Part shown: one piece after another, positions 1 through 64,000 of the stretch
Layout of the letters: each line of letters starts with the position of its first letter
Position numbering within the stretch: position 1 is the stretch's first letter
Assembly (NCBI GenBank): GCA_029867005.1
Contig: CP123443.1
Coordinates: forward strand, 2,170,001 to 2,234,000
Reading direction: 5' to 3'
Source: Candidatus Haliotispira prima
Lineage (GTDB): Bacteria; Spirochaetota; Spirochaetia; SP-2023
DNA: 64,000 bases
The notes under the pieces: model-generated
The model's input: the letters and a program-made list of their open reading frames with translations, nothing else
Told to the model about the DNA's origin: nothing
The model's database searches: none
Made by a program: the position numbers and the translations under genes

Positions 1-116
1 ATAGCGGCTTCAAAAGCCCGAATACTCGTTCGCACACGGCTTTTGGCAATTCTGTTATTATCACGCCGAGTCAGACTCTGCCGATGGCGTTTTCTTGCGT
101 TTAGCGAGTTAGGCAA
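1..116 (-). CDS. rpsT: 30S ribosomal protein S20, 5' part (runs off the window)
   Basis: Reading the minus strand from a TTG codon at 116 gives PNSLNARKRHRQS, then NRIAKSRVRTSIRAFEAA up to the window edge. This is the Lys/Arg-rich N-terminal helix of ribosomal protein S20, a primary 16S rRNA-binding protein of the small subunit. The TTG start is chosen because AGGAG lies 6-7 nt upstream and the S20 sequence begins at the next codon. A UUG start is also known for E. coli rpsT, where it takes part in autoregulation; whether that applies here is inference. The gene follows the 56-aa Cys-containing gene on the same strand and probably shares its promoter at 476-504. About 38 codons are in the window; the rest is missing only because of the cut. 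Confidence 0.85.
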   Translation of the reverse strand, partial: MPNSLNARKRHRQSLTRRDNNRIAKSRVRTSIRAFEAA

Positions 117-186
117 AACAAACTCCTTTACCTGCTACAGTCTGATAAACTACAGCACAATTCAAATAGTATCTTCTCTGATCCGA

Positions 187-357
187 TTAGAAAAAATCGC
201 TGGGACGACGTTCCTGTTGTTTACAAGAATCACACTCAGCGTAATGCTTCATCTTTCCCGAAGAAAACATAGACTTCATCTTAATTTCACCACCACAAGA
301 ATGCAAAACTTTTTGTGTCGATGAGCCTGCACGGGCATTTTTACTTTGCTGGGCCAT
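187..357 (-). CDS. small Cys-containing protein, zinc-ribbon-like (56 aa)
   Basis: This short gene encodes 56 residues starting MAQQSKNARAGSS and ending RRPSDFF. The ATG at 357 has a strong ribosome site, GGGGGAG, five bases upstream, which supports real translation. The protein is basic, with a Cys-Gly-Gly motif (C21) and a Cys-X2-Cys pair (C42, C45), so three cysteines and nearby histidines (H19, H38) could bind one zinc ion. Small zinc-ribbon proteins of this type often act with RNA or the ribosome; that role is only inferred, from the fold guess and from the position directly before rpsT. A sigma70-like promoter lies about 120 bp upstream. The exact family was not recognised. Confidence 0.7.
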   Translation of the reverse strand: MAQQSKNARAGSSTQKVLHSCGGEIKMKSMFSSGKMKHYAECDSCKQQERRPSDFF

Positions 358-475
358 ACCAACTCCCCCTTTTTATTTTCATTCATTTTTGCAAGCAACT
401 ATCGCTTTGCAAGTCCGCAAAATGTTCTGTCATGAACAACTGGAAACTTTCGCAACCTTCAGATAGCGGTGGCAA

Positions 476-504
476 AATATACCAAGGCACAAAAAAACTG
501 TCAA
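476..504 (-). promoter_or_regulatory. sigma70-type promoter for the small Cys protein and rpsT
   Basis: On the minus strand there is a perfect -35 hexamer TTGACA (499-504), a 17-base spacer and a -10 hexamer TATATT (476-481). It lies between the lon stop and the 56-aa gene and points at that gene and rpsT, so these two can be transcribed independently of clpP-clpX-lon. The rest of 358-605 shows no coding region. Confidence 0.7.
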
Positions 505-605
505 TACAGGGCCGGAAAGGTCAAACATCCCCCGGGGCCCCAAAAACCTGCAAAGGGTTTCTTCCCCGGAGGGTTCTTCCCCCTTATAAAATGTCCCCAA
601 CCCGA

Positions 606-3311
606 CTATCTTTCACTCTCCCGAGCTTCCGCAAGCACCACTTCCGGTTCCGATTCTGCCTCGATACAGGGGGCCACGGAAATACCAAGGGCCTCAGTGG
701 ATCCTACCGCTGATTCGGGCAACAGAAATTGCAAAGCTTCAATCACCGAATGAAAATAATGAAAATTCATCGACTCCAGGATTTGTTCCGGAAGCTTCTC
801 TGTGTCACGCTTATTTTTCTTGGGCAGCAGGACATGCCCGAAACCCCGGCGGTGAGCCGCCAATACTTTCTCACGGATGCCCCCCACGGGCAGAAGTTGA
901 TCGGTCAAAGTAACCTCTCCCGTCATCGCCACATCCTTGCGCACGGGGCGGCCCGAAAGAGCCGACAACATCGCTGCCGCAATCGTGATACCTGCCGAAG
1001 GACCATCTTTGGGAATGGCCCCTTCCGGTACGTGGATGTGTAAATCCTGATTCTCCAGGCTCTCTCCGTCAATGCTGTATTCTTCAAACAATTGCTGTAT
1101 CAGACTGTAAGCAATTTGGGCACTCTCCTTCATTACTTCCCCGAGCTTGCCGGTCAGGATCAGGGAACCGGAACCGCGTACCTGCCGGGTTTCCACCGGG
1201 AGCAATCGACCACCCACAGCAGTCCACGCCAGTCCCAAGGCAAACCCCTTGATCCAACTTTCCTGTAGCTGCTCATAGGGGTCATACTGTGGAGTACCCA
1301 GACACTCAAGCAATATTTCCGGCGTGATCTCCCACTTGTGCCCAATCAGCAAATCTGACCAAGAATCAGGACTGTTGGAATCTATGCGACTGAATTCTTG
1401 GTTTTCATGTAAGAATGCGCTGTTTCTGGCATAAGAACCCGGTCGAGTCTCCTGTTCTCTCAGAAATGCCCGTACCAACTTGCGAATCAACTTCGCGATT
1501 ACCCGTTCCAAAGTCCGCACACCGGACTCCATCGTGTACTCACTAATCAACCGGGACAGCGTCTCATCCGGTATTTCCAGACTGCTGTCCGTGATGCCAT
1601 TTTCTTCCAATTGCTTTGGAATTAAGTGCTTTCTTGCAATATTCAATTTTTCGTAGATCGTATAGCCCGGAATTTCAATAATCTCCATCCGGTCGAGCAG
1701 CGGCAGGTCGATTTCATCCAAATCATTGGCCGTCATAATGAATAGACCCTTGGAAAGGTCGTAGGGCAATTCCAGATAATGGTCCGTAAACGAATGATTT
1801 TGCTCCGTGTCTAAAACTTCGAGCAGGGCAGAGGCCGGATCACCGCGAAAATCGTTGCTGACTTTGTCAATCTCATCCAGCAGAATCACCGGATTACAAG
1901 CTTGGGCTCTGCGAAAGGCCTGGATAATTTTGCCCGGAAGGGCTCCGACGTACGTCCGGCGGTGCCCGCGGATTTCAGCCTCATCGCGCAAGCCACCCAA
2001 GGCAATCCGCACAAATTTGCGATTCAACGTCTTGGCAATTGATTCTCCCAAGGAAGTCTTCCCGGTCCCCGGAGGGCCCGTCAGGCACAATATAGGACCG
2101 CGCAAGTGACTTTTCCTCCGGGTTGGGATGACCCCATAGGGATCCACCGTCTCTCCCGGACTTGCCTTTTGCTCTTCTTTTCTCTCCTGCCCGGCCTGGA
2201 GACTCCGCACAGCCAAATAGTCAAGAATACGCTCTTTAGCCTCTTCCAAGCCATAATGTTCACTGTCAAGGATGGCTTGGGCTCCCATAATATCGACACG
2301 GTCTTCCGTGACCTGATGCCAAGGCAGTTCCTCAATTAGTTCCAGGTAGGCTCGCAAAATCCCGGATTCAGGCGAAGCCGGTTGCAGATTTTGCAGACGC
2401 CGCAGCTCGCGGCGCACCTTCCCCTGCACCACTTGAGGCAGTTGCTTGCTGTTCAGCCGCCGTTCCAGCTCACGGCTGCCGGTTGGGTCATCTTCCTCTC
2501 CCCCCAGCTCGCGTTGGATCTCCTTGATCTGCTCCTGTAAAATGAACTCTTTTTGACTCTGATCCAAGCGTTTACGTACCCGGCTGCTCAGGCCCTCTTT
2601 GATCTGGATCACCTCTTTTTCAATGCCCAAAGTGACCCCAAGTTCCTCCAAATGTGTCAGCGAACCCAAGTGCTCCAGAAAGTATAATTTCTGACTGCGC
2701 GGCATTTTGATATTACTGCAAATCAGTGACATCAATACCTGAGGGTCCCGTGCATCGCTAACCAACTTGAGCAACTTATGCGGAAGCTGGCGGTTATCGC
2801 GCACATATTCGGAAAAGGCCTCTTTAATAACCAGAGAAACCGTAGCGAAGATCTTCTTGTCTTTAAGCCCTTCTCTGGTGTTGCTTTGTCCGCTGTCAAG
2901 CCCCCTGTCCCTGACCTTAAAACCAGCCAGCTGAGGCCCGGAACCATTGCTCTGTATAGCTTGCAACTCAACAGTTACAACACCTTCCACCGAGATACGT
3001 ACCGAATTATCAGGGTAACGCATAAAATTATTGATGTGACACAGAATCGCCACCGGTGCCAGCTCTTTCAGCTCATGACCGCCGTCTTCCTTCTCTCCTT
3101 TATAGCAGAGCAGGATATTGTGGTCCTCGGCCAAAGCCCTCTCGATTGCCGCGCGAGACTCCGGTTTACCCACTACCAAGTCTCCCTTAGTATAGGGAAA
3201 CAATATCGGCTCATAGATCGGAAGGTAAGGCAAAAGACCTGCCGAACTATGCTTACCGGCTCCTTTCCCCCCTTGGCTAGGATGCGAATTTCTGCTGAGC
3301 TTTAATTTCAT
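606..3311 (-). CDS. lon: ATP-dependent protease Lon
   Basis: A 901-aa Lon protease, the ATP-driven serine protease that degrades damaged and regulatory proteins in the cytoplasm. The N-terminal substrate-binding domain starts near [22 protein letters not shown] (broken here: the match is to the usual Lon start), followed by a coiled region ([11 protein letters not shown]), the AAA+ module with Walker [10 protein letters not shown] and Walker B ILLDEIDK, and the protease domain with catalytic Ser in PKDGPSAG and Lys in [14 protein letters not shown]. An extra segment rich in Ser, Asn and Asp separates the AAA+ and protease domains, and the C-terminal tail after the protease domain is acidic, so the protein is somewhat longer than the usual 780-820 aa. 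The start lies inside the 3' end of clpX (35-bp overlap) with only a weak AAAGAAA ribosome site, which suggests translational coupling. Confidence 0.95.
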
Positions 3312-4626
3312 ACAATTTCTTTGGCCATGTCGCTATTTTTTGTTCAATTTCTTCACCCAACAGAACAGGCAGGGAAGACTCTTCTTTCTCCACCGATTCT
3401 GCGGTCAACACCGTGCATTTTTTGTCCTCCACCGAGGGCAATTCGTACATAGCATTCAAAAGTCTGTCTTCCAGGATCGAACGCAGACCACGGGCACCCG
3501 TGCCACGCGCCAGAGCCCGCCTGGCAATGACCTCAATAGCATCTTCCTCAACCTGCAAATCGATATCATCCATACCCATCAGCACAGTGAACTGGCGCAA
3601 GACAGCATTTTTGGGCTCGGTCAAAATCCGCACCATATCGCCCTCGTCCAAATCATTCAGATTCGAGGTTATTGGCAAACGCCCAATGAATTCAGGTATC
3701 AGACCGAACTTGACCAAATCTTCCGGGGAAACCTGACTCATCAGATTGTCGTGGGCCTTGCTGTCAAGATTCTCCTTCGCCCCAAACCCAATAAGGTTGC
3801 GGGCCACGCGGTGTCCGATGATCTTGTCCAAACCGACAAATGCCCCGCCACAAATCACCAAAATATTGGAGGTATCAAGGCGTAACATTTCCTGGTTCGG
3901 ATGCTTGCGCCCGCCTTGCGGCGGCACAGATGCGACTGTTCCTTCAATAATTTTCAACAGTGCCTGCTGCACACCTTCACCCGAGACATCCCGGGTGATA
4001 GAAACATTTTCACCCTTTTTTGTGATCTTGTCGATCTCATCAATATAGATGATACCCCGCTCCGCCGCAGCAATATTGCCATTAGCCGCCTGGACCAGCT
4101 TCAGCAAAATATTTTCCACGTCTTCCCCGACATAGCCGGCTTCCGTCAGAGTCGTCGCATCCGCGATGGCAAACGGCACCTTCAGTTTCTTGGCCAAGGT
4201 ACTGGCCAAGAGCGTCTTGCCGGAACCGGTCGGTCCAATCAGCAAAATATTAGACTTTTCCAACTCGACATCGCTGTCGACCCGGTGGCCCATACTGATC
4301 CGCTTATAATGGTTATAAACAGCTACAGACATGACCTTTTTGGCATGACTTTGGCCAATGACGTATTCGTCCAGAAATTCTTTGATTTCTATCGGACCGG
4401 GCAGCTCTTCCTTCTCTGCCTGTCCTTCCTGCCCTTCGCTGTGCTCCAATACCGGATCTTCCCCGGCTTCCCGTTCCTCCGCCACCAAATGGCTGCAAGC
4501 CAAGATACAGGAATCACAGATGTGTACACCTCCGGGTCCGGCGATCAACTGGTTGATCTCTTCCTTGCTGCGCCCGCAGAAGGAGCAGGTGCGCTTATCG
4601 ACACCTTTCGTTTTTTTTCTAGCCAT
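3277..4626 (-). CDS. clpX: ATP-dependent Clp protease ATP-binding subunit ClpX
   Basis: A 449-aa ClpX, the AAA+ unfoldase that feeds substrates to ClpP. It begins with the zinc-binding domain ([10 protein letters not shown]...CDSC, four cysteines), then the AAA+ domain with Walker A GPTGSGKT and Walker [10 protein letters not shown], the conserved pore loop GYVGEDVE, sensor region GRLPI and a C-terminal small domain with RGLRS. The ATG at 4626 (MARKKTKG) is preferred to a further-upstream start because AAGG stands nine bases before it and it begins the conserved part. It follows clpP by about 50 bp and overlaps lon at its 3' end, so clpP, clpX and lon probably form one operon. Confidence 0.96.
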
Positions 4627-4677
4627 AAAGTTATACCTTGATTGTATGCAATTTTGCGGATTGTGCCGAACCAAATT

Positions 4678-5256
4678 CTAGCGCTGCATTATCTGGTCGA
4701 CCACTCCGTATTCTACTGCTTCCTTAGCAGGCAAATAGAAATCACGATCCATATCTTTCTCGATTGTCCCGTGTTTCTTTCCCGTATTCTCGGCGACATA
4801 ACCTATCAGTAAATCCTTCAAACGGACAATCTCTTTTGCGGTAATGGCCAAGTCCCTGGACTGGCCTTCTGCCCCCCCCCAAGGTTGATGCAGCATCACG
4901 CGGCCGGACGGCAGAATGAAACGCGAACCTTTCTCACCTGCCGAAAGGATAACGGCTGCCATGGATGCCGCCTGACCAAGGCAAAAAGCTTGCACCTTGG
5001 GGCGGATATACTTGATCGTATCGTAGATCGCCAAACCCGCAGTCACCGACCCCCCCGGCGAATTGATGTACAAACTGATTTCTTTCTCCGGGTCTTGCGA
5101 ATCGAGGAACAAAAGCTGGGCCACCACAGCATCCGCAGATTCATCGTGAATCTGCCCTTGCAGAAACACGATGCGGTCGATCAGAAGCCGGGAATAAATG
5201 TCGTAACCACGCTCCACACCGCCTTGTCGTTCAAAAATATTGGGTAAGTAGGGCAT
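4678..5256 (-). CDS. clpP: ATP-dependent Clp protease proteolytic subunit ClpP (first copy)
   Basis: A 192-aa ClpP, the serine peptidase that forms the proteolytic chamber used with ClpX. The catalytic triad is visible: Ser in GQAASMAA, His in RVMLHQPWGG and Asp in MDRDFYL; the INSPGGSV motif is also intact. The ribosome site AAAGGA sits seven bases before the ATG. The gene heads the clpP-clpX-lon series. The coding strand carries a run of nine G (4872-4880) spelling the Trp-Gly-Gly-Ala just after the catalytic His; see findings. A second, more divergent clpP lies at 47957-48601. Confidence 0.96.
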   Translation of the reverse strand: MPYLPNIFERQGGVERGYDIYSRLLIDRIVFLQGQIHDESADAVVAQLLFLDSQDPEKEISLYINSPGGSVTAGLAIYDTIKYIRPKVQAFCLGQAASMAAVILSAGEKGSRFILPSGRVMLHQPWGGAEGQSRDLAITAKEIVRLKDLLIGYVAENTGKKHGTIEKDMDRDFYLPAKEAVEYGVVDQIMQR

Positions 5257-6490
5257 ATTCCATCCTTTATCAAATGCAGCCTGCTGCTGCCGTATTATCT
5301 TTTCTTTGCTCTCGGTGTCGGTCTAAATTGGACAATTCCGCACTCGCGATGCAACTTGGGGATCGTACCTCTTCCGGGGCTCCTGAGCCCCGGACATCTG
5401 TAAAAAAGAGACACAACCCCAAAATCCGTTTCCGCTCTCAAATTACCATGTAAAGAAATTGTCGGATATTCGCACCACGCTGAGCAGCCACCCTCCGAGC
5501 AACAACCCATCAACCCATCAAGCAAAAATCCTTCCGGCAAGTCACAGGCACCGCCAACAAGACCTGATGACGTATTTTGCATCGAAACCAAATTTACCGG
5601 ATCTTTCCTGTAAGGTCCCACAATGCGGAACCCACACGAAATGCTTGTCCGAATGCCCGTTAAGAATAGTTTGGAAAGACTTGAACGGCAAGCTTTATTT
5701 GCTCCGAAAATCCTCTTTGGTTTCGGATGCCCCGTAATTCTTAACTTGTTGCGGCGGATTTCCTTTCGGGGCACACTACCCATGCGGAAAGAAACGTTGC
5801 CGAAGAACCTTTTTATCCCATTCGACGAACAGGAACTTCTGCCCCATCATTTATCATCATTTACCCTCGGCGGACTTCCACATAAATCATATTGATACTG
5901 TACCGAACCTTCAGGCTACAGTTGCATACCGGACTGAGACACGACACTGAATAGTTTGCCCACTCACCCCGGTAATCTTATCAATTGAACGATTACACCC
6001 TTGCTCCGGTAACTTTGTCTGCTCCCTGCATTTTTGGCATTTGCGCTCATGACCAAGTCCGCCACAGAAAACAGAAACTTGCAACTACTTCTCTCTGCTA
6101 CGGAAGTTTTTAAATCAAATTCCAGCTAATCATCCTTAGCTAATCACAGAAAAAACGACAGGCCATACAGCAGGAGCTACCTTCAATCCGAAACTCGGGC
6201 AATATATGCCCAAAAACATTAAAACTACTTAATTCAAAGGGTCAAAGGGCACAAACCATCCGACAAAATTCGGTTCGACAAACAAGACTTTAGAAAAACG
6301 ACATTTCTTTTAGTCACAAAGACAAGCTAAAACCTAGACAAAACATACAATTTCCACATAATGCCTGACCATGCTGCATATCCTTGAATTGCCTTTCAGG
6401 ATTGATCTTAATACCACCCACTGACAGCCGAGGGTGCCCGCCCGTCCGGTCAGGGATAACCTCGGCAAATAAAATAAAAGGACGTTTTCT
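5257..6490. other. 1.2-kb gap between divergent clpP and infC, no convincing gene
   Basis: No frame here has a recognisable protein. The longest (5295-5783, minus strand) is rich in Cys, Arg and Gly and reads like chance. The visible structure is a perfect GC hairpin (CCGGGGCTC / GAGCCCCGG) at about 5377-5396 without a T-run. The gap must hold the promoters of the clpP and infC operons and perhaps an infC leader, but none could be fixed with confidence. In many bacteria tig (trigger factor) precedes clpP; it is not seen here. Confidence 0.5.
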
Positions 6491-7039
6491 TTGTCTGCAA
6501 ATGTGAAGAAGAAGGATCTGGCTACAAACCGCCAGATAAAAGCCCAGGAAGTTTTCCTCATAGATCCTCAAGAAGAAAAAATAGGAGCTGTTCCCCTTCG
6601 GCAGGCATTGCAACAGGCGGAGCAGTTGGGCCTGGACTTGGTCGAAGTCTCACCTTTGGCAAAGCCCCCTGTGTGCAAGATCATGGATTACGGCAAATTC
6701 AAGTTTGAACAGGAAAAAAGACAGCGGGAACAAAAAAGGCATCAGCACCAGACCAAACTTAAAGAAATTCGGATGCAACCAAAGATCGATGAGCATGATA
6801 TTGTCTTTAAAACCCGTCAGATACAACAATTTCTCGAAGAGGGCTCAAAAGTCAAAGTTACCGTGCGTTTTCGGGGTCGCGAGTTGGCTCACACCGAATA
6901 CCTCGGCGATAACGTTTTGAATAAGGTTCTTGCGCACTTGGAAGAAGGTAGCTACAATATCGATTCGCGCCCCAAAATGGAGGGGCGTCTGTTGAGTATG
7001 ATGCTCAGTGCCAAGAAATCCGGTGTCAAAAAAACCTAA
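6491..7039 (+). CDS. infC: translation initiation factor IF-3
   Basis: A 182-aa IF-3, which keeps the 30S subunit free and checks start-codon pairing. The N-terminal domain (NRQIKAQEVFLIDPQEEKIG) leads through a Lys-rich linker (FKFEQEKRQREQKRHQ) to the C-terminal domain (KLKEIRMQPKIDEHD, VTVRFRGRELAH). The start is TTG at 6491, with AAAGGA eight bases before it; an unusual start codon is typical of infC because IF-3 represses its own translation through it. It opens the infC-rpmI-rplT operon. Confidence 0.96.
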   Translation: MSANVKKKDLATNRQIKAQEVFLIDPQEEKIGAVPLRQALQQAEQLGLDLVEVSPLAKPPVCKIMDYGKFKFEQEKRQREQKRHQHQTKLKEIRMQPKIDEHDIVFKTRQIQQFLEEGSKVKVTVRFRGRELAHTEYLGDNVLNKVLAHLEEGSYNIDSRPKMEGRLLSMMLSAKKSGVKKT

Positions 7040-7125
7040 GCTAATTTTGCACTACTTTTCCAAACCACTAACTTTTGCAAATAATATATTCGCTTGTACT
7101 ACTGCGGATAACAGAGGGTGAACAC

Positions 7126-7323
7126 ATGCCAAAAATGAAAACACGGAAAGCTGCGGCTTCCCGATACAAAGTGACCGGCTCGGGAAAGATTGTCATTAAG
7201 AAACAGGGCCTTCGTCACATTTTGACTAAGAAATCTGCCAAGCGCAAAAGAAGACTGCGCAAGGGTGCCGTTGTCGATAAAGTCGAGTTCGCAAGAGCTC
7301 GTCAGATGATGCCTTACAGCTAG
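7126..7323 (+). CDS. rpmI: 50S ribosomal protein L35
   Basis: A 65-aa basic protein starting [22 protein letters not shown], the standard L35 beginning, with the [14 protein letters not shown] block. L35 is a small protein of the large ribosomal subunit. The ATG at 7126 has GAGGGTG seven bases upstream. It sits between infC and rplT, the conserved bacterial order. Confidence 0.97.
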
Positions 7324-7378
7324 GTCTCACCAAAGGCCTCGCCAATTGAATTTGATTTCTGTTTTATTGGAGTAAGAA

Positions 7379-7732
7379 ATGCCAAGAGCTATTGATGGTA
7401 CACGCAGGAAGGACCGACGCGAAAAGGTGCTTGAGAGAGCAAAAGGTTTTCGCGGAAGGCCCGGAAAATTGTTGCGCCAGGCAAAAGATGCCACCGCTAA
7501 AGCCGGTGTCTATGCCTATCGGGACCGTAAACGCAGAAAGCGCGATTTTCGTCGTCTGTGGATTGCCCGTATCTCGGCGGCTTGTCGGGAACAGGGTCTG
7601 AGTTATTCGCAATTCATGGCCGGTGTTATCAAAAATAATATACAGCTGAACCGTAAGGCCTTATCCAATATGGCTATTGAGGATCCCGAGGCCTTCAGTC
7701 TCATTGTCCGGAAAGTTCGTCCCCAACTATAG
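7379..7732 (+). CDS. rplT: 50S ribosomal protein L20
   Basis: A 117-aa L20 (MPRAIDGTRRKDRREKVLERAKGFRGRPGK; shown here in part), an early assembly protein of the 50S subunit that in other bacteria also represses the infC-rpmI-rplT mRNA. GGAG precedes the ATG at proper distance. The conserved RLWIARISAACREQGLSYSQF block is intact. It is the last gene of the operon; the next 258 bp contain no gene. Confidence 0.97.
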   Translation: MPRAIDGTRRKDRREKVLERAKGFRGRPGKLLRQAKDATAKAGVYAYRDRKRRKRDFRRLWIARISAACREQGLSYSQFMAGVIKNNIQLNRKALSNMAIEDPEAFSLIVRKVRPQL

Positions 7733-7991
7733 TTGAACGTTGAACCGTGTCCGAACAAAGATTATCTCAAAGCTATTCTGAACATGCCGACAAAACACCG
7801 ACTTGGCTGTGGATAGGATAGTTTTAGCGTTTTAGTAATAGTTTTTGTCGATAGGCTTTTGCTGCAAGGACTTCTGCTCCAAGATAGGCTACTCCCGAAT
7901 TCTCCAATTTTTGGATTTGGTCTTGGATTTGATCTCCAATGATGTAGTTCTTGGCACTACAAGCTGATGGCAAGCTGATGGATGGTGTATT

Positions 7992-8669
7992 ATGATTTCA
8001 CTTAAGCAGTTGCAACAACTTCGGGAGTTGGTTCACCGTGCAGTGGAGCGGCTTCGTCTGCTCGAACAGGAAAATGCTCAAATGCGCCAGATGCTACTCC
8101 AATATAAGGGGAATCTGGATGGTTTATCTCAGGAAAATCAAGCCTTGGAAAAAAACCGACAATTAGTCGAGTCGGAAGTCAGTGGATTGCTTGACGAACT
8201 GCAAAGCCTGCATCTCAATGACCCCGATCCGGGTGAGAATACAGCATCAGATAACGTGGATAGCACGGATGCCGCATCTGAGACAAAGGCGGGAGAATTG
8301 CCTCAGGTCAGCCCCGATGAAAGCCTCCAATTTGTTGAGCAGCGCCAAAGTGTCGACCCCAAACATATCAGTGAACACGACTATGAGCAGTTCCTCCGTC
8401 AGTCCGGACAATTGAACGGCGTATCGGAGACCGTAACGCAAGAAGAGCCTCCAATTAAAATGCCTGCCAATCAACAACCCCCAAATTATTCCGTACCGGC
8501 AGAGCCCGTCAGCAGCGATTCTACCGGTACGGAACAGGAAGAATTATCCCATTCGCTGGACGTTTCCCTGGGCATGGGAGGTGATAGCCTACTGGCTCTC
8601 GAAGAGAATTTGTCCTCACCGGTATCCGGGGAAGACCCTACCGAGGACAACGATCTGGAAATTTTCTAA
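7992..8669 (+). CDS. coiled-coil protein, possible division-related partner of ZapA
   Basis: A 225-aa acidic protein. Residues 1 to about 75 form a strong heptad coiled coil (QLRELVHRAVERLRLLEQENAQM), like ZapB or other FtsZ-ring coiled-coil proteins; the rest is Ser/Glu/Asp/Pro-rich and probably disordered. It stands between rplT and a ZapA-like gene on the same strand. A role in cell division is inferred only from the coiled coil and the neighbour. The direct repeat AAGCTGATGG occurs twice just before the gene. The ribosome site is weak. Confidence 0.6.
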   Translation: MISLKQLQQLRELVHRAVERLRLLEQENAQMRQMLLQYKGNLDGLSQENQALEKNRQLVESEVSGLLDELQSLHLNDPDPGENTASDNVDSTDAASETKAGELPQVSPDESLQFVEQRQSVDPKHISEHDYEQFLRQSGQLNGVSETVTQEEPPIKMPANQQPPNYSVPAEPVSSDSTGTEQEELSHSLDVSLGMGGDSLLALEENLSSPVSGEDPTEDNDLEIF

Positions 8670-8769
8670 GCAGAGTAGATACGCGGGCCCAGTCCTGATT
8701 GTGACCCTTATGATCTGGGTCACACAGCAAATTTACTCTTAGAATTTCGTTAGAGATCTCCCATATTCT

Positions 8770-9084
8770 ATGGATTTCATGCAAAATCAGTTTCGATTCT
8801 CCCTCCTTGGCAGCAATATAGAACTTCGCAGTAACAGCGACTTGGTTTATATGGAGCGGGTCTTTCGTCACTTGGAACAGAAGATGGCCTCGACCCAAGA
8901 AGCTCTGAAACTCAATGATGCTTTGAAAACTGCCATCATCACCGCATTTTTACTGGTCGATGACCTGCTGATTGAACGTGCTAAACTGGAAGAGCTTCTA
9001 CCCCGCCAGGATGGGCTCGAAGCAGAAAAGCTTGTAAATGCCCTTTCTCACGACTTGAAGGAATTGCTTCAAAAGGACAAATAA
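8770..9084 (+). CDS. zapA: cell division protein ZapA-like
   Basis: A 104-aa protein with the ZapA layout: an N-terminal beta part (FRFSLLGSNIELRSNSDLVYMERVFRHLEQK, in part) that aligns with the usual ZapA start, where the protein takes the form G..Y.l.s..d.eyv..la, followed by a long C-terminal helix (TAFLLVDDLLIERAKLEELL). ZapA stabilises FtsZ filaments at the septum. The start could be this ATG or the ATG three codons later; no strong ribosome site decides it. It lies 100 bp after the coiled-coil gene, on the same strand. Confidence 0.65.
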   Translation: MDFMQNQFRFSLLGSNIELRSNSDLVYMERVFRHLEQKMASTQEALKLNDALKTAIITAFLLVDDLLIERAKLEELLPRQDGLEAEKLVNALSHDLKELLQKDK

Positions 9085-9276
9085 AGTATACTGTCTTCTG
9101 CCTGCTGCGCTCGTAGGGCTCTATTCTCTTGGCTCTAATTTTTTAGCACACGGCATCGTTTCGGAGTGTTGACGTGAGATGCAACCCATTTCCCGATGCA
9201 TTCCAGGCCTGCCCTCATTGAATCTCTAGTGTTCAAGTGCTCTAGCCGTTCTACGGCGTTTGCGGGTATCACTTTA

Positions 9277-9306
9277 TTGACCGTACCTCATAGTCCGCAC
9301 TATATG
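9277..9306 (+). promoter_or_regulatory. likely promoter of tRNA-Leu
   Basis: TTGACC (9277-9282), an 18-base spacer and TATATG (9301-9306). Transcription would begin about 20 bases before the mature tRNA. The rest of 9085-9332 holds no gene. Confidence 0.45.
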
Positions 9307-9332
9307 CAAGTGCTGCCTTGTAAAATGTATCT

Positions 9333-9416
9333 GCCGGGGTGGTGGAATTGGTAGACACCTGGGACTTAAAATCCCATGCCCGCAAGGGCGTGCCGGTTCG
9401 ACTCCGGTCCCCGGCA
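9333..9416 (+). tRNA. tRNA-Leu (anticodon TAA)
   Basis: An 84-nt cloverleaf: acceptor GCCGGGG pairs with CCCCGGC, the anticodon stem TGGGA/TCCCA encloses CTTAAAA (anticodon TAA), a long variable arm (GCCC/GGGC stem) typical of class II leucine tRNA, and the T arm GCCGG-TTCGACT-CCGGT. The discriminator base is A; CCA is not encoded. Confidence 0.95.
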
Positions 9417-9485
9417 CAGTTTGTATCCCTTCTTTCCCATAAAAATCTGCATCTATTAGTAGGATGAAAATTTGGCTGGCACCAC

Positions 9486-10088
9486 ATGAGTTCGTTATCC
9501 CGGCTTCTGCACCAAACGGAGACTGCTGCTCTGCAAAAGCCTGTTTCCTCTTCTGTACACCGGGAGACAAGCTCGAAACTGACGGTTCCCAACCGCTTGA
9601 CGGTACGACTCCAAGCCCCCGTCATACAAGATATTGGCGGTTTGGCCCCGGGTTTCGTCGTCTTGCTCTCGGGCACAATATATACAGCCCGGGACGCTGC
9701 CCACAAAAAGATGATTGAGACCCTGGAACAAGGGGAGGCACTCCCCTTCGATCCGCAAGACCAAATCATCTACTACACGGGCCCCACACCAACTCGCGAG
9801 GGTCAGACCATTGGCTCTGCCGGGCCGACCAGCAGCTACCGCATGGACCCCTACACCCCTGCCCTCCTCGAACTTGGACTCAAAGGCTGCATCGGCAAGG
9901 GTGAACGGAGCCCGGAATGCATGGCTGCCTTCGCCCAATTCGGGGCCAAATACTTTCTGGCTATAGGCGGTACCGGTGCTCTAATTTCGAAATGTATTCG
10001 CTCTTCCAGAGTCATTGCCTACGAAGAAATGGGCACAGAGGCCATTCGCGAGCTGCAAGTCGAAGACATGCGCCTGATTGTCGCCTGA
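9486..10088 (+). CDS. class I fumarate/tartrate hydratase, beta-subunit type
   Basis: A 200-aa protein matching the C-terminal (beta) part of iron-sulfur class I fumarases and L-tartrate dehydratase: LSGTIYTARDAAHKKM, IYYTGPTPTREGQTIGSAGPTSSYRMD and LGLKGCIGKGE (quoted in pieces). The family interconverts fumarate and malate, or dehydrates tartrate, with the alpha subunit holding the 4Fe-4S cluster. No alpha-subunit gene is adjacent, on either side, which is unusual because the two are normally side by side or fused. The first 40 residues are not conserved, so the true start may be later. It converges on the GH57 gene across a short hairpin. Confidence 0.85.
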   Translation: MSSLSRLLHQTETAALQKPVSSSVHRETSSKLTVPNRLTVRLQAPVIQDIGGLAPGFVVLLSGTIYTARDAAHKKMIETLEQGEALPFDPQDQIIYYTGPTPTREGQTIGSAGPTSSYRMDPYTPALLELGLKGCIGKGERSPECMAAFAQFGAKYFLAIGGTGALISKCIRSSRVIAYEEMGTEAIRELQVEDMRLIVA

Positions 10089-10098
10089 CGAACTACCT

Positions 10099-10113
10099 GC
10101 CGGTTCAACCGGC
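10099..10113. terminator. short hairpin between convergent genes
   Basis: GCCGGT-TCA-ACCGGC forms a perfect six-pair stem between the fumarase-type gene and the GH57 stop codon. There is no T-run, so an intrinsic terminator is only possible. Confidence 0.35.
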
Positions 10114-11754
10114 TCACAGAAAGAAGTCTTCGATATCCAAGTCCGGAAATATCCGATTCTTGCTCTTTAACCGACTTAACCAATTGCTGTCAAATCTCTT
10201 TTGGGCGAGGCCCTGCAAAATCTCAAATGTATTCCGGATATGCTCATTCGTTCGATCGATCGCATAGTCCCTGCTGGTATCGGACTTCATCATAAAAGCC
10301 CAATCCGAAGCGCAGGCTAAAGTGAATTCGCGAACCAGCTGTTTGATTGCTTCCTGCTGATAGGGACCGTATTCGTGGCTGGCATGCCTGTCTTGGCTGT
10401 GTATCGACTTCTGCGCCAGAACTACTTGAATGTTTTCATACAACTCAAACAACTGGGGATAAATCCAGTCATTCTGCTGGTCGAGCCAAACCTGAGCATA
10501 GCCATCTCTGCCCCAACTACTAAAACAGGGCCGCAGGGTCTGAAAATCAGACTCACGCTGTAAATATCCGCTCGGCGTGATAAACTCCAACGCCGAAGAA
10601 CCCGTCTGTACTTCCTCATTACTGCGTCGAAACAACTGCTCCAAAAACAACGGACCTTCATTCCACCAATGTCCAAATAATTCGGCATCGTATGCGGCAC
10701 TAATCAGGGCAGGACACTGCATCAACTGATTTGCCTTCCGGCCTTGGTCAGCCAGATGTTGCAAAAAATTTTGCGCATGCTCAAAAGCCAATAATTTGGC
10801 TTTTTCTTCCTGATATACACAGGACTCCATACCACCCGCACCCTGTTCTTTTTTAATACGCCACAGCTTAATACCGGTGTAATAACGCAGACCAAACGGC
10901 AATTGCTCGCCCAATACTTCCAAGTCTGCCTTATAGCCGACATCCTGGTAAAAGTCCCGATAGACACCGGCCCCCGGGTAGCCAATGCGCTGATCCCAAA
11001 TAATCGCCGAACTGGCACGCTCACGAGGGAAAAAAACCAAACCTTCCGGGCTCCGAATCGGGGCAAAACTCCCGTTTTTCGGGAGTTTATCTGTGCCCAG
11101 CAAACCATGCAAAGCAATATAAGAGTAAGAAATCCCTTCCTGTACTAAGAGTTTATCCAGATCATCGTAATAACCACATTCCGGAAGCCAAAATCCCAGG
11201 GACTTCTGCTTGCCGAAATACTTCTCAAAAGTGACTACCGCCAAACGTATCTGCTGACGAACCAAACAGGGATACTGCCGGAAATTAGGCAGAAAGGCGT
11301 GTGTAGCTCCGGTGCAAAGCAATTCCAACATCCCCTTGTCACGGTACTTGCGGAAACAGGGAATTAAATTTCGATGGTAATAGTTCTGAAATAACTCGTA
11401 ACTATTTCGATAGAACCCAAGATAATTACGAAGAACTTCCCGCTCCTCGTCCGAACACTGCCAGTCTTTGATTAATGTTCCACACAGGGCCTGTTGACGG
11501 TTCAAATAATTCAGATAGCGGGCCTGTAAGTTCGGATGGTCCAACATTGCCAACAACGTGGAAGAGAGGGTCATAGCCAGACGACAAGGCACCCCGTCAC
11601 GTTCCAAACGCTCCAGCATCTGAAGCAGAGGCATATACGTTTCACTAATGGCTTCAAAAAACCAGTTTTCTTCGAGGAACGAAAGGTGTTCCGGGTGGTG
11701 AACATAAGGCAAATGAGCGTGGAGCAAGAGACTAAGGTAATGTTTATCACTCAT
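10114..11754 (-). CDS. glycoside hydrolase family 57 protein (1,4-alpha-glucan branching enzyme-like)
   Basis: A 546-aa GH57 protein. The N-terminal motif LLHAHLPYVHHPE is the family signature (His-X-His). The likely nucleophile is Glu192 in GFWLPECGYY and the likely acid/base is Asp356 in SAAYDAELFGHWW. GH57 members of this layout, with a C-terminal DUF1957-type helical domain, act as alpha-glucan branching enzymes or related amylases in glycogen metabolism. The exact activity is inferred. GGAG stands about 11 bases before the ATG. The DUF4912-type gene upstream on the same strand is a neighbour also seen in other spirochaetes (from memory), suggesting a shared operon. Confidence 0.88.
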   Translation of the reverse strand: MSDKHYLSLLLHAHLPYVHHPEHLSFLEENWFFEAISETYMPLLQMLERLERDGVPCRLAMTLSSTLLAMLDHPNLQARYLNYLNRQQALCGTLIKDWQCSDEEREVLRNYLGFYRNSYELFQNYYHRNLIPCFRKYRDKGMLELLCTGATHAFLPNFRQYPCLVRQQIRLAVVTFEKYFGKQKSLGFWLPECGYYDDLDKLLVQEGISYSYIALHGLLGTDKLPKNGSFAPIRSPEGLVFFPRERASSAIIWDQRIGYPGAGVYRDFYQDVGYKADLEVLGEQLPFGLRYYTGIKLWRIKKEQGAGGMESCVYQEEKAKLLAFEHAQNFLQHLADQGRKANQLMQCPALISAAYDAELFGHWWNEGPLFLEQLFRRSNEEVQTGSSALEFITPSGYLQRESDFQTLRPCFSSWGRDGYAQVWLDQQNDWIYPQLFELYENIQVVLAQKSIHSQDRHASHEYGPYQQEAIKQLVREFTLACASDWAFMMKSDTSRDYAIDRTNEHIRNTFEILQGLAQKRFDSNWLSRLKSKNRIFPDLDIEDFFL

Positions 11755-11823
11755 AATACATTGACTCCGGCAAGTGAAATCTCGCTGTTCACGGCCCCTA
11801 AAATTAGAATTTTATTGCTTAGA

Positions 11824-12825
11824 TCAGACAGTATCTATAGAAGGAAACGTCACACAGTGAGATTCTGAGCTTGTTGGTATGGTATTCGATAACTCATAAA
11901 GCTTACAAATTTTATCAGCACTGCTGACACTATCTTCCGATTGTGTCATTTGTGATTCATATTGCAGCAATTTCGGTTTTAAAATAATGGAGGAACGCGC
12001 TAACAATACAAAACGTCGATAATCAATATTGTAGTGGTATAACTCTGCCCAATAGTAATTACAATCATTGCGCAAAAAAACGTAGCGTTTGTACTCGTCA
12101 CTGTTGACAGAAAAAGAATAGAAGTTCGTTTCTGCCTTGGTCTTACAGTCCCTGTCCCGGGTCAATGTCGCAGTACCGTCAACACCTTGATAGTAGTCCC
12201 TCAAATAATTGCCCTGAAATGATCCCAATTTGCACTGACGACCAAATTGGGGCATGGTTGGGCTCTCATGAACAGCAATAGACAGATTCGACCCATCTAT
12301 TTCTCCCTGAACAGAGTCGGGGGCAGGACTCTTCGGTCGGCCGGAACGTATTTGTTGCAGACGCTGCTCTTCTTGCTGTATAGCACTTTTGATGTCCGTA
12401 GAAAACTGCCAGAAAATTACAGCCCATTCCATATCACGCAGAATGAAATGCAGCTTATTTTTGGTCAGGCCCAAACGATCAAAAAAATATCTGTCCGGCA
12501 AAGGATCGGCCAAACCACTGGCACGGTCCGGTTCCAGTTCAAATTTGTGTAGCGATTCAACAAGCGGAGATGCCAAATCATTCAACGATTCAGAACGTTG
12601 TTCCGCCAAAATCTCAAAAAGTTCATCAACCAAGTCTTCATGCTCGTCACTGTCCAGCAAAAACTCCACATTTTCGCCAAGCTCCTTACCCTCCACCGGG
12701 CCCGACAGATTTGCCTCAATGCAAACGTGTCGGACTTCCAGAAAATTCGGTGGCAGAACCCTCAGTCTCATGGCCAATTGAACCAATTCCAGTTGATTTA
12801 AATTCTGCAAGCATGTCTTGGTCAT
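11824..12825 (-). CDS. DUF4912-type protein
   Basis: A 333-aa protein. The first 30 residues (CLQNLNQLELVQLAMRLRV) resemble the Rho-N/SAP-like helix pair found at the start of spirochaetal DUF4912 proteins. The middle has the DUF4912 signature around DRYFFDRLGLTKNKLHFIL followed by RDMEWAVIFWQFS, where the family has a Trp-containing core after L.L..RDP. The later part (YVFLRNDCNYYWAELYHYN, FVLLARSSIILKP) fits the beta-sheet half. The function of the family is unknown. The start at 12825 is chosen because AAGG lies four bases upstream; a longer reading starting at 12870 is possible. It is followed by the GH57 gene on the same strand. Confidence 0.7.
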   Translation of the reverse strand: MTKTCLQNLNQLELVQLAMRLRVLPPNFLEVRHVCIEANLSGPVEGKELGENVEFLLDSDEHEDLVDELFEILAEQRSESLNDLASPLVESLHKFELEPDRASGLADPLPDRYFFDRLGLTKNKLHFILRDMEWAVIFWQFSTDIKSAIQQEEQRLQQIRSGRPKSPAPDSVQGEIDGSNLSIAVHESPTMPQFGRQCKLGSFQGNYLRDYYQGVDGTATLTRDRDCKTKAETNFYSFSVNSDEYKRYVFLRNDCNYYWAELYHYNIDYRRFVLLARSSIILKPKLLQYESQMTQSEDSVSSADKICKLYELSNTIPTSSESHCVTFPSIDTV

Positions 12826-13009
12826 TAAACCTTCCCTAGCCGGAGCCCTGACCCTTGGCCGGAATCCCAATCGGAGGGCCCCTCCTGCATGAGTTATACA
12901 GCGACTTCACCAAGGTATTCGAATCTGTGGCTAAAGATTCTAGTTGTACCGGCTCTTTTGTTCAAGTTTAAACTATTTTCGTGTTTCTCAACTTTCGATC
13001 CAACACTTG

Positions 13010-13320
13010 ATTTCTGTGGTAAACTATAGATAAAAATAGTTATTTTATTATTTATCTGTTTATAATATTTTTATATTAAGGATATTTTAAAATTTATATT
13101 ATAAGAAATATTTATAATATTAATAAAAAATACTAATATTATCATATTAATCTATATTTTTATAAAAATTATTAATTACTATATATTTTATATATAATCT
13201 AGACATATTAGTATTTTATAATTTATATTATCACTTTATTTACAAAAAATTGTACGTGATATTTTATTTCTTTATAATTACACACATAAGATCATAATTT
13301 ATAAACTGTTGTTCTACACT
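13010..13320. other. extremely AT-rich island
   Basis: About 300 bases consist almost only of A and T, against a roughly balanced background. It contains a perfect 13-bp inverted repeat (AAAATACTAATAT at 13127-13139, its complement at 13205-13217) with a 65-base loop. No reading frame is convincing. It lies in the 800-bp gap between the divergent DUF4912 and 723-aa genes. It could be a curved upstream element, an easily melted site or a scar of foreign DNA. No clear DnaA boxes were found. Confidence 0.8.
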
Positions 13321-13520
13321 CTCTTTAGATTTGTGGAGGGTCCGCTATCTTTACCGGAAAGTCATTGTACAATAGTATCCAAACGTGGCTAATGAATAGT
13401 ACCGCTAAAAATAACCCAAAGTGAAATAATACGGACAAAGGTTCGACATATTTTTCTCCGTAATTTATTTTTTGAACAGATGTTATCGGTGATCTAATAA
13501 AACAGGCCATGTAGTACAAA

Positions 13521-13538
13521 TCCCGCCATCGGGCGGGA
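13521..13538. terminator. GC hairpin in the gap before the 723-aa gene
   Basis: TCCCGCC and GGCGGGA pair perfectly around a four-base loop. There is no following T-run on the plus strand. It lies just upstream of the probable promoter, so it might end transcription from the AT-rich region or act as an operator. Confidence 0.3.
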
Positions 13539-13572
13539 CCAGTCTCGTTGAAAGAATCTCAACCCGGTACAT

Positions 13573-13581
13573 TGTTATAAA
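13573..13581 (+). promoter_or_regulatory. extended -10 promoter candidate for the 723-aa gene
   Basis: TG-T-TATAAA forms an extended -10 element about 60 bases before the GTG start. It is followed by two direct copies of GACTCTTGGCA and a partial third (GGCTCTTGA). Confidence 0.35.
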
Positions 13582-13640
13582 ATGGCAGAGACTCTTGGCA
13601 GACTCTTGGCAGGCTCTTGAAGAGTTTTGGGAGGTATTCG

Positions 13641-15812
13641 GTGGATGCCGAAAAAATAACAGAAGAGCAAAAGCAAAAAAAAATGCGCAGGGGCAGTTTG
13701 AGTCGGACCTTTGCAAAGTTAGATCAAGAGGTCTCCAAGAGCACCTTACAGGATAATCTGAAGGGCCAGTCACAAAAACCGGACTTGGACCCGGATTTAG
13801 ACCAAAAGAATGACAACAATGATAATTCTGATAAGCCCTTAAATTTTTACAGTACCGACCCCAGAGAAGAGGGCCGCCTGCGGTACTTCCTAAAACAGTT
13901 GGCCAAGATATGCCACTTGCGCGGCGACATGATTCCGAAGACTCAGGAATCTTTGTTGCAAAAGTTCTTTTTGAACCACAGGGACCGCCACCATTTACGA
14001 CAAATGAGTAACGCGCACGCCCTTCGTTCCGAAGAGGCATTGAACAACGGCAACCCCAAACTTGCCCTGCTGGAACGCTTGGAAGCTTGGCACAAAATGC
14101 CCAAAGATCTCTCCCTGCTTTTGGATGTGGCAGAAGCCTATATAGAACCCGAAGGCTTTCTGAAGAAACAGGAACGCCGTACCTCAAAAATTCAGGAAAT
14201 CAGTCAGAAGTCTGTTCGAGGTCGACAGAAGGTCCAGCCCTCCAGACAAAACGGACCATTACAAACAGAGACTGTAGATCGAGCTGCCGAACACGGAGAT
14301 TCCCTGTCGACACAGGAAGAAAATCGCAGGAGTACTGACAAGGGTACTAACAGAGCTACTCCCTCAGGTAATCAATGGATCAACCGATGGATCAATCTCT
14401 TCAACGTCAACGCAAGGGGTCGGGATCAGCATTCAGAGCAGGAAAATACACCACGTTCCAAAATGCAGGCACGCAAACACGCAAAACGGGAACAAATTGC
14501 GATTCGCAAGCTACAGCAAAAAACCGCCCGGCGGCTTTTCCGACTGAGTGCCTGGCAGCACCGCCGTCAGGCACTCAGCTACCTGAAAAAGGCCACAGAA
14601 CTCAGCATTGGGCTCGATAGGCCGGAACTGCAAAATACGGATGACGGGGAAAGCCGGAAAGACAGAACGAATAAAAAAACAGGTAAAAAAACGGAGACAA
14701 AGGCCGCCTTGGCCCGTCATCTTCTGCGCCTACAGAAACTGCAACAGAACTACCCTAAAATCAACTGGGATCGATACGCTCAGCGTGTTCGAACTCTCAA
14801 GGGCCGCCCCCGCAAACGTTGGCCCTGGATCTTGCTCACATTACTCCTCATAGGACTGTTGGGTGGAACATTCGTTTATCTGCCATGGAGAAATCTGTTC
14901 CGCATACCGCGTACCAATGTGGAAAGTACACAACCAATACCCCTACAACTCGGAGAACAAGCCTTGCTCAACAATCCCGTTCCGGTGGAATGGAGTGTGG
15001 CTCCTGAGCAGGATCAGGATTTTGCGAAGGGCATCCAGCACTCCCGACGCCTACGGCTGAACCAATACTACGCATACGAAGTCCAGGGCCATATTCGGGC
15101 AAAATTAAAGCCCAACAACAGGAGCAGTCTTGCCACCGGGGCGGATCGCTGGCAAAGCCTGCGTCCGGTCCAACCGTTTGACCTTCTGCTCACCTACGAA
15201 CACGACGGGCAAAAGCAAGAAAAGCGCATCAAATTTTCCTACGGTGCCAAGGACAAGCCCGAAGAGGTTGAACAAGCCCTTGTTATGGAAGGAGATACGG
15301 TGTTATTTCGCGAAGTCTTCCGTCTGCCCGGCCGCCCATCCGGCAATGACCGTTTGCGAGCGGATATCGACATCGTGGGAGAAGCACCGCAGACCCAAAT
15401 CACAAATCTGAACAACGGGGGCTTTGCCCAAGCTCTCCGGAGTACCAACCGGCAGGGCAATTCGGTCCCCACCGTAGCGATGGCATTTCGCAACAAAGTG
15501 ATGCTTAGTGACGGCCGGACAGTGCGACTGTTGGGCTATGATATAGAGCTGCAAAGCATGACAAACCGAGCCTTGGATCAATTAGAACTGCGCCTGAGCT
15601 GGCATGAAGAAGATGGCATCCGCAGCAAAGAAAACTCCCCTGTACTGCTGCAACGCGACTACAACATCGTGTCCGCCGGCGGCACAAACTTGCCGGGCAA
15701 AGCCCGTTTGACGAAACGCTTATGGTTAGAGGTTCCCGAAGACCTGAACTATCCGGTGGAAGATCTGACACCGCGAGTGCGCATTCGGGAAAACCTGTTT
15801 GCGGAAGAATAG
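13641..15812 (+). CDS. single-TM protein with long basic cytoplasmic part (723 aa), unknown
   Basis: Not recognised. The start is GTG at 13641 because GGGAGG stands six bases before it; an in-frame TTG eight codons upstream has no such site. Residues 1-390 are very rich in Lys, Arg, Gln and Glu with helical stretches (LLRLQKLQQNYPKINWDRYAQR), probably cytoplasmic, including a weakly repeat-like helical zone (RNNGNPKLALLERLEAWHKMP region). One membrane helix follows at about 393-415 (WPWILLTLLLIGLLGGTFVYL, in part). The C-terminal 300 residues look like an extracytoplasmic beta-rich domain (FDLLLTYEHDGQKQEKRIKF, VMLSDGRTVRLLGYDIEL). The layout suggests an envelope protein with a cytoplasmic binding part. 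It converges on miaA. Confidence 0.7.
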   Translation: MDAEKITEEQKQKKMRRGSLSRTFAKLDQEVSKSTLQDNLKGQSQKPDLDPDLDQKNDNNDNSDKPLNFYSTDPREEGRLRYFLKQLAKICHLRGDMIPKTQESLLQKFFLNHRDRHHLRQMSNAHALRSEEALNNGNPKLALLERLEAWHKMPKDLSLLLDVAEAYIEPEGFLKKQERRTSKIQEISQKSVRGRQKVQPSRQNGPLQTETVDRAAEHGDSLSTQEENRRSTDKGTNRATPSGNQWINRWINLFNVNARGRDQHSEQENTPRSKMQARKHAKREQIAIRKLQQKTARRLFRLSAWQHRRQALSYLKKATELSIGLDRPELQNTDDGESRKDRTNKKTGKKTETKAALARHLLRLQKLQQNYPKINWDRYAQRVRTLKGRPRKRWPWILLTLLLIGLLGGTFVYLPWRNLFRIPRTNVESTQPIPLQLGEQALLNNPVPVEWSVAPEQDQDFAKGIQHSRRLRLNQYYAYEVQGHIRAKLKPNNRSSLATGADRWQSLRPVQPFDLLLTYEHDGQKQEKRIKFSYGAKDKPEEVEQALVMEGDTVLFREVFRLPGRPSGNDRLRADIDIVGEAPQTQITNLNNGGFAQALRSTNRQGNSVPTVAMAFRNKVMLSDGRTVRLLGYDIELQSMTNRALDQLELRLSWHEEDGIRSKENSPVLLQRDYNIVSAGGTNLPGKARLTKRLWLEVPEDLNYPVEDLTPRVRIRENLFAEE

Positions 15813-15892
15813 CAAAAGAACAGACAAACAAGACTTCCGAAAGGGCAAAGAGCGACAAAAACGCTTTACATTTCCATCACTCTAATCTGCCA

Positions 15893-16888
15893 TCACACTA
15901 ATTCTCCGGATGTCGTCTCAAAATAGAACTCGGCAATCTTCTTCGCCATTTCGTCCGCATCTTCCGGCCGAAATACTTTCCTATCGGGAAATTGTCGCAG
16001 AAAGGTCAACTGACGTTTGGCGTAATTTCGGCTGTTCTGCTGTATTTTCTCCAAGATTTGCGGTTGCTTGCGGTTGTAGTCCTGCCCTTCCCCGGGCAAG
16101 GGCATTCCTTCCGAAAAAAACTCCCGATAACCGATACCTTGCAAACCATGGTCGCCACCCTGATATCCAAGCTTTTTCAATTTCAGGATTTCCCGTTCCA
16201 GACCCATCGAAAACATTTCTTCGACTCTCTGATTAATGCGCCGATACAGGACTTCCCGGGGTAATTCCAAGCTGAGGACCAGAGGCCGGTATTGGTTACG
16301 AAAGACTTCCTTCATTTGGCCAACTGATTTAGTCTTGTAATCAGAGAACGGCCTGCCCGTCTCCAAAGAGACTTCACAGGCCCGAATCAAGCGTTGTCTG
16401 TCATTTGCAGAGATTCGCTGCCGGCTTTCCGGATCGAGAGCCTGCAACCTTTCTCCAAGCTCTGCTGAAGAGAGCTGTTCCAGCTCATTGCGGTATGTGC
16501 CGGAGAGGGCCGGTATTGCTGCCAAACCATGCAGAAGGTTTTTGAAATAGAATACCGTCCCGCCGGAAACGACAGGAATATTCCCCCGAGCTGCAATTTG
16601 AGGAATGATGGCATCACATTGGCGTACAAAATCGCCGACGGAGAATTTTTCTCCGGGGTCAAAGATATCAACCAAATGGTGAGGAAGCCGCCTGCGCAGT
16701 TCTTCAGAAGGTTTAGCACTGCCGATGTCCAAGAACCGGTAAACCTGAATGGAATCGCAATTGATAACTTCAATCCCATTTTCAGGAAATTTCCGCTGAA
16801 TATAACTCTGTATCTTTAGAAGTACATCCGTCTTGCCGGCGGCTGTAGGCCCTGCCAAAACAACAAGTTTATTAGGATATAACACCAT
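15893..16888 (-). CDS. miaA: tRNA dimethylallyltransferase
   Basis: A 331-aa MiaA, which transfers a dimethylallyl group to A37 of tRNAs reading codons that start with U. The P-loop LAGPTAAGKTDV is at the N terminus, followed by INCDSIQVYRFLDIGSAKP and the HHLVDIFDPGEKFSVGDF block, then SGGTVFYFKNLLHGL; the C-terminal region has YAKRQLTFLRQFPD. All key family motifs are present. It is followed on the minus strand upstream by the omega-like gene (40 bp gap), so the two may be cotranscribed. Confidence 0.96.
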   Translation of the reverse strand: MVLYPNKLVVLAGPTAAGKTDVLLKIQSYIQRKFPENGIEVINCDSIQVYRFLDIGSAKPSEELRRRLPHHLVDIFDPGEKFSVGDFVRQCDAIIPQIAARGNIPVVSGGTVFYFKNLLHGLAAIPALSGTYRNELEQLSSAELGERLQALDPESRQRISANDRQRLIRACEVSLETGRPFSDYKTKSVGQMKEVFRNQYRPLVLSLELPREVLYRRINQRVEEMFSMGLEREILKLKKLGYQGGDHGLQGIGYREFFSEGMPLPGEGQDYNRKQPQILEKIQQNSRNYAKRQLTFLRQFPDRKVFRPEDADEMAKKIAEFYFETTSGELV

Positions 16889-16927
16889 ATTTAGTAAATA
16901 TTTAGACTAAATACCTATTTGGCTTAC

Positions 16928-17116
16928 CTAGCTCTGCTTATTGCGAAACAAGACCTTTTTGCTTAGAATTTCATCCATAGACAATGAAATCGGCTTATTT
17001 TGATAGGTTTCCAGTTCTTCACTACCTGTCTTTGTGACTTGGTTGGAGCGTTTAATGACTGCATTAGTCAGCTCGTAAATGTTTTCCTGATAATCCAGGA
17101 CTTTTGTGATCGGCAT
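16928..17116 (-). CDS. rpoZ: RNA polymerase omega-subunit-like protein
   Basis: A short protein: MPITKVLDYQENIYELTNA, then VIKRSNQVTKTG and KPISLSMDEILSKKVLF. The pattern Y.L..A..KR..Q and the later P...A..EI...K match the omega subunit, which helps assemble RNA polymerase and interacts with ppGpp in some bacteria. The start could be the ATG at 17116 (62 aa), the ATG at 17131 or a TTG at 17185; the conserved part begins just after 17116. It precedes miaA on the same strand. The 400-bp gap up to nth holds the promoters of both directions and the direct repeat CCCGTGCTCCT near 17355-17380, but no gene. Confidence 0.65.
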   Translation of the reverse strand: MPITKVLDYQENIYELTNAVIKRSNQVTKTGSEELETYQNKPISLSMDEILSKKVLFRNKQS

Positions 17117-17517
17117 TGATTTTTCTTTCATGGCGGGGATTATACGGGAGTTCGGCAGATGTTCAAGCCAGCCTCGTCTCGCCAACTCTTTCCAGGCTGT
17201 TTGCAGGTAAAAATCGCAGTATTCCGGTCAAGCACTCTTTCCGATGCGGATATTCCTGACAGGCTATAAAATACCCGGAAATTCCAATCAGATTCTCACA
17301 GGGCTAAAAAAAATGTTTCGGAGCGTCTGCCCATATTCTCTACCCATATTTTCTGCCCGTGCTCCTCCCGTGCTCCTGCCAGGCTCTATTCAATACCGCT
17401 CGGGCCGTCAAAATTCCGGCCAAGAGTTTTGGCCATTGGCAGCGAAGTGAGATTGAGGCATACTTTGCCGCATTGAACAGGCCTGAACAAGAATGCTCCG
17501 GGAACGAATAAACAACA

Positions 17518-18168
17518 ATGACAAAAAAAGAACGCGCCGAGTACATACTGCAAGAGCTGGAGAGCCGATATCCTTCGGTACCCATTCCGCTTGACCACAA
17601 AGACCCATACACGCTACTCATAGCTGTGTTGCTCTCGGCCCAGTGCACCGATGTGCGGGTCAACCAAATTACCCCGCTGCTGTTTACCAAGGCTGATAAT
17701 CCATACGATATGGTAAAGCTAAGCATCGATCAAATAGCGAATATCATTCGACCTTGCGGCCTCTCTCCTATGAAGTCACGGGGCATTCACGGCCTCTCCC
17801 AAATTTTAATTGACAAACATCAAGGACAGGTACCACAAAGTTTCCCGGAATTGGAAGAACTCCCGGCTGTGGGCCACAAGACGGCAAGTGTGGTCTTGGC
17901 TCAAGCATTTGGCTTTCCGACTTTCCCCGTGGACACTCACATACATAGGTTGGCACAGCGTTGGAAACTCAGTTCCGGCAAAAATGTTACACAAACAGAG
18001 GCCGATCTAAAAATGATCTTCCCCCAAGAAACTTGGAATAAACTCCATCTCATGATGATTTGGTATGGCAGAGAGTACTGCACCGCCAGAACCTGCCATG
18101 GCTTGACCTGCCCCATTTGTAAAATGTTGTTTCCCAAAAGAAAAACCGCAGTGACGTTAAAAAAATAA
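17518..18168 (+). CDS. nth: endonuclease III (DNA glycosylase/AP lyase)
   Basis: A 216-aa EndoIII that removes oxidised pyrimidines in base excision repair. The helix-hairpin-helix LPAVGHKTASVVL contains the catalytic Lys, and the following FPTFPVDTHIHRLAQRW contains the catalytic Asp. The C-terminal iron-sulfur loop is unusual: EYCTARTCHGLTCPICKMLF has four cysteines spaced C-X4-C-X4-C-X2-C instead of the canonical C-X6-C-X2-C-X5-C, and the last canonical Cys position appears to be Phe. Cluster binding therefore needs testing. The ribosome site is weak (GGGAA, 14 bases upstream). It is divergent from rpoZ-miaA. Confidence 0.93.
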   Translation: MTKKERAEYILQELESRYPSVPIPLDHKDPYTLLIAVLLSAQCTDVRVNQITPLLFTKADNPYDMVKLSIDQIANIIRPCGLSPMKSRGIHGLSQILIDKHQGQVPQSFPELEELPAVGHKTASVVLAQAFGFPTFPVDTHIHRLAQRWKLSSGKNVTQTEADLKMIFPQETWNKLHLMMIWYGREYCTARTCHGLTCPICKMLFPKRKTAVTLKK

Positions 18169-18200
18169 AGTAGAAGATTCTCTAAGATTTTACCTAAAAG

Positions 18201-18229
18201 TTCCGAAAATGGAGAGGATCTGTTATGAT
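18201..18229 (+). promoter_or_regulatory. possible extended -10 promoter before the secreted-protein gene
   Basis: TTCCGA (18201-18206), 17 bases, TATGAT (18224-18229) with TGT just before the -10. Transcription would run straight into the hairpin at 18265-18302. Confidence 0.3.
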
Positions 18230-18264
18230 TTGGACAGGAGCTGCAAACACTCTTGGGTGCTTCT

Positions 18265-18302
18265 AAAAGGTCTCTTTCGGAGTTGGAGAAGGAGACCTTT
18301 TT
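18265..18302 (+). terminator. intrinsic terminator or attenuator
   Basis: AAAAGGTCTC and GAGACCTTTT pair perfectly (ten pairs) around a 17-base loop, and the right arm runs into TTTTT. It lies 97 bp after nth and 180 bp before the next gene, so it either ends the nth mRNA or attenuates a leader of the following gene. Confidence 0.65.
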
Positions 18303-18480
18303 GTGATAGCGAGGTATCGGGCTGCAAAGCAATACCTGATTACCCTATAAAAGAGGCCGCGTTTGGTACGAAATCGGACTTTTGGAGGTGTACTTTTCGC
18401 ATCTGTCTCATGGACCGTAAAGGATTCAAATATAACGTTAGTTTGTCAGACATCTTACCTTTGCCGCGCTGGAGCTCGTT

Positions 18481-19428
18481 TTGAAATCGGTATTTAAATC
18501 ACGTACTCTTTGGCTGCTGTTGTTCCTCAGCCTCTGTTCCGGTAAGTTGTTTGCGGTTCAGTTTACCTTGGCTTACTTTGACAAGTCCGTCTATTACACA
18601 GATTCAGAAATTCGCATCAAAGCGATCATCTACAATGACAGCAATGAGGCCTTCTTTTTCCGGACAGCCGACAATAGGGTCTTTAACCTCAAAGTCAACG
18701 TCCGCACTTTAGATAATAAAACACTAAAAGAATCAGCTGATTACGCTATGTTACAGAATAGCAACAGGCCCTACTTTTACCGTGATATTTCTCTGGAACC
18801 GGGTGAAGAATACGCATTTGTCTTTACTTTAAATCGCTTCGTCAAGATTAACGACCCGGGAATCTTCATTCTTGGGGCCACCTACTCTACAGATTTGACT
18901 GAGCAAAATACGATTGAATCCAATAAGCTCTATCTCAATGTTCGCCCGAGGGTGACAAATCGGCCCGAATACTATGAGCGTATTGACAACCAGACTCAGG
19001 AATTATTGACTCGCCAGGAATTGGGACCGGATGAGGTTATCTCCTATACTCTACGGTCTTTGGTGCGGCAATACTGGAACCGATACTTTCTCTACCTTGA
19101 TCTTGAGTACCTGATTCGTCAGAGCAGCTATTACTATCGCCGCTTTATAGCATCCAACGAACAGGAGCAGCGCAAGCTTCTCAACAATTTCCGCAGGGCG
19201 GTGGTTGAAGGCGCGATTCCCGAAGTCGCGGCCATGACCGATGTGCCAATTCACTTTGAGGTCATTCGGACAACGTACACAGAAAAGGAAGCGGAGGTTG
19301 TTGTCTCCGAGAATTTCCAACGGGACGGCTACGAAGAATTAGTCCGTTATACCTATTATCTCCACAAAAAAGACTCAATCTGGTACATCTATCGTATCGC
19401 GACCCAACTGGTTCGTGACACTTTTTAG
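18481..19428 (+). CDS. secreted/periplasmic beta-rich protein (315 aa), unknown
   Basis: Not recognised. The start is TTG at 18481 with GGAG eight bases upstream. Residues 1-25 are a clear signal peptide (SRTLWLLLFLSLCSGKLFA, then VQ), with cleavage likely after FA and no lipobox Cys close enough to the end of the hydrophobic core. Residues 26-160 look like a beta-sandwich (IRIKAIIYNDSNEAFFFR, SLEPGEEYAFVFTLNRFV), resembling an Ig-like or macroglobulin-type domain; residues 165-315 are helical then beta (YWNRYFLYLDLEYLIR, DSIWYIYRIATQ) with an NTF2-like feel. Its role in the envelope is inferred from the signal peptide only. Confidence 0.75.
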   Translation: MKSVFKSRTLWLLLFLSLCSGKLFAVQFTLAYFDKSVYYTDSEIRIKAIIYNDSNEAFFFRTADNRVFNLKVNVRTLDNKTLKESADYAMLQNSNRPYFYRDISLEPGEEYAFVFTLNRFVKINDPGIFILGATYSTDLTEQNTIESNKLYLNVRPRVTNRPEYYERIDNQTQELLTRQELGPDEVISYTLRSLVRQYWNRYFLYLDLEYLIRQSSYYYRRFIASNEQEQRKLLNNFRRAVVEGAIPEVAAMTDVPIHFEVIRTTYTEKEAEVVVSENFQRDGYEELVRYTYYLHKKDSIWYIYRIATQLVRDTF

Positions 19429-19459
19429 ATTCCTTTCCCGGATTTCCGCAAAACACGCT

Positions 19460-22084
19460 TCAATATGTCCTGATTAGCTGAGTCAAGAGGCTGGAAGGCT
19501 CAACCTGCGTTTCCCGGACTTGAACCGAAAACTCCAAGGCCGCCCGACTGCCGATGAAGCAGAGTCGCTGTTTAGCCCGGGTAATGGCGGTGTACAGCAG
19601 GGCCTGTGACCAGGGATTGAAGCTGCCCTCTACTGCCGAAGCGTGCCCACCGACCCCTAAAACGGGCTCGGGCTCAGGCAATAGTATACATACACTGTCG
19701 TACTCCGAGCCTTGACTTTTGTGGATCGTCTGAACAAAAGATGCTTCACAGTCGGCCAATTGAGTCAGGGGAACCAAACGATAAGCTCCCAACGTAGTGG
19801 TCGCGACAACTGTTTTTGCCTCCGAAGCCTGTACGCCATCTGCGACAAAGACCCCGTAATGCTGTGTCCCGAAACGAAAGCAAAAACCTCTGTCACCGTT
19901 GAATAAGCCCAACTGATAGTTATTTCGGGTGATCTGGATGGGACAACCGTGGAAAAACTGCAAGCCGTACCGACCGGAAACGCCGCCAGCCCTCCCAAGC
20001 CCTTCCCGGGGGGCTTCCCTTCCAAATTCTTGTCGGACTTCTGCCCCGTATTGCAAAAGCATTCGATTGATCGAGCCTGCTCCGATCGGGCCGCGTTGCA
20101 ACGGGCTGAGTATACTATATTCTTGCATCCACTGAAAATAATCCGAGATTTGTCCACAGCTCTGCTCCAAAGTTTCGCCTCTCTGCAAGCTCAGAGGCGC
20201 GAAACCGTCTGCGCTCGCAGGTGTAGCAGATCTCGGCTCGGGGCACCAATCTTGCCAAAGATAACGAAGCAGTTCCTGCTTTTCCAAGCCGTTCCAAGAC
20301 CAGCCCCCTCCCTCCTGTCCGGAACCTTTGGACAATTGGGAGCCCGACTGCAACGAAAGATTGTACCGACAGACCGCCGGGAAGCCTTCTGTCCCGGGGG
20401 TTTTCGGGTTGTGGTGTTCGGCCTCCGGAATGGCACAAAACTCTTGGTGCCGGCCTCCCAGCAGGCATTGCCCCAGTTGTCGAATTTCATCGACCGAGCG
20501 ATAACTACCCTGTAGTCGTACCAAACATTCCGCCAGCTCCGAGCCTGCTCGTGGCCGGCTAAGCCCCGCAAACAAATCTTTCCAGAAGGCCCCCAAACCG
20601 ACCGGAGGCAATTGATCGGGGTCCCCGACAAAAATCAAACGAGTCTCCGGATGCATGCGCATCAGTAACTTCCAAGCCATTTCACTGTCCAGCATAGAAG
20701 CTTCATCCAGCACCAGAATGTCCGGCCTCAGCAATTTTAAGCCTCTGGCATTACGGTAATTTTTGCCGGACAAAGTCGCGCTGCGGTAGAGCTCGGCACC
20801 CGACCATCCCAGATTTAGCAGTTTGTGCAGAGTTTGAGCCTCCGGCTCGGGGCACGGTTCGCTACTTCCCACTTCTGATGCCGCATTGGCTTGGCGCAAA
20901 CTCTCCAGCATGCGCCGAGCTGCACGTGCTGTCGGTGCGCAAAGTGCAATTTCCAGTTTGCGCAGATCATTCCCGGCACGTTGCTCCCCTCGCTGCAATA
21001 CCTGCAACAAACCGGCCAACAAGGTTGTTTTACCGCTCCCCGGCCCGCCGGAAATCAGCAGCAGACGTCTGTGACACAATTTTTCCAGGCAGGACCACAA
21101 TAGTTCCCGGCTCTGTGGCAGAGCCTGTCCGGATTCGAGCATTTCTTCCAGAGTAGAGGTTATCTGTTCCGGCTGCTCCAGCAAATTTTGTTCTTGCCCA
21201 TTTTGTTCTTGCCCATTTTGTTCTTGCCCAATAATCGCGAGACCCGAAATGGGCTCCGCCATCATTTCCCTTTTTCTTTCCGACCCCATCGGGGCATCCT
21301 GTGACAACGTAACCTGAGACAACGTACCCTGTGCCAGGGAACGCTGTCTCAGGCTCTGCCACAGACTCAATTGCAAGCTACCCAAACGCGAAAGACTGAA
21401 ACACAACTGCTCTGATGAGCACCAGTACCAAAAGTATATGGGAAATTGGGCACAGCGCGGCAAAGCCGCAGGATGAGTGACAACCATCTCGGACAGCTCT
21501 ATCCGACGAAAACCCGGCAAGAGCCCGGTTTCTATACTTTGGCGGCACAAGTCTCGCACGGTATCGGGGAAGCGAGATAACAGCGGACCAGTTTCCCTTT
21601 CCCGTTCTAAAGATGATGGAGCAAGACTCAACAATACAGTGTGCAATTCATCGAGTCGAAAGCAGAGCTGCCCCTCCAAACTGCTGACGATACTGTTTTC
21701 GGACTCAGACCGACCCCACTCTTCACCGCGCAGATCACCGGAAGCCAAGGCTTGAGCCGACAAGAGACTCAGAGCCAACAGACCGACCACATCCACTTGT
21801 TCCGATTGTTCTACACGATCCCGGCTCCTGCTTGGCGGGTGGCTGTCCTTTTCCAAGTCGGCAAATAACTGCGTCCGATATTGACGGTAGAGCAACCGGT
21901 ACAGCGCAGGCAACTTGGCAAACTTGGTGAGGCAGGCATTCTCCATCCGAAGAAACGCCGGAGTACCGGCCTCTTTTACTTCCGGCCCATCTCTATCGGT
22001 CCGTTGCCTATCAGTCCTTTGCCTCTCTATCCTTCCCCTGTCCACCCTTCGCCCCTCTTCGGCCCGATTTATACTGTCTGCCAC
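19460..22084 (-). CDS. recD: RecD-like helicase (exodeoxyribonuclease V alpha subunit)
   Basis: An 874-aa superfamily 1 helicase of the RecD type, the fast 5'-3' motor of the RecBCD recombination nuclease. Motif I is ISGGPGSGKTTLLAGLL (Walker A), motif II ILVLDEASMLDS, motif III IFVGDPDQLPPVG, later motifs QITRNNYQLGLFNGDRG, FVQTIHKSQGSEYDSV and LLYTAITRAKQRL. The N-terminal 330 residues are the poorly conserved RecD start, with low-complexity runs (RQRTDRQRTDR; GQEQNGQEQNGQEQN, a tandem repeat in DNA at about 21190-21230). The start is GTG, with GGAG nine bases before it. recB and recC are not in the window. It follows the Nudix gene by 21 bp. Confidence 0.92.
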   Translation of the reverse strand: MADSINRAEEGRRVDRGRIERQRTDRQRTDRDGPEVKEAGTPAFLRMENACLTKFAKLPALYRLLYRQYRTQLFADLEKDSHPPSRSRDRVEQSEQVDVVGLLALSLLSAQALASGDLRGEEWGRSESENSIVSSLEGQLCFRLDELHTVLLSLAPSSLERERETGPLLSRFPDTVRDLCRQSIETGLLPGFRRIELSEMVVTHPAALPRCAQFPIYFWYWCSSEQLCFSLSRLGSLQLSLWQSLRQRSLAQGTLSQVTLSQDAPMGSERKREMMAEPISGLAIIGQEQNGQEQNGQEQNLLEQPEQITSTLEEMLESGQALPQSRELLWSCLEKLCHRRLLLISGGPGSGKTTLLAGLLQVLQRGEQRAGNDLRKLEIALCAPTARAARRMLESLRQANAASEVGSSEPCPEPEAQTLHKLLNLGWSGAELYRSATLSGKNYRNARGLKLLRPDILVLDEASMLDSEMAWKLLMRMHPETRLIFVGDPDQLPPVGLGAFWKDLFAGLSRPRAGSELAECLVRLQGSYRSVDEIRQLGQCLLGGRHQEFCAIPEAEHHNPKTPGTEGFPAVCRYNLSLQSGSQLSKGSGQEGGGWSWNGLEKQELLRYLWQDWCPEPRSATPASADGFAPLSLQRGETLEQSCGQISDYFQWMQEYSILSPLQRGPIGAGSINRMLLQYGAEVRQEFGREAPREGLGRAGGVSGRYGLQFFHGCPIQITRNNYQLGLFNGDRGFCFRFGTQHYGVFVADGVQASEAKTVVATTTLGAYRLVPLTQLADCEASFVQTIHKSQGSEYDSVCILLPEPEPVLGVGGHASAVEGSFNPWSQALLYTAITRAKQRLCFIGSRAALEFSVQVRETQVEPSSLLTQLIRTY

Positions 22085-22105
22085 ACATCTGCTCCGCCTT
22101 TACTC

Positions 22106-22690
22106 TCAAAATTCCCGAGTCTCGGCCGGCAGCCAAACAATATCGTGACTCAGCATCCGGTTATCATCGTCAAAGATGAAATAACCGCGAACCCGGCCGC
22201 CTTGCAGCACATAGGGCAGCCACAAAGCATCGTCATCCCACATTTGATGCAATGGCAGGCGGTCTCGCTTGCACCAGAACGGAATGGCCTCTTCACTGGA
22301 CTGAGGCTCCCCACTCCACTCGTCCGTAAAGTATGCATAGCCACGCATCCGCACACCGTTGGTAAAGTGAAAAAATAAATCTGCACGAAGGCAAAAATTG
22401 TGCGGTTCCACCGCGATCTCCTCACAGCATTCCCGCACCACACACTGCTCCAGGCTTTCGCCATTTTCCAACTTGCCGCCCGGCCCGCTGATCAGACCGT
22501 GGGCATAGGCACTCAACCGTTTAATTAGCAGGACTTCGTCCGTTTGACGATTACTGATATAACACAGTACGGCATGAACTGTCGGTTGCCAATGCTGCCA
22601 GTCTATGTCACCGACAGAGGGCAGACAGGCCAAACTCCGGGCATATTCGGCACATTGCCGGATGCGCTGCTGCGCTGCTGTCTCCTTCAT
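22106..22690 (-). CDS. Nudix hydrolase (8-oxo-dGTP/NTP pyrophosphatase-like)
   Basis: A 194-aa Nudix protein. The Nudix box is complete: GGKLENGESLEQCVVRECC plus EEIAV, matching GX5EX7REUXEEXGU except for Ala at the last Gly. Such enzymes hydrolyse nucleoside diphosphates linked to another group, often to cleanse the nucleotide pool of 8-oxo-dGTP. The C-terminal FDDDNRMLSHDIVWLP resembles MTH1-type family members, but the substrate is inferred. The ATG at 22690 is chosen because GGGGAG lies about 12 bases upstream; a longer reading to 22843 begins without a site. It precedes recD. Confidence 0.85.
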   Translation of the reverse strand: MKETAAQQRIRQCAEYARSLACLPSVGDIDWQHWQPTVHAVLCYISNRQTDEVLLIKRLSAYAHGLISGPGGKLENGESLEQCVVRECCEEIAVEPHNFCLRADLFFHFTNGVRMRGYAYFTDEWSGEPQSSEEAIPFWCKRDRLPLHQMWDDDALWLPYVLQGGRVRGYFIFDDDNRMLSHDIVWLPAETREF

Positions 22691-22843
22691 AATATCTACT
22701 TCTCTCCCCACATTTCCCCCGGAACCCGGATTCTGGCCGGATTCACATAGACCGTCCACTCCAAACTCAGAGCTTGACCGGGCCGGGCCAAGCTCTTGAT
22801 AGCTCTTTTTGCTTTCTTTACAGGACTCCGGATTTCCTATCAT

Positions 22844-23152
22844 ACAAGCTCATCGCCCAAATATTTCAGGGTTTTCTCCCAGCCGTTCCCCTGCTTGTCG
22901 CCAACCTTGTCACTCTCTTTCAGAATTTCGGAAGGCTTTCTGTCCCCATTATCGAGACCATCGCCTTCGGGCCATTTCGGACTATGATCTCCGTACCCTC
23001 ATCCAAGAGCCCCGGAGCCTCCACCGGCTCATTCTACACCTGTTTGCAACCATCGATCTGTAAATCCTGCAAACGCTTCTAATGGCGGCAAATCACAAAA
23101 TCACGGGCATACACTTCCCGACCAAATCCCTACCCTTGCGGTTCTGCCACCA
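22844..23152 (-). other. gap with traces of a decayed frame
   Basis: Between the 502-aa gene and the Nudix gene no intact gene is present. One minus-strand frame starting right after the 502-aa stop reads protein-like stretches (GFGREVYARDFVICRH, KRLQDLQIDGCKQV, NEPVEAPGLLDEGTEIIVR) interrupted by three TAG codons, and another frame continues KPSEILKESDKVGDKQG to ELV-stop. This may be a pseudogene with nonsense and frameshift changes, or chance. No family was recognised. Confidence 0.25.
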
Positions 23153-24661
23153 CTAAGGCGTAAAGCCGAACGAAAAATAATGGGCCTGCAATTTCTCAGT
23201 AGAAGAACCGTCAACAAAGGATTTGGAAGTATCTACACTCGGCTGTAGCAATATCCGCAGCTCTTCTTTTGGCAATGATTTATTACTGCTAAGACGAAAA
23301 AACAGATGCCAGGGAAACTCCTGTAAATCCTGATAACTCAAGTCCCGTTTGGCCAGTTGAATACCTTCCCAAGCCAAGGACAGAGTCATCTGATAACGAT
23401 AATTTTTGAAACGGTCACCACTTTGTATCAAACTCTGGTAGCCCTGTAAATCCTTCTGAATAGCAAAGTAAAAACCAGGATCCGTGCGCAGCAACAAAGT
23501 GACCCGGTTAAGTGCGCGACCCAGTTTAACCCGAAGCTGATACAGAGCCTCCTTACCCTCATTTCCCAGAATCTGATCAATAGTCTTCATTGCCCATTCG
23601 TAGAACATCTTGGCTTGCTCAAGCAGAACCTGATCTTCCAGCCTCTTGCCGGTTTCAATAGCCTGTTCCAGCAATAATTCATCTTGTGGCGGCAGGTAAT
23701 TTTTGAGCAGTGGCCTGGGACTGTAAATATCCACCTTAGACAAGCTCGGCAGGTACAAAAACAGCATATCGCCGATGGGGAACGCCCGAGTTCTCTGACC
23801 GGGCAGCGGAACCGAAAAAATATTTTTTCCGCTCAGATTAAAAAACGTCAATATATTATGAAAAATGGCATAAAAAACTTGGGGGCTCTGATTTTTGGAT
23901 GAAGCGATAGCACCAACAATACGCGGAGTCTTTCGATAAAATTCCTTGGGAGGAATGATCAAAAGCGGCGGCAAACGATTACTACGTATATCTTCCGGAA
24001 TCTTTGTCAGAATCAGGGCACTGCTCTCACGGTCATAATAAAGAATCTGCTCATTGGGCAGAAGCTGTGGGTGCTCTGCGTTTTCAATGCCCTCGGCAAT
24101 CAGCTTGGGAGCTTCGTCTTTGAGGATATCCGGGTACAGCAAGGCTTTCTGATCCTGGAACACGATCAGTTGTCTGCCATATAGCCGAAACTGTCGACCA
24201 TTTTTCACTTCTTTGACACCGTTTAGCCACGCTCCCAAGTGACTGTTATACAAAGAAATTACACCATTAGGAGCCATGGCCAGCAGCAAGTTTGGACTAA
24301 TCAAATTGTACTGCCCTGCGTTATCCTGCCAGCGGTCGGTCTGGCTGTAAAACAAGCTGAGCAGAGTATCCTGACTGGCAGAAAGGTCGCTGTTCAGAGA
24401 CAGGTAGCCCTTGATAAAATAAAAATGGAGCTGCCCGTCAGGACCCATAACGATATTTCTCAGCTCGCCCCACTTGGCAATGCTACCCCAAGGATCAATG
24501 AAAGTGTTTAAGTCTACGGACCGTTGATCTCGAAATAGTCCATCAGTCGAGTTTTCTGTCTGGGCAGTCAGCGACACGAACGGAGACAGAAGCACAGATA
24601 GTGCCAAAATCACCGGATACAGAACAAAGACCTGACGAATGAAGCGATACGAAGAGGACAT
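23153..24661 (-). CDS. secreted protein with beta-propeller-like and helical parts, unknown
   Basis: Not recognised. The ATG at 24661 gives 502 aa with a signal peptide (FIRQVFVLYPVILALSVLL, cleaved near SLTAQ); a start 28 codons upstream would bury it. Residues 50-340 are repeated short beta strands (LHFYFIKGYLSLNSD, QLIVFQDQKALLYPDI, EQILYYDRESSALILTK, MLFLYLPSLSKVDIYS), suggesting a propeller-like fold; residues 350-450 are helical (LLEQAIETGKRLEDQVLLEQ), possibly TPR-like. It follows the 620-aa membrane protein on the same strand with a 100-bp gap and probably belongs to the same operon. Confidence 0.7.
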   Translation of the reverse strand: MSSSYRFIRQVFVLYPVILALSVLLSPFVSLTAQTENSTDGLFRDQRSVDLNTFIDPWGSIAKWGELRNIVMGPDGQLHFYFIKGYLSLNSDLSASQDTLLSLFYSQTDRWQDNAGQYNLISPNLLLAMAPNGVISLYNSHLGAWLNGVKEVKNGRQFRLYGRQLIVFQDQKALLYPDILKDEAPKLIAEGIENAEHPQLLPNEQILYYDRESSALILTKIPEDIRSNRLPPLLIIPPKEFYRKTPRIVGAIASSKNQSPQVFYAIFHNILTFFNLSGKNIFSVPLPGQRTRAFPIGDMLFLYLPSLSKVDIYSPRPLLKNYLPPQDELLLEQAIETGKRLEDQVLLEQAKMFYEWAMKTIDQILGNEGKEALYQLRVKLGRALNRVTLLLRTDPGFYFAIQKDLQGYQSLIQSGDRFKNYRYQMTLSLAWEGIQLAKRDLSYQDLQEFPWHLFFRLSSNKSLPKEELRILLQPSVDTSKSFVDGSSTEKLQAHYFSFGFTP

Positions 24662-24764
24662 AATTGGGCTACACGCTCCCCGGGGCCCTGAAGGGCCTTC
24701 CGCAATAGCCACCAGTATTCCGGTTCTGCGGACCGTCAATAACATAGAGAAGGCAGAAGCTTAA

Positions 24765-26627
24765 CTACCCGTTACCGGCGCGACTGCGCTGTCGGTTAAA
24801 CACCTGGTCGTTGGCATCAAATATACTGATGTTGCTATCTTCATCACAGTTTGCCAGAGCATACCGCATTTCGTCCAAGACCGTAGCAGGTTCAATATGG
24901 CTGCGCTCGGTGCTCACTCCGGTAATACCCATTCTCAAATTTTTGAGATACGATGCCGGTAGGCGGCTTGCCGTACTCTGAAGAGCCTCAATACTCTGTT
25001 GAATATTGTCGCCGGGCAGGAAGACCGTAAGGCCCCTCTCATGATTCAGGACAGAGGCTTCCGGGAACAAATCCTGCTCAAAAGATGCCCGCACAATCTC
25101 AATATCCTCATCCGGAATTTCCAGCAAAGCAGCTAAAAGATGCTGACGGCTACTTTCTCCAACGATTTCGGTACCGGCCTCCTGCTCATTCAGAAAATTA
25201 CTCAACCAACTCAGAATGCCGGCTTCGTCTTCCTCGCTAATCGTAAACGTGACAAACGGGGCATCAGTGGCAACCTCGCTCTCTTTCAATTCCATAGCCT
25301 GTTCTTCAGCAGCCATCGAAGCCGTAGTCGCTATTTGAGAGAAAATATCCGCATTGAGCTCTTTATCAATGGGTTCAAACTCGTCATCGCCCAAGCCCTC
25401 GTCCAGATTGACCACCAGTTCATCATCCAGATTCAGTTCTTCCAGAGAAGGCAGGTCTTCCAAACCGGTGAGGTCAGTCGCCATCTCCGGCGCGGGAGAA
25501 TCGGCTTCATCAGCTTCGTCGGCATCCGTACCAACCTCCTCGTCCGAACTCTCCTCCAAGTCTTCTAACGAACCGGCCAAGGCTATCTGCGTTTCATCCA
25601 ATCCGAATCTTTCGTCATCACCTCCGACATCTGCATCATCTTCAGAGTCGGAAGTACTATCGTTAAAACGGAGATCAATATCTTTATCTCCGCCGTCGTC
25701 TATATCATCTGTCGGCCCCAAACTGGCAAAGACATCATCGAGATCCTCTTCGTCTGCTTCACTCTCCGTCTTCTCATCCCCATCGTCCCACGGGTCATGC
25801 AACTCCTCCGGATCTTGGCCATCATCAGTGTCGGCAATACCCCCGGAAAAACTCCCGGAGTCCAAAATCCGGTCAAATTCGTCATCGAGTTGGGCCTCAG
25901 AAACTTCGGAATCACCTTGCCCTTCCCAGCCTGTCTCCGGCAAATCTTGTGCGAACCAACTGTCTTCTGTCTCTAGTGATTGGTCTTCTGTCTCGAACGA
26001 TTCTTCACCCTCATTTTCGGTTTCATGGTAGATTTCATCTTCTTCCGCAACCGATTGCAGGGCCCAGGCTGTTTCCATCGGATCCCGCTTGGGAATGATT
26101 AAGAAAGCCAAAAAACTCAAAATCAGTAGGGCCAAAATAACTATAGTGTCAAACTGAAGGACATCTTTGATCAGCTGGACAGGAAGCCGCTGATACAAAA
26201 TTTTGACACTGGCCTGAGTCTGACCGGGCAAATGAAGATCGTAACTCTGTTCTTCGTAGAGAATGCTGTTATACTCATACCCCAAGTCTCTTTCCCAGTT
26301 TGGATTGGGATCATCCAGAGGGTTTACACTGTCAAAACGAAAGCGATTTTGCATTACATTCCGGGCATCGACAATAGTGATGACCTTGATCAGATCACTA
26401 AAATCTTCCATCGTTATTTTGACATCATTCGTAAAATTTGTCGCTGTAAAACTACCATTCTCAATATAGCTGTTGTTGATACGGTCAACAATATGCTCCG
26501 CATAAGCCTTTGCCTGCCTGGCCAACTGAAGCCGCTGAACGACAAGGAAGGCAACGGAGCCGAGGATGAGAACCAAGAGCAACAAATAGGTAAATGCTGT
26601 AAATATTTTCACGTTTGAATTCTTCAT
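24765..26627 (-). CDS. two-TM protein with acidic linker and degenerate GGDEF-like end
   Basis: A 620-aa protein. A first TM helix (FTAFTYLLLLVLILGSVAFLV, in part) is followed by an extracytoplasmic region of about 130 residues, then a second TM (TIVILALLILSFLAFLII). The cytoplasmic side is a very acidic linker of about 270 residues (runs of E, D, S). The last 160 residues resemble a GGDEF domain: the final segment LRMGITGVSTERSHIEPATV, then LDEMRYALANCDEDSNISIFDAN, matches the usual end S.GIA......A..L...AD.ALY.AK..G.N.I..F, but the GGDEF signature is replaced by GLTVFLPGDNIQ. So it is probably a catalytically dead sensor. The start ATG at 26627 fits the TM; a TTG at 26642 is possible. Confidence 0.65.
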   Translation of the reverse strand: MKNSNVKIFTAFTYLLLLVLILGSVAFLVVQRLQLARQAKAYAEHIVDRINNSYIENGSFTATNFTNDVKITMEDFSDLIKVITIVDARNVMQNRFRFDSVNPLDDPNPNWERDLGYEYNSILYEEQSYDLHLPGQTQASVKILYQRLPVQLIKDVLQFDTIVILALLILSFLAFLIIPKRDPMETAWALQSVAEEDEIYHETENEGEESFETEDQSLETEDSWFAQDLPETGWEGQGDSEVSEAQLDDEFDRILDSGSFSGGIADTDDGQDPEELHDPWDDGDEKTESEADEEDLDDVFASLGPTDDIDDGGDKDIDLRFNDSTSDSEDDADVGGDDERFGLDETQIALAGSLEDLEESSDEEVGTDADEADEADSPAPEMATDLTGLEDLPSLEELNLDDELVVNLDEGLGDDEFEPIDKELNADIFSQIATTASMAAEEQAMELKESEVATDAPFVTFTISEEDEAGILSWLSNFLNEQEAGTEIVGESSRQHLLAALLEIPDEDIEIVRASFEQDLFPEASVLNHERGLTVFLPGDNIQQSIEALQSTASRLPASYLKNLRMGITGVSTERSHIEPATVLDEMRYALANCDEDSNISIFDANDQVFNRQRSRAGNG

Positions 26628-26695
26628 ATTATACGTTCCCAAATATCAGTACTCCCCCTTATCAGGTTCAGACTATTACTAAAACAGAGGTAAAA

Positions 26696-27901
26696 TTATA
26701 TTTCAATTTTAATAATGATACTTCCGGCAAAAGATACCCCTATATTTTTCAACTGCCGCAAAATCCTTTCTGCTTCTTCCTTGCTGGTGTATAAACCCAC
26801 ACGAACCCGATAAACCTTCCCGCCACCGCCATTGCCTGTCTGGACGACGGATTCCAAATGGTTTTTCGTAAGCTGCTGTCTTATATTATTGGCATTATCC
26901 AAAGAAGAAAAGGCTCCGACCTGGATCCAATAGCCAATTCCCCCCACCTTGCTCTGCAACAGCAACGCATCCTGGTCCACAGTACTCCCAAGATCCTCGG
27001 AGACAGGAGGAACCCAAGCAGGGCGCGCTATTACTTCTCCGCGAGGGGTTACACTGCTCACCGGCGAGGACCGGGAAAGACTGCCGGCAGGATTTGCTCC
27101 ATGGCCCTGCCTCGAAACACCGGAATTTTCGGAACCTTCCCCCACCGTCTTTTCAGCTTCTTTTGATTCCCCTTCCGTCACCGTCTTGCCGGAATCTCCC
27201 GAGTCAGCCATTGCCTGGTCGTACTCCGTTGCATCGGCAAGGGAATCCGCCGAATTAGGACGAAAAAATAACTGGTAGACAATCCCCATAATCACTAACG
27301 CCATCAGAAGCAACAGGAATACGACTACGGTCTGATAAGGGCCCTGCCGGCTCCACTCCTGCCCGGAAGCACCCCCTGCCCTGGCGGGAGCGTCTAAACC
27401 GGAACGGTTTTGCTGAGGGCTGCCTGCCGATTTGTAGTGGGAATGGTACGGCTCGTTCATTCGGCCGGGCTGCACATGTGCAGAGTTTGCTGAGGCGACT
27501 TGCGGCGACACCTGTTTGTCATATCCACCCTGACCTTGGTGGCCGGCATAATCAGCGTACCCCGACTCGGATTGAGGTGCCCCATGTTCATATGCCCCTT
27601 GTTGAGACGTCCCCGGTTGAGATATCCCCGGGCTCTGCTCCGAGGTATGGGTTTCCGGCAAATATCGGGGCATACCATGATCATCATGATCCGTCCCTTC
27701 CCGATGATTTGGATAATAATTGGGATTTGGATAGTGATTTGCATCCGGTCGATCTGCTAAAATCGGTTTTACGCGGCGGCGTGCCTGCAACGGCAAAGAA
27801 CCTTCCCCATTAGTCCCATTAGGGTTTTGTGCCGTACCGGAAAACGGACGGACAGCACTGCTTTGCGGCGGGTGAGGGAGCCGGTCTTCTGATACTTTCA
27901 T
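26696..27901 (-). CDS. SPOR-domain membrane protein (FtsN-like layout)
   Basis: A 401-aa protein. Residues 1-190 are Pro/Gln/Gly/His-rich and disordered with short repeats (NYYPNH, SQPGTSQQGAYEHGA). A TM helix follows (VVVFLLLLMALVIMGIVYQLFF, in part), then a Ser/Glu-rich linker and a C-terminal SPOR domain (IGYWIQVGAFSSLDNANNIR, KVYRVRVGLYTSKEEAERIL). SPOR domains bind denuded glycan strands at the division septum, so the protein is probably a septal factor. Its ATG overlaps the coaE stop by four bases (ATGA), which shows coupled translation. Confidence 0.85.
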   Translation of the reverse strand: MKVSEDRLPHPPQSSAVRPFSGTAQNPNGTNGEGSLPLQARRRVKPILADRPDANHYPNPNYYPNHREGTDHDDHGMPRYLPETHTSEQSPGISQPGTSQQGAYEHGAPQSESGYADYAGHQGQGGYDKQVSPQVASANSAHVQPGRMNEPYHSHYKSAGSPQQNRSGLDAPARAGGASGQEWSRQGPYQTVVVFLLLLMALVIMGIVYQLFFRPNSADSLADATEYDQAMADSGDSGKTVTEGESKEAEKTVGEGSENSGVSRQGHGANPAGSLSRSSPVSSVTPRGEVIARPAWVPPVSEDLGSTVDQDALLLQSKVGGIGYWIQVGAFSSLDNANNIRQQLTKNHLESVVQTGNGGGGKVYRVRVGLYTSKEEAERILRQLKNIGVSFAGSIIIKIEI

Positions 27902-28584
27902 GACGATTGCCCGGACTCAAACATGCACCGAAGCCGAGGGATTTGTCGCAACTGTTGAATAACATTGACCAGTCCATCCTCTCGGCGCATTTTCGCATTT
28001 TTTATTCGGAACACCGTAGCTTGGAACTGTGATGGCACTTTGAGCCCCCGCTGGGCCCGGTTGCGGCGTAAAAACCCGAGCAGGGAAATCTGCTCGCGCT
28101 GCCGCGCTCGCCAAACCCGTAACCACAAGGGCGATTCTACCCACAGAACCAAATCGCAAAGAGGCAAAAGGCCCAGTTTTTCCAGAATGGCGGCATTGAG
28201 AATGAAATTCCGATGACCGGGATGATAGTCCATATGCTTCGTACGTTCCCCTGATACGATATGAATTGTACCACCATGGCTTTCCAGCTCTTGTAACACA
28301 AGCCTTCTCATCCACGGATGCAAGATTCCCTCCAGCTTATGCAAGGCGGCCGGATTGCGAAAGACTAAATCCCCCAATTTTTTGCGATCAATCGTTTTTT
28401 GTACATTTTTTGGGCCGGACCGATCCGCCAATTCAGGAAACGCCTGTACAATCTCCCAACAGTTATGCTCCAATGCCATGTGTCCGATAGCGTCCAGATT
28501 GATTTCCCGGCAACCTTGATTTTGAAAAATCGCAGACAGAAAGTCCTTTCCCGAACAACTTTTACCTGTTATACCAATAAGCAA
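27898..28584 (-). CDS. coaE: dephospho-CoA kinase
   Basis: A 228-aa CoaE, which phosphorylates the 3'-OH of dephospho-CoA in the last step of coenzyme A synthesis. The P-loop is GITGKSCSGKDFLS, with Asp where most have Ser or Thr; NLDAIGHMALEHN follows, where the family has DAD...., and the lid region HPWMRRLVLQEL and VLWVESPLWLRVWRARQRE fit. The C-terminal VPSQFQATVFRIKNAKMRR is atypical but includes the basic segment. The start is TTG with GGGAG nine bases upstream. It overlaps the SPOR gene by four bases and follows the FAD gene by 53 bp. Confidence 0.88.
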   Translation of the reverse strand: MLIGITGKSCSGKDFLSAIFQNQGCREINLDAIGHMALEHNCWEIVQAFPELADRSGPKNVQKTIDRKKLGDLVFRNPAALHKLEGILHPWMRRLVLQELESHGGTIHIVSGERTKHMDYHPGHRNFILNAAILEKLGLLPLCDLVLWVESPLWLRVWRARQREQISLLGFLRRNRAQRGLKVPSQFQATVFRIKNAKMRREDGLVNVIQQLRQIPRLRCMFESGQSS

Positions 28585-28637
28585 TTGACCAGACTCCCGG
28601 GATTCCGGCGCAAGACGATCCCCTTGTCACTTTCATC

Positions 28638-29858
28638 TCAAACCCTACGATCGTTTTCGTCCGGGCGAAAACAACCGTCAAATTCGCAGCTTGCCGGAAG
28701 TTCCAGTATATCGCAGGCCTGCCGGAGCTCCATCCCCTCCCAAACCACATCCTGCAAAGGCTTGAGCAAATCTCTCTCATCACAGAGCAGAGAAGCCCCT
28801 GCCAGCCTGCCCTGCCAGTCCGAAAAAAACTGGTAATAACCCCTGTCACACAAAAAGTGTCTTTCCCGACATTCCACTCCTTCTAAAGACGGTGCCAGAA
28901 ACAAGACCTTATCAGCCACTTCAATTTTGGTGCGGTAGGGTTTCCGCCTGACCTTTGCAAGCTCCTCAACGGCAGAACCCTTTGCCAGTCGTACCGCATT
29001 TAGGCCGGCAAGTTGGCCCAAGTCCATGGCTTCATGCCACAGAGTACAACGTTCAAGACCCTTACCCGAATACTCCAGGTTGTCGCCGCAGACAAACACA
29101 TCCGGTCCAATCAACAAATTATCCTGCGGAACCCTGTCCTCCGGGAAAAGTTCTGTAGCCGGCTTTGTTCCGAAACAACAGATGACTAAGTCAAAATCTT
29201 CGAGCATGGAGCCGGAAAACCTGGCAATGCGCTGATTCCAATGGCACTGCACGGATCTAACTTCCAAATCACGCCTCAAATAGGCACTGATATAGGGCGA
29301 TTTTAAACGTGCTAAAGGAGCATCATTCGGGTCAATCAGGCTAACCTGTTTGCCAAGTTTGAGCAGCTCGTAGCAGGTTTCCACGCCCTGGACACCGCCA
29401 CCCAACACAGCAATATTTTGCAAAGACTTCAATTGCTCCTGCAAAGCAAAAGTCTCCTGCTTGTTGCGATAGAATTTTAGTTTGGAGTTCTCTTTTGTCG
29501 GTTCGAAATCCGGTGAGAATTCGTAGCGGGCCCCGGTAGCCAAGATAAGGTAGTCGTAACCATACACCCCATTTTCTGCCGTGGCCAGCTTCTTGGCATA
29601 ATCGACCTGAATCACGGTTTCTTCAACCAGCTCGATGCCATAGAATTTTTGCAAATCTTCTTTGGTTGCGAGGGTGAAATCATCCGGGGCAAAGCCTGTG
29701 GCAAAAAACTTGCTCAAATTGGTTCGCTTGTACGGCTGATAAGCCTCTCCGTTAATCAGCGTAATGGACGATTTTCTGCTTTGACTGCGGATACTGATTG
29801 CGGCAGTAAACCCTGCAATCCCGGCCCCAATAATGAGATAGCGGCTTTGATCTTCCAT
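28638..29858 (-). CDS. FAD-dependent NAD(P)H oxidoreductase (rubredoxin/nitrite-reductase-type)
   Basis: A 406-aa two-dinucleotide-binding flavoprotein. The FAD-binding Rossmann motif is YLIIGAGIAGFTAAI, ATG is in YDYLILATGARYEF, the NAD(P) Rossmann motif is IAVLGGGVQGVETCYELLKLG, and the second FAD motif is DVFVCGDNLEY. This is the pyridine nucleotide-disulfide oxidoreductase fold without an active-site Cys pair, like rubredoxin reductase, ferredoxin reductase or the NirB/NADH oxidase family. The electron acceptor cannot be told from sequence. AGGA lies about ten bases before the ATG. It begins two bases after the stop of the 1288-aa gene, so it is cotranscribed with it. Confidence 0.85.
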   Translation of the reverse strand: MEDQSRYLIIGAGIAGFTAAISIRSQSRKSSITLINGEAYQPYKRTNLSKFFATGFAPDDFTLATKEDLQKFYGIELVEETVIQVDYAKKLATAENGVYGYDYLILATGARYEFSPDFEPTKENSKLKFYRNKQETFALQEQLKSLQNIAVLGGGVQGVETCYELLKLGKQVSLIDPNDAPLARLKSPYISAYLRRDLEVRSVQCHWNQRIARFSGSMLEDFDLVICCFGTKPATELFPEDRVPQDNLLIGPDVFVCGDNLEYSGKGLERCTLWHEAMDLGQLAGLNAVRLAKGSAVEELAKVRRKPYRTKIEVADKVLFLAPSLEGVECRERHFLCDRGYYQFFSDWQGRLAGASLLCDERDLLKPLQDVVWEGMELRQACDILELPASCEFDGCFRPDENDRRV

Positions 29859-29860
29859 GA

Positions 29861-32800
29861 TCAGGCTTCCTCGTCCAAGAGGATGTGAAACTCTTCACTG
29901 TCTTCAAGCAGGAAATCGCTCCAGTCCGTTTTCCGGTCCCGGCTACCATCGTTGGCAATGGCACTCAGATTGATATTGAGTACCGGTATGCCTCGGTCTG
30001 CCATAATTTTATCGACTTCAGGTACATTCTCCTCAGGCTTTGTCTGCTCCCCTTCCGGTTTCCCGGACTCTTCAGGCACTTCTTGCGGAAGATCTGTCGG
30101 CAAACGGACAATATCCATGTCCGTCAGTACTTCCGGATCGGAACTTGAATCGAAGCTTAGATCAGTATCCGGGTCGGAACCCGAATCAACCAACCCCTCC
30201 TGCTCGTGCCCTCCGGACTCCGCAGCAAAAAAAGGAGCCTCAGAGCCCGGCTTCGGTGCTGCTTCCGGGAGTGCCGGAAGGGCCATCGGATTCTCCGGAA
30301 TCTCCATTATCGCAGAGCTGCCACTATCCGAAAATCGGTCGTGCATATAATGCAGCGGGTCGCCGGAATCTCCTTCTTGTGGCATTGCCTCTTTCGCTCC
30401 GAAATCAACAACTGAAGACAGCGAACTCAAAGATTCCGAAGACTCCGGAAATTCTAAAGGTTCTGTAACATCAGCAACAATTTGCCGGACTTCGTCCGGG
30501 GTTTCCGGAGCTTGCTCCGGATCGGCAGATTTCGTTTCGGTACCACGTCCGCCGGAGATCCGTGACGCAGGGCGCCGACCACCGGTCATGTACATGGCCG
30601 TATCCACCCCGGGCAGCTCAAACGGATTATCCGGCAACTCCAAACGGTTTTGCAACCCTGGAGGATCTCTGTCTTCTTCTTCCGGCCTCAGGAGGTGGCC
30701 TTCTTGCAGTTCCTGCCTCTGGCTGGCAGCCAACTCCAGCTCTTCCAGATAGCTTAATTCTGTCAGTAAGTGCGATATTTCACTGCTCAACCGCTCGTCC
30801 AAAGCTTCCGTAGGATTATCAATGGGTTGGCTCTCCAGCATTGCGAGGGCCTGATCTGTTAAATTCTGTCTGTTGTCCAACAAAGTAGATGCTTTTTCCA
30901 ACTTATCCTTACCGTGTCCGGCAGCTTTGCCACCGGGGAATTCTTCCGGCTTTGGCCCCTCTGCCAGCACCTCGATGATTTCCCTGGTAATGGCATCCTG
31001 ATCATCCAGGTATGCCGCCTTCTCGTTTTCCTCTCGTATCCGCTCAAGAATATCTTCTCCGGCAGGAGCAATACTCCCTATCGAATGAACATCAGGCTCC
31101 GCCTCCACAAGCTGCGAAGTATCGGGAAAAGATAGAGGATCAGAAGCAGAAGCAGATGTGGAAAAATCCTGCTCGCAGGCGGACTCATCGGACTCATTCT
31201 CTGCACTTTCGAGGACCTCAATCGACCCGGAATCCGGCAGAGTGCTATCCCCACTTTGAGACACCGGTTGATCAGCCTCTGTCTCGACCTCTACATCTGC
31301 CTCGGTCAAAACATCCGGCTCTGCACCATCATCAGAGACTTCGGCATCCGGAAAACCCCGGGCTGACAAAACATCATTGTCTTCATCATCAATCGGTGGA
31401 ACGACTTCTGCTCCCACACTATCTGAGCCCGGAAAATCATCTACTCCACCCTCTGTATTCTCTGCGTCCGACCCTGCCGAAGACTCTCCCCCCAAACCCA
31501 GGGAAATCCGAACGGACTCCGAAGCCTCCCCAAAGATCAAACCCATCTCTTCTGTCACTCGGCAACTCGCCGGCTGACTCAGGGCTTCTTCGGCCTCCAA
31601 TTCTTCCAAAAGGTCAAAACAGACTCTTCTCTCCGGAACACTACTCACCCTACCCTGTTTCGGTTCGTTTTCCGAATATTCCTCTTCTAACCCTGTCTCC
31701 ATCTCTTCCAAAGTCCCCTGCGGCGGAAACTCGGAGGCTTCCTCTTCCCCGTCCCGGGCATCCTCGGACAACCGGGAAGATAATGATGCCTCAGAGACAG
31801 AGTCTTCGGCTTCGGCCGGTTCGTCATTCCAATTATTCGTATCTTCCAAATTCTCTGTGACTTCTCCAAATTGCTGCGAACCGAAAGATATTTCTTCTTC
31901 TTCCGGTTCTTCCACCATCCCTTCGTTCCCCGGCTCTTCAATCCGGGAACTGCCCCAATCCCGAAACTGTACTTCGGTCAGAGATCTCCCCTCAACTCCA
32001 CCATCGTTCGGATAATCGAGATCAATCAAGTGGAGTTCCCGCTCGTCGGAACTCTGCACCGGGTAGTCAAAGTCACTCTTTTCCCCATCGTCCGGAACAG
32101 ACAGTTGAGACAGAGCGAGAATTTCTTCTGCCCGGCCGGCCTCATCCGTGCCCATCTCCTCACTTTCGGGCTCAGGGTCAAGCTCAGACGAAGTGACAAA
32201 CTGCCAGACGGACGAGGCAGAGGTATTCTCCCCGTCATTTACTATTTTCTCTTGGTCCTCTTGGTCAAAAGCGGCACTATCCGACCGAACTTCGTTTGCC
32301 CCTTTTGCTCCTTTATTTGCCCTTGTCGCAGAGGCATCCTCTCCAAGCCCAATATCGTTATACCAGTCAGTGAGGATATCAGAGACTGCATTGCTCATAC
32401 CCCCATGTATCTCCGTAAGGTATTCACCGGAAATAATGTCCATCACTTCCGAATCAATACTCCGCTCCAAACCTTCAAGCATCTGTAGCATACTTGTTTC
32501 AACATCCTGAGGGCTCTCGTCCAAATCGATAAGGCCTTTGTCGTCCTGTATCTCCACGGCAGTATCCGCAGCAACATCTGAGACAATATCCGAAACATCT
32601 GAGGTATCCGAAATATTTACGGGCAGAACCTCAGAAGAGCCTCCCGACTCATCGTTACCGGCATCTTCCAAGACAAATTCCGAAAATTCACCTTCAGGAA
32701 ATTCCTCTCCAAAAATATCCGTCGCCCCCCCATTTTCTGAACTTTCGGTTTCCGGGCTTTCGGCTTCTTTCGACAACTCTGCGAAATCTTTGGAGGACTC

Positions 32801-33727
32801 GCCGGCTTCGGGAAGACTGAGCTGGCTGGTATCCAGACCCAAAACAGAGGATTCACCGGAGGAATAAGACCAGCCATCATATTTGTTAATGTCGGATTCC
32901 GACCCGAAAGACATAAAAGCAGAAGGCTCTTCGAGCTCTTCAGACTTTCCGGACTCTTCAAAAACCTCTGTGGCGGCGAGAGGAGAACTCAAAGACAAAA
33001 ATGCAGAAGAAATCGGAGTATCGGGATGCTGTGGCTGCTCCAAATACTCCAACTCCTTCCGAATTTCTTCTTCTATTTGGAGCAGACTTTCCATTCTGCT
33101 CTTGTCTTCGGCATCACTTTCCGAAGCTTCCTGTTCGGAGATCAAAGCACTTCCTGTCAGCTCCTGCTCCTGCTCCTCCGGTTCGGTATCAAAGGCGGGG
33201 GCAACTCCGGCACTCGGCATCTCATCGGAAACCGGGCAGGAAGTCGCAGGCCCACTCAAGTACGGCTCAACTTGTCGCAGCTGGTCCTGTAAGACAAGCT
33301 CCTGACTTTTGATAAACGATTCCCACTGATCCCACTGACCTTCCATCTGTTCAAGAGAACCTTGCACAGAGCTCATGTTCTCTTTTAGGCTTCGGATATC
33401 ATTGTTCAGGACTTCCAGAACGGAGTATAATTCCCGGTGATTTTGTTCGTTGTATTGTTTCTGCTCTGCAAATTGCCCTTCCATCTGCTGTGCGAACTGC
33501 TGCTGTTTCTGATCCTGAAGAAGTTCGTCCTGCTTGTTTTGGATACGCAAGCTGATATCCTGCAATTCCTGCAACCGCTCCTCTATCTGTTCAAACCGTT
33601 TGTCGACATCCTTTCCGGTAGTCCCGGATGGTTTCTCTCGGTGGTGGGGCAATTTGATATCAGAAAACGGCGTAGTTTTGATGACTGTGCCATACTCCAG
33701 TTGCGTATTTTGCAGACGATTTATCAT
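29861..33727 (-). CDS. giant acidic coiled-coil protein (1288 aa), unknown
   Basis: Not recognised. Residues 40-150 form a strong coiled coil (RFEQIEERLQELQDISLRI, QMEGQFAEQKQYNEQNHREL). The rest is dominated by Glu, Asp, Ser, Pro and Gly with no Cys-rich or enzymatic motif, and looks disordered. There are repeated acidic blocks (ESENGGATDIFGEEFPEGEF, SSELDPEPESEEMGTDEAG) and a basic patch near residue 1040 (GGRRPASRISGGRG). The C-terminal 50 residues (RGIPVLNINLSAIANDGS, TDWSDFLLEDSEEFHILLDE) look ordered and may be a docking tail. It heads a long operon with coaE, the SPOR protein and the 620-aa membrane protein; a scaffold role in the cell envelope is only inferred. Confidence 0.75.
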   Translation of the reverse strand: MINRLQNTQLEYGTVIKTTPFSDIKLPHHREKPSGTTGKDVDKRFEQIEERLQELQDISLRIQNKQDELLQDQKQQQFAQQMEGQFAEQKQYNEQNHRELYSVLEVLNNDIRSLKENMSSVQGSLEQMEGQWDQWESFIKSQELVLQDQLRQVEPYLSGPATSCPVSDEMPSAGVAPAFDTEPEEQEQELTGSALISEQEASESDAEDKSRMESLLQIEEEIRKELEYLEQPQHPDTPISSAFLSLSSPLAATEVFEESGKSEELEEPSAFMSFGSESDINKYDGWSYSSGESSVLGLDTSQLSLPEAGESSKDFAELSKEAESPETESSENGGATDIFGEEFPEGEFSEFVLEDAGNDESGGSSEVLPVNISDTSDVSDIVSDVAADTAVEIQDDKGLIDLDESPQDVETSMLQMLEGLERSIDSEVMDIISGEYLTEIHGGMSNAVSDILTDWYNDIGLGEDASATRANKGAKGANEVRSDSAAFDQEDQEKIVNDGENTSASSVWQFVTSSELDPEPESEEMGTDEAGRAEEILALSQLSVPDDGEKSDFDYPVQSSDERELHLIDLDYPNDGGVEGRSLTEVQFRDWGSSRIEEPGNEGMVEEPEEEEISFGSQQFGEVTENLEDTNNWNDEPAEAEDSVSEASLSSRLSEDARDGEEEASEFPPQGTLEEMETGLEEEYSENEPKQGRVSSVPERRVCFDLLEELEAEEALSQPASCRVTEEMGLIFGEASESVRISLGLGGESSAGSDAENTEGGVDDFPGSDSVGAEVVPPIDDEDNDVLSARGFPDAEVSDDGAEPDVLTEADVEVETEADQPVSQSGDSTLPDSGSIEVLESAENESDESACEQDFSTSASASDPLSFPDTSQLVEAEPDVHSIGSIAPAGEDILERIREENEKAAYLDDQDAITREIIEVLAEGPKPEEFPGGKAAGHGKDKLEKASTLLDNRQNLTDQALAMLESQPIDNPTEALDERLSSEISHLLTELSYLEELELAASQRQELQEGHLLRPEEEDRDPPGLQNRLELPDNPFELPGVDTAMYMTGGRRPASRISGGRGTETKSADPEQAPETPDEVRQIVADVTEPLEFPESSESLSSLSSVVDFGAKEAMPQEGDSGDPLHYMHDRFSDSGSSAIMEIPENPMALPALPEAAPKPGSEAPFFAAESGGHEQEGLVDSGSDPDTDLSFDSSSDPEVLTDMDIVRLPTDLPQEVPEESGKPEGEQTKPEENVPEVDKIMADRGIPVLNINLSAIANDGSRDRKTDWSDFLLEDSEEFHILLDEEA

Positions 33728-33983
33728 TTCTTATCTCATTTTAAATCAAGTGTTAACCAATTGCGGACAAGGCCATTATAATTTTTTGACAAATTGGGCG
33801 ACACTCTAACGTTTCGCCGGAGAAATTTCCAGAGGCCCCCAATCCTTTGCCGGACTTACATATGTCTGTCATCTAAGACTAGATTATCTAAAAATCATTT
33901 TATCAAGGCACTCAGCATCATAAAAATTTTGGTAGTATCTATGATTGATCTAACCGTAAAAACATGGAAGTTAGATTTTGCAC

Positions 33984-34034
33984 CAAGCACTTCTCATAAC
34001 CATCCATTTAACCATCCATTATAAGAAGTGCTTG
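33984..34034. repeat. long hairpin with internal direct repeat
   Basis: The arms CAAGCACTTCT (33984-33994) and AGAAGTGCTTG (34024-34034) pair perfectly; one mismatch later ATAA/TTAT extends the stem. The loop contains AACCATCCATT twice. It lies in the 500-bp gap between the divergent 1288-aa gene and tRNA-Val, a stretch without any recognisable gene. Confidence 0.6.
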
Positions 34035-34182
34035 ATAAAAAGTGCCTGTAATTTATTGCGGAACCGATCACGGGAATATATGGGGGCCTGATACGGCACT
34101 GTACAAAGCAGATTCTACCGCACAAGGCAGGCTGCCAAATAAATTCTCTCTGCCGTTGCAAAATAGCATTCTATCCCTGCCA

Positions 34183-34211
34183 TTGACTCAACCCCGGAAT
34201 CTTTGCAAAAT
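34183..34211 (+). promoter_or_regulatory. likely promoter of tRNA-Val
   Basis: TTGACT (34183-34188), a 17-base spacer and CAAAAT (34206-34211) end 14 bases before the tRNA. Confidence 0.5.
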
Positions 34212-34225
34212 GTCGCAGGTTTTTC

Positions 34226-34299
34226 GGGTGGTTAGCTCAGTTGGTTAGAGTACATGCATGACACGCATGGGGTCGGCGGTTCGAATCCGCCACTACCCA
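34226..34299 (+). tRNA. tRNA-Val (anticodon GAC)
   Basis: A 74-nt cloverleaf: acceptor GGGTGGT with ACTACCC (one G-T pair), D arm GCTC...GAGT, anticodon stem CATGC/GCATG with loop ATGACAC (anticodon GAC), and T arm GGCGG-TTCGAAT-CCGCC. The discriminator is A; CCA is not encoded. Confidence 0.94.
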
Positions 34300-34508
34300 C
34301 ATTTTATTTCTTATCTTGTTTCATCCCCCTTTCATCTCTCAGCACTCTCTTTCTCTATCGGGTTTGGAGATACCTCGGTGCCGGTTGAAGAAGAGCACTC
34401 TGCCGGTGGGCTTCAGAGCTGTATTTGCCTCCTCTTTTGGAAAGAAACTGTAGTACATGGATTGGATTATTTCAGCAATTTCAGAAACTTATAGGTCAAT
34501 ATAAGCAA

Positions 34509-37247
34509 ATGCGGCTCTATCTCTCTGTCTTACGAGAATCTTTTCCACGCAATTATCGCTTTATGATTGCCGGCTCCGTTTTCGTTATTTTTCTCAGCAT
34601 TGCTTTAGGCACAGCCTTGGGAAAATTGCTCTGCCTGGGCAGCTATGTCGGAGCATACGAATCGCTCATTACGAATGACCAGCCTCTTCCTTCCAGAATA
34701 TATGACATCAATAATAATTTAATTACGGAAATATCACAGGGCTCACGCGAGCTCCTGGCCCAAAACGAACTTACCCGAAATCTGATCTATGCACTGATGG
34801 GTCGTGAAGACAGCACCTTTTTTGAGCATAACGGTTTTTCTCTGGTCGGCACTGTTCGCGCGCTCACCTACATCATTCTGGACCGTTTTACCGGCACAGG
34901 TACCGCCGGGGGAGGCAGTACCCTGACTCAGCAGTTGGCGGGTTCATTAAAAGCTGATCGCAAAGATATATCTGTCAGTCGGAAAATCCGCGAACTTTGG
35001 TGGGCTTTCATTTTTGAAAGGCACTACGCAAAGAATGAGATTCTGGTCACCTATCTCAACAATGTCTATTTTGGCGATCGAAATCACGGCATCGAAGCGG
35101 CCAGCCGCTTCTTTTTTGGCCACTCGGCAAGGGATAACAGCATTGTCGAGGCCGTACTGGCAATCATCCAGTTGGCCCGGCCCAACGGAGACTTTTCTCC
35201 TTTGCGACATCCGGAAATGGCAAAACTGCGGCAAGAGGCCGTACTGGATAAAATCATTCAGCTGGGTTTGATGACCGAAGCCCAGACAGAGCAGGCCAGT
35301 CAGGAATACTGGGATAGCTTTGACTTGACAAAGATCAGCCAGCGAAGCCCCAAACGTATAGATGAGGCCCCCTATTTTTCCGATTACGTTGCCAGAATCC
35401 TCGAAAAGCGGCTGTACGGAACAGACAATCTGCTGCAAGCGGGTTACAGTATCTATACCACCCTCGATCTGAATGTACAAAGGCAGGTAGACGAAATTGT
35501 CCGGGAAGAAATGGATTTGGTGGACAGCATCTACCAGAGTCAGAATCTAAACCTCTTTACCATTCTGGAGAGACAGGAACTGCCGGAACTGGGCCGGCTG
35601 CGCACCCTTTTCGGTTTGAACTTGAACCTGTCGGGCGGGCGGGCCAAGCGCGCTGCCGAGCAAACTCTGCAAAACCAAATTGCGCCAACTCTGGAAACAT
35701 TGGTAACCGTCTTGGGTTTGGAATCTCAAATGCCCATGCTGAAAATGTCTGCCGAACACTTGGACAAATTCTTTGCGCGTACGGTTCCCGAAACGGCAAT
35801 GCTGGCAATGGACAACCACACGGGGAACATCGTGGCCATGGTCGGTGGCCGGACCTATAACATCAATGAGGCCCGTCTGTTTAATCGCGCTGTCGATGCC
35901 AGAGTTCCGCCGGGTTCATCGTTCAAGCCTCTCTATTTCGCCGCAGCGTTTGAAGACCGGGTAGTGACCGGGGGCACAGTACTGGCGGATGGCCCATATC
36001 GTTTTATCAGCCCGAACGGAGACCCATATATCCCTGCAAATTACTACGCAGGAAGATTTAGTGGTACAGTTCTTCCCCGCCGTGCCCTGCAATTATCGCT
36101 CAACATACCGGCTATCCATGTCCTCGACATCGTCGGTTTCAATAAGGGTATTGGGATGTCTACTCGTTTACTGGGCATTTCAGATCCAAAGGTGATTCGC
36201 CGGGATTTCCCCTTTGTTTTCCCCGTAGCTCTTGGCACATCCCCGGTCGCACCTATTCAACAGCTGCGGGCATACACCGCATTTGTCAACAAGGGGATTC
36301 CCCAAGACCCCAACCCGATCCGCTACGTGGAAGACCGCAATGGGCAGATTGTCTACAACTACGAACAGGAGAGTCTGCGCAAGAGCCGGGATTCTTCCCG
36401 GCGCGTGCTCAGTGAACAGACGGCCTATGTGATGACAAAAATGCTCGAAAGCGTGCCTCAAGGTGGCACTCTGTCCGGCGTTAAATACCGCTTTGAAGAA
36501 AAATACGGCCGTTTTAAATTTCCGCTGGCAGCCAAAACAGGCACTGCGGAAAATTGGTCTGACGGCTGGGTCGTGGGCTATACTCCGAGATACACTACGG
36601 TAGTTTGGGTTGGTTTTGACCAGGCCGGCAATTCACTGGGAGAGATCCTTTACGGGGGGAAAGTTGCGGGCCCAATGTTCATGAGAACGATGGGTTTGCT
36701 GCATCAGAATGAGGATACGGATGTAAGCTTTGAGCGGCCGGAAGGCGTTTTTCTCTCCGTTGTAGACAAGAGGAACGGCTACCACTGGGTCGCTTCATGC
36801 GGAGAGGAAAACCAGTCATACGAATGGTTCATCCAAGGCACCGGCCCGCCGGCCGACTGCACCCAAGCCCCAAAGACCAGTGTATTTAACTATGATCTTC
36901 TGAACTATCAGAATAGTTCAGAAGATTCGTCGGACCAAGAGTCTGCCGCAATTGATCTTTCGGACTTCGACTTTTTGAATGAATCGGTCCCTTCATCCAT
37001 AAATAATGAAAATGACAGGAATTATAGCGAAGATCTTCCGGAATCCGAGCCAACCGAAGACGGCGAGCAAAATCAAACGCAAGACCGGAATCCGGCTACA
37101 GAAGATGATGCAGAAAATGCAAACGATACAAATGGAAACAAAAAATCCCCCACCAAAGCACCGGAACCGGAAGATAGCGATCAATTTCTGAAAAACCTGG
37201 AAAATACCCGCTCCGAGCTGGACTCCATTATAGAATCTGACAACTAG
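34509..37247 (+). CDS. class A penicillin-binding protein (PBP1A-type)
   Basis: A 912-aa bifunctional peptidoglycan synthase. After a TM helix (FMIAGSVFVIFLSIALGTAL, residues about 18-40), the glycosyltransferase domain has the catalytic Glu in GREDSTFFEHNGF (about 100) and GGGSTLTQQL (about 134-142). The transpeptidase domain has the catalytic Ser in PPGSSFKPL (about 470), SLN and the KTGT box in AAKTGTAEN. The C-terminal 100 residues are acidic and low in complexity. The ATG at 34509 is chosen for the MRLYLSVLRES start before the TM; TTG at 34425 is possible. No strong ribosome site is present. Confidence 0.94.
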   Translation: MRLYLSVLRESFPRNYRFMIAGSVFVIFLSIALGTALGKLLCLGSYVGAYESLITNDQPLPSRIYDINNNLITEISQGSRELLAQNELTRNLIYALMGREDSTFFEHNGFSLVGTVRALTYIILDRFTGTGTAGGGSTLTQQLAGSLKADRKDISVSRKIRELWWAFIFERHYAKNEILVTYLNNVYFGDRNHGIEAASRFFFGHSARDNSIVEAVLAIIQLARPNGDFSPLRHPEMAKLRQEAVLDKIIQLGLMTEAQTEQASQEYWDSFDLTKISQRSPKRIDEAPYFSDYVARILEKRLYGTDNLLQAGYSIYTTLDLNVQRQVDEIVREEMDLVDSIYQSQNLNLFTILERQELPELGRLRTLFGLNLNLSGGRAKRAAEQTLQNQIAPTLETLVTVLGLESQMPMLKMSAEHLDKFFARTVPETAMLAMDNHTGNIVAMVGGRTYNINEARLFNRAVDARVPPGSSFKPLYFAAAFEDRVVTGGTVLADGPYRFISPNGDPYIPANYYAGRFSGTVLPRRALQLSLNIPAIHVLDIVGFNKGIGMSTRLLGISDPKVIRRDFPFVFPVALGTSPVAPIQQLRAYTAFVNKGIPQDPNPIRYVEDRNGQIVYNYEQESLRKSRDSSRRVLSEQTAYVMTKMLESVPQGGTLSGVKYRFEEKYGRFKFPLAAKTGTAENWSDGWVVGYTPRYTTVVWVGFDQAGNSLGEILYGGKVAGPMFMRTMGLLHQNEDTDVSFERPEGVFLSVVDKRNGYHWVASCGEENQSYEWFIQGTGPPADCTQAPKTSVFNYDLLNYQNSSEDSSDQESAAIDLSDFDFLNESVPSSINNENDRNYSEDLPESEPTEDGEQNQTQDRNPATEDDAENANDTNGNKKSPTKAPEPEDSDQFLKNLENTRSELDSIIESDN

Positions 37248-37458
37248 TCTCCAACGACTTTTGTGGTATTGAGGTCGCGAGGCTTCCGGAAGCCTGTCCC
37301 CAAACGAACACCGCGCTCGGTACAGTACTTGGACCAAGTCGTCTGTTCCCAGTATAATTCGGGGCATTCCGTTGGTCCGTTTCAGGCCTCTAATCAGGCC
37401 CCTAAATATACCGGATATATCAAGAATCAGTATTCCTCAGCAGAAAATTAAGGACATT

Positions 37459-39552
37459 ATGGCTAAAAATACACGAAACATAGGTATAATTGCTCATATT
37501 GATGCCGGCAAGACAACTACGACCGAACGGATCCTGTTTTACACGGGGAAGAACCACCGCATGGGGGAAGTGGATGACGGCAGTGCCACCATGGACTGGA
37601 TGGAACAGGAGCAGAATCGAGGCATTACCATTGTTGCTGCGGCGACAACTTGTCATTGGAAGGTGAAGGACTCCGGAGGCCGGGAAGAAGTGCAGATCAA
37701 TCTGATTGACACTCCCGGCCATGTCGATTTTACGGCAGAAGTGGAGCGTTCTCTGCGTGTACTGGACGGTGCCATCGCCGTGCTGTGTGCCGTAAAAGGC
37801 ATTGAACCCCAAACGGAAACGGTCTGGCGGCAATCGGAACGCTATCACATACCCCGTTTGGTGTATATCAACAAGATGGACCGCACCGGGGCCGACTTTG
37901 AGGGCGCGGTACAGCAATTGCGCGACAAGTTTGCCGTGCGGCCTCTGCCGTTGTATCTGCCCATTGGTGCAGAGGGTAACTACAGCGGCAACATTGATGT
38001 CCTGAACCGCGAAGAGATTTACTTCGGCAGTGAGAACGGCGATCAAACAGAACGCAAGCCGCTCTCTGACGATAACCGGGAACGGGCAGAACAAGCTTAT
38101 GACGAGCTTATCAACATTCTGAGCGAAAGCGAATACCGGATTGCCGAACTCTACCTGGAAGGCTTGGACATCCCGGCGGAACTTTGCCGGACCGTGATCC
38201 GCCGCATGTGTCTGGCCAAGGAAATAATTCCCGTTTATGTCGGCTCTTCGCTAAAGAACAAGGGTGTGCAACAGTTACTGGACGGAGTGGCCCTGTACCT
38301 GCCCGCACCGGACGATGTGCCGCCGCTCCAAGTGCCGAAAATTGGGGAGAAAAAGAGTAAGAACACCATGCCGGAGGCCGGCCTTCCGGCCGTGCTCCAT
38401 CCCGACCCTGAGGGAGCTTTGGCCGCTCTGGTGTTCAAGATACAATATCACAAAGAGATGGGTATGCTTTGCTATATGCGTATCTACAGCGGTACGCTGA
38501 AAGTGAACAACAATGTCTTTAACGCACGCAAAGGCAAGCGCGAACGGATCAACCGGTTGATCCGGATGCACGCCAATTCCCACAGCCCGGTTTCGGAACT
38601 CAAGGCCGGAGAGATTGGTGTGGTGGTCGGTTTTAAGCTGGCCCACACCGGAGATACCATTTGCGACGAAAGGGCACGGGTACTGCTCGAATCTATGGAC
38701 TTTCCCGAACCGGTAATTTCGATTGCCATCGAACCGCAAAGCGGTTCAGACGTGGATAAACTGGGTCTGGCACTGCAACATCTGGAACGCGAAGACCCGA
38801 CTTTCCGTGTTAAAAAGAGCAGCGACACCGGGCAGATTCTGCTGTCCGGTATGGGAGAACTCCATTTGGAAGTGCTTTGCACCCGCTTGCGTGATGAATT
38901 TAAATTGCAGTTCCGTACCGGGAGCCCGCGCGTGGCCCACCGCGAAACACTGCAAAGCACTTGCGGAGGACCGGGACGCTTCAGCCACGAAATTGCCGGA
39001 ATCCAGCAAGAAATTATGGTAGAACTGGAGCTGAAACCGATTGAAAATACAGCGGATAATTCGGCCATGAGTTCGAGCAACAATCACTTCCTCAACTTGT
39101 GTAGCGACCTGCCAAGCGAATATGTCCATCTGATTAACGGGTCGGTTATGCGCCATTTAGAGACCGGTTTCCGCTTGGGTTACCCGGCAATCAATATCGC
39201 TGTGACCCTGAAATCTTGCAGTTACAATATGGAGGAGCCCTACGAACCGGGTTTTGAAGCGGCGGTAGCCTACGCTATTGACCATGCGATACGCGAACAG
39301 AAAACCCTGTTATTGGAACCGATCATGAAGGTTGCGATCATGACTCCCCCGGAATACGTTGGCGATGTAATCAGCCAACTGACGCAGCGTCACGGCCAGG
39401 TACACAGCATGGATTCGCAGCTAAGCTGCGATGTGATCCATGCGACGGCACCACTTTCCAAGCTGTTTGGCTATTCCACAACCCTGCGCAGTCAGACCCA
39501 AGGCCGAGGCTCTTTCTCCTTGGAATTTACCCACTTCGCCCCCACTTTGTGA
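37459..39552 (+). CDS. elongation factor G family protein (likely second EF-G)
   Basis: A 697-aa translational GTPase. The start ATG at 37459 has AAGGA four to five bases upstream and begins [20 protein letters not shown], the usual EF-G start. G1 is [11 protein letters not shown]2 lies in [13 protein letters not shown]3 is [10 protein letters not shown]4 is NKMDRTG. Domains II to V are present through [14 protein letters not shown]. The motif [18 protein letters not shown] suggests the spirochaete-type second EF-G, used for ribosome recycling or translocation, rather than the main copy in the str operon, since rpsL, rpsG and tuf are not adjacent. The exact class needs a tree. Confidence 0.9.
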
Positions 39553-39769
39553 GCGGCCCGCACCCATGTCCGGATTCGGTTTCAATTTCCCAAACGGGGA
39601 TAGTCTGACAGGCCCACTTCCAACGACGGGAGACAGCCAAGGCAAACCATCTGTTACGGGTCCCGCCCGTTGTCCGGCCGGAGGGTTGTTGGGCCTTGGA
39701 GACTCTGTGTGCCATACACGCCCTGCCTCCCTGTGGGAATAGCTATAAACTTCCCTGAAGGGAGAATCT

Positions 39770-41983
39770 GTGTCTAATACAAGCCATGCCGAACAGGTGA
39801 TGCCCGGTTTCTCGCCGGAACTGTATCCCATGCTCCACCAAATTCAGCAGCAAAAGCTCGTCCGGCATTTTCCGCCGGGCCAATTGGAACAATTGGCCGA
39901 TGAGCTGCGACGCTCATTAATCGAAATCGTGCGGTTTACCGGCGGGCATTTGGCTTCCAACCTCGGAGTGGTCGAACTGACTATTGCCCTGCACTACGTT
40001 TTTGACTCACCGCACGATGCATTGTTGTGGGACGTCGGGCACCAGGCCTACGTCCATAAAATGCTGACGGGCCGCTGGCATGATTTTAGCACTTTGCGCC
40101 GGCGTGGAGGGCTCTCCGGATTCCCGCGCCGAGAAGAGAGCCTGCACGACTATTTAAATACCGGGCATGCCGGCACGGCAATCTCTGCCGGCCTGGGACT
40201 GGATATAGGCCGCAACTTAGACAGACTGCAAACGCCCGATACCCCGGTCGGCACCATCGACAAAGATACGGACAGAGATACGGGCAAGGTACTCTGCATT
40301 GTTGGCGATGCTTCACTGACTTCAGGCATGGCATTTGAGGCTATGAACCATTGTGGGCACTATAGCGGTCCCCGCTCCCACAGCCGGCGCAACCGGCTGG
40401 TAGTGGTAATGAATGACAACGAAATGTCCATTGGGCCCAATGTCGGAGCCGTTTCACGTATCCTCAGCCGCCTGACGGCGGGGCACTCCTACGTCTTTAT
40501 CCGCGACCACATCAATCAATTTATCAGACGCATCCCGGTATTGGGCTTCCCGGCCTACCGCACTCTGCTGCGTCTGAAGGACGCGATCAAAAAAGCAGTC
40601 TATCGCAACAATCTGTTTACCGAATTTGGCTTCAAATATATCGGCCCGATTGACGGGCACAACATCAAAATGCTGATCGACACTTTTCGGCGCATCGCCC
40701 AGCTGGAAGAGCCGGTATTTCTGCACGTCAGCACCCAAAAGGGCAAGGGCCTCAAAGAGGCTGAAAAGGCCCCGACTCAGTATCACGGTCTCGCCCCCGT
40801 TTCCCTGCCCGGCCCTCTCCCCGAACTCGGGCCCGATTCAAAAAAGCCGGCGGAATCCGGAACGGAAAAAGCGGCTGCAACACCAAAGCTCCCATCTTTT
40901 ACCCAAAATTTTAGCCGCGCGCTGTTGGAATTGGAATCAGACTATAACGAGCTGGTCTGCATCAGTGCTGCCATGGCCGGAAGTACCGGTCTCCAGCATT
41001 TTGCCGAACGTCACCCGCAGCGTTTCTTCGATGTGGGCATTGCCGAACAGCACGCCCTGACCTTGGCCTGCGGCTTGGCACTGACGGGAAAATTGCCGTT
41101 GCTGGCCATCTACTCAACCTTCATGCAGCGGGCTATGGACCAGCTGATCCACGACATCAGCCTGATGCATTTGCCGGCAATTTTTATTTGTGACCGGGCC
41201 GGCATTGTGCCCGGAGACGGGGACACTCATCAGGGCATTTACGATATCGCCCAATTTCGCAGCATCATCGGGCTCCGCCTCTATAGCCCGGGTACGCGGC
41301 AACAACTCCACGCCTGCCTCTTTTCCGCCTTGCAGCGTGGTCACACAGAAATTTTGGCTTGGAAACAACGCTGTGCCGAGGAGGGGCAGCATGACTTCCG
41401 GTCCGGGCCGGTTGTCATCCGCCTGCCGAAGCGCGACTGCCCGGATATGGCGAATCTCACGGATATCGCAGAAGAGTACGCACAGGAAGATGCAGATAAT
41501 ACTGTTGTACAACATTTTAGGGCCCGAGCACCACAAGCAAGTGCACCACGGGCACAGTATCGGGCTCTGCTACTGTGCAGTGGCAGTCTCCTTCCCGAGG
41601 CCCTTGCCGCACAGCAAGACTTAGGCCCAAGCTCCCAAATATCCGATGTATCTCATATATCTTTGGAAGTCCTGCAATTATGCCGACTATCCCCCCTGCC
41701 CTGGACGGAAATAGAAACGCACATAAAAGTATACTCGGAAAACCGGCCCCTCGATGCTGTATTCTGTATCGAAGACGGCGTAGTTCAGGGTGGCTTTGGC
41801 GAAGAGGTTCTGCGCCACATAATGACATTGCAGATACACTTGGGACGGATACTGCCGACCTACCTGCGCGGGGTCGAAGGATATGTACCCCAACTGGGCA
41901 ACTACCAACAATTGCTACAAAGTTACGGCTTGGATGCCGAGGGTCTGCAACGTTGGATAACAGAAAGTCTCCGGCCACTCTGA
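39770..41983 (+). CDS. dxs: 1-deoxy-D-xylulose-5-phosphate synthase
   Basis: A 737-aa DXS, the thiamine-diphosphate enzyme that condenses pyruvate and glyceraldehyde 3-phosphate at the start of the MEP isoprenoid pathway. Present are GGHLASNLGVVELTIALHYVF, WDVGHQAYVHKMLTGR, HAGTAISAGLGL, the ThDP motif GDASLTSGMAFEAMN followed by NDNEMSIGPNVGA, and the pyrimidine-domain EQHALTLACGLA and HQGIYDIAQFRSI. It is longer than the usual 620-640 aa because of inserts after GLGLDIG (DTPVGTIDKDTDRDTG) and in the linker (PGPLPELGPDSKKPAESGTE). The start is GTG with GGGAG seven bases before it. The 220-bp gap after the EF-G gene holds no gene. Confidence 0.95.
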   Translation: MSNTSHAEQVMPGFSPELYPMLHQIQQQKLVRHFPPGQLEQLADELRRSLIEIVRFTGGHLASNLGVVELTIALHYVFDSPHDALLWDVGHQAYVHKMLTGRWHDFSTLRRRGGLSGFPRREESLHDYLNTGHAGTAISAGLGLDIGRNLDRLQTPDTPVGTIDKDTDRDTGKVLCIVGDASLTSGMAFEAMNHCGHYSGPRSHSRRNRLVVVMNDNEMSIGPNVGAVSRILSRLTAGHSYVFIRDHINQFIRRIPVLGFPAYRTLLRLKDAIKKAVYRNNLFTEFGFKYIGPIDGHNIKMLIDTFRRIAQLEEPVFLHVSTQKGKGLKEAEKAPTQYHGLAPVSLPGPLPELGPDSKKPAESGTEKAAATPKLPSFTQNFSRALLELESDYNELVCISAAMAGSTGLQHFAERHPQRFFDVGIAEQHALTLACGLALTGKLPLLAIYSTFMQRAMDQLIHDISLMHLPAIFICDRAGIVPGDGDTHQGIYDIAQFRSIIGLRLYSPGTRQQLHACLFSALQRGHTEILAWKQRCAEEGQHDFRSGPVVIRLPKRDCPDMANLTDIAEEYAQEDADNTVVQHFRARAPQASAPRAQYRALLLCSGSLLPEALAAQQDLGPSSQISDVSHISLEVLQLCRLSPLPWTEIETHIKVYSENRPLDAVFCIEDGVVQGGFGEEVLRHIMTLQIHLGRILPTYLRGVEGYVPQLGNYQQLLQSYGLDAEGLQRWITESLRPL

Positions 41984-42078
41984 AGCGTTATTTTTAAAGA
42001 TTTCTGTCCAATGCTTTACTCAGAGTTTCAGAGTGACAGTCCAAGAGCTGCAGCAAAGAAATAAAACCGGGGCAGACC

Positions 42079-44529
42079 CTAAAACGCCGCAAAACTGATC
42101 TTGGTCAACTTAGCCCGCAGATCCCAGTCACTGAAATCCTGACCGTACTGTTTGAGGGCCCGAAACAACAGGGTTCTGCGTTCATTAAGAAATCGTTCAA
42201 AGGCATTGAGAGTATAAATACCGTCCTCGGTCTTGATGTGGTGAAAACGCATAAAATTGATGATCAGCTCTTTCTTCCGGAACTGGTTCTGCTCTCCCAA
42301 CAATTGGAGCTGCTGGCTATTGCTCAACCACTGCCGAAAGGGAATGTCTCCCTTTTCGGTTTGCAGACGCTTGGGCAGCCATTGCAAGTTCAAAACACTG
42401 TCGCGCTTGGAAAAAAACAATTCGGCTTTCTCGGCACTTAGACCATAAGTATTCAACATCCGCCTGGTCAGGAGTTTCTGCGGCTGGATAAAATCAACCT
42501 GGCGTTCTTCGTAACGCTGCATCAACGAGATTCTCTGAGGATGAGAGTAGAGCAAGGCCAGCAGGGGTATACAGGCCCGATGCTTGATTTTGGTGTTGTC
42601 CAGCAGTCGGGTAATATCTTCATCGCTCAAGGTCAAACTGCGTTCCCGGCCGCCTTCGCTGCCGGCTTTGCCGCCGAAGGCCTGTAGCAGGTCACTCTGC
42701 AAACGCTGTAAGGGAAAGAGCCCTTTCTCGGCCTCGCTGTTCTCAGCATTATACATACTACTGTGCAAAACCGACCACAATTGGGCCAGCCGCCGTACCC
42801 CACCCCGAAACACGGAGGGGGCCACTTCATTCAGGGCAACCCAGCGCACGATGCGCGAAAGATCCACATCCTGTAAATCATTAAGCGGATCCAAGCACTC
42901 TCCGACCTGCCTGTAGAAATAGTATATTACCGGCAGCAAAACATAATCATTGTCCAAATTATCCGGAAACCAGTGTCGCACAGTAAAGTTACAGGCATCT
43001 ATGGCATCGCGCAGCGACTCGAGGACTTCGACAAAACGCAGCAGATGCCCGCCACTGCTGCGCAGGCCCAATACACCTTCCCTCTTGCGGATATTCCGGG
43101 CAATTTCTTCCGGCTCTCCGGCTTCACAAAATAGATAGCAGTGGTACAAAAAATCCAGGCTGCATTTCAATTCGTCCGCTGTCTGCGACAGTAGGTCGTA
43201 GCCGTCTTCCAATTGCCGGGTGTCAAAGCTTTGCTGACCATCAAATCTGTCCGCAGCCAAGTTGCCCGCCGAACGGCTCTTCTCCGGATTCAGCTCGTGA
43301 AAGATTTGAGAATTCCAGTCTTGTGCTGAAAGCTCGGCCAATTCTTCTGCGGTATAATGTTGTGTCCCAAAACCGAATTCTGTTACCTCATTGTTCTTCG
43401 TTGTGTCTCCGTCGGGTTTCCGATTGCCGGAAGCGGTTTGCTCCTGTTCATTCCGGGCATGTTCGCCCTCGCCTTTCTCATTCGGCCCTTGTTCAGCTTG
43501 GCCCTTGTCACTCAGACCCTTGTCACTCCGGCCCTTGTCACCCAAGCTCTTGTCTGCCCCGGCATAATCCTGCGGACCGTGCTCCAGAAATCGGCTAAAG
43601 GTATGTTTGCCCGAATCGGGAAAATTGGGAAAAACAATCCGCACCGCATAATGCAAATCGCCGGCACGAAAGCCGGAACCTTGGTTGAGGCGGCTAAATA
43701 TTTCCAGCAGATCATAGCTGTTTCGTGGAACCGCCATGGTATTATTTACCGGCTCGCTAATCCAAAAGTGATGGTGCAAAGTATCAAGCAAATCTTCAAA
43801 TTCATCGACCAAGGGTTTTGGCAGGGACGATAACGGCTTTAAATACCGCCGGATCTCGGACTTTGCGGTACGGCGGTCACGGCCCCAACTGCGAACCGCA
43901 GCCAAGGGCAATTGCAGGCTATGTCCATCACATTCCAACAATTCGTGTCGCCGGGCCGTGCGGGCTTCGAGCTGAATTTCCTCGCGGTAATCGGCCAACT
44001 GGGCCGCACTGTAAAAGCGGAATTGATGATGTTCGGCACGCAGGCCCTCTAAGTCACCCTCTCCGTTTCCGTCACGGCTACAAAGAAAAAAGTCGATCAA
44101 AGGGTATAAATCAAAATACAGTTGGGCACTTTCGTACTGATCAGGCCCTGCGGGGCGCAAATACGAACCTCCGATGCCGATGAAGAAGGCAAACAGGCGT
44201 TGTTGCCCGTCCAATACCAAATGATGTCCGGCTACTTCCGGTCCCTCAAATATCTGCGCCTCACGGCGGCGTTGCTCCAAGTTTTCTTCCTGATGCTGAC
44301 TGCCCGTCCGGGCATGAAAAAAGCAACACTGTAAGCGTTTTTCCAAATCCGGCGGAGCCTGCTCCAGCAACATAATGTGGCCGATAGGATAGCCCTGCCA
44401 CAATGAATCAAACAGATCGCAAACTTGCTCTTCCGACCAAACGAAGGGCCGCTGGAAAAGCGGCAACATCAACTGCCGCTTTTCCAGCGCGTCGATCACT
44501 TCCATCAGGCTCATTCGTTCTTTAATCAT
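42079..44529 (-). CDS. DUF262-domain protein (GmrSD-like), possibly defence
   Basis: An 816-aa protein. The N-terminal DUF262 domain is clear: LPLFQRPFVWSEEQVCDLFDSL, then HHLVLDGQQRLFAFFIGIGG, the family's DGQQR motif, which in GmrSD-type modification-dependent restriction enzymes binds nucleotide. A low-complexity insert of Asp, Lys and Gly repeats (SDKGLSDKGQAEQGPNEKG) lies near 335-355. The C-terminal part follows the DUF262/DUF1524 scheme (RDSVLNLQWLPKRLQTEKGD), but at the spot where relatives have an Asp-His-Ile-X-Pro motif this protein has Asp-Phe-Ile-Gln-Pro (about residues 679-683), so the HNH His is missing. It stands alone, without methylase or partner genes. AGGA stands seven bases before the ATG. 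Confidence 0.75.
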   Translation of the reverse strand: MIKERMSLMEVIDALEKRQLMLPLFQRPFVWSEEQVCDLFDSLWQGYPIGHIMLLEQAPPDLEKRLQCCFFHARTGSQHQEENLEQRRREAQIFEGPEVAGHHLVLDGQQRLFAFFIGIGGSYLRPAGPDQYESAQLYFDLYPLIDFFLCSRDGNGEGDLEGLRAEHHQFRFYSAAQLADYREEIQLEARTARRHELLECDGHSLQLPLAAVRSWGRDRRTAKSEIRRYLKPLSSLPKPLVDEFEDLLDTLHHHFWISEPVNNTMAVPRNSYDLLEIFSRLNQGSGFRAGDLHYAVRIVFPNFPDSGKHTFSRFLEHGPQDYAGADKSLGDKGRSDKGLSDKGQAEQGPNEKGEGEHARNEQEQTASGNRKPDGDTTKNNEVTEFGFGTQHYTAEELAELSAQDWNSQIFHELNPEKSRSAGNLAADRFDGQQSFDTRQLEDGYDLLSQTADELKCSLDFLYHCYLFCEAGEPEEIARNIRKREGVLGLRSSGGHLLRFVEVLESLRDAIDACNFTVRHWFPDNLDNDYVLLPVIYYFYRQVGECLDPLNDLQDVDLSRIVRWVALNEVAPSVFRGGVRRLAQLWSVLHSSMYNAENSEAEKGLFPLQRLQSDLLQAFGGKAGSEGGRERSLTLSDEDITRLLDNTKIKHRACIPLLALLYSHPQRISLMQRYEERQVDFIQPQKLLTRRMLNTYGLSAEKAELFFSKRDSVLNLQWLPKRLQTEKGDIPFRQWLSNSQQLQLLGEQNQFRKKELIINFMRFHHIKTEDGIYTLNAFERFLNERRTLLFRALKQYGQDFSDWDLRAKLTKISFAAF

Positions 44530-44626
44530 GCCGCTTCCTCAGAACCTGATACAGACCAAAACCGTGTTGCCTGCAAAAGAGAAGGCCTGCCCGGACCACT
44601 ACAAATCATAGAGCCAAACCCTTCTG

Positions 44627-45787
44627 TCATTTCTCTTTTTTCGCCATATCTAAAATCTTTTTCTTCAAAAACTGATTTTCCAACTTCAACTGTTGAACAT
44701 CAAACTGTTGGGACTTGATGGTCTCAATCATGTCCCCCTCCGAGAGCATGCCCGAGTGCAAAGATTCCTGCAATTGACTGCGTCGCAATTGGTAATCATC
44801 GTCCGCTTCTTTGCCGGCCATCTCGTAAGAATGATTGAACAGCCCTCCGTATTCCGTTTCGGCATCCTCACCGGAAAGGGGCGACACGTTGCGGGAGTCC
44901 ATCTCCAAAATCCTGTCGGCAATGCGGTACACCGCCTGAGAAATGATGGCCTGTGGTTTGTAGGCCACTACCGGCAAGCGAGCATTCAGGGCACGGGACT
45001 GCACCTCGTCGTAATAAATCACACCCAGATGCTCTATATCCACCGAAAGGTATTGGCAACAAGAGCTGCGCAGCTTATTGGCCCTCTGCATATCTTTGGG
45101 GTCATTCACCATGTTGAGCACTATTTTGGGCCGCAGCAAACGCATACCCTGCTCCACCTTCTCATAGGAATGCGGGTCAATCTCTTTAATTTGATACAGA
45201 AGTTTTGTTAAATAGATTTTTTGTAAAGACACGCCATCCTTTTTTAACTGCTTCAAATAGCTGTATGCCATGCTGTCTTTTCGGAACTTAGAGCCCATAA
45301 TGCGAAACACACTGTTTTTCAGGAACAGATAGGCATTCAGAGTGGCTGTCAGAGTCGGGTTGGTAACCAAAATACCATTGCCCGAAAGCAGAAAGAAATC
45401 CATCGTGTTGTAGTGCGTGCCTGCCCCCAGATCGAGCAGAAGATAGTCGCAGTCCAGCCGCCTTAGATCGTGCAACAGCCGCTGCTTGGGTGCCGGTGGC
45501 ACGTTGGCAATACCGGGCAGTTCTGACTCCCCGGGAATGATAGAAAGGTTCTTGTAATCTGTGGGGTAGATGATGTCTTCCAGCCGGGTCAAAGGGTTGT
45601 CAAAGTAGGTGCCTACCCCTTTGGGCAAACCCATTGCCCCCAGAGTGAGATGGAGGTTTGACCCGCCCAGATCCATGTCTACGGCAATGACGCGCTTTCC
45701 GTTCTGGCCCAAGGCAACCGCCAGATTGGACGAAAGCATCGACTTCCCTACTCCGCCTTTCCCGCTGGCAATGGCAATGATCTGCAT
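44627..45787 (-). CDS. MinD/ParA-family ATPase with C-terminal coiled coil
   Basis: A 386-aa deviant-Walker ATPase starting MQIIAIASGKGGVGKSMLSS; the motif KGGVGKS and the Walker B/switch DMDLGGSN identify the MinD/ParA/FlhG class. LLLDLGAGTHYNT and the later VLNMVNDPKDMQRA fit. About 90 C-terminal residues beyond the domain end in a short coiled coil (DVQQLKLENQFLKKKILDMA). These proteins position division sites, plasmids, chromosomes or flagella; the partner here is not visible. The ATG at 45787 follows GGAGG with a short gap; a longer upstream reading lacks the motif start. The partly decayed-looking 260-bp gap before the next gene has an AGGATCC/GGATCCT hairpin near 46037-46058. Confidence 0.82.
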   Translation of the reverse strand: MQIIAIASGKGGVGKSMLSSNLAVALGQNGKRVIAVDMDLGGSNLHLTLGAMGLPKGVGTYFDNPLTRLEDIIYPTDYKNLSIIPGESELPGIANVPPAPKQRLLHDLRRLDCDYLLLDLGAGTHYNTMDFFLLSGNGILVTNPTLTATLNAYLFLKNSVFRIMGSKFRKDSMAYSYLKQLKKDGVSLQKIYLTKLLYQIKEIDPHSYEKVEQGMRLLRPKIVLNMVNDPKDMQRANKLRSSCCQYLSVDIEHLGVIYYDEVQSRALNARLPVVAYKPQAIISQAVYRIADRILEMDSRNVSPLSGEDAETEYGGLFNHSYEMAGKEADDDYQLRRSQLQESLHSGMLSEGDMIETIKSQQFDVQQLKLENQFLKKKILDMAKKEK

Positions 45788-46106
45788 GATACCTCCGCAA
45801 TCCAATCCACAGCCCGACCGACGAGCCAATCTATGCCCTCCGGGCAAGCCCTAAAGGCCCATTCATCGGGCTTTCAATCAACAACACACAAGATATTGTA
45901 AAACTGAGGCAAGCAGCACAATCTTTCTCAGGATATATTCTTTAACTTCTATCATGAAACGCCCTCAGAGGCAAGAACCACAATGACAAAATACTCTGCT
46001 TTAAGAAATTTGACACACTAATGCCATGTCGAAGACTTCTCCGAAGGATCCTTTGAAAAGGATCCTGTGAAAAGGACCTTGTCAGAAGAACCCGGCGGGC
46101 GTTTAT

Positions 46107-47441
46107 TCAATTCTCCGGGCCGGATTGCTGTTTCCGGTCTGCATGGCCCTTTTTGTCCTGTTCTCTGCCCGGCCTCTGTTGGCGCAGCAGGGCCTGCCAA
46201 GCTTGGAGTTCCGGGTGCATTTCCTCACGCCGTTCGGGTGTGGCCCGATACAACGGTGCTTTTTCCGGCTCTGCGGCTTCCGGTTCCACGGCTTCCGGTT
46301 CTATGGCTTCCGGTTCTATGGCTTCCGACTTCACGACCGGAGCCTCAGATCTGATCCGATGCTCCGAATGCTTGGTCTCCAAAGTCTGATGATATTGTTC
46401 CAAATGCAGCCAGTCGGTCAACTTGCGCAATACCGTTTCCGGGCGCAGGCGCGAACCGGCCCAGAATGCCGTCACAGCCCAGAGGATTCGGGCCAAGTAC
46501 TCTGATTGCAAACCTTTATTTGCCGTTCTGCCATTTGCCGTCTGCCTGCCTTCGTTCAAACTTTCCTGTAGCTGACCCAAGGCTTCCTGTCCTTCTGCAA
46601 GCCAGGCCTGTAAAGGACTGCCCTGCTTCTGCGGCTCTTTGCTCTTATTTGGCTGCTTATCTTGATACTTATTGGGATATTTGGCTTGTAGCGGGATCCG
46701 GTACTCTGCCGGACCATCTGCACAGGGCCCTTCGGGCCCATCGGTTTGGTAGGTCTGCTCCAGCCATTGTTCTCTTTCTTTCAGCTTTTGTGGCAAACGG
46801 GCGTGGACCTTGGCACGAAGTAAGCTGCGGCCCAGTTTCTGCCAAAAAAAGAAGTGCTTGGCCAAAGTGCCCAAGAAGCTCTGTCGTTCTTCGCTGTCCA
46901 GCCAAGGGCCGGACAAGACACTGTCCTGCTCCGGGCCTCCGGCCCGAAATGTTTCGCTGTGGAGCCGGTTCAGTTGTTCTGCGCTGAACCATTCGTAAGG
47001 CAAAGCCGAGCTGCTAAGGGGCAAATAGGCTTCATAAAAACTGTAGGACTGCTGGAGAGCCAGCAAGGGCGGCTTGCCCCGGTATGGTCTCAGCTCGTTT
47101 AGCTGGGGATGCCACAGCCACAGACAATGTTCTTCCCGGCTGCGCTCCAAGCCTTCGGCATTGGTCAGGGCCGCAATCGGCCTAAACTTTAGGGGTGGCA
47201 GGGCATTCCGTCGCCCTTCTGCCGGGCTCTGTTCTGTTTCTGTGTTTTGGGGTGCCTTGCCACAAAGGGGATACAGGGAACTTGCACTATCGGGGTAGGC
47301 CCCGGGCAGCTCTTTGTATTGAGCCAACTGGCCAATATCGCTGACCGTTTGGGCCAAAACCCCCAGATAGCAGGCATCTTCGGGACAGACCCGGTAGATA
47401 ATCAGGGGGACAAAGCCCGTTTCATCGAACAATAGGGACAT
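46107..47441 (-). CDS. unknown protein with Glu-Pro repeat tail (444 aa)
   Basis: Not recognised. The N-terminal part (LLFDETGFVPLIIYRVCPED, EHCLWLWHPQLNELRPYRG) looks ordered; the middle is Gln/Glu/Leu-rich and the end holds a tandem repeat of (A/V)IEPEA-type pentapeptides (about 46266-46330 in DNA, 15-bp units). There is no signal peptide or TM helix. It follows the 108-aa gene and the second clpP on the same strand. Codon use and length make it look real, but no function can be given. Confidence 0.55.
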   Translation of the reverse strand: MSLLFDETGFVPLIIYRVCPEDACYLGVLAQTVSDIGQLAQYKELPGAYPDSASSLYPLCGKAPQNTETEQSPAEGRRNALPPLKFRPIAALTNAEGLERSREEHCLWLWHPQLNELRPYRGKPPLLALQQSYSFYEAYLPLSSSALPYEWFSAEQLNRLHSETFRAGGPEQDSVLSGPWLDSEERQSFLGTLAKHFFFWQKLGRSLLRAKVHARLPQKLKEREQWLEQTYQTDGPEGPCADGPAEYRIPLQAKYPNKYQDKQPNKSKEPQKQGSPLQAWLAEGQEALGQLQESLNEGRQTANGRTANKGLQSEYLARILWAVTAFWAGSRLRPETVLRKLTDWLHLEQYHQTLETKHSEHRIRSEAPVVKSEAIEPEAIEPEAVEPEAAEPEKAPLYRATPERREEMHPELQAWQALLRQQRPGREQDKKGHADRKQQSGPEN

Positions 47442-47503
47442 AGTGACCGCAGGGACATAGACGACAAGCGATATTAACCGGCAAAACGGAATTTCAAACG
47501 GAA

Positions 47504-47830
47504 TCAGACGTACAAAACGCCGCTCAAATATTGGGGGGCGGGGATGTTGCCAAACAATCTCACCAAGTCCTCCACGGTGCGCAGCACGCTGCGCCCGGGC
47601 AATGGTTCTCCCTGATTGGCTATTTTTTCCTGCAAGGCCTGTAGGACCTCCGCCATTCGTTCTTCGTCCGAATCGTAGTAGGCCAGGCTAAAGGCCTGTC
47701 TGTATAACCCTTCGCCCAAGAACCGGGCTACGGTGTAGCCCTTGTACTGCCGGGCGGCCCGTTTATTGACCACCGCTTTGTTGTCGGAGAAGCCGATACA
47801 GGCACAGTATTCGTTTGCCCGCAGTTTCAT
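47504..47830 (-). CDS. small unknown protein (108 aa)
   Basis: Not recognised. The ATG at 47830 has AAGGA six bases upstream, and the sequence (MKLRANEYCACIGFSDNKA, then GYTVARFLGEGLYRQAFSLAYY) is compact with mixed composition and no TM. It lies between the second clpP and the 444-aa gene, same strand, with 60-bp and 125-bp gaps, so an operon is plausible. Confidence 0.65.
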   Translation of the reverse strand: MKLRANEYCACIGFSDNKAVVNKRAARQYKGYTVARFLGEGLYRQAFSLAYYDSDEERMAEVLQALQEKIANQGEPLPGRSVLRTVEDLVRLFGNIPAPQYLSGVLYV

Positions 47831-47956
47831 AGTCTATCCTTCATACGCATTACTGACGCAATTTCCCGTCCCGATTTGTCCTCTGTTACCTGTTCTGTTG
47901 CCGTCCGTTACCCGTTTGTCTTTCAGGACGGACAAGACAGACAAAAGAGACCCGGT

Positions 47957-48601
47957 TTATTTTTTCTTGCCGGTCTTTTCGTCATTTTGGCTGTCGGTGC
48001 CCGAGAGAGTGCGCAACTCCGCTATATTGCTCACAACCCGGGAAACCAAACCGTATTCCACAGCTTCTTCACCGCTGAGCCAGTAGTCCCGGTCCGTGTC
48101 ATTGGCCACTTCTTTCGCTTTTTTGCCGGTCGCTTCCGCGATATCGTGATTGATGCGGTCGCGCAGTTTCTCCACTTCTCTGGCGTGGATTTCGATGGTT
48201 GAAGCCACGCCGCGAATGCCGCTGAGCGGCTGGTGGATCATGTAATGCGAATTGGGCATCGAAAGACGCTGCTCTTTGGGCGGGGCAATCAGAACCAATG
48301 CCCCGGCACTAGCGACCAGCCCCAAACCAATGGTATAGACCGGGGCCTCAATGAAGCGAATCATATCGAAAATGGCGTAGCCGGCATCGGCATCACCGCC
48401 GGGAGAGTCAATGTACATTTTGACAGGCTCGGTAGCAGACTCATGGTTTAGGTAGAGCAACTGTTTACAGATCCGGTCTGTCATTTCTTTGTTGATTTCC
48501 CCGGTCAGCATGATACTGCGGGTTTTGAGCAGGACGGATTGCAGCCCTTCTTCGCTTTTCTTGGCGTCGTCCTTCTTGTTTTTTTCATCTGTCTGAGGCA
48601 T
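47957..48601 (-). CDS. clpP: ATP-dependent Clp protease proteolytic subunit (second copy)
   Basis: A 214-aa ClpP with the triad Ser in LGLVASAGALVL, His in SHYMIHQPLSG and Asp in TDRDYWL, and the IDSPGGDADAG loop in place of the usual NSPGG(S/D). The N terminus is longer and charged (QTDEKNKKDDAKKSEEG), and the C terminus is Lys-rich. The start at 48601 has AGGAG six bases upstream; a longer reading to 48661 lacks one. Divergent paired ClpP copies can form mixed rings; here it is not next to clpX. Confidence 0.93.
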   Translation of the reverse strand: MPQTDEKNKKDDAKKSEEGLQSVLLKTRSIMLTGEINKEMTDRICKQLLYLNHESATEPVKMYIDSPGGDADAGYAIFDMIRFIEAPVYTIGLGLVASAGALVLIAPPKEQRLSMPNSHYMIHQPLSGIRGVASTIEIHAREVEKLRDRINHDIAEATGKKAKEVANDTDRDYWLSGEEAVEYGLVSRVVSNIAELRTLSGTDSQNDEKTGKKK

Positions 48602-48903
48602 GGAAACTCCTAGGTATCTGTCAACCGGCTCAAAGATAACTATTTTACGGGATGCCGGCAAGACTTACTTGAAATTTGCCTTTTGCACGAGGCAAAAATT
48701 ACATTCACGGTATGGCGGTTGCCCTTCCATCCGGTTGTTCTTTCATCCATAAGCCCTATGGAGAATTTTGCACAGAGACGGTCCGCTACATTTAATGGAT
48801 TACAGGACGAAACCCTTCCTGTGCCAAAACAAGCCGTCGGACACATCTGCCATCTTTCTTCCGCGTACCTTTCCTCCGTTTTCTTTCTTCTCCTCATCCC
48901 CCC

Positions 48904-48932
48904 TTGCCAAATATCCTGAACGAATATACCAT
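48904..48932 (+). promoter_or_regulatory. cassette 1 promoter
   Basis: TTGCCA (48904-48909), 17 bases, TACCAT (48927-48932); the -10 is weaker than in the sister cassettes. GGAGG (48953-48957) is the ribosome site. The 300 bp before it, back to clpP, hold no convincing gene. Confidence 0.65.
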
Positions 48933-48966
48933 AGGCTAAGATCAGACTATTCGGAGGTATTTCCCC

Positions 48967-49991
48967 ATGAGACAGCAAAAAATACTATTGACCGGCAAGC
49001 CAAAAAACGGTACAATATCCAATATCCAATATCCAATATCCAATATCACACTACTTTAGAAAACAAGCATTTCTTCCTCTTTCTATCACATCGTTCTAAT
49101 CCTCTTTATTCATTTCTATTTCGTCTTTTACCTATCCTTTTTTTGTCCGTTTTTGGTGTAACTTTGCTTGGCTGTGCCCCGATCTCGGACACCAATAAAG
49201 ACCCGGCCCCTCCCGTAAACCCTACCATCTCCTTTTCTTCCGTTGCTGTGGCCTCTTCTCTGCAATTGGAAATAAGCAGCAATGTCAAACTCCCAAACAT
49301 CAGGGCCGTTGTTCGCTTAGCTGCGGAAGCGGCTCCCACCAAGGCGGAAGCCTTGGCCAGTAAAGGGCATGTAAGCGTCAGCATACCCGCCGATGTCACA
49401 CGAAAAATCAGCATCAGCCAACACTATACGACCAACCTCGACGATGGCCTTACTTTGGCCGATGTTCTGGCCCCCAATACGGCTTACAAACTCTATCTTT
49501 ATTTTCCCGCAGAACTTATTACCACAACGGCAGAAATTACGGGACTAAACGTCACCGATGACATGGCCGCAGTCCCTTTCACCACTGCGGCCTTACCCGC
49601 TGAGGGTGATGCCAAATGGCTCAACAGCAATGGCAACAGCTACGTGGCCAGCTTAGACAACTTGTACTTTATGCAAGAACAAACAGGTGTCGCCGTGTTC
49701 TACTTTTATACAAATTTTATTCCTGTCATCTCTCAATTCTCAACTCAAGATGAGGATGGTACTTTCAATAGTATAGGTAGCTATTATGGGAACACGGTGG
49801 ATCCCTCTACCAGTTTTCATTTTGCATACGGGTCCATTGCCGGCTATATATCTAACTCTACCAACCGTTATAACTATTGGATAGGGGCAGATAAAGTAAG
49901 AATTATAGAAAATACTACCCGTCAGGTACTTAACCATGGCCCTACCGGTATAGATGTAGGGGTAGTCTTTATCCCCGTGACTCGCCATTAG
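48967..49991 (+). CDS. phase-variable lipoprotein, cassette 1 (out of frame)
   Basis: The ATG at 48967, ten bases after GGAGG, opens MRQQKILLTG and then a heptamer tract. In the present sequence its frame stops at TAG (49057) just after the tract. The lipoprotein lies in another frame: a hydrophobic stretch (LYSFLFRLLPILFLSVFGV) and lipobox LLGC (Cys codon 49173), then about 270 residues ending VVFIPVTRH. The total length is 1025 bp (3n+2), so one more 7-bp unit would join the frames and put Cys after a 71-residue signal peptide. Mature motifs are RAVVRLAAEAAP and ADVLAPNTAYKLYLY. The N-terminal 190 residues are nearly identical to cassette 2; the last 100 differ. Function unknown; surface exposure is inferred. 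Confidence 0.8.
49014..49047 (+). repeat. heptamer tract, cassette 1
   Basis: Four perfect AATATCC units plus AATATC. It encodes the periodic peptide NIQYPIS in all frames and contains no stop. Confidence 0.95.
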
Positions 49992-49999
49992 GTATTTTT

Positions 50000-50023
50000 G
50001 GGCCACCACCCCGGTGGTGGCCC
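50000..50023 (+). terminator. hairpin after cassette 1
   Basis: GGGCCACCACC and GGTGGTGGCCC pair around CC; only a short pyrimidine run follows. Confidence 0.55.
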
Positions 50024-50028
50024 CCCTC

Positions 50029-50057
50029 TTGCCAAATATCCTGAACGAATATACAAT
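50029..50057 (+). promoter_or_regulatory. cassette 2 promoter
   Basis: TTGCCA, 17-base spacer, TACAAT (50052-50057), with GGAGG at 50078-50082. Confidence 0.75.
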
Positions 50058-50091
50058 AGGCTAAGATCAGACTATTTGGAGGCATTTCCCC

Positions 50092-51116
50092 ATGAGACAG
50101 CAAAAAATACTATTGACCGGTAGGTTCATAAACGGTACAATATCCAATATCCAATATCCAATATCCAATATCACACTACTTTAGAAAACAAGCATTTCTT
50201 CCTATTTCTATCACATCGTTATAATCCTCTTTATTCATTTCTATTTCGTCTTTTACCTATCCTTTTTTTGTCCGTTTTTGGTGTAACTTTGCTTGGCTGT
50301 GCCCCGATCTCGGACACCGATAAAGACCCGACCCCTCCCGTAAACCCTACCATCTCCTTTTCTTCCGTTGCTGTGGCCTCTTCTCTGCAATTAGAAATAA
50401 GCAGCAATGTCGAACTCCCAAACATCAGGGCCGTTGTTCGCTTAGCTGCGGAAGCGGCTCCCACCAAGGCGGAAGCCTTGGCCAGTAAAGGTCATGTCAG
50501 TGTCCGCATACCCGCCGATGTCACACGAAAAATCAGCATCAGCCAACACTATACGACCAACCTCGACGATGGCCTTACTTTCGCCGATGTTCTGGCCCCC
50601 AATACGGCTTACAAACTCTATCTTTATTTTCCCGCAGAACTTATTACCACAACGGCAGAAATTACGGGACTAAACGTCACCAATGACATGGCCGCAGTCC
50701 CTTTCACCACTGCGGCCTTACCCGCTGAGGGTGATGCCAAATGGCTCAACAGTAATGGCAACAGCTACGTGGCCAGCTTAGACAACTTGTACTTTATGCA
50801 AGAACAAACAGGTATTGCCGTGTTCTACTTTTATACAAATTTTGCTCCTCTCATCTCTGAATTCTCAATTCAAGATGAGAATGGTACTTTCAATGGTATA
50901 GGTATCTATGCTGGGAATATAGTGACTCCCGATTCTAATTTTCATTTTGCATACGGGTCCATTTCTGGCTATATATCTAACTCTACCAACCGTTATAACT
51001 ATTGGATAGGGGCAGATAAAGTAAAGATTATAAAGAATAGTACCCGTCATACACTTACTGATGGCCCTACCGGTATAGATCTAGGGGTAGTCTTTATTCC
51101 CGTGACTCGCCATTAG
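50092..51116 (+). CDS. phase-variable lipoprotein, cassette 2 (out of frame)
   Basis: Same design as cassette 1. The ATG at 50092 opens MRQQKILLTGRFINGT, then the tract, then TAG. The lipoprotein frame has a TAG just upstream of the tract and no ATG, GTG or TTG between that stop and the signal core, so the GGAGG-linked ATG is the only credible start. Lipobox LLGC has Cys codon 50298. The length from ATG to stop is 1025 bp (3n+2); one added unit gives an open gene of 343 residues. The mature part differs from cassette 1 mainly after residue 190 (TNFAPLISEFSIQDENGTF versus TNFIPVISQFSTQDEDGTF). Confidence 0.8.
50139..50172 (+). repeat. heptamer tract, cassette 2
   Basis: Four AATATCC units plus AATATC, same size as in cassette 1. 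Confidence 0.95.
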
Positions 51117-51123
51117 GTATTTT

Positions 51124-51144
51124 GGGCCACCACCCCGGTGGCCC
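51124..51144 (+). terminator. hairpin after cassette 2
   Basis: GGGCCACC and GGTGGCCC pair, the same element as after cassette 1 but altered in the loop. Confidence 0.5.
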
Positions 51145-51155
51145 GTGGCCCCCCT

Positions 51156-51184
51156 TTGCCTAATATCCTGAACGAATATATAAT
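51156..51184 (+). promoter_or_regulatory. cassette 3 promoter
   Basis: TTGCCT, 17-base spacer, perfect TATAAT (51179-51184). Confidence 0.78.
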
Positions 51185-51218
51185 AGGCCAAGATTACACT
51201 ATTTGGAGGCATTTCCCC

Positions 51219-52192
51219 ATGAGACAGCAAAAAATACTATTGACCGGTAGGTTCATAAACGGTACAATATCCAATATCCAATATCCAATATCCAATATCA
51301 CACTACTTTAGAAAATAAGCATTTCTTCCTATTTCTATCACATCGTTTTAATCCTCTTTATTCATTTCTATTTCGTCTTTTACCTATCCTTTTTTTGTCC
51401 GTTTTTGGCGTAACTTTGCTTGGCTGTGTCCCACTGTCGGACACCAAAAACCCGGACAAACCGAAACCCGATATTTCTATCGGTAACGCCCTATATGCCC
51501 CTCATTTTATTCACTTGGAAGCGACAATCAATAATATCACCACAGATTTGGAAGTCGGCTTTTTGATTAGCACCGCTGTGGCGGTGCCTCAAGACCCCGC
51601 AAGCAAGCAGGGTTATATCAGCAGAATCTTTAGCAGCAGCACCCCCAAAAGGCCACTGCTGTTGTTTATGCATGATGCCACTGCCTACACGGACACGGAT
51701 GCAGAAAACACCTTTGAAAGTGCCGACTTCCTACAAGCCGACACCAAGTACTATCTGCATATTTTTAACAGCAGCCTCACCACCGAACCCCAGGCATTTA
51801 CAACCATGAGCTATGAGACTCTAAATGCTGCCGGCAATTCCATTGCGGTATTAGACGGCTTGGGAAATACCGATGCTGCGAATATCACCAGAATCATAGA
51901 GCGTAAAGCCAGTGAGCCGACCATCATTCCTCTCGTCCACTTTGGTGGCAATTATGCTTCAAGTAAAACTCGGCACAAAAACGATGACGTAGTCCTATGC
52001 TCATATAATACCAAGGTATGTGTACCTAATCATTCAGGTTTTAGAGGCTACCATCATTACCAAGGTGTCGTTGTTGATTATTATACTGTTTTGGTAGCTC
52101 CGAATACCCGTGCCGATTATTCGGCCACATGGACCGTGCTAACAGGTCTAGTTCGAATCTATGCGCTACAAATCAACACCATTGCCGAGTAG
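51219..52192 (+). CDS. phase-variable lipoprotein, cassette 3 (out of frame)
   Basis: ATG at 51219 after GGAGG, same leader peptide as cassette 2, tract, then lipobox LLGC (Cys codon 51425) in another frame. The length is 974 bp (3n+2), so one extra unit turns it on. The mature part (CVPLSDTKNPDKPKPDIS) belongs to a second subtype, with VGFLISTAVAVPQDP, KQGYISRIFSSSTPKR and ADFLQADTKYYLHIF. The first 155 mature residues almost equal cassette 4; after ERKASEPTI the two split into different C-terminal domains. This C-terminal part has a C-X6-C pair (VVLCSYNTKVCVP). Confidence 0.8.
51266..51299 (+). repeat. heptamer tract, cassette 3
   Basis: Four AATATCC units plus AATATC. Confidence 0.95.
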
Positions 52193-52240
52193 GTCCGGAA
52201 CGTCCCTTCCAACTCACCCCTTCGGGGAGACAGGGGGCCC

Positions 52241-52269
52241 TTGCCTAATATCCTGAACGAATATACAAT
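52241..52269 (+). promoter_or_regulatory. cassette 4 promoter
   Basis: TTGCCT, 17-base spacer, TACAAT (52264-52269). A weak CCCC-TTC-GGGG hairpin (52217-52227) lies just before it. Confidence 0.75.
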
Positions 52270-52303
52270 AGGCCAAGATTACACTATTTGGAGGCATTTC
52301 CCC

Positions 52304-53271
52304 ATGAGACAGCAAAAAATACTATTGACCGGTAGGTTCATAAACGGTACAATATCCAATATCCAATATCCAATATCCAATATCACACTACTTTAGAAAA
52401 TAAGCATTTCTTCCTATTTCTATCACATCGTTCTAAACCATCTTATTCCCTCTTACACTGTTTTTTACCTCTCCTTTTTCTCTCCATTCTCAGTCTGATT
52501 TTACTTGGCTGTGTGCCACTGTCAGACACCAAGAACCCGAACAAACCGAAACCCGATATTTCCATCGGTAACGCCCTGTATGCCCCTCATTTTATTCACT
52601 TGGAAGCGACGGCCAATAACATCACCACAGATTTGGAAGTCGGCTTTTTGATTAGCACCGCTGCGGCGGTGCCTCAAGACCCTACGAGCAAACAGGGCTA
52701 CATTAGCAGAACCTTTAGCAGCAGCACCCCCCAAAGGCCACTGCTGTTGTTTATGCATGATGCCACTGCCTACACGGACACGGATGCAGAAAACACCTTT
52801 GAAAGTGCCGACTTCCTACAAGCCGACACCAAGTACTATCTGCATATTTTTAACAGCAGCCTCACCACCGAACCCCAGGCATTTACAACCATGAGCTATG
52901 AGACTCTCAACGCTGCCGGCAATTCCATTGCGGTATTGGACGGCTTGGGAAATACCGATGCTGCAAGTATCACCAGAATCATAGAGCGCAAGGCCAGTGA
53001 GCCGACCATCTTTCCCTCTGTCATTGTTGTCGGTGGTTATTCTTCCAGTACAATTAGACAGAAAAACACCGATGTAATATATTGTGTATACAGTACTCAG
53101 CAATGCTTCCCTAATATTTCAGGTACCCAAACCTATCAGCACTACCGAAGTGCCGTTGATTATTATACCATGTTGGCAGTCCCTAATACCGGTACCGACT
53201 CGGATGTGTGGACCTTGCTGACAGGTTCAACAATAATCTATAAGCTGCAAATCAACACCGTTGCAGAGTAG
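52304..53271 (+). CDS. phase-variable lipoprotein, cassette 4 (out of frame)
   Basis: ATG at 52304 after GGAGG, leader as in cassettes 2 and 3. The length is 968 bp (3n+2), off by one unit. Upstream sequence and tract equal cassette 3, but the signal core is different (SLLHCFLPLLFLSILSLILLGC, quoted in part), while the mature N-terminal half is again nearly that of cassette 3. So the gene is a mosaic. The C-terminal domain is its own (VIVVGGYSSSTIRQKNTDV) with a C-X6-C pair (IYCVYSTQQCFP). The lipobox Cys codon is at 52510. Confidence 0.8.
52351..52384 (+). repeat. heptamer tract, cassette 4
   Basis: Four AATATCC units plus AATATC. Confidence 0.95.
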
Positions 53272-53281
53272 GTCTCTAACT

Positions 53282-53308
53282 GCCCCTGCACTCTCTGAGT
53301 GCAGGGGC
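53282..53308 (+). terminator. strong hairpin after cassette 4
   Basis: GCCCCTGCACT and AGTGCAGGGGC pair perfectly around five bases; no T-run follows. Confidence 0.6.
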
Positions 53309-53321
53309 CCAACTCACCCCC

Positions 53322-53350
53322 TTGCCAAATATTCAGAACGAATATACAAA
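53322..53350 (+). promoter_or_regulatory. cassette 5 promoter remnant
   Basis: TTGCCA, 17-base spacer, TACAAA (53345-53350). The cassette-type sequence stops right at the -10; the ribosome site, ATG, tract and signal peptide are gone. Confidence 0.6.
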
Positions 53351-53358
53351 ACGCTTCC

Positions 53359-54174
53359 ATGGCCTGGGTCTCCATGCGGGAAGGGCTGGTGCAGTTTGAC
53401 AATGGCACCCAAGGGGTAAAAACAATTGGCGTTATAGTCAGCAGGGAAACAGAACATCCTGCTTATGCGGATGCGAAAGACTTACCGGGTTTTTACACCA
53501 GAAAAACCAAAGCAGACGGAACACCCCGAACCGTCTGTCTTTCGATGACCGATAAAATGACAGCCACCAAGCTAAATACTTTGGTAACTGTTTCTGTTGA
53601 CGGTCAGGCTACAGATTTTGCCAGTGCCATTGCCGCCGCTCCGGAACTATTACACCCAAATACCGGCTATTATGCCCATTTCTATGAGATCACAGGCACT
53701 GCGGGTACAACGGACACTACCGGCACAGCCATAGAAAAGCCGGCATTTACAACCGAAGACTTCCCAACCACTTTTCCCACCGTAAGAGGATTATACAGCC
53801 GTTTCTATAATCAAATTACGGCCACAAGTACTTCCCCAAATATGGAATACAAATCTTCCGAGAGCTATTTGATTCCAATAAGGTTTCATTACTTTCCGGC
53901 AAGCGTTGGTGTCTATGCTTTGAGAAACGGTACAAATACATTTCAACTGCCGGAATCCTCACAAAATATGCGCCCTTTTACGACTACCAGTCCGACAATT
54001 TTAGTCTATGATTTATACAATATAACTCCCTCAGGCCCCGGTACAAATGTAGCTCTTTGGGACGGGATGGTAAACTTCAACAGTATTAGCAGACCATCAG
54101 GGATTGATTATATACATGGAGGAGAACACTTTGCATATTACGACAATAAAAAGACAGTAGCAGTAACCGAATAG
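53359..54174 (+). pseudogene. 5'-truncated lipoprotein, cassette 5
   Basis: The mature-type sequence (KTIGVIVSRETEHPAYADAK, DLPGFYTRKTKADGTPRT, PELLHPNTGYYAHFYEITG, KPAFTTEDFP) is clearly of the family, but it is joined directly to the cassette promoter with no ribosome site, tract, signal peptide or lipobox. An in-frame ATG at 53359 could give 271 residues of cytoplasmic product, if anything. It looks like the result of a deletion, and may serve as a silent donor of variable sequence. Confidence 0.75.
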
Positions 54175-54296
54175 GATTATTCTCCACTACTTTTGTCTCG
54201 CTAATACGTATTTCTCCCCCCGTTTGGTGCGGCAGGGGCCGGGCAACCCTAAACCATTCTATTTATGGAAAATAAACAGAATGGTTGGAAACGGGC

Positions 54297-55214
54297 CTAA
54301 AAAGTCTGTACATTATCGCAAAGCAATTCGACATGCAGCCCATTCTGCCCCAGCAGATAAATACCCGCCTCACTCGCCTTTTGGACCAGCTCGTCGTTGC
54401 TGATCGTTGTCGCCAGACCCAGGTATAACTTATGCCCTGCACATTCCGGGTGGCTGAGCCGGAAGGCCACTGCCTTTTTTTCCAATAAATCTTCGATATC
54501 TTTGAGATGAGCCTTGTATTTGATCTCAATAATTGCGACCGAACTACCGTTAAAAAGCAGAATATCGTACTCGGTTTTGCCATTGCTATCCAGAACATTG
54601 CACTCAATCCTGTCATAACGAGTCCCGCCAAGCACAGGGTTTCTCTTAAAACTGCCGGAAAACAGCTCCTCAGCGAAGCAGCCTGTGTTAATGCCAATAT
54701 TACCCAAGATTTCGCCAACGTTGCCAAGCTTTCTTTCGAGCTCCTGAAGCTGTGAGTCCGTCTTGGTCTGAGATTTCCGAATCTGCAAGTCTGTTTTGGC
54801 CTGAGACTCCCGAAGTTCCCGGATCTGCGAGCCTGTCTCCGCCTGAAATTCCTGAAGTTTCTGAAACTCCAAATCTGTCTTGGCCTGAGATTCCCGAATC
54901 TGTAAGCTTGTCTCGGCCTGAAACTCCCGAAGTTTCTGAGACTCCAAATCTGCCTTAGCCTTAGATTCTCGAAGTTGTTCCCGAAATTCCGAGTTCGCCT
55001 TAGCCTCAGATTCCCGAAGTTCTGCCATAGACTTCCGAAACTCTACCTGAGACTTCCGAAACTCTACCTGAGACTTCCGAAACTCTGCCTGAGACTTCCG
55101 AGATTCTGCCTGAGATTCCCGCATTTGTAAGTCCGTTTGGGCCTGAGATTCCTGGAGTTTTGCCATCCCCTGAAACATGCCCTGCATCATTTTGTCAAAC
55201 TGAGTATTATCCAT
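54297..55214 (-). CDS. coiled-coil protein with PD-(D/E)XK nuclease-like C-terminal domain
   Basis: A 305-aa protein on the opposite strand inside the lipoprotein array. Residues 1-165 are an extended coiled coil built of short repeats (SQVEFRKSQVEFRKS and the ESQAKTDLQ type; the DNA has 21-bp repeats near 55025-55090). The C-terminal 130 residues carry the nuclease pattern EYDILLFNGSSVAIIEIKYK (Asp, then Glu-X-Lys), typical of DUF3782-like PD-(D/E)XK proteins often found in many copies in bacterial genomes. Activity is inferred. The ATG at 55214 has AGGAG five bases upstream; a longer reading is less likely. It is not obviously related to the lipoproteins. Confidence 0.75.
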   Translation of the reverse strand: MDNTQFDKMMQGMFQGMAKLQESQAQTDLQMRESQAESRKSQAEFRKSQVEFRKSQVEFRKSMAELRESEAKANSEFREQLRESKAKADLESQKLREFQAETSLQIRESQAKTDLEFQKLQEFQAETGSQIRELRESQAKTDLQIRKSQTKTDSQLQELERKLGNVGEILGNIGINTGCFAEELFSGSFKRNPVLGGTRYDRIECNVLDSNGKTEYDILLFNGSSVAIIEIKYKAHLKDIEDLLEKKAVAFRLSHPECAGHKLYLGLATTISNDELVQKASEAGIYLLGQNGLHVELLCDNVQTF

Positions 55215-55299
55215 AACGCTCCTCATTATAGCCCGTTTTCGTTTTTCGGGCCAGACCATTCAAAAAATGTGGGAAACAGAGCCTGCTCCAATTTCGCTC

Positions 55300-55328
55300 T
55301 TGTGCTTCCCCCTTAACAAATATATAAT
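55300..55328 (+). promoter_or_regulatory. cassette 6 promoter
   Basis: A perfect -10 TATAAT (55323-55328); 17 bases upstream stands TTGTGC, a poor -35. The upstream part differs from the other cassettes. Confidence 0.5.
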
Positions 55329-55363
55329 AGGACAAAATTACAAAATTTTGGAGGAGTTTTCTC

Positions 55364-56391
55364 ATGAAATGTCAAAAAGCACTATTGACCGATAATTGGC
55401 CAAACGGTATAATATCCAATATCCAATATCCAATATCCAATATCCTACTCAATTAGAGCGCAGGCACCTACTTCAGACTCTATTAAACCATTATAAATCT
55501 TTTTATTCATTATTTTTATCTTTCGCTTCTTTCCTTTTTCTGTCTTTTCTCGGTGTAATCTTATTTAGCTGTGTCCCCCTGTCCGACACCATTGCCCCGG
55601 ACAGTAGTGCCCCGCCTGCTGCGCCAACCCCCACAACATCCATTACGGTCAATTATTCGGGCCTGCACTACGTCCATTTCACGGCTGATGACCCCAATGT
55701 ATCCGCAGACAAAACGGTCGGTTTTCTAATAACGCCAACGGACAGCAGCCCTTCTAAGGCCGTAGCGGAGACCAAGAAAGGCTACATTACCAGAAAATTT
55801 AGGGAAACCCAAAAGTCAAGAAATGTCTTTATGTTCTTGCACGAGGGCACGGCTTACAGCCTTGGCACGGGAAGCACGGACATTCCGTTTACCACAGGTG
55901 CCACCGCCAGCGATACCAATTTTGAAACTACGGATATCTTACAGGAAAACACGGCCTACAAAATACGCATGTATGACGGGGATGAAATACTGGAGAAAAC
56001 CTTTACCACCAAATCTTTTTCTGCCGGAGATGCGAGTTCAGAAGGTGCTATTGCCTATTTGGGAGGCTTGATCGCGGCTACAAAAGCGGCTGTTTCCCTT
56101 ACAATAGAGCGAAAACCCGAAGAAATCATGCTTATCCCTTATGCAAATGATACTTATGGAGGAAAACTTATTAATTATTATGAGAATGCTTCCCTACGAG
56201 CAGGTTGCTCTCCGGGTTGTGGAACGAGCTTGGTGGGAGTATATATAGCCGCTTTAAGAAAAGAAGCCAATCAACTTGTTTCTCTCGTATTTATACTTTC
56301 CCCTCAAAGAAATATAGCCCCGACTAATTGGACTGCAATAGAGCAGGCCAGATCTGAGATTGCCTATAATATAGAAATCATAAGTGAGTAG
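55364..56391 (+). CDS. phase-variable lipoprotein, cassette 6 (out of frame)
   Basis: The ATG at 55364 follows GGAGGAG and opens MKCQKALLTDN; with the five-unit tract its frame stops at TAG (55454). The lipoprotein frame carries lipobox LFSC (Cys codon 55570) after SLFLSFASFLFLSFLGVI. The length is 1028 bp (3n+2); one unit more restores it. A TTG at 55396 lies in the lipoprotein frame just before the tract, without ribosome site, so weak expression cannot be excluded. The mature part has VGFLITPTDSSPSK, KKGYITRKFRETQKS and TDILQENTAYKIRMY, and a C-X3-C pair (RAGCSPGCGTS). Confidence 0.8.
55411..55445 (+). repeat. heptamer tract, cassette 6
   Basis: Five perfect AATATCC units. Confidence 0.95.
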
Positions 56392-56414
56392 AGCCGGCAT
56401 TCTCCCGCAAGTTT

Positions 56415-56450
56415 GGCGGGGCCTTTACCATCTGCTGTAAACGCCCCGCC
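56415..56450 (+). terminator. hairpin after cassette 6
   Basis: GGCGGGGC and GCCCCGCC pair, then after one C-C mismatch TTTAC/GTAAA. The same element follows cassettes 7 and 8. Confidence 0.6.
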
Positions 56451-56501
56451 GTATCTTTTCCTTTTCTTCTTGCCTTTTTGTCCTTGCCCCACACACTCCC
56501 C

Positions 56502-56530
56502 TTGCACTTTACCCAAAACGAATATACAAT
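56502..56530 (+). promoter_or_regulatory. cassette 7 promoter
   Basis: TTGCAC, 17-base spacer, TACAAT (56525-56530). Confidence 0.72.
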
Positions 56531-56565
56531 AGGCCAAGACTGCACAAATTCGGAGGATTTTTCTT

Positions 56566-57616
56566 ATGAAATGTCAAAAAACACTGTTGACTGTTAATCA
56601 ACCAAACAGTATAATATCCAATATCCAATATCCAATATCCAATATCCAATATCCATACCTCGCTTAAAACATATATACAGTCAGTTTATCTCTTTTTACT
56701 GTCCAATAAATCAAAACTTTCCAAACCTTTTTCATTTTTCTGTTTTTTTTCTATTCTTCTCGTCCATTTGGTTTTGTCCGGTTGTGTGCCACTGTCCGAC
56801 ACCAAGGACTCTTCCCCCGGTGATTCACCACCCGCCCCAACAAACACTTTCACCATATCTTTTACCGGAATACAGGCCCTGGAATTGACCGTAAGTTCTG
56901 CTGAGGATATAACGGTCAATGCCATTGTGCGTTTAGCCGATGAACCCGCCCCCGTTTGGGCGGATATAAAAGATAAAGTCGGCTTACTCAGCCGAAATAT
57001 CGTAGCCAACACACCCAAACGCATCTTTACCGCCAAGCACTACGGCACCAATGACAGTCTAAAAACGAATATCGGGGCCATGAGCGCAGCCGATATTTTA
57101 CAGCCGGAAACGGCCTATAAGGTCCATGTTTTTCACGATGAGAGTCCCATTGAAACGCTGCCTTTCACGACCGCAGCCATTCCCCCCGCGAGTGAGTTTC
57201 CCTCAACACATACAGGACACAGTCTGAATTTTGCGCCGAACGTATTGCCTCTTAATACAGAGAGAACTTATTCCGTCAATGATGTTGAAAAGAAAGGTAT
57301 GTATGAAGTGTACGGCAAAGAAGGAGAAGTTTTGTTGGTTCCTATGTATATGAAAGAACTATTAACTGATGCATGGCGCGTTAGCAATGCTACAGTAGAG
57401 TTAGGTTCCTGTAATCTTCTCAATGCTTGTTTAGCTGATCCGGGTTATGCAATAACACCCGAGTTTATTTACGAAAGTGTTGCTGCCAAAACGTATCACA
57501 AAGTTCTTTTAGGGTTTCAATCTTTCAATAAATCAACCACGAGAGATGCAGGTGATGGATTCATTAGAGATGGTGCACAAGACCCCTATCTTATTCATTC
57601 TATTGCAGATAAATAG
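56566..57616 (+). CDS. phase-variable lipoprotein, cassette 7 (out of frame)
   Basis: ATG at 56566 after GGAGG (MKCQKTLLTVN), six-unit tract, lipobox LSGC (Cys codon 56783) after FSFFCFFSILLVHLV. The length is 1051 bp (3n+1): here one unit fewer, or two more, restores the frame, giving a 70-residue signal peptide. The lipoprotein frame is open back through the tract. The mature part (CVPLSDTKDSSPGDSPPAP) defines a third subtype with IVRLADEPAPVWADIKDK, VGLLSRNIVANTPKR and ADILQPETAYKVHVF. The C-terminal part has a C-X5-C pair (LGSCNLLNACLAD) and differs from cassettes 8 and 9. Confidence 0.8.
56613..56654 (+). repeat. heptamer tract, cassette 7
   Basis: Six perfect AATATCC units, the longest perfect tract. 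Confidence 0.95.
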
Positions 57617-57664
57617 AGTGGGTTTGAACAAACGTTTTAGAGCCGGCATTCTCCCGCCAAGTTC

Positions 57665-57700
57665 GGCGGGGCCTTTATCATCTGTTGTAAACGCCCCGCC
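57665..57700 (+). terminator. hairpin after cassette 7
   Basis: GGCGGGGC/GCCCCGCC, as after cassette 6. Confidence 0.6.
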
Positions 57701-57737
57701 GTATCTTGCCCTTCTGTCCTCGCCCCGGACGCTCCCC

Positions 57738-57766
57738 TTGCCAAATATTCAGAACGAATATACAAT
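57738..57766 (+). promoter_or_regulatory. cassette 8 promoter
   Basis: TTGCCA, 17-base spacer, TACAAT (57761-57766). Confidence 0.75.
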
Positions 57767-57801
57767 AGGCCAAGACTGCATAAATTCGGAGGATTTTTCT
57801 T

Positions 57802-58828
57802 ATGAAACGTCAAAAATTACTGTTGACCAATAACCAACTAAAAGGTATAATATCCAATATCCAATATCCAATATCCAATATCCAATATCTATACCAGTTT
57901 TAAAACATATATACAGATATTTTATCTTTTTTTACTTCCCAATAAATCGAAACTTTCCAAACCTTTTTCATTTTTCTGTTTTTTTTCTATTCTTCTCATT
58001 CATTTGGTTTTGTCCGGTTGCGCACCGTTGTCTGACACTAAGGACTCTTCCCCCGGTGATTCACCACCCGTCCCAACAAACACTTTCGCCATATCTTTTA
58101 CCGGAATACAGGCTGTAGAACTGACCGTAAATCTTATTGAAGATATGGTTGTCAGTGCCATTGTGCGCTTAGCCAATGAACCCGCCCCCGTTTGGGCGGA
58201 TATACAGGATAAAGTCGGCCTACTCACTCGCAACCTCACAGCTAACACTCCCAAACGAATTTTCACCGCCAAGCACTACGGCACTAATGACAGTTTAAAA
58301 ACAAATATCGGGGCCATGAGCGCAGCCGATTTCTTACAACCGGAGACGGCCTATAAGGTCTATATTTTTCGTGATGAGAGTATCATTGAAACACTGCTTT
58401 TCACTACCGCAGCCATTCCCCCCCCGAGTGAGTTTCCCTCAACAAGTACAGGAAACAGTCTGAATTTTGCGCCAAACGTATTGCCTCTTAATAAAGGCAA
58501 AGGTATCTATGAATTGTATGGCAAAGAAGGAGAAGTTTTGTTGATTCCTCTGTATATGAATTCCATTCGGCAATTAAAGACCGGATGGTTGTTTATCAAT
58601 GGCACAGGTGTATTTGCTTCTTCCTGTAATTTTGTTAGTTGTTTACCTAATGCCGGTTATGTAACGACACCGGAAATTCTTTACCAAAGTGTTACTCCGA
58701 ACACCTATCACAAAGTCCTTTGGGGAATTCAATCTTTCAACAGTACAAAAAAAGATGCGGGTATTGGTGATATTCAAGATGGGGCAGATGGAACACCCTA
58801 TTATATTAGTTTTATTGCAGATAAATAA
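57802..58828 (+). CDS. phase-variable lipoprotein, cassette 8 (out of frame)
   Basis: ATG at 57802 after GGAGG (MKRQKLLLTNNQ), tract of nearly six units, lipobox LSGC (Cys codon 58019). The length is 1027 bp (3n+1), so minus one unit turns it on. The mature protein is nearly identical to cassette 9 and like cassette 7 in its first half; it has a C-X4-C pair (FASSCNFVSCLPN). A short insert difference from cassette 7 (loss of the ERTYSVNDVEKK region) is seen in the middle. Confidence 0.8.
57849..57889 (+). repeat. heptamer tract, cassette 8
   Basis: Five perfect AATATCC units plus AATATC(T). Confidence 0.95.
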
Positions 58829-58875
58829 ACTAATTTTGAACAAACGCTTTAGAGCCGGCATTCTCCCGCAAGGTC

Positions 58876-58911
58876 GGCGGGGCCTTTATCATCTGTTGTA
58901 AACGCCCCGCC
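58876..58911 (+). terminator. hairpin after cassette 8
   Basis: GGCGGGGC/GCCCCGCC, as after cassettes 6 and 7. Confidence 0.6.
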
Positions 58912-58962
58912 GTATCTTGCCCTTTTCTTCTTGCCCTTCTGTCCTCGCCCCACACACTCCCC

Positions 58963-58991
58963 TTGCCAAATATTTAGAACGAATATACAAT
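58963..58991 (+). promoter_or_regulatory. cassette 9 promoter
   Basis: TTGCCA, 17-base spacer, TACAAT (58986-58991). Confidence 0.75.
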
Positions 58992-59026
58992 AGGCCAAGA
59001 CTACAATATCTCGGAGGATTTTTCTT

Positions 59027-60068
59027 ATGAAATGTCAAAAAGTACTGTTGACCGGTAATCAACCAAACAGTATAATATCCAATATCCAATATCCAATATC
59101 CAATATCCAATATCTATACCAGGTTTAAAAAGTATATACAGCTATTTTTCCTTTTTTTACGGCTAAATAAACCTCAATTTTTCAAAGCCTTTTCAGTTTT
59201 TCCATTTTTCTGCTTTTTTTCCATTCTTCTCATTCATTTGGTTCTGTCCGGTTGTGTGCCACTGTCCGACACTAAGGACTCTTCCCCCGGTGATTCACCA
59301 CCCGCCCCAACAAACACTTTCGCCATATCTTTTACCGGAATACAGGCTGTAGAACTGACCGTAAATCTTATTGAAGATATGGTTGTCAGTGCCATTGTGC
59401 GCTTAGCCAATGAACCCGCCCCCGTTTGGGCGGATATAAAAGATAAAGTCGGTTTACTCACTCGCAACCTCACAGCCAATACTCCCAAACGAATTTTCAC
59501 CGCCAAACACTACGGTACCAATGACAGTCTAAAAACGAATATCGGGGCCATGAGCGCAGCCGATTTCTTACAACCGGAGACGGCCTATAAGGTCTATATT
59601 TTTCGTGATGAGAGTCTCATTGAAACGCTGCCTTTCACCACCACAGCCATTCCCCCCGCGAGTGAGTTTCCCTCAACACGTACAGGAAACAGTCTAAATT
59701 TTGCGCCAAACGTATTGCCTCTTAATAAAGGCAAAGGTATCTATGAATTGTATGGCAAAGAAGGAGAGGTTTTGTTGATTCCTCTGTATATGAATTCCAT
59801 TCGGCAATTAAAGACCGGATGGTTGTTTATCAATGGCACAGGTGTATATGCTTCTTCCTGTAATCTTGTTAGTTGTTTACCTAATCCCGGTTATGTAACG
59901 ACACTGGAAATTCTTTACCAAAGTGTTACTCCGAACACGTATCACAAAGTCCTTTGGGGAATTCAATCTTTCAACAGTAACAGTACAAAAAAAGATGCGG
60001 GTATTGGTTATATTCAAGATGGGGCAGATGGAACACCCTATTATATTAGTTTTATTGCAGATAAATAG
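59027..60068 (+). CDS. phase-variable lipoprotein, cassette 9 (out of frame)
   Basis: ATG at 59027 after GGAGG (MKCQKVLLTGNQ), tract of nearly six units, lipobox LSGC (Cys codon 59253). The length is 1042 bp (3n+1), so minus one unit turns it on. It is the closest relative of cassette 8, with a few changed residues and two extra residues near the end (FNSNSTKKDAG). It closes the array; the repeated GGCGGGGC hairpin is absent after it, replaced by a GGGTTT/AAACCC stem (60072-60095). Confidence 0.8.
59074..59114 (+). repeat. heptamer tract, cassette 9
   Basis: Five perfect AATATCC units plus AATATC(T). Confidence 0.95.
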
Positions 60069-60151
60069 AGTGGGTTTGGCCTGCGGCTAAAACCCATGTC
60101 TCATTACAGAGCCCTTTCGCTGTTGTCCCCCTCCGGCCCAACAGTGAAGGC

Positions 60152-60186
60152 GGCTGTCTCACCCCGTCATTCCTGCGAAGACAGCC
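60152..60186 (+). terminator. hairpin in the gap before radC
   Basis: GGCTGTCT and AGACAGCC pair around 19 bases. The rest of the 220-bp gap is AT-rich near its end and holds no gene. Confidence 0.35.
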
Positions 60187-60290
60187 AGTCATTTACAACA
60201 GAGCATCGTAAAAATCATTCCAATTAAAATTTCTTTTTTATTTTTCCACATTTTTATTTCTTCACCACTATTTTTGTCCTTTTACGGAGT

Positions 60291-61229
60291 ATGCTCGATC
60301 AAATAGAAGCCCTCCGCAGAGAACTCGGTGTCGAAATGCTTGGCAAAGAAACCACTCCCCGGCCCGAATGTGCCGGAAAAGGGAAAGGTACTTCCGTACA
60401 AACACGGCAGCAGGAAACACGGCAAAAGACAGACAGAAACGAAACTTCCGGAGACGAAGAGCCGGATATCTTCGGCTCCCCTCTCTCGTCCAAAATCACA
60501 GAAAATGAAATGCTGTCCTTGTTCTACAGCAAACTGCAAGCCGAAGAGTTGGGAGATTTCGGAGAAGACACAAACGAAAAAAACGGGACAGACACTTTGA
60601 GGCCCAGAGAAAAATTGGAGGCCAATGGAGTACAGAGCCTGACCAATATTGAACTGCTCTGCCTCTTACTGGGCAGCGGCAACCGGGAACAATCCGTTCG
60701 GCAATTGGCAACCAAGGTTCTGCAACAATTGCTGCAAAGGCCCTTCGATATCAATCTGGAAAGCCTGCAAAATATTAAGGGTATGGGCCTGGGCAAGAGT
60801 GCCTCCGTCCTGGCAGCCATGGAAATCGCCAGACGATTCCTCAACCCGGGGCCAAAGCAGTTGAATAACCCGGAAGCGATTCACAAGCAGATTGCCCACT
60901 TTGCCGACCAACAGGAAAATCTGGTGGCAATCAACCTAAATGGTGCCTGTGAAGCTCTCTCCATCCGTCTTATTACTCGCGGAACCATCAATCGGAGCCT
61001 GATCCATCCGCGAGAAGTGTTCACCCACGCTATCCGCGAACAGGCACACAGCGTCGTCATTGCCCACAATCACCCCACGGGGCATCTGGAACCCAGCAAA
61101 GAAGACCTGGAAACTACCCGAAGATTGCAGGAGGCCGCAAAAATTCTGGGTATTAAACTGCTGGACCACATTATTTTCTCCGAAACATCCTGTTTCTCCT
61201 TTGCGGAGGAAGGCCTGATGAAGAATTAG
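60291..61229 (+). CDS. radC: RadC-family JAB/MPN protein
   Basis: A 312-aa RadC-like protein. The helix-hairpin-helix-like part starts at RPREKLEANGVQSLTNIELL and IKGMGLGKSASVLAAMEIARR, followed by the JAMM metal site HNHPTGHLEPSKED and the final LGIKLLDHIIFSE. The family is of uncertain role, linked historically to repair and often found on mobile elements. About 100 extra N-terminal residues, charged and disordered (ETRQKTDRNETSGDEEPD), precede the usual start. GGAG is only one base before the ATG, so a later start is possible. It overlaps the convergent proB stop by four bases. Confidence 0.9.
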   Translation: MLDQIEALRRELGVEMLGKETTPRPECAGKGKGTSVQTRQQETRQKTDRNETSGDEEPDIFGSPLSSKITENEMLSLFYSKLQAEELGDFGEDTNEKNGTDTLRPREKLEANGVQSLTNIELLCLLLGSGNREQSVRQLATKVLQQLLQRPFDINLESLQNIKGMGLGKSASVLAAMEIARRFLNPGPKQLNNPEAIHKQIAHFADQQENLVAINLNGACEALSIRLITRGTINRSLIHPREVFTHAIREQAHSVVIAHNHPTGHLEPSKEDLETTRRLQEAAKILGIKLLDHIIFSETSCFSFAEEGLMKN

Positions 61230-62551
61230 CCGCCTGCTGTCTCATCCTCATTAATATGGAGATAGTTGTAATGAATAAATATTTCCTGATTCTTTTTGGA
61301 GATCGTTTTGGCCAACTGCAAGTGACTGTAGCGGGCCAAACCAATGCCGATCTTCGCCCCTTGTTCCGAGTAGATGTCGATCAGGTCTCCTTTGCCAAAC
61401 TCCCCCCGAAACCTCACAATACCAACCGGAAGTATGCTGACGGCCTGCTTTCTGCCCTGTAGTTTTTCTACCAAGCCGTCGTTGACAATGATTCCGGCGC
61501 GGCCTGCGGCCAAATCTCTGGCCGACAACCACTTGCGGATGCCACGCACGGCCGGCTTGCCTTTGCCCTCGGCCGGCCCGGTGGCCGAGCCGCACAAAAA
61601 CCGTACCAACCGGGCCGAAGACGGAAGCACCAAGGTGCCCAGTTCCGGCTTGGCAAACCATTCCTGACTCCACCGGGTAATGACCCGATCGGCCAGTTCC
61701 TCCGGCCGTGCTTCCGATCGTTCTTCCGGTCGTTCTTGCGCACCTGTAAACTCCGGGCTCAATTCCTCTTTCAACGCCGCCCGAAGCTGCCCCACTTCCT
61801 CCGTAATCCGCAGGATAATTTGGGGCTGCCGCGCAGAAGCAATACAACTGACGACCCCCGCCCGGCACATCTTGCCAGCCGTCTCCAGCTTGCTGCTGAT
61901 ACCCCCCCGCCCGCTACTACTTTTGCCCTCCGGCTTGGGCCAACCCCCGTGTTTCGGGCCCAACAGCCGAAAGAGCCGGGCATCGGCTTGGCGGGGGTCT
62001 TTGTCATAGACTCCCGAAGCTTCCGTCAGCAGCAAAAGCAGGTCGGCACCGAGCTGTTGTCCCAAAACACCGGCGAGCTGGTCATTGTCGGTGAACATCA
62101 GCTCATCAACCGAAACACTGTCATTTTCGTTAATCACCGGCAGCAATTCCGGGAAATCCTGCATGCTCAGCAGCAGACGCTCCAGATTCAGATAGTGATT
62201 GCGGCTGATAAAATCGCTTTTGGCCAGTAGCAACTGGACAACGTGCAGTTGGTGTTTTGCCGCTATCTGCTTATAAATCTGCATCAACTCCACTTGGCCC
62301 AGACCGGCCAGAATCTGACGCTCCGCAGTCTGACCAACAAGCTGCCTGCTCTCGTGCCAAATACCCCGGCCCGCAGCCACCGCACCGGAACTAATCAGAT
62401 AGACGTTGTGCCCCTGCTCTTTCAGACAGGCAATCTGACCAACCAAGTCGGCCATGAAAGATAGGTCCGGCTTGGCCAAACCACTGTTTTTTGTGGAAGA
62501 CTCGCCCTTTTCCAGCAAAGACTGGCTGCCAACTTTCACCACTATGGTCAC
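61226..62551 (-). CDS. proB: glutamate 5-kinase
   Basis: A 441-aa ProB, the first enzyme of proline synthesis. The amino-acid kinase domain has VVKVGSQSLLEKG, LISSGAVAAGRGIW, INENDSVSVDEL and FTDNDQLAGVLGQQ; the C-terminal PUA domain begins near VRGIRKWLSARDLAAGRAGI. An extra charged segment (RPEERSEARPEELADR) lies before the PUA domain. The start is GTG. It is 13 bp after proC on the same strand, so the two are cotranscribed; proA is not in the window. Confidence 0.95.
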   Translation of the reverse strand: MTIVVKVGSQSLLEKGESSTKNSGLAKPDLSFMADLVGQIACLKEQGHNVYLISSGAVAAGRGIWHESRQLVGQTAERQILAGLGQVELMQIYKQIAAKHQLHVVQLLLAKSDFISRNHYLNLERLLLSMQDFPELLPVINENDSVSVDELMFTDNDQLAGVLGQQLGADLLLLLTEASGVYDKDPRQADARLFRLLGPKHGGWPKPEGKSSSGRGGISSKLETAGKMCRAGVVSCIASARQPQIILRITEEVGQLRAALKEELSPEFTGAQERPEERSEARPEELADRVITRWSQEWFAKPELGTLVLPSSARLVRFLCGSATGPAEGKGKPAVRGIRKWLSARDLAAGRAGIIVNDGLVEKLQGRKQAVSILPVGIVRFRGEFGKGDLIDIYSEQGAKIGIGLARYSHLQLAKTISKKNQEIFIHYNYLHINEDETAGG

Positions 62552-62564
62552 GATGGAAAACTCT

Positions 62565-63488
62565 TTAATTATTCTGCAAATTCTGTAATTCGCGGTTGCG
62601 CTCGATGCCCCGTTTCACGGCGAGAGCAAAACTGCTTTGCAGTTTTGGTGTCAGCACGGACAAAGCCGCCTCTGTCACCCCGGCCTTACTGGTCACGGCG
62701 CGGCGCATTTGCGCCGCAAGATCACAAGGCCCTCCGACGGAATCTGTGCCCGCCCCCGGAGCAATGGCCGAGCGATTCTCCCTGGCTTGCCTGCGGGCAT
62801 CTGCCAAGCAGGTGGCTGCCCCCAAAAATGTGGCCTCCGCCAGCCTGCAAGCGGCCTCCGCATCAAAGCCCTGTTTTTCCAGCTCCAACTGCAAGAGTTC
62901 GGTAAGCAAATAAAAATAGGCCGGCCCGGACCCTGTCACCGGCGTTGCATTGTCCAACCGGGCTTCAGAGTCGCACCGGACAAAAGGCCCAATGCTGTGG
63001 GCCAACTGCACCACAAGCTCTTCTTCCCCCTGACTCAGCTCCAAGTCCGGTTCCAAATACAGCAGACTGGCACTCCCGCCAACCTGTGCCCCCAAGTTGG
63101 GCATAATTCGCACAATCCGCAAATCAGCTTTCCGCTCTCTGTACCAAGACAGCGGCAAACCGGCCGCCATAGTCAGCCACAGGCTGTTTCGATCGAAGGC
63201 CAGACAGTTGTGCATCTCCTCTTGTATCACTTGGGGTTTCATGCCCAAAACGATCAGAGAAAAGTGGAGCTGCCTTTGCTCTGCCCACAACCGCAGCTCG
63301 GCAAAGCTCGATACAAAATGAAAACGTTCGGCCACAGAAGCATACTCTTCGGTCGCCTCCAGCTTGGCACGCGACTGCTCGGAAATGCGCAGAATCCAAA
63401 CCTCCCGCCAATTCTCTGCCACAAGCGGAAGCCATGTCCGCAACATGGCACCACCCATATTGCCGCAGCCAAGCAATAATATATTCAT
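62565..63488 (-). CDS. proC: pyrroline-5-carboxylate reductase
   Basis: A 307-aa ProC, which reduces pyrroline-5-carboxylate to proline. The NAD(P) Rossmann motif is ILLLGCGNMGGAML, RIMPNLGAQVGGS matches the family's MPN block, and TPVTGSGPAYFYLLTELLQ is the dimer/active-site signature. The C-terminal helix has SKAGVTEAAL, the usual P.GTT..gi position with Ala. AGAGAG lies about eight bases before the ATG. It pairs with proB. Confidence 0.95.
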   Translation of the reverse strand: MNILLLGCGNMGGAMLRTWLPLVAENWREVWILRISEQSRAKLEATEEYASVAERFHFVSSFAELRLWAEQRQLHFSLIVLGMKPQVIQEEMHNCLAFDRNSLWLTMAAGLPLSWYRERKADLRIVRIMPNLGAQVGGSASLLYLEPDLELSQGEEELVVQLAHSIGPFVRCDSEARLDNATPVTGSGPAYFYLLTELLQLELEKQGFDAEAACRLAEATFLGAATCLADARRQARENRSAIAPGAGTDSVGGPCDLAAQMRRAVTSKAGVTEAALSVLTPKLQSSFALAVKRGIERNRELQNLQNN

Positions 63489-63533
63489 TTTACATTCTCT
63501 CTTTACAATGCAAGTAATATGTTGCGGGGAATT

Positions 63534-64000
63534 TTAAAAATCTTGAGACTCGGTCAGCAGCCCGTCATTGTGCTGCGCAAAACGACTTTCCGCCAGGAAT
63601 CTCTTGATTTTCTGCGTTGTCGTCATTTCCAGTGACAGCAAGATAACCCTCACCCGGCCAATTCTTTGGTAGTCTGGCAATTTCCGACTTATTCGCTGCA
63701 CATCCGCCAATATTTCCCGGTGCAACTGCACGCCGATAATCTCTTCCTGTTTCGCAGGATCCTTCACAGTATCTCCGCTCAGAAACGCATCCCGATCCGC
63801 AGCAATCCTTGCCACACAGTCCTCACTCAATTTCGGATACACCACAAGTTCCGTCTTTTCTGTGCCATCTTCCCTGTAGCCCCGGACCATCACCTGCTCA
63901 AACCAGCTACACAATTGAAACAATTCCTCAATCTCTTCAGGATAGATGTTCTTTCCGCCCGCAGTGACAATGACATTTTTACTGCGGCCTGTGATGTAGA
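63534..64000 (-). CDS. AMP-binding (long-chain acyl-CoA synthetase-like) enzyme, C-terminal part
   Basis: The frame runs off the right edge of the window, reading YITGRSKNVIVTAGGKNIYP, then EEIEELFQLCSWFEQVMVRG to LTESQDF. TGR.KN.IV...GKNI.PEEIE is the hinge and C-terminal signature of adenylate-forming acyl-CoA synthetases, which activate fatty acids as acyl-AMP before thioester formation. Substrate class is inferred; only about 155 residues are visible. It precedes proC on the same strand with a 45-bp gap. Confidence 0.85.
   Translation of the reverse strand, partial: YITGRSKNVIVTAGGKNIYPEEIEELFQLCSWFEQVMVRGYREDGTEKTELVVYPKLSEDCVARIAADRDAFLSGDTVKDPAKQEEIIGVQLHREILADVQRISRKLPDYQRIGRVRVILLSLEMTTTQKIKRFLAESRFAQHNDGLLTESQDF

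What the first reader, a model, noticed from the sequence alone, without database searches (positions are those of the whole stretch)
48904..60068. Array of nine lipoprotein cassettes controlled by a heptanucleotide tract: a probable phase-variation system
Eight complete cassettes share promoter, GGAGG site, ATG, an (AATATCC)n tract and a lipoprotein frame ending in a lipobox. The tract lies inside the signal-peptide region, and the unit is 7 bp, so each gain or loss changes the frame. In cassettes 2, 3, 4 and 6 a stop lies just before the tract in the lipoprotein frame, so the ATG upstream of the tract is the only well-supported start. Phase variation by repeat slippage in signal-peptide codons is known for neisserial opa genes (CTCTT). 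I know of no described system with this repeat and these proteins.
Basis: partly seen in the sequence, partly recalled or inferred. Interest (0 to 1): 0.95.

Follow-up and report, generated by a model that had tools for sequence, protein, structure and literature searches.

The report
Genome-wide repeat-switched lipoprotein gene library
This spirochaete genome carries about 390 copies of a gene head with a tandem 7-base repeat just after the start codon, nearly always followed, in the 373 examined, by a predicted lipoprotein; gain or loss of one repeat would likely switch such a gene on or off, and 358 of the 373 are now out of frame or interrupted.

Summary
The array is real and is one of dozens. 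Genome-wide, 393 sites share one head: a promoter-like P2 (TTGAC-N18-TAn before the tract) whose -10 box is completed by the first unit of a heptamer tract; 391 other sampled genomes of the phylum have none. I analysed 373 cassettes: upstream promoter P1, Shine-Dalgarno site, ATG, P2, tract, signal peptide, lipobox, mature part. The upstream ATG is the only supported start: 5 of 373 have any in-frame ATG/GTG/TTG between tract and Cys minus 17, none with a Shine-Dalgarno site.

All eight window cassettes are out of frame; genome-wide 15 of 373 are in frame: 10 of 27 in DUF285 and Kelch-like families (DUF285 frames 8:10:7), 5 of 346 elsewhere. Unit number differs in only 10 of 109 reciprocal paralog pairs, so fast slippage is not shown. 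Its overlap with the repeat resembles hmwA of Haemophilus. Switching in cells is untested.

The parts
48904..49991 (+). Cassette 1: P1 48904-48932, GGAGG 48953, ATG 48967, P2 48988-49016 (TTGACC-17-TACAAT), tract 49014-49047, lipoprotein frame to 49991; out of frame
50029..51116 (+). Cassette 2: P1 50029-50057, GGAGG 50078, ATG 50092, P2 50113-50141, tract 50139-50172, lipoprotein frame to 51116; out of frame
51156..52192 (+). Cassette 3: P1 51156-51184, GGAGG 51205, ATG 51219, P2 51240-51268, tract 51266-51299, lipoprotein frame to 52192; out of frame; 5' region like cassette 2 but mature part without detectable nucleotide similarity to it (chimera)
52241..53271 (+). Cassette 4: P1 52241-52269, GGAGG 52290, ATG 52304, P2 52325-52353, tract 52351-52384, lipoprotein frame to 53271; out of frame
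53322..54174 (+). Ninth unit: P1 remnant (TTGCCA-17-TACAAA, 53322-53350) followed directly by a mature lipoprotein frame; Shine-Dalgarno site, ATG, P2, tract and signal peptide missing
   Evidence: read by eye
55300..56391 (+). Cassette 5: P1 55300-55328 (TTGTGC-17-TATAAT, read by eye), GGAGG 55350, ATG 55364, P2 55385-55413 (TTGACC-17-TATAAT), tract 55411-55445, lipoprotein frame to 56391; out of frame
56502..57616 (+). Cassette 6: P1 56502-56530 (TTGCAC-17-TACAAT, read by eye), GGAGG 56552, ATG 56566, P2 56587-56615, tract 56613-56654, lipoprotein frame to 57616; out of frame
57738..58828 (+). Cassette 7: P1 57738-57766, GGAGG 57788, ATG 57802, P2 57823-57851, tract 57849-57889, lipoprotein frame to 58828; out of frame
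58963..60068 (+). Cassette 8: P1 58963-58991, GGAGG 59013, ATG 59027, P2 59048-59076, tract 59074-59114, lipoprotein frame to 60068; out of frame

Best explanation
[quoted passage not shown] Shown from sequence: the conserved order P1, Shine-Dalgarno site, ATG, P2, tract, signal, lipobox; the lack of any other supported start; purifying selection on the lipoprotein frame; whole-unit differences between paralogs; 15 of 373 in frame at sampling. Inferred: that ribosomes start at this ATG, that units change by slipped-strand mispairing, that this happens in living populations, and that the proteins are exposed on the cell surface. The resting state of most families is out of frame, either inherited from the founding copies of expansions or kept by selection against expressing many at once. 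P2, which would start transcription inside the tract, is probably a working promoter because its bases are constrained independently of the reading frame; I infer that it exposes the tract or sets its turnover, and no call tests this.
For: Start codon: 368 ATG and 5 GTG in 373 cassettes, 355 of them 47 nt before the tract (the script looked for ATG or GTG there, and none of the other 18 uses another codon). No rival start: 5 of 373 have any in-frame ATG/GTG/TTG between tract and Cys minus 17, 0 with a Shine-Dalgarno site; in-frame starts 6 against 46 and 62 in the other two frames; upstream of the tract 57 of 358 genes not in frame have an in-frame start, 1 with a Shine-Dalgarno site, and that one is stopped. 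Frame open from the tract for more than 150 codons in 374 of 378 tracts; stops 0 against 380 and 553 in the other frames up to Cys minus 17 (after that ORF selection). dN/dS 0.37 mature and 0.49 tract-to-Cys in 155 of 156 nearest pairs. Whole-unit differences: 10 of 109 reciprocal same-junction pairs, 3 of them between in-frame and out-of-frame. Unit turnover: 12 fetched tracts keep AATATCC as first unit while all inner units are CATATCC (11) or TATATCC (1). DUF285 family: frames 8:10:7 in 25 members, units 2-8. Precedent: opa genes are in frame less often than chance (PMC13183285, passages).
Against: Only 15 of 373 in frame where free slippage gives about one third; most cassettes share founder states, and counted by distinct junction-and-unit state it is 9 of 33, no departure from one third. 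Unit number is stable: among independent pairs with the same junction, 106 of 120 have the same count, and pairs 90-95% identical agree in 38 of 41. A strict role for P2 is not needed by this model. 16 genes not in frame have an in-frame ATG 7 nt before the tract, without a Shine-Dalgarno site. No reads, transcripts or peptides were available.
Confidence: 0.72

Rival explanations
1. hmwA-like transcriptional tuner: P2 is the main promoter, the tract is the start of its 5' UTR, unit number sets the transcript level, and translation starts after the tract whatever the frame.
For: P2 is a better consensus match than P1 (median 7.25 against 6.69; shuffled upstream segments 4.92) and its -10 box includes the first repeat, as reported for P2 of hmwA (PMC8262952, passages). 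P2 bases are nearly invariant: TTG 355/355, A 353, C 349, -10 TA 354 and 353 of 355.
Against: No start codon with a Shine-Dalgarno site after the tract in 373 cassettes; the region from tract to signal evolves as coding sequence, first 12 codons dN/dS 0.49; all three lipoprotein frames occur relative to the tract start (230, 115 and 28 of 373).
Confidence: 0.1
2. Silent archive: most cassettes are stably off donors for gene conversion into the few in-frame genes; the tract and head are shared homology, not a switch.
For: Mosaic structure: nearest neighbour by upstream region equals nearest neighbour by mature region in 83 of 372; 12 of 131 pairs with very similar upstream regions have mature parts without detectable nucleotide similarity. 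358 of 373 not in frame and unit counts stable.
Against: Every donor would keep P1, Shine-Dalgarno site, start codon and P2, which donors do not need; in-frame genes are spread over 14 stretches and belong mostly to other protein families than the off genes; DUF285 frames are random-like.
Confidence: 0.14
3. Leader-peptide attenuation as in pil1 of Streptococcus gallolyticus: the short product of the out-of-frame state ends near a terminator and its length sets read-through.
For: The out-of-frame product ends soon after the tract in most genes: 30 aa in 206 and 33 aa in 84 of 357, range 28-83.
Against: No plus-strand terminator-like site lies between tract and lipobox in the eight window cassettes (other stretches not scanned), and the lipoprotein has no start of its own.
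Confidence: 0.03

Closest known systems
opa genes of Neisseria gonorrhoeae (CTCTT pentamer in the signal-peptide codons); PMC13183285, passages seen
   Same: Repeat of a length not divisible by three in the signal-sequence codons; multigene surface family; fewer genes in frame than chance (mean 1.7 against 3.4 expected)
   Different: 9-12 loci, outer-membrane Opa proteins; here 393 head sites, predicted lipoproteins, a heptamer, and a promoter inside the coding head
hmwA adhesin promoters of nontypeable Haemophilus influenzae (ATCTTTC heptamer); PMC8262952, passages seen
   Same: Heptamer tract whose first repeat supplies bases of the -10 box of a promoter called P2
   Different: There the tract is in the 5' UTR and sets expression level; here the start codon is before the tract and no supported start follows it
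vlhA lipoprotein family of Mycoplasma gallisepticum (GAA repeats); PMC6258824, passages seen
   Same: Large lipoprotein family, one repeat tract per gene, few genes in the active state
   Different: GAA tract about 40 nt upstream of the transcription start, considered active at exactly 12 units; a transcriptional, not frame, switch
pilE G4-associated sRNA of Neisseria gonorrhoeae; PMC3547852, passages seen
   Same: A dedicated promoter that initiates inside a special sequence next to a surface-antigen gene
   Different: There the RNA pairs with the C-rich strand and frees the G-rich one; here the G-bearing strand is the template, and the tract is in the gene itself
pil1 attenuation switch of Streptococcus gallolyticus (GCAGA repeats); PMC3894217, passages seen
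   Same: Repeats inside a short translated head whose stop moves with unit number
   Different: Needs a terminator hairpin (none seen in the eight window cassettes) and a separate start for the downstream gene (none supported in 373)

Membership tests
Translational simple-sequence contingency gene (opa type) | Tandem tract, unit not a multiple of three, between start codon and mature coding sequence | tested here: met
   378 tracts of 2 or more perfect units in the stretches held, 373 analysed
Translational simple-sequence contingency gene (opa type) | Start codon before the tract is the only supported start | tested here: met
Translational simple-sequence contingency gene (opa type) | Copies differ by whole units, moving the frame | tested here: met
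   10 of 109 reciprocal same-junction pairs
Translational simple-sequence contingency gene (opa type) | Unit number changes faster than ordinary mutation | tested here: inconclusive
   106 of 120 independent pairs agree; DUF285 family is random-like
Translational simple-sequence contingency gene (opa type) | Reversible switching within a clone, expression follows frame | not testable with these tools
   needs reads, colonies, proteomics
hmwA-type promoter repeat | First repeat completes the -10 box | tested here: met
   375 AATATCC and 18 variant-heptamer sites found with a pattern that asks for it; 360 of 373 analysed cassettes match it exactly; first unit kept AATATCC in 12 of 12 fetched variant tracts
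hmwA-type promoter repeat | Ribosome site and start codon downstream of the tract | tested here: not met
   0 of 373
vlhA-type lipoprotein family | Repeat upstream of the transcription start, active at one exact count | tested here: not met
   position only: the tract follows P1, Shine-Dalgarno site and ATG; activity not tested
pilE-type recombination trigger | RNA made on the C-rich template so that the G-rich strand is freed | tested here: not met
   P2 would read (AATATCC)n as RNA sense; the GG-bearing strand is template
pil1-type attenuation | Terminator hairpin between tract and gene | tested here: inconclusive
   none on the plus strand between tract and lipobox in the eight window cassettes; other stretches not scanned
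Bacterial lipoprotein | Lipobox after a hydrophobic stretch | tested here: met
   Cys found by a lipobox-like pattern (so by construction); at -1 G, A or S in 364 of 373, at -3 L in 312. One tracted gene (L054) encodes a glycosyltransferase/FkbM-like protein instead

The most novel reading that the evidence does not exclude
A whole-genome antigen library of about 390 genes, over a tenth of the genome, in which every frame-switch tract is fused to its own internal promoter that fires from within the repeat: P2 transcription opens the tract and sets how often it changes, while the reading frame sets whether the gene is read. One short sequence would thus serve as promoter, mutator and signal-peptide code.
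Probability: 0.25. Interest if true: 0.93.

Novelty: new variant of a known kind. Interest (0 to 1): 0.85.

Why it matters
If the switch works, this genome holds a frame-switched repertoire more than thirty times the 9-12 opa loci of the gonococcus, with one shared head, so population-level diversity and rules of exclusion could be studied with hundreds of parallel switches in one cell line. The contrast between a DUF285 family in random-like frames and other families held out of frame makes selection on the on-state measurable. The constrained internal promoter raises a testable question: does transcription starting inside a repeat control its mutation rate?

Tried and rejected
Ribosomal frameshifting at the end of the out-of-frame product: rejected because the lipoprotein frame lies on either side (231 genes one way, 126 the other). 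Leaderless translation from P2 transcripts: rejected because all three frames occur relative to the tract start and the tract holds no ATG, GTG or TTG. Start after the tract: rejected. Chance tract: rejected (reversed-pattern controls 0). P2 as a by-product of coding constraint: rejected because the free base of the -10 box is a second codon position while the codon-third T before it is fixed, and because a family with a 45-nt head keeps P2 in another frame. My first guess that the in-frame ATGs 7 nt before tracts belong to that family was wrong: 15 of 16 are in 47-nt heads.

Led nowhere: the lipoprotein scan of named genomes gave no relative; two protein searches found relatives only on the same contig (24 and 66 hits; sensitivity limited to shared 5-residue words). 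Pfam found nothing above cut-off for six window lipoprotein frames and for 6 of 10 family representatives, one of these six with a match below cut-off. Models are poor (mean pLDDT 56.8 and 68.1); matches suggest Ig-like beta-sandwich domains, but Z stays under 8, so no fold is claimed. Rfam found two tRNAs in the window only. Paper searches that listed no description of this system (listings, top rows only); the original description of Candidatus Haliotispira is not held.
Full report
What is there. The window (2170001-2234000 of a single 3,251,735-bp contig) holds eight intact cassettes and one 5'-deleted unit at 48904-60068. Each intact cassette has a promoter P1 (cassette 8: TTGCCA-17-TACAAT), GGAGG, ATG nine bases later, 47 nt from ATG to tract, a perfect (AATATCC)n tract and a lipoprotein frame. 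The four best of 11 ClpP matches in named genomes are spirochaetal (Borreliella, Treponema twice, Spirochaetaceae), which places it among the spirochaetes; the order held no other genome. Candidatus Haliotispira prima is my recalled guess for the organism and was not tested; one search shows only the name in a list and only its lineage.

Scale. (AATATCC)3 occurs 762 plus 345 times. The composite TTGAC-N18-TAn-AATATCC-nATATCC occurs 393 times (262 + 131): 375 with AATATCC as second unit (119, 256) and 18 with another heptamer. None of 391 other genomes sampled from the phylum has one. In 62 fetched stretches plus the window I found 378 tracts of two or more units; 373 were kept. Their open frames alone are 11.2% of the genome, median spacing 1,270 bp. 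Three cassettes at the contig's start are 100% identical after the tract to three near its end, so a terminal overlap of the assembly may inflate counts by a few.

The start. The start codon is ATG in 368 and GTG in 5 of 373; codon 2 is AAA in 311 of 355 cassettes with the 47-nt head. Between tract and Cys minus 17 codons, starts in the lipoprotein frame are 6 in 8,291 codons against 46 and 62 in 7,923 each in the other frames; this region is poor in G (7%), so the base-composition expectation (184) is too high and the other frames are the fairer control (first-order Markov expectation 59). Only 5 of 373 cassettes have any such start and none has a Shine-Dalgarno site. Upstream of the tract, 57 of 358 genes not in frame have an in-frame start, one with a Shine-Dalgarno site, and that gene is interrupted by a stop. 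The out-of-frame state therefore looks tightly off. An exception to watch: 16 in-frame ATGs 7 nt before the tract, 15 of them in 47-nt heads, without a Shine-Dalgarno site.

The frame is coding. In 155 of 156 nearest pairs, dN/dS is 0.37 in the mature part and 0.49 from tract to Cys; in 87 gap-free pairs the first 12 codons after the tract give 0.49, the middle stretch 0.74, the last 20 before Cys 0.43, and the head outside the P2 -35 codons 0.79. Genes that are out of frame now are thus kept intact by selection, so they are probably read at times.

In frame or not. 15 of 373 are in frame and uninterrupted. A binomial test against one third gives 3e-44, but cassettes are related: counted as distinct stretch-junction-unit sets it is 14 of 153, and as distinct junction-unit states 9 of 33, which does not differ from one third (p = 0.58). 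Of 12 junction classes with at least three members, 11 have an out-of-frame mode; of 20 genes that deviate from their class mode, 10 are in frame. So the out-of-frame excess may be inherited from founder copies, selected, or both. The split by protein family favours selection: the DUF285 family (PF03382 in 11 of 11 members scanned, of 25) is in frame in 8 of 25 with frames 8:10:7 and 2-8 units; a two-member Kelch-like family (one member scanned) in 2 of 2; all others in 5 of 346 (Fisher p = 1.6e-9, without correction for relatedness). In gonococci too, opa genes are in frame less often than one third (PMC13183285, passages).

Is the tract dynamic? On a long scale, most likely. In 12 fetched tracts all inner units have changed together to CATATCC (11) or TATATCC (1) while the first stays AATATCC, most simply by repeated gain and loss of units in at least two lineages. 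Whole-unit differences separate 10 of 109 reciprocal pairs. But the count is conserved in the other 99, in 106 of 120 independent same-junction pairs and in 38 of 41 pairs 90-95% identical with the same partial last unit, although the 52 pairs in that band carry 225 gap openings elsewhere. Either slippage is slow, or sequence divergence here is driven by recombination and is no clock, or unit number is selected. Mosaic structure makes the second plausible.

P2. In the 355 cassettes with a 47-nt head the bases TTGAC have entropies 0.00, 0.00, 0.00, 0.05, 0.12, the sixth 1.67; the TA before the tract 0.03 and 0.05, the next base 1.71; the spacer varies in sequence but is 17 bp in these. In nearest pairs the codons under the -35 box have pN 0.003 against 0.113 in the rest of the head. 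P2 persists in a family whose head is two bases shorter, and the first unit resists the change that swept the others. P2 scores above P1. A start about 7 nt after the -10 box would fall inside the tract (inferred). Loss of the -10 TA is seen in 2 of 16 genes then called in frame and 1 of 357 others (p = 0.005), a weak hint. What P2 does is not shown.

Comparison. The frame switch works like opa; the promoter-repeat overlap is that of hmwA, where the first repeat also supplies bases of the P2 -10 box (PMC8262952, passages), but here no supported start follows the tract, so it is not a member. vlhA (PMC6258824, passages), pilE (PMC3547852, passages) and pil1 (PMC3894217, passages) each share one trait and differ in another. 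The combination in one tract, and the scale, did not appear in the listings.

Limits. One assembly, no reads; completeness 89.55 as listed. Searches list at most 100 places each, so the sites were pieced together; 18 of 393 lie outside the stretches held (363 exact sites plus 12 variant tracts). The window's cassettes are counted among the 373.

Noticed in passing
L054:1508-3290: The same head and tract precede an open frame with glycosyltransferase (PF04488) and FkbM methyltransferase (PF05050) matches instead of a lipoprotein.
   Followed up: partly
L031 and L092 (contig positions 4000-16000 and 3243500-3249500): Three cassettes at the two ends of the contig are identical after the tract, as in an untrimmed circular overlap.
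   Followed up: no
window 53322-54174: Unit with P1 joined to a mature lipoprotein frame; Shine-Dalgarno site, start, tract and signal are gone.
   Followed up: partly
window 54297-55259 (minus): Protein with a long repetitive coiled-coil-like N-part and a C-part with an IEIK motif, inside the array, no Pfam match.
   Followed up: no
L091:6140: Tract shortened to 1.86 units, three units fewer than its class mode, same out-of-frame state.
   Followed up: no
L068 (minus) 6335: Variant-heptamer cassette whose start codon position reads ATA.
   Followed up: no
all 47-nt heads, bases just before the P2 -10 box: AAAC[A/G]G is strongly conserved (entropies 0.39, 0.22, 0.38, 0.53, 0.81, 0.14), not expected from a plain sigma-70 promoter.
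   Followed up: no
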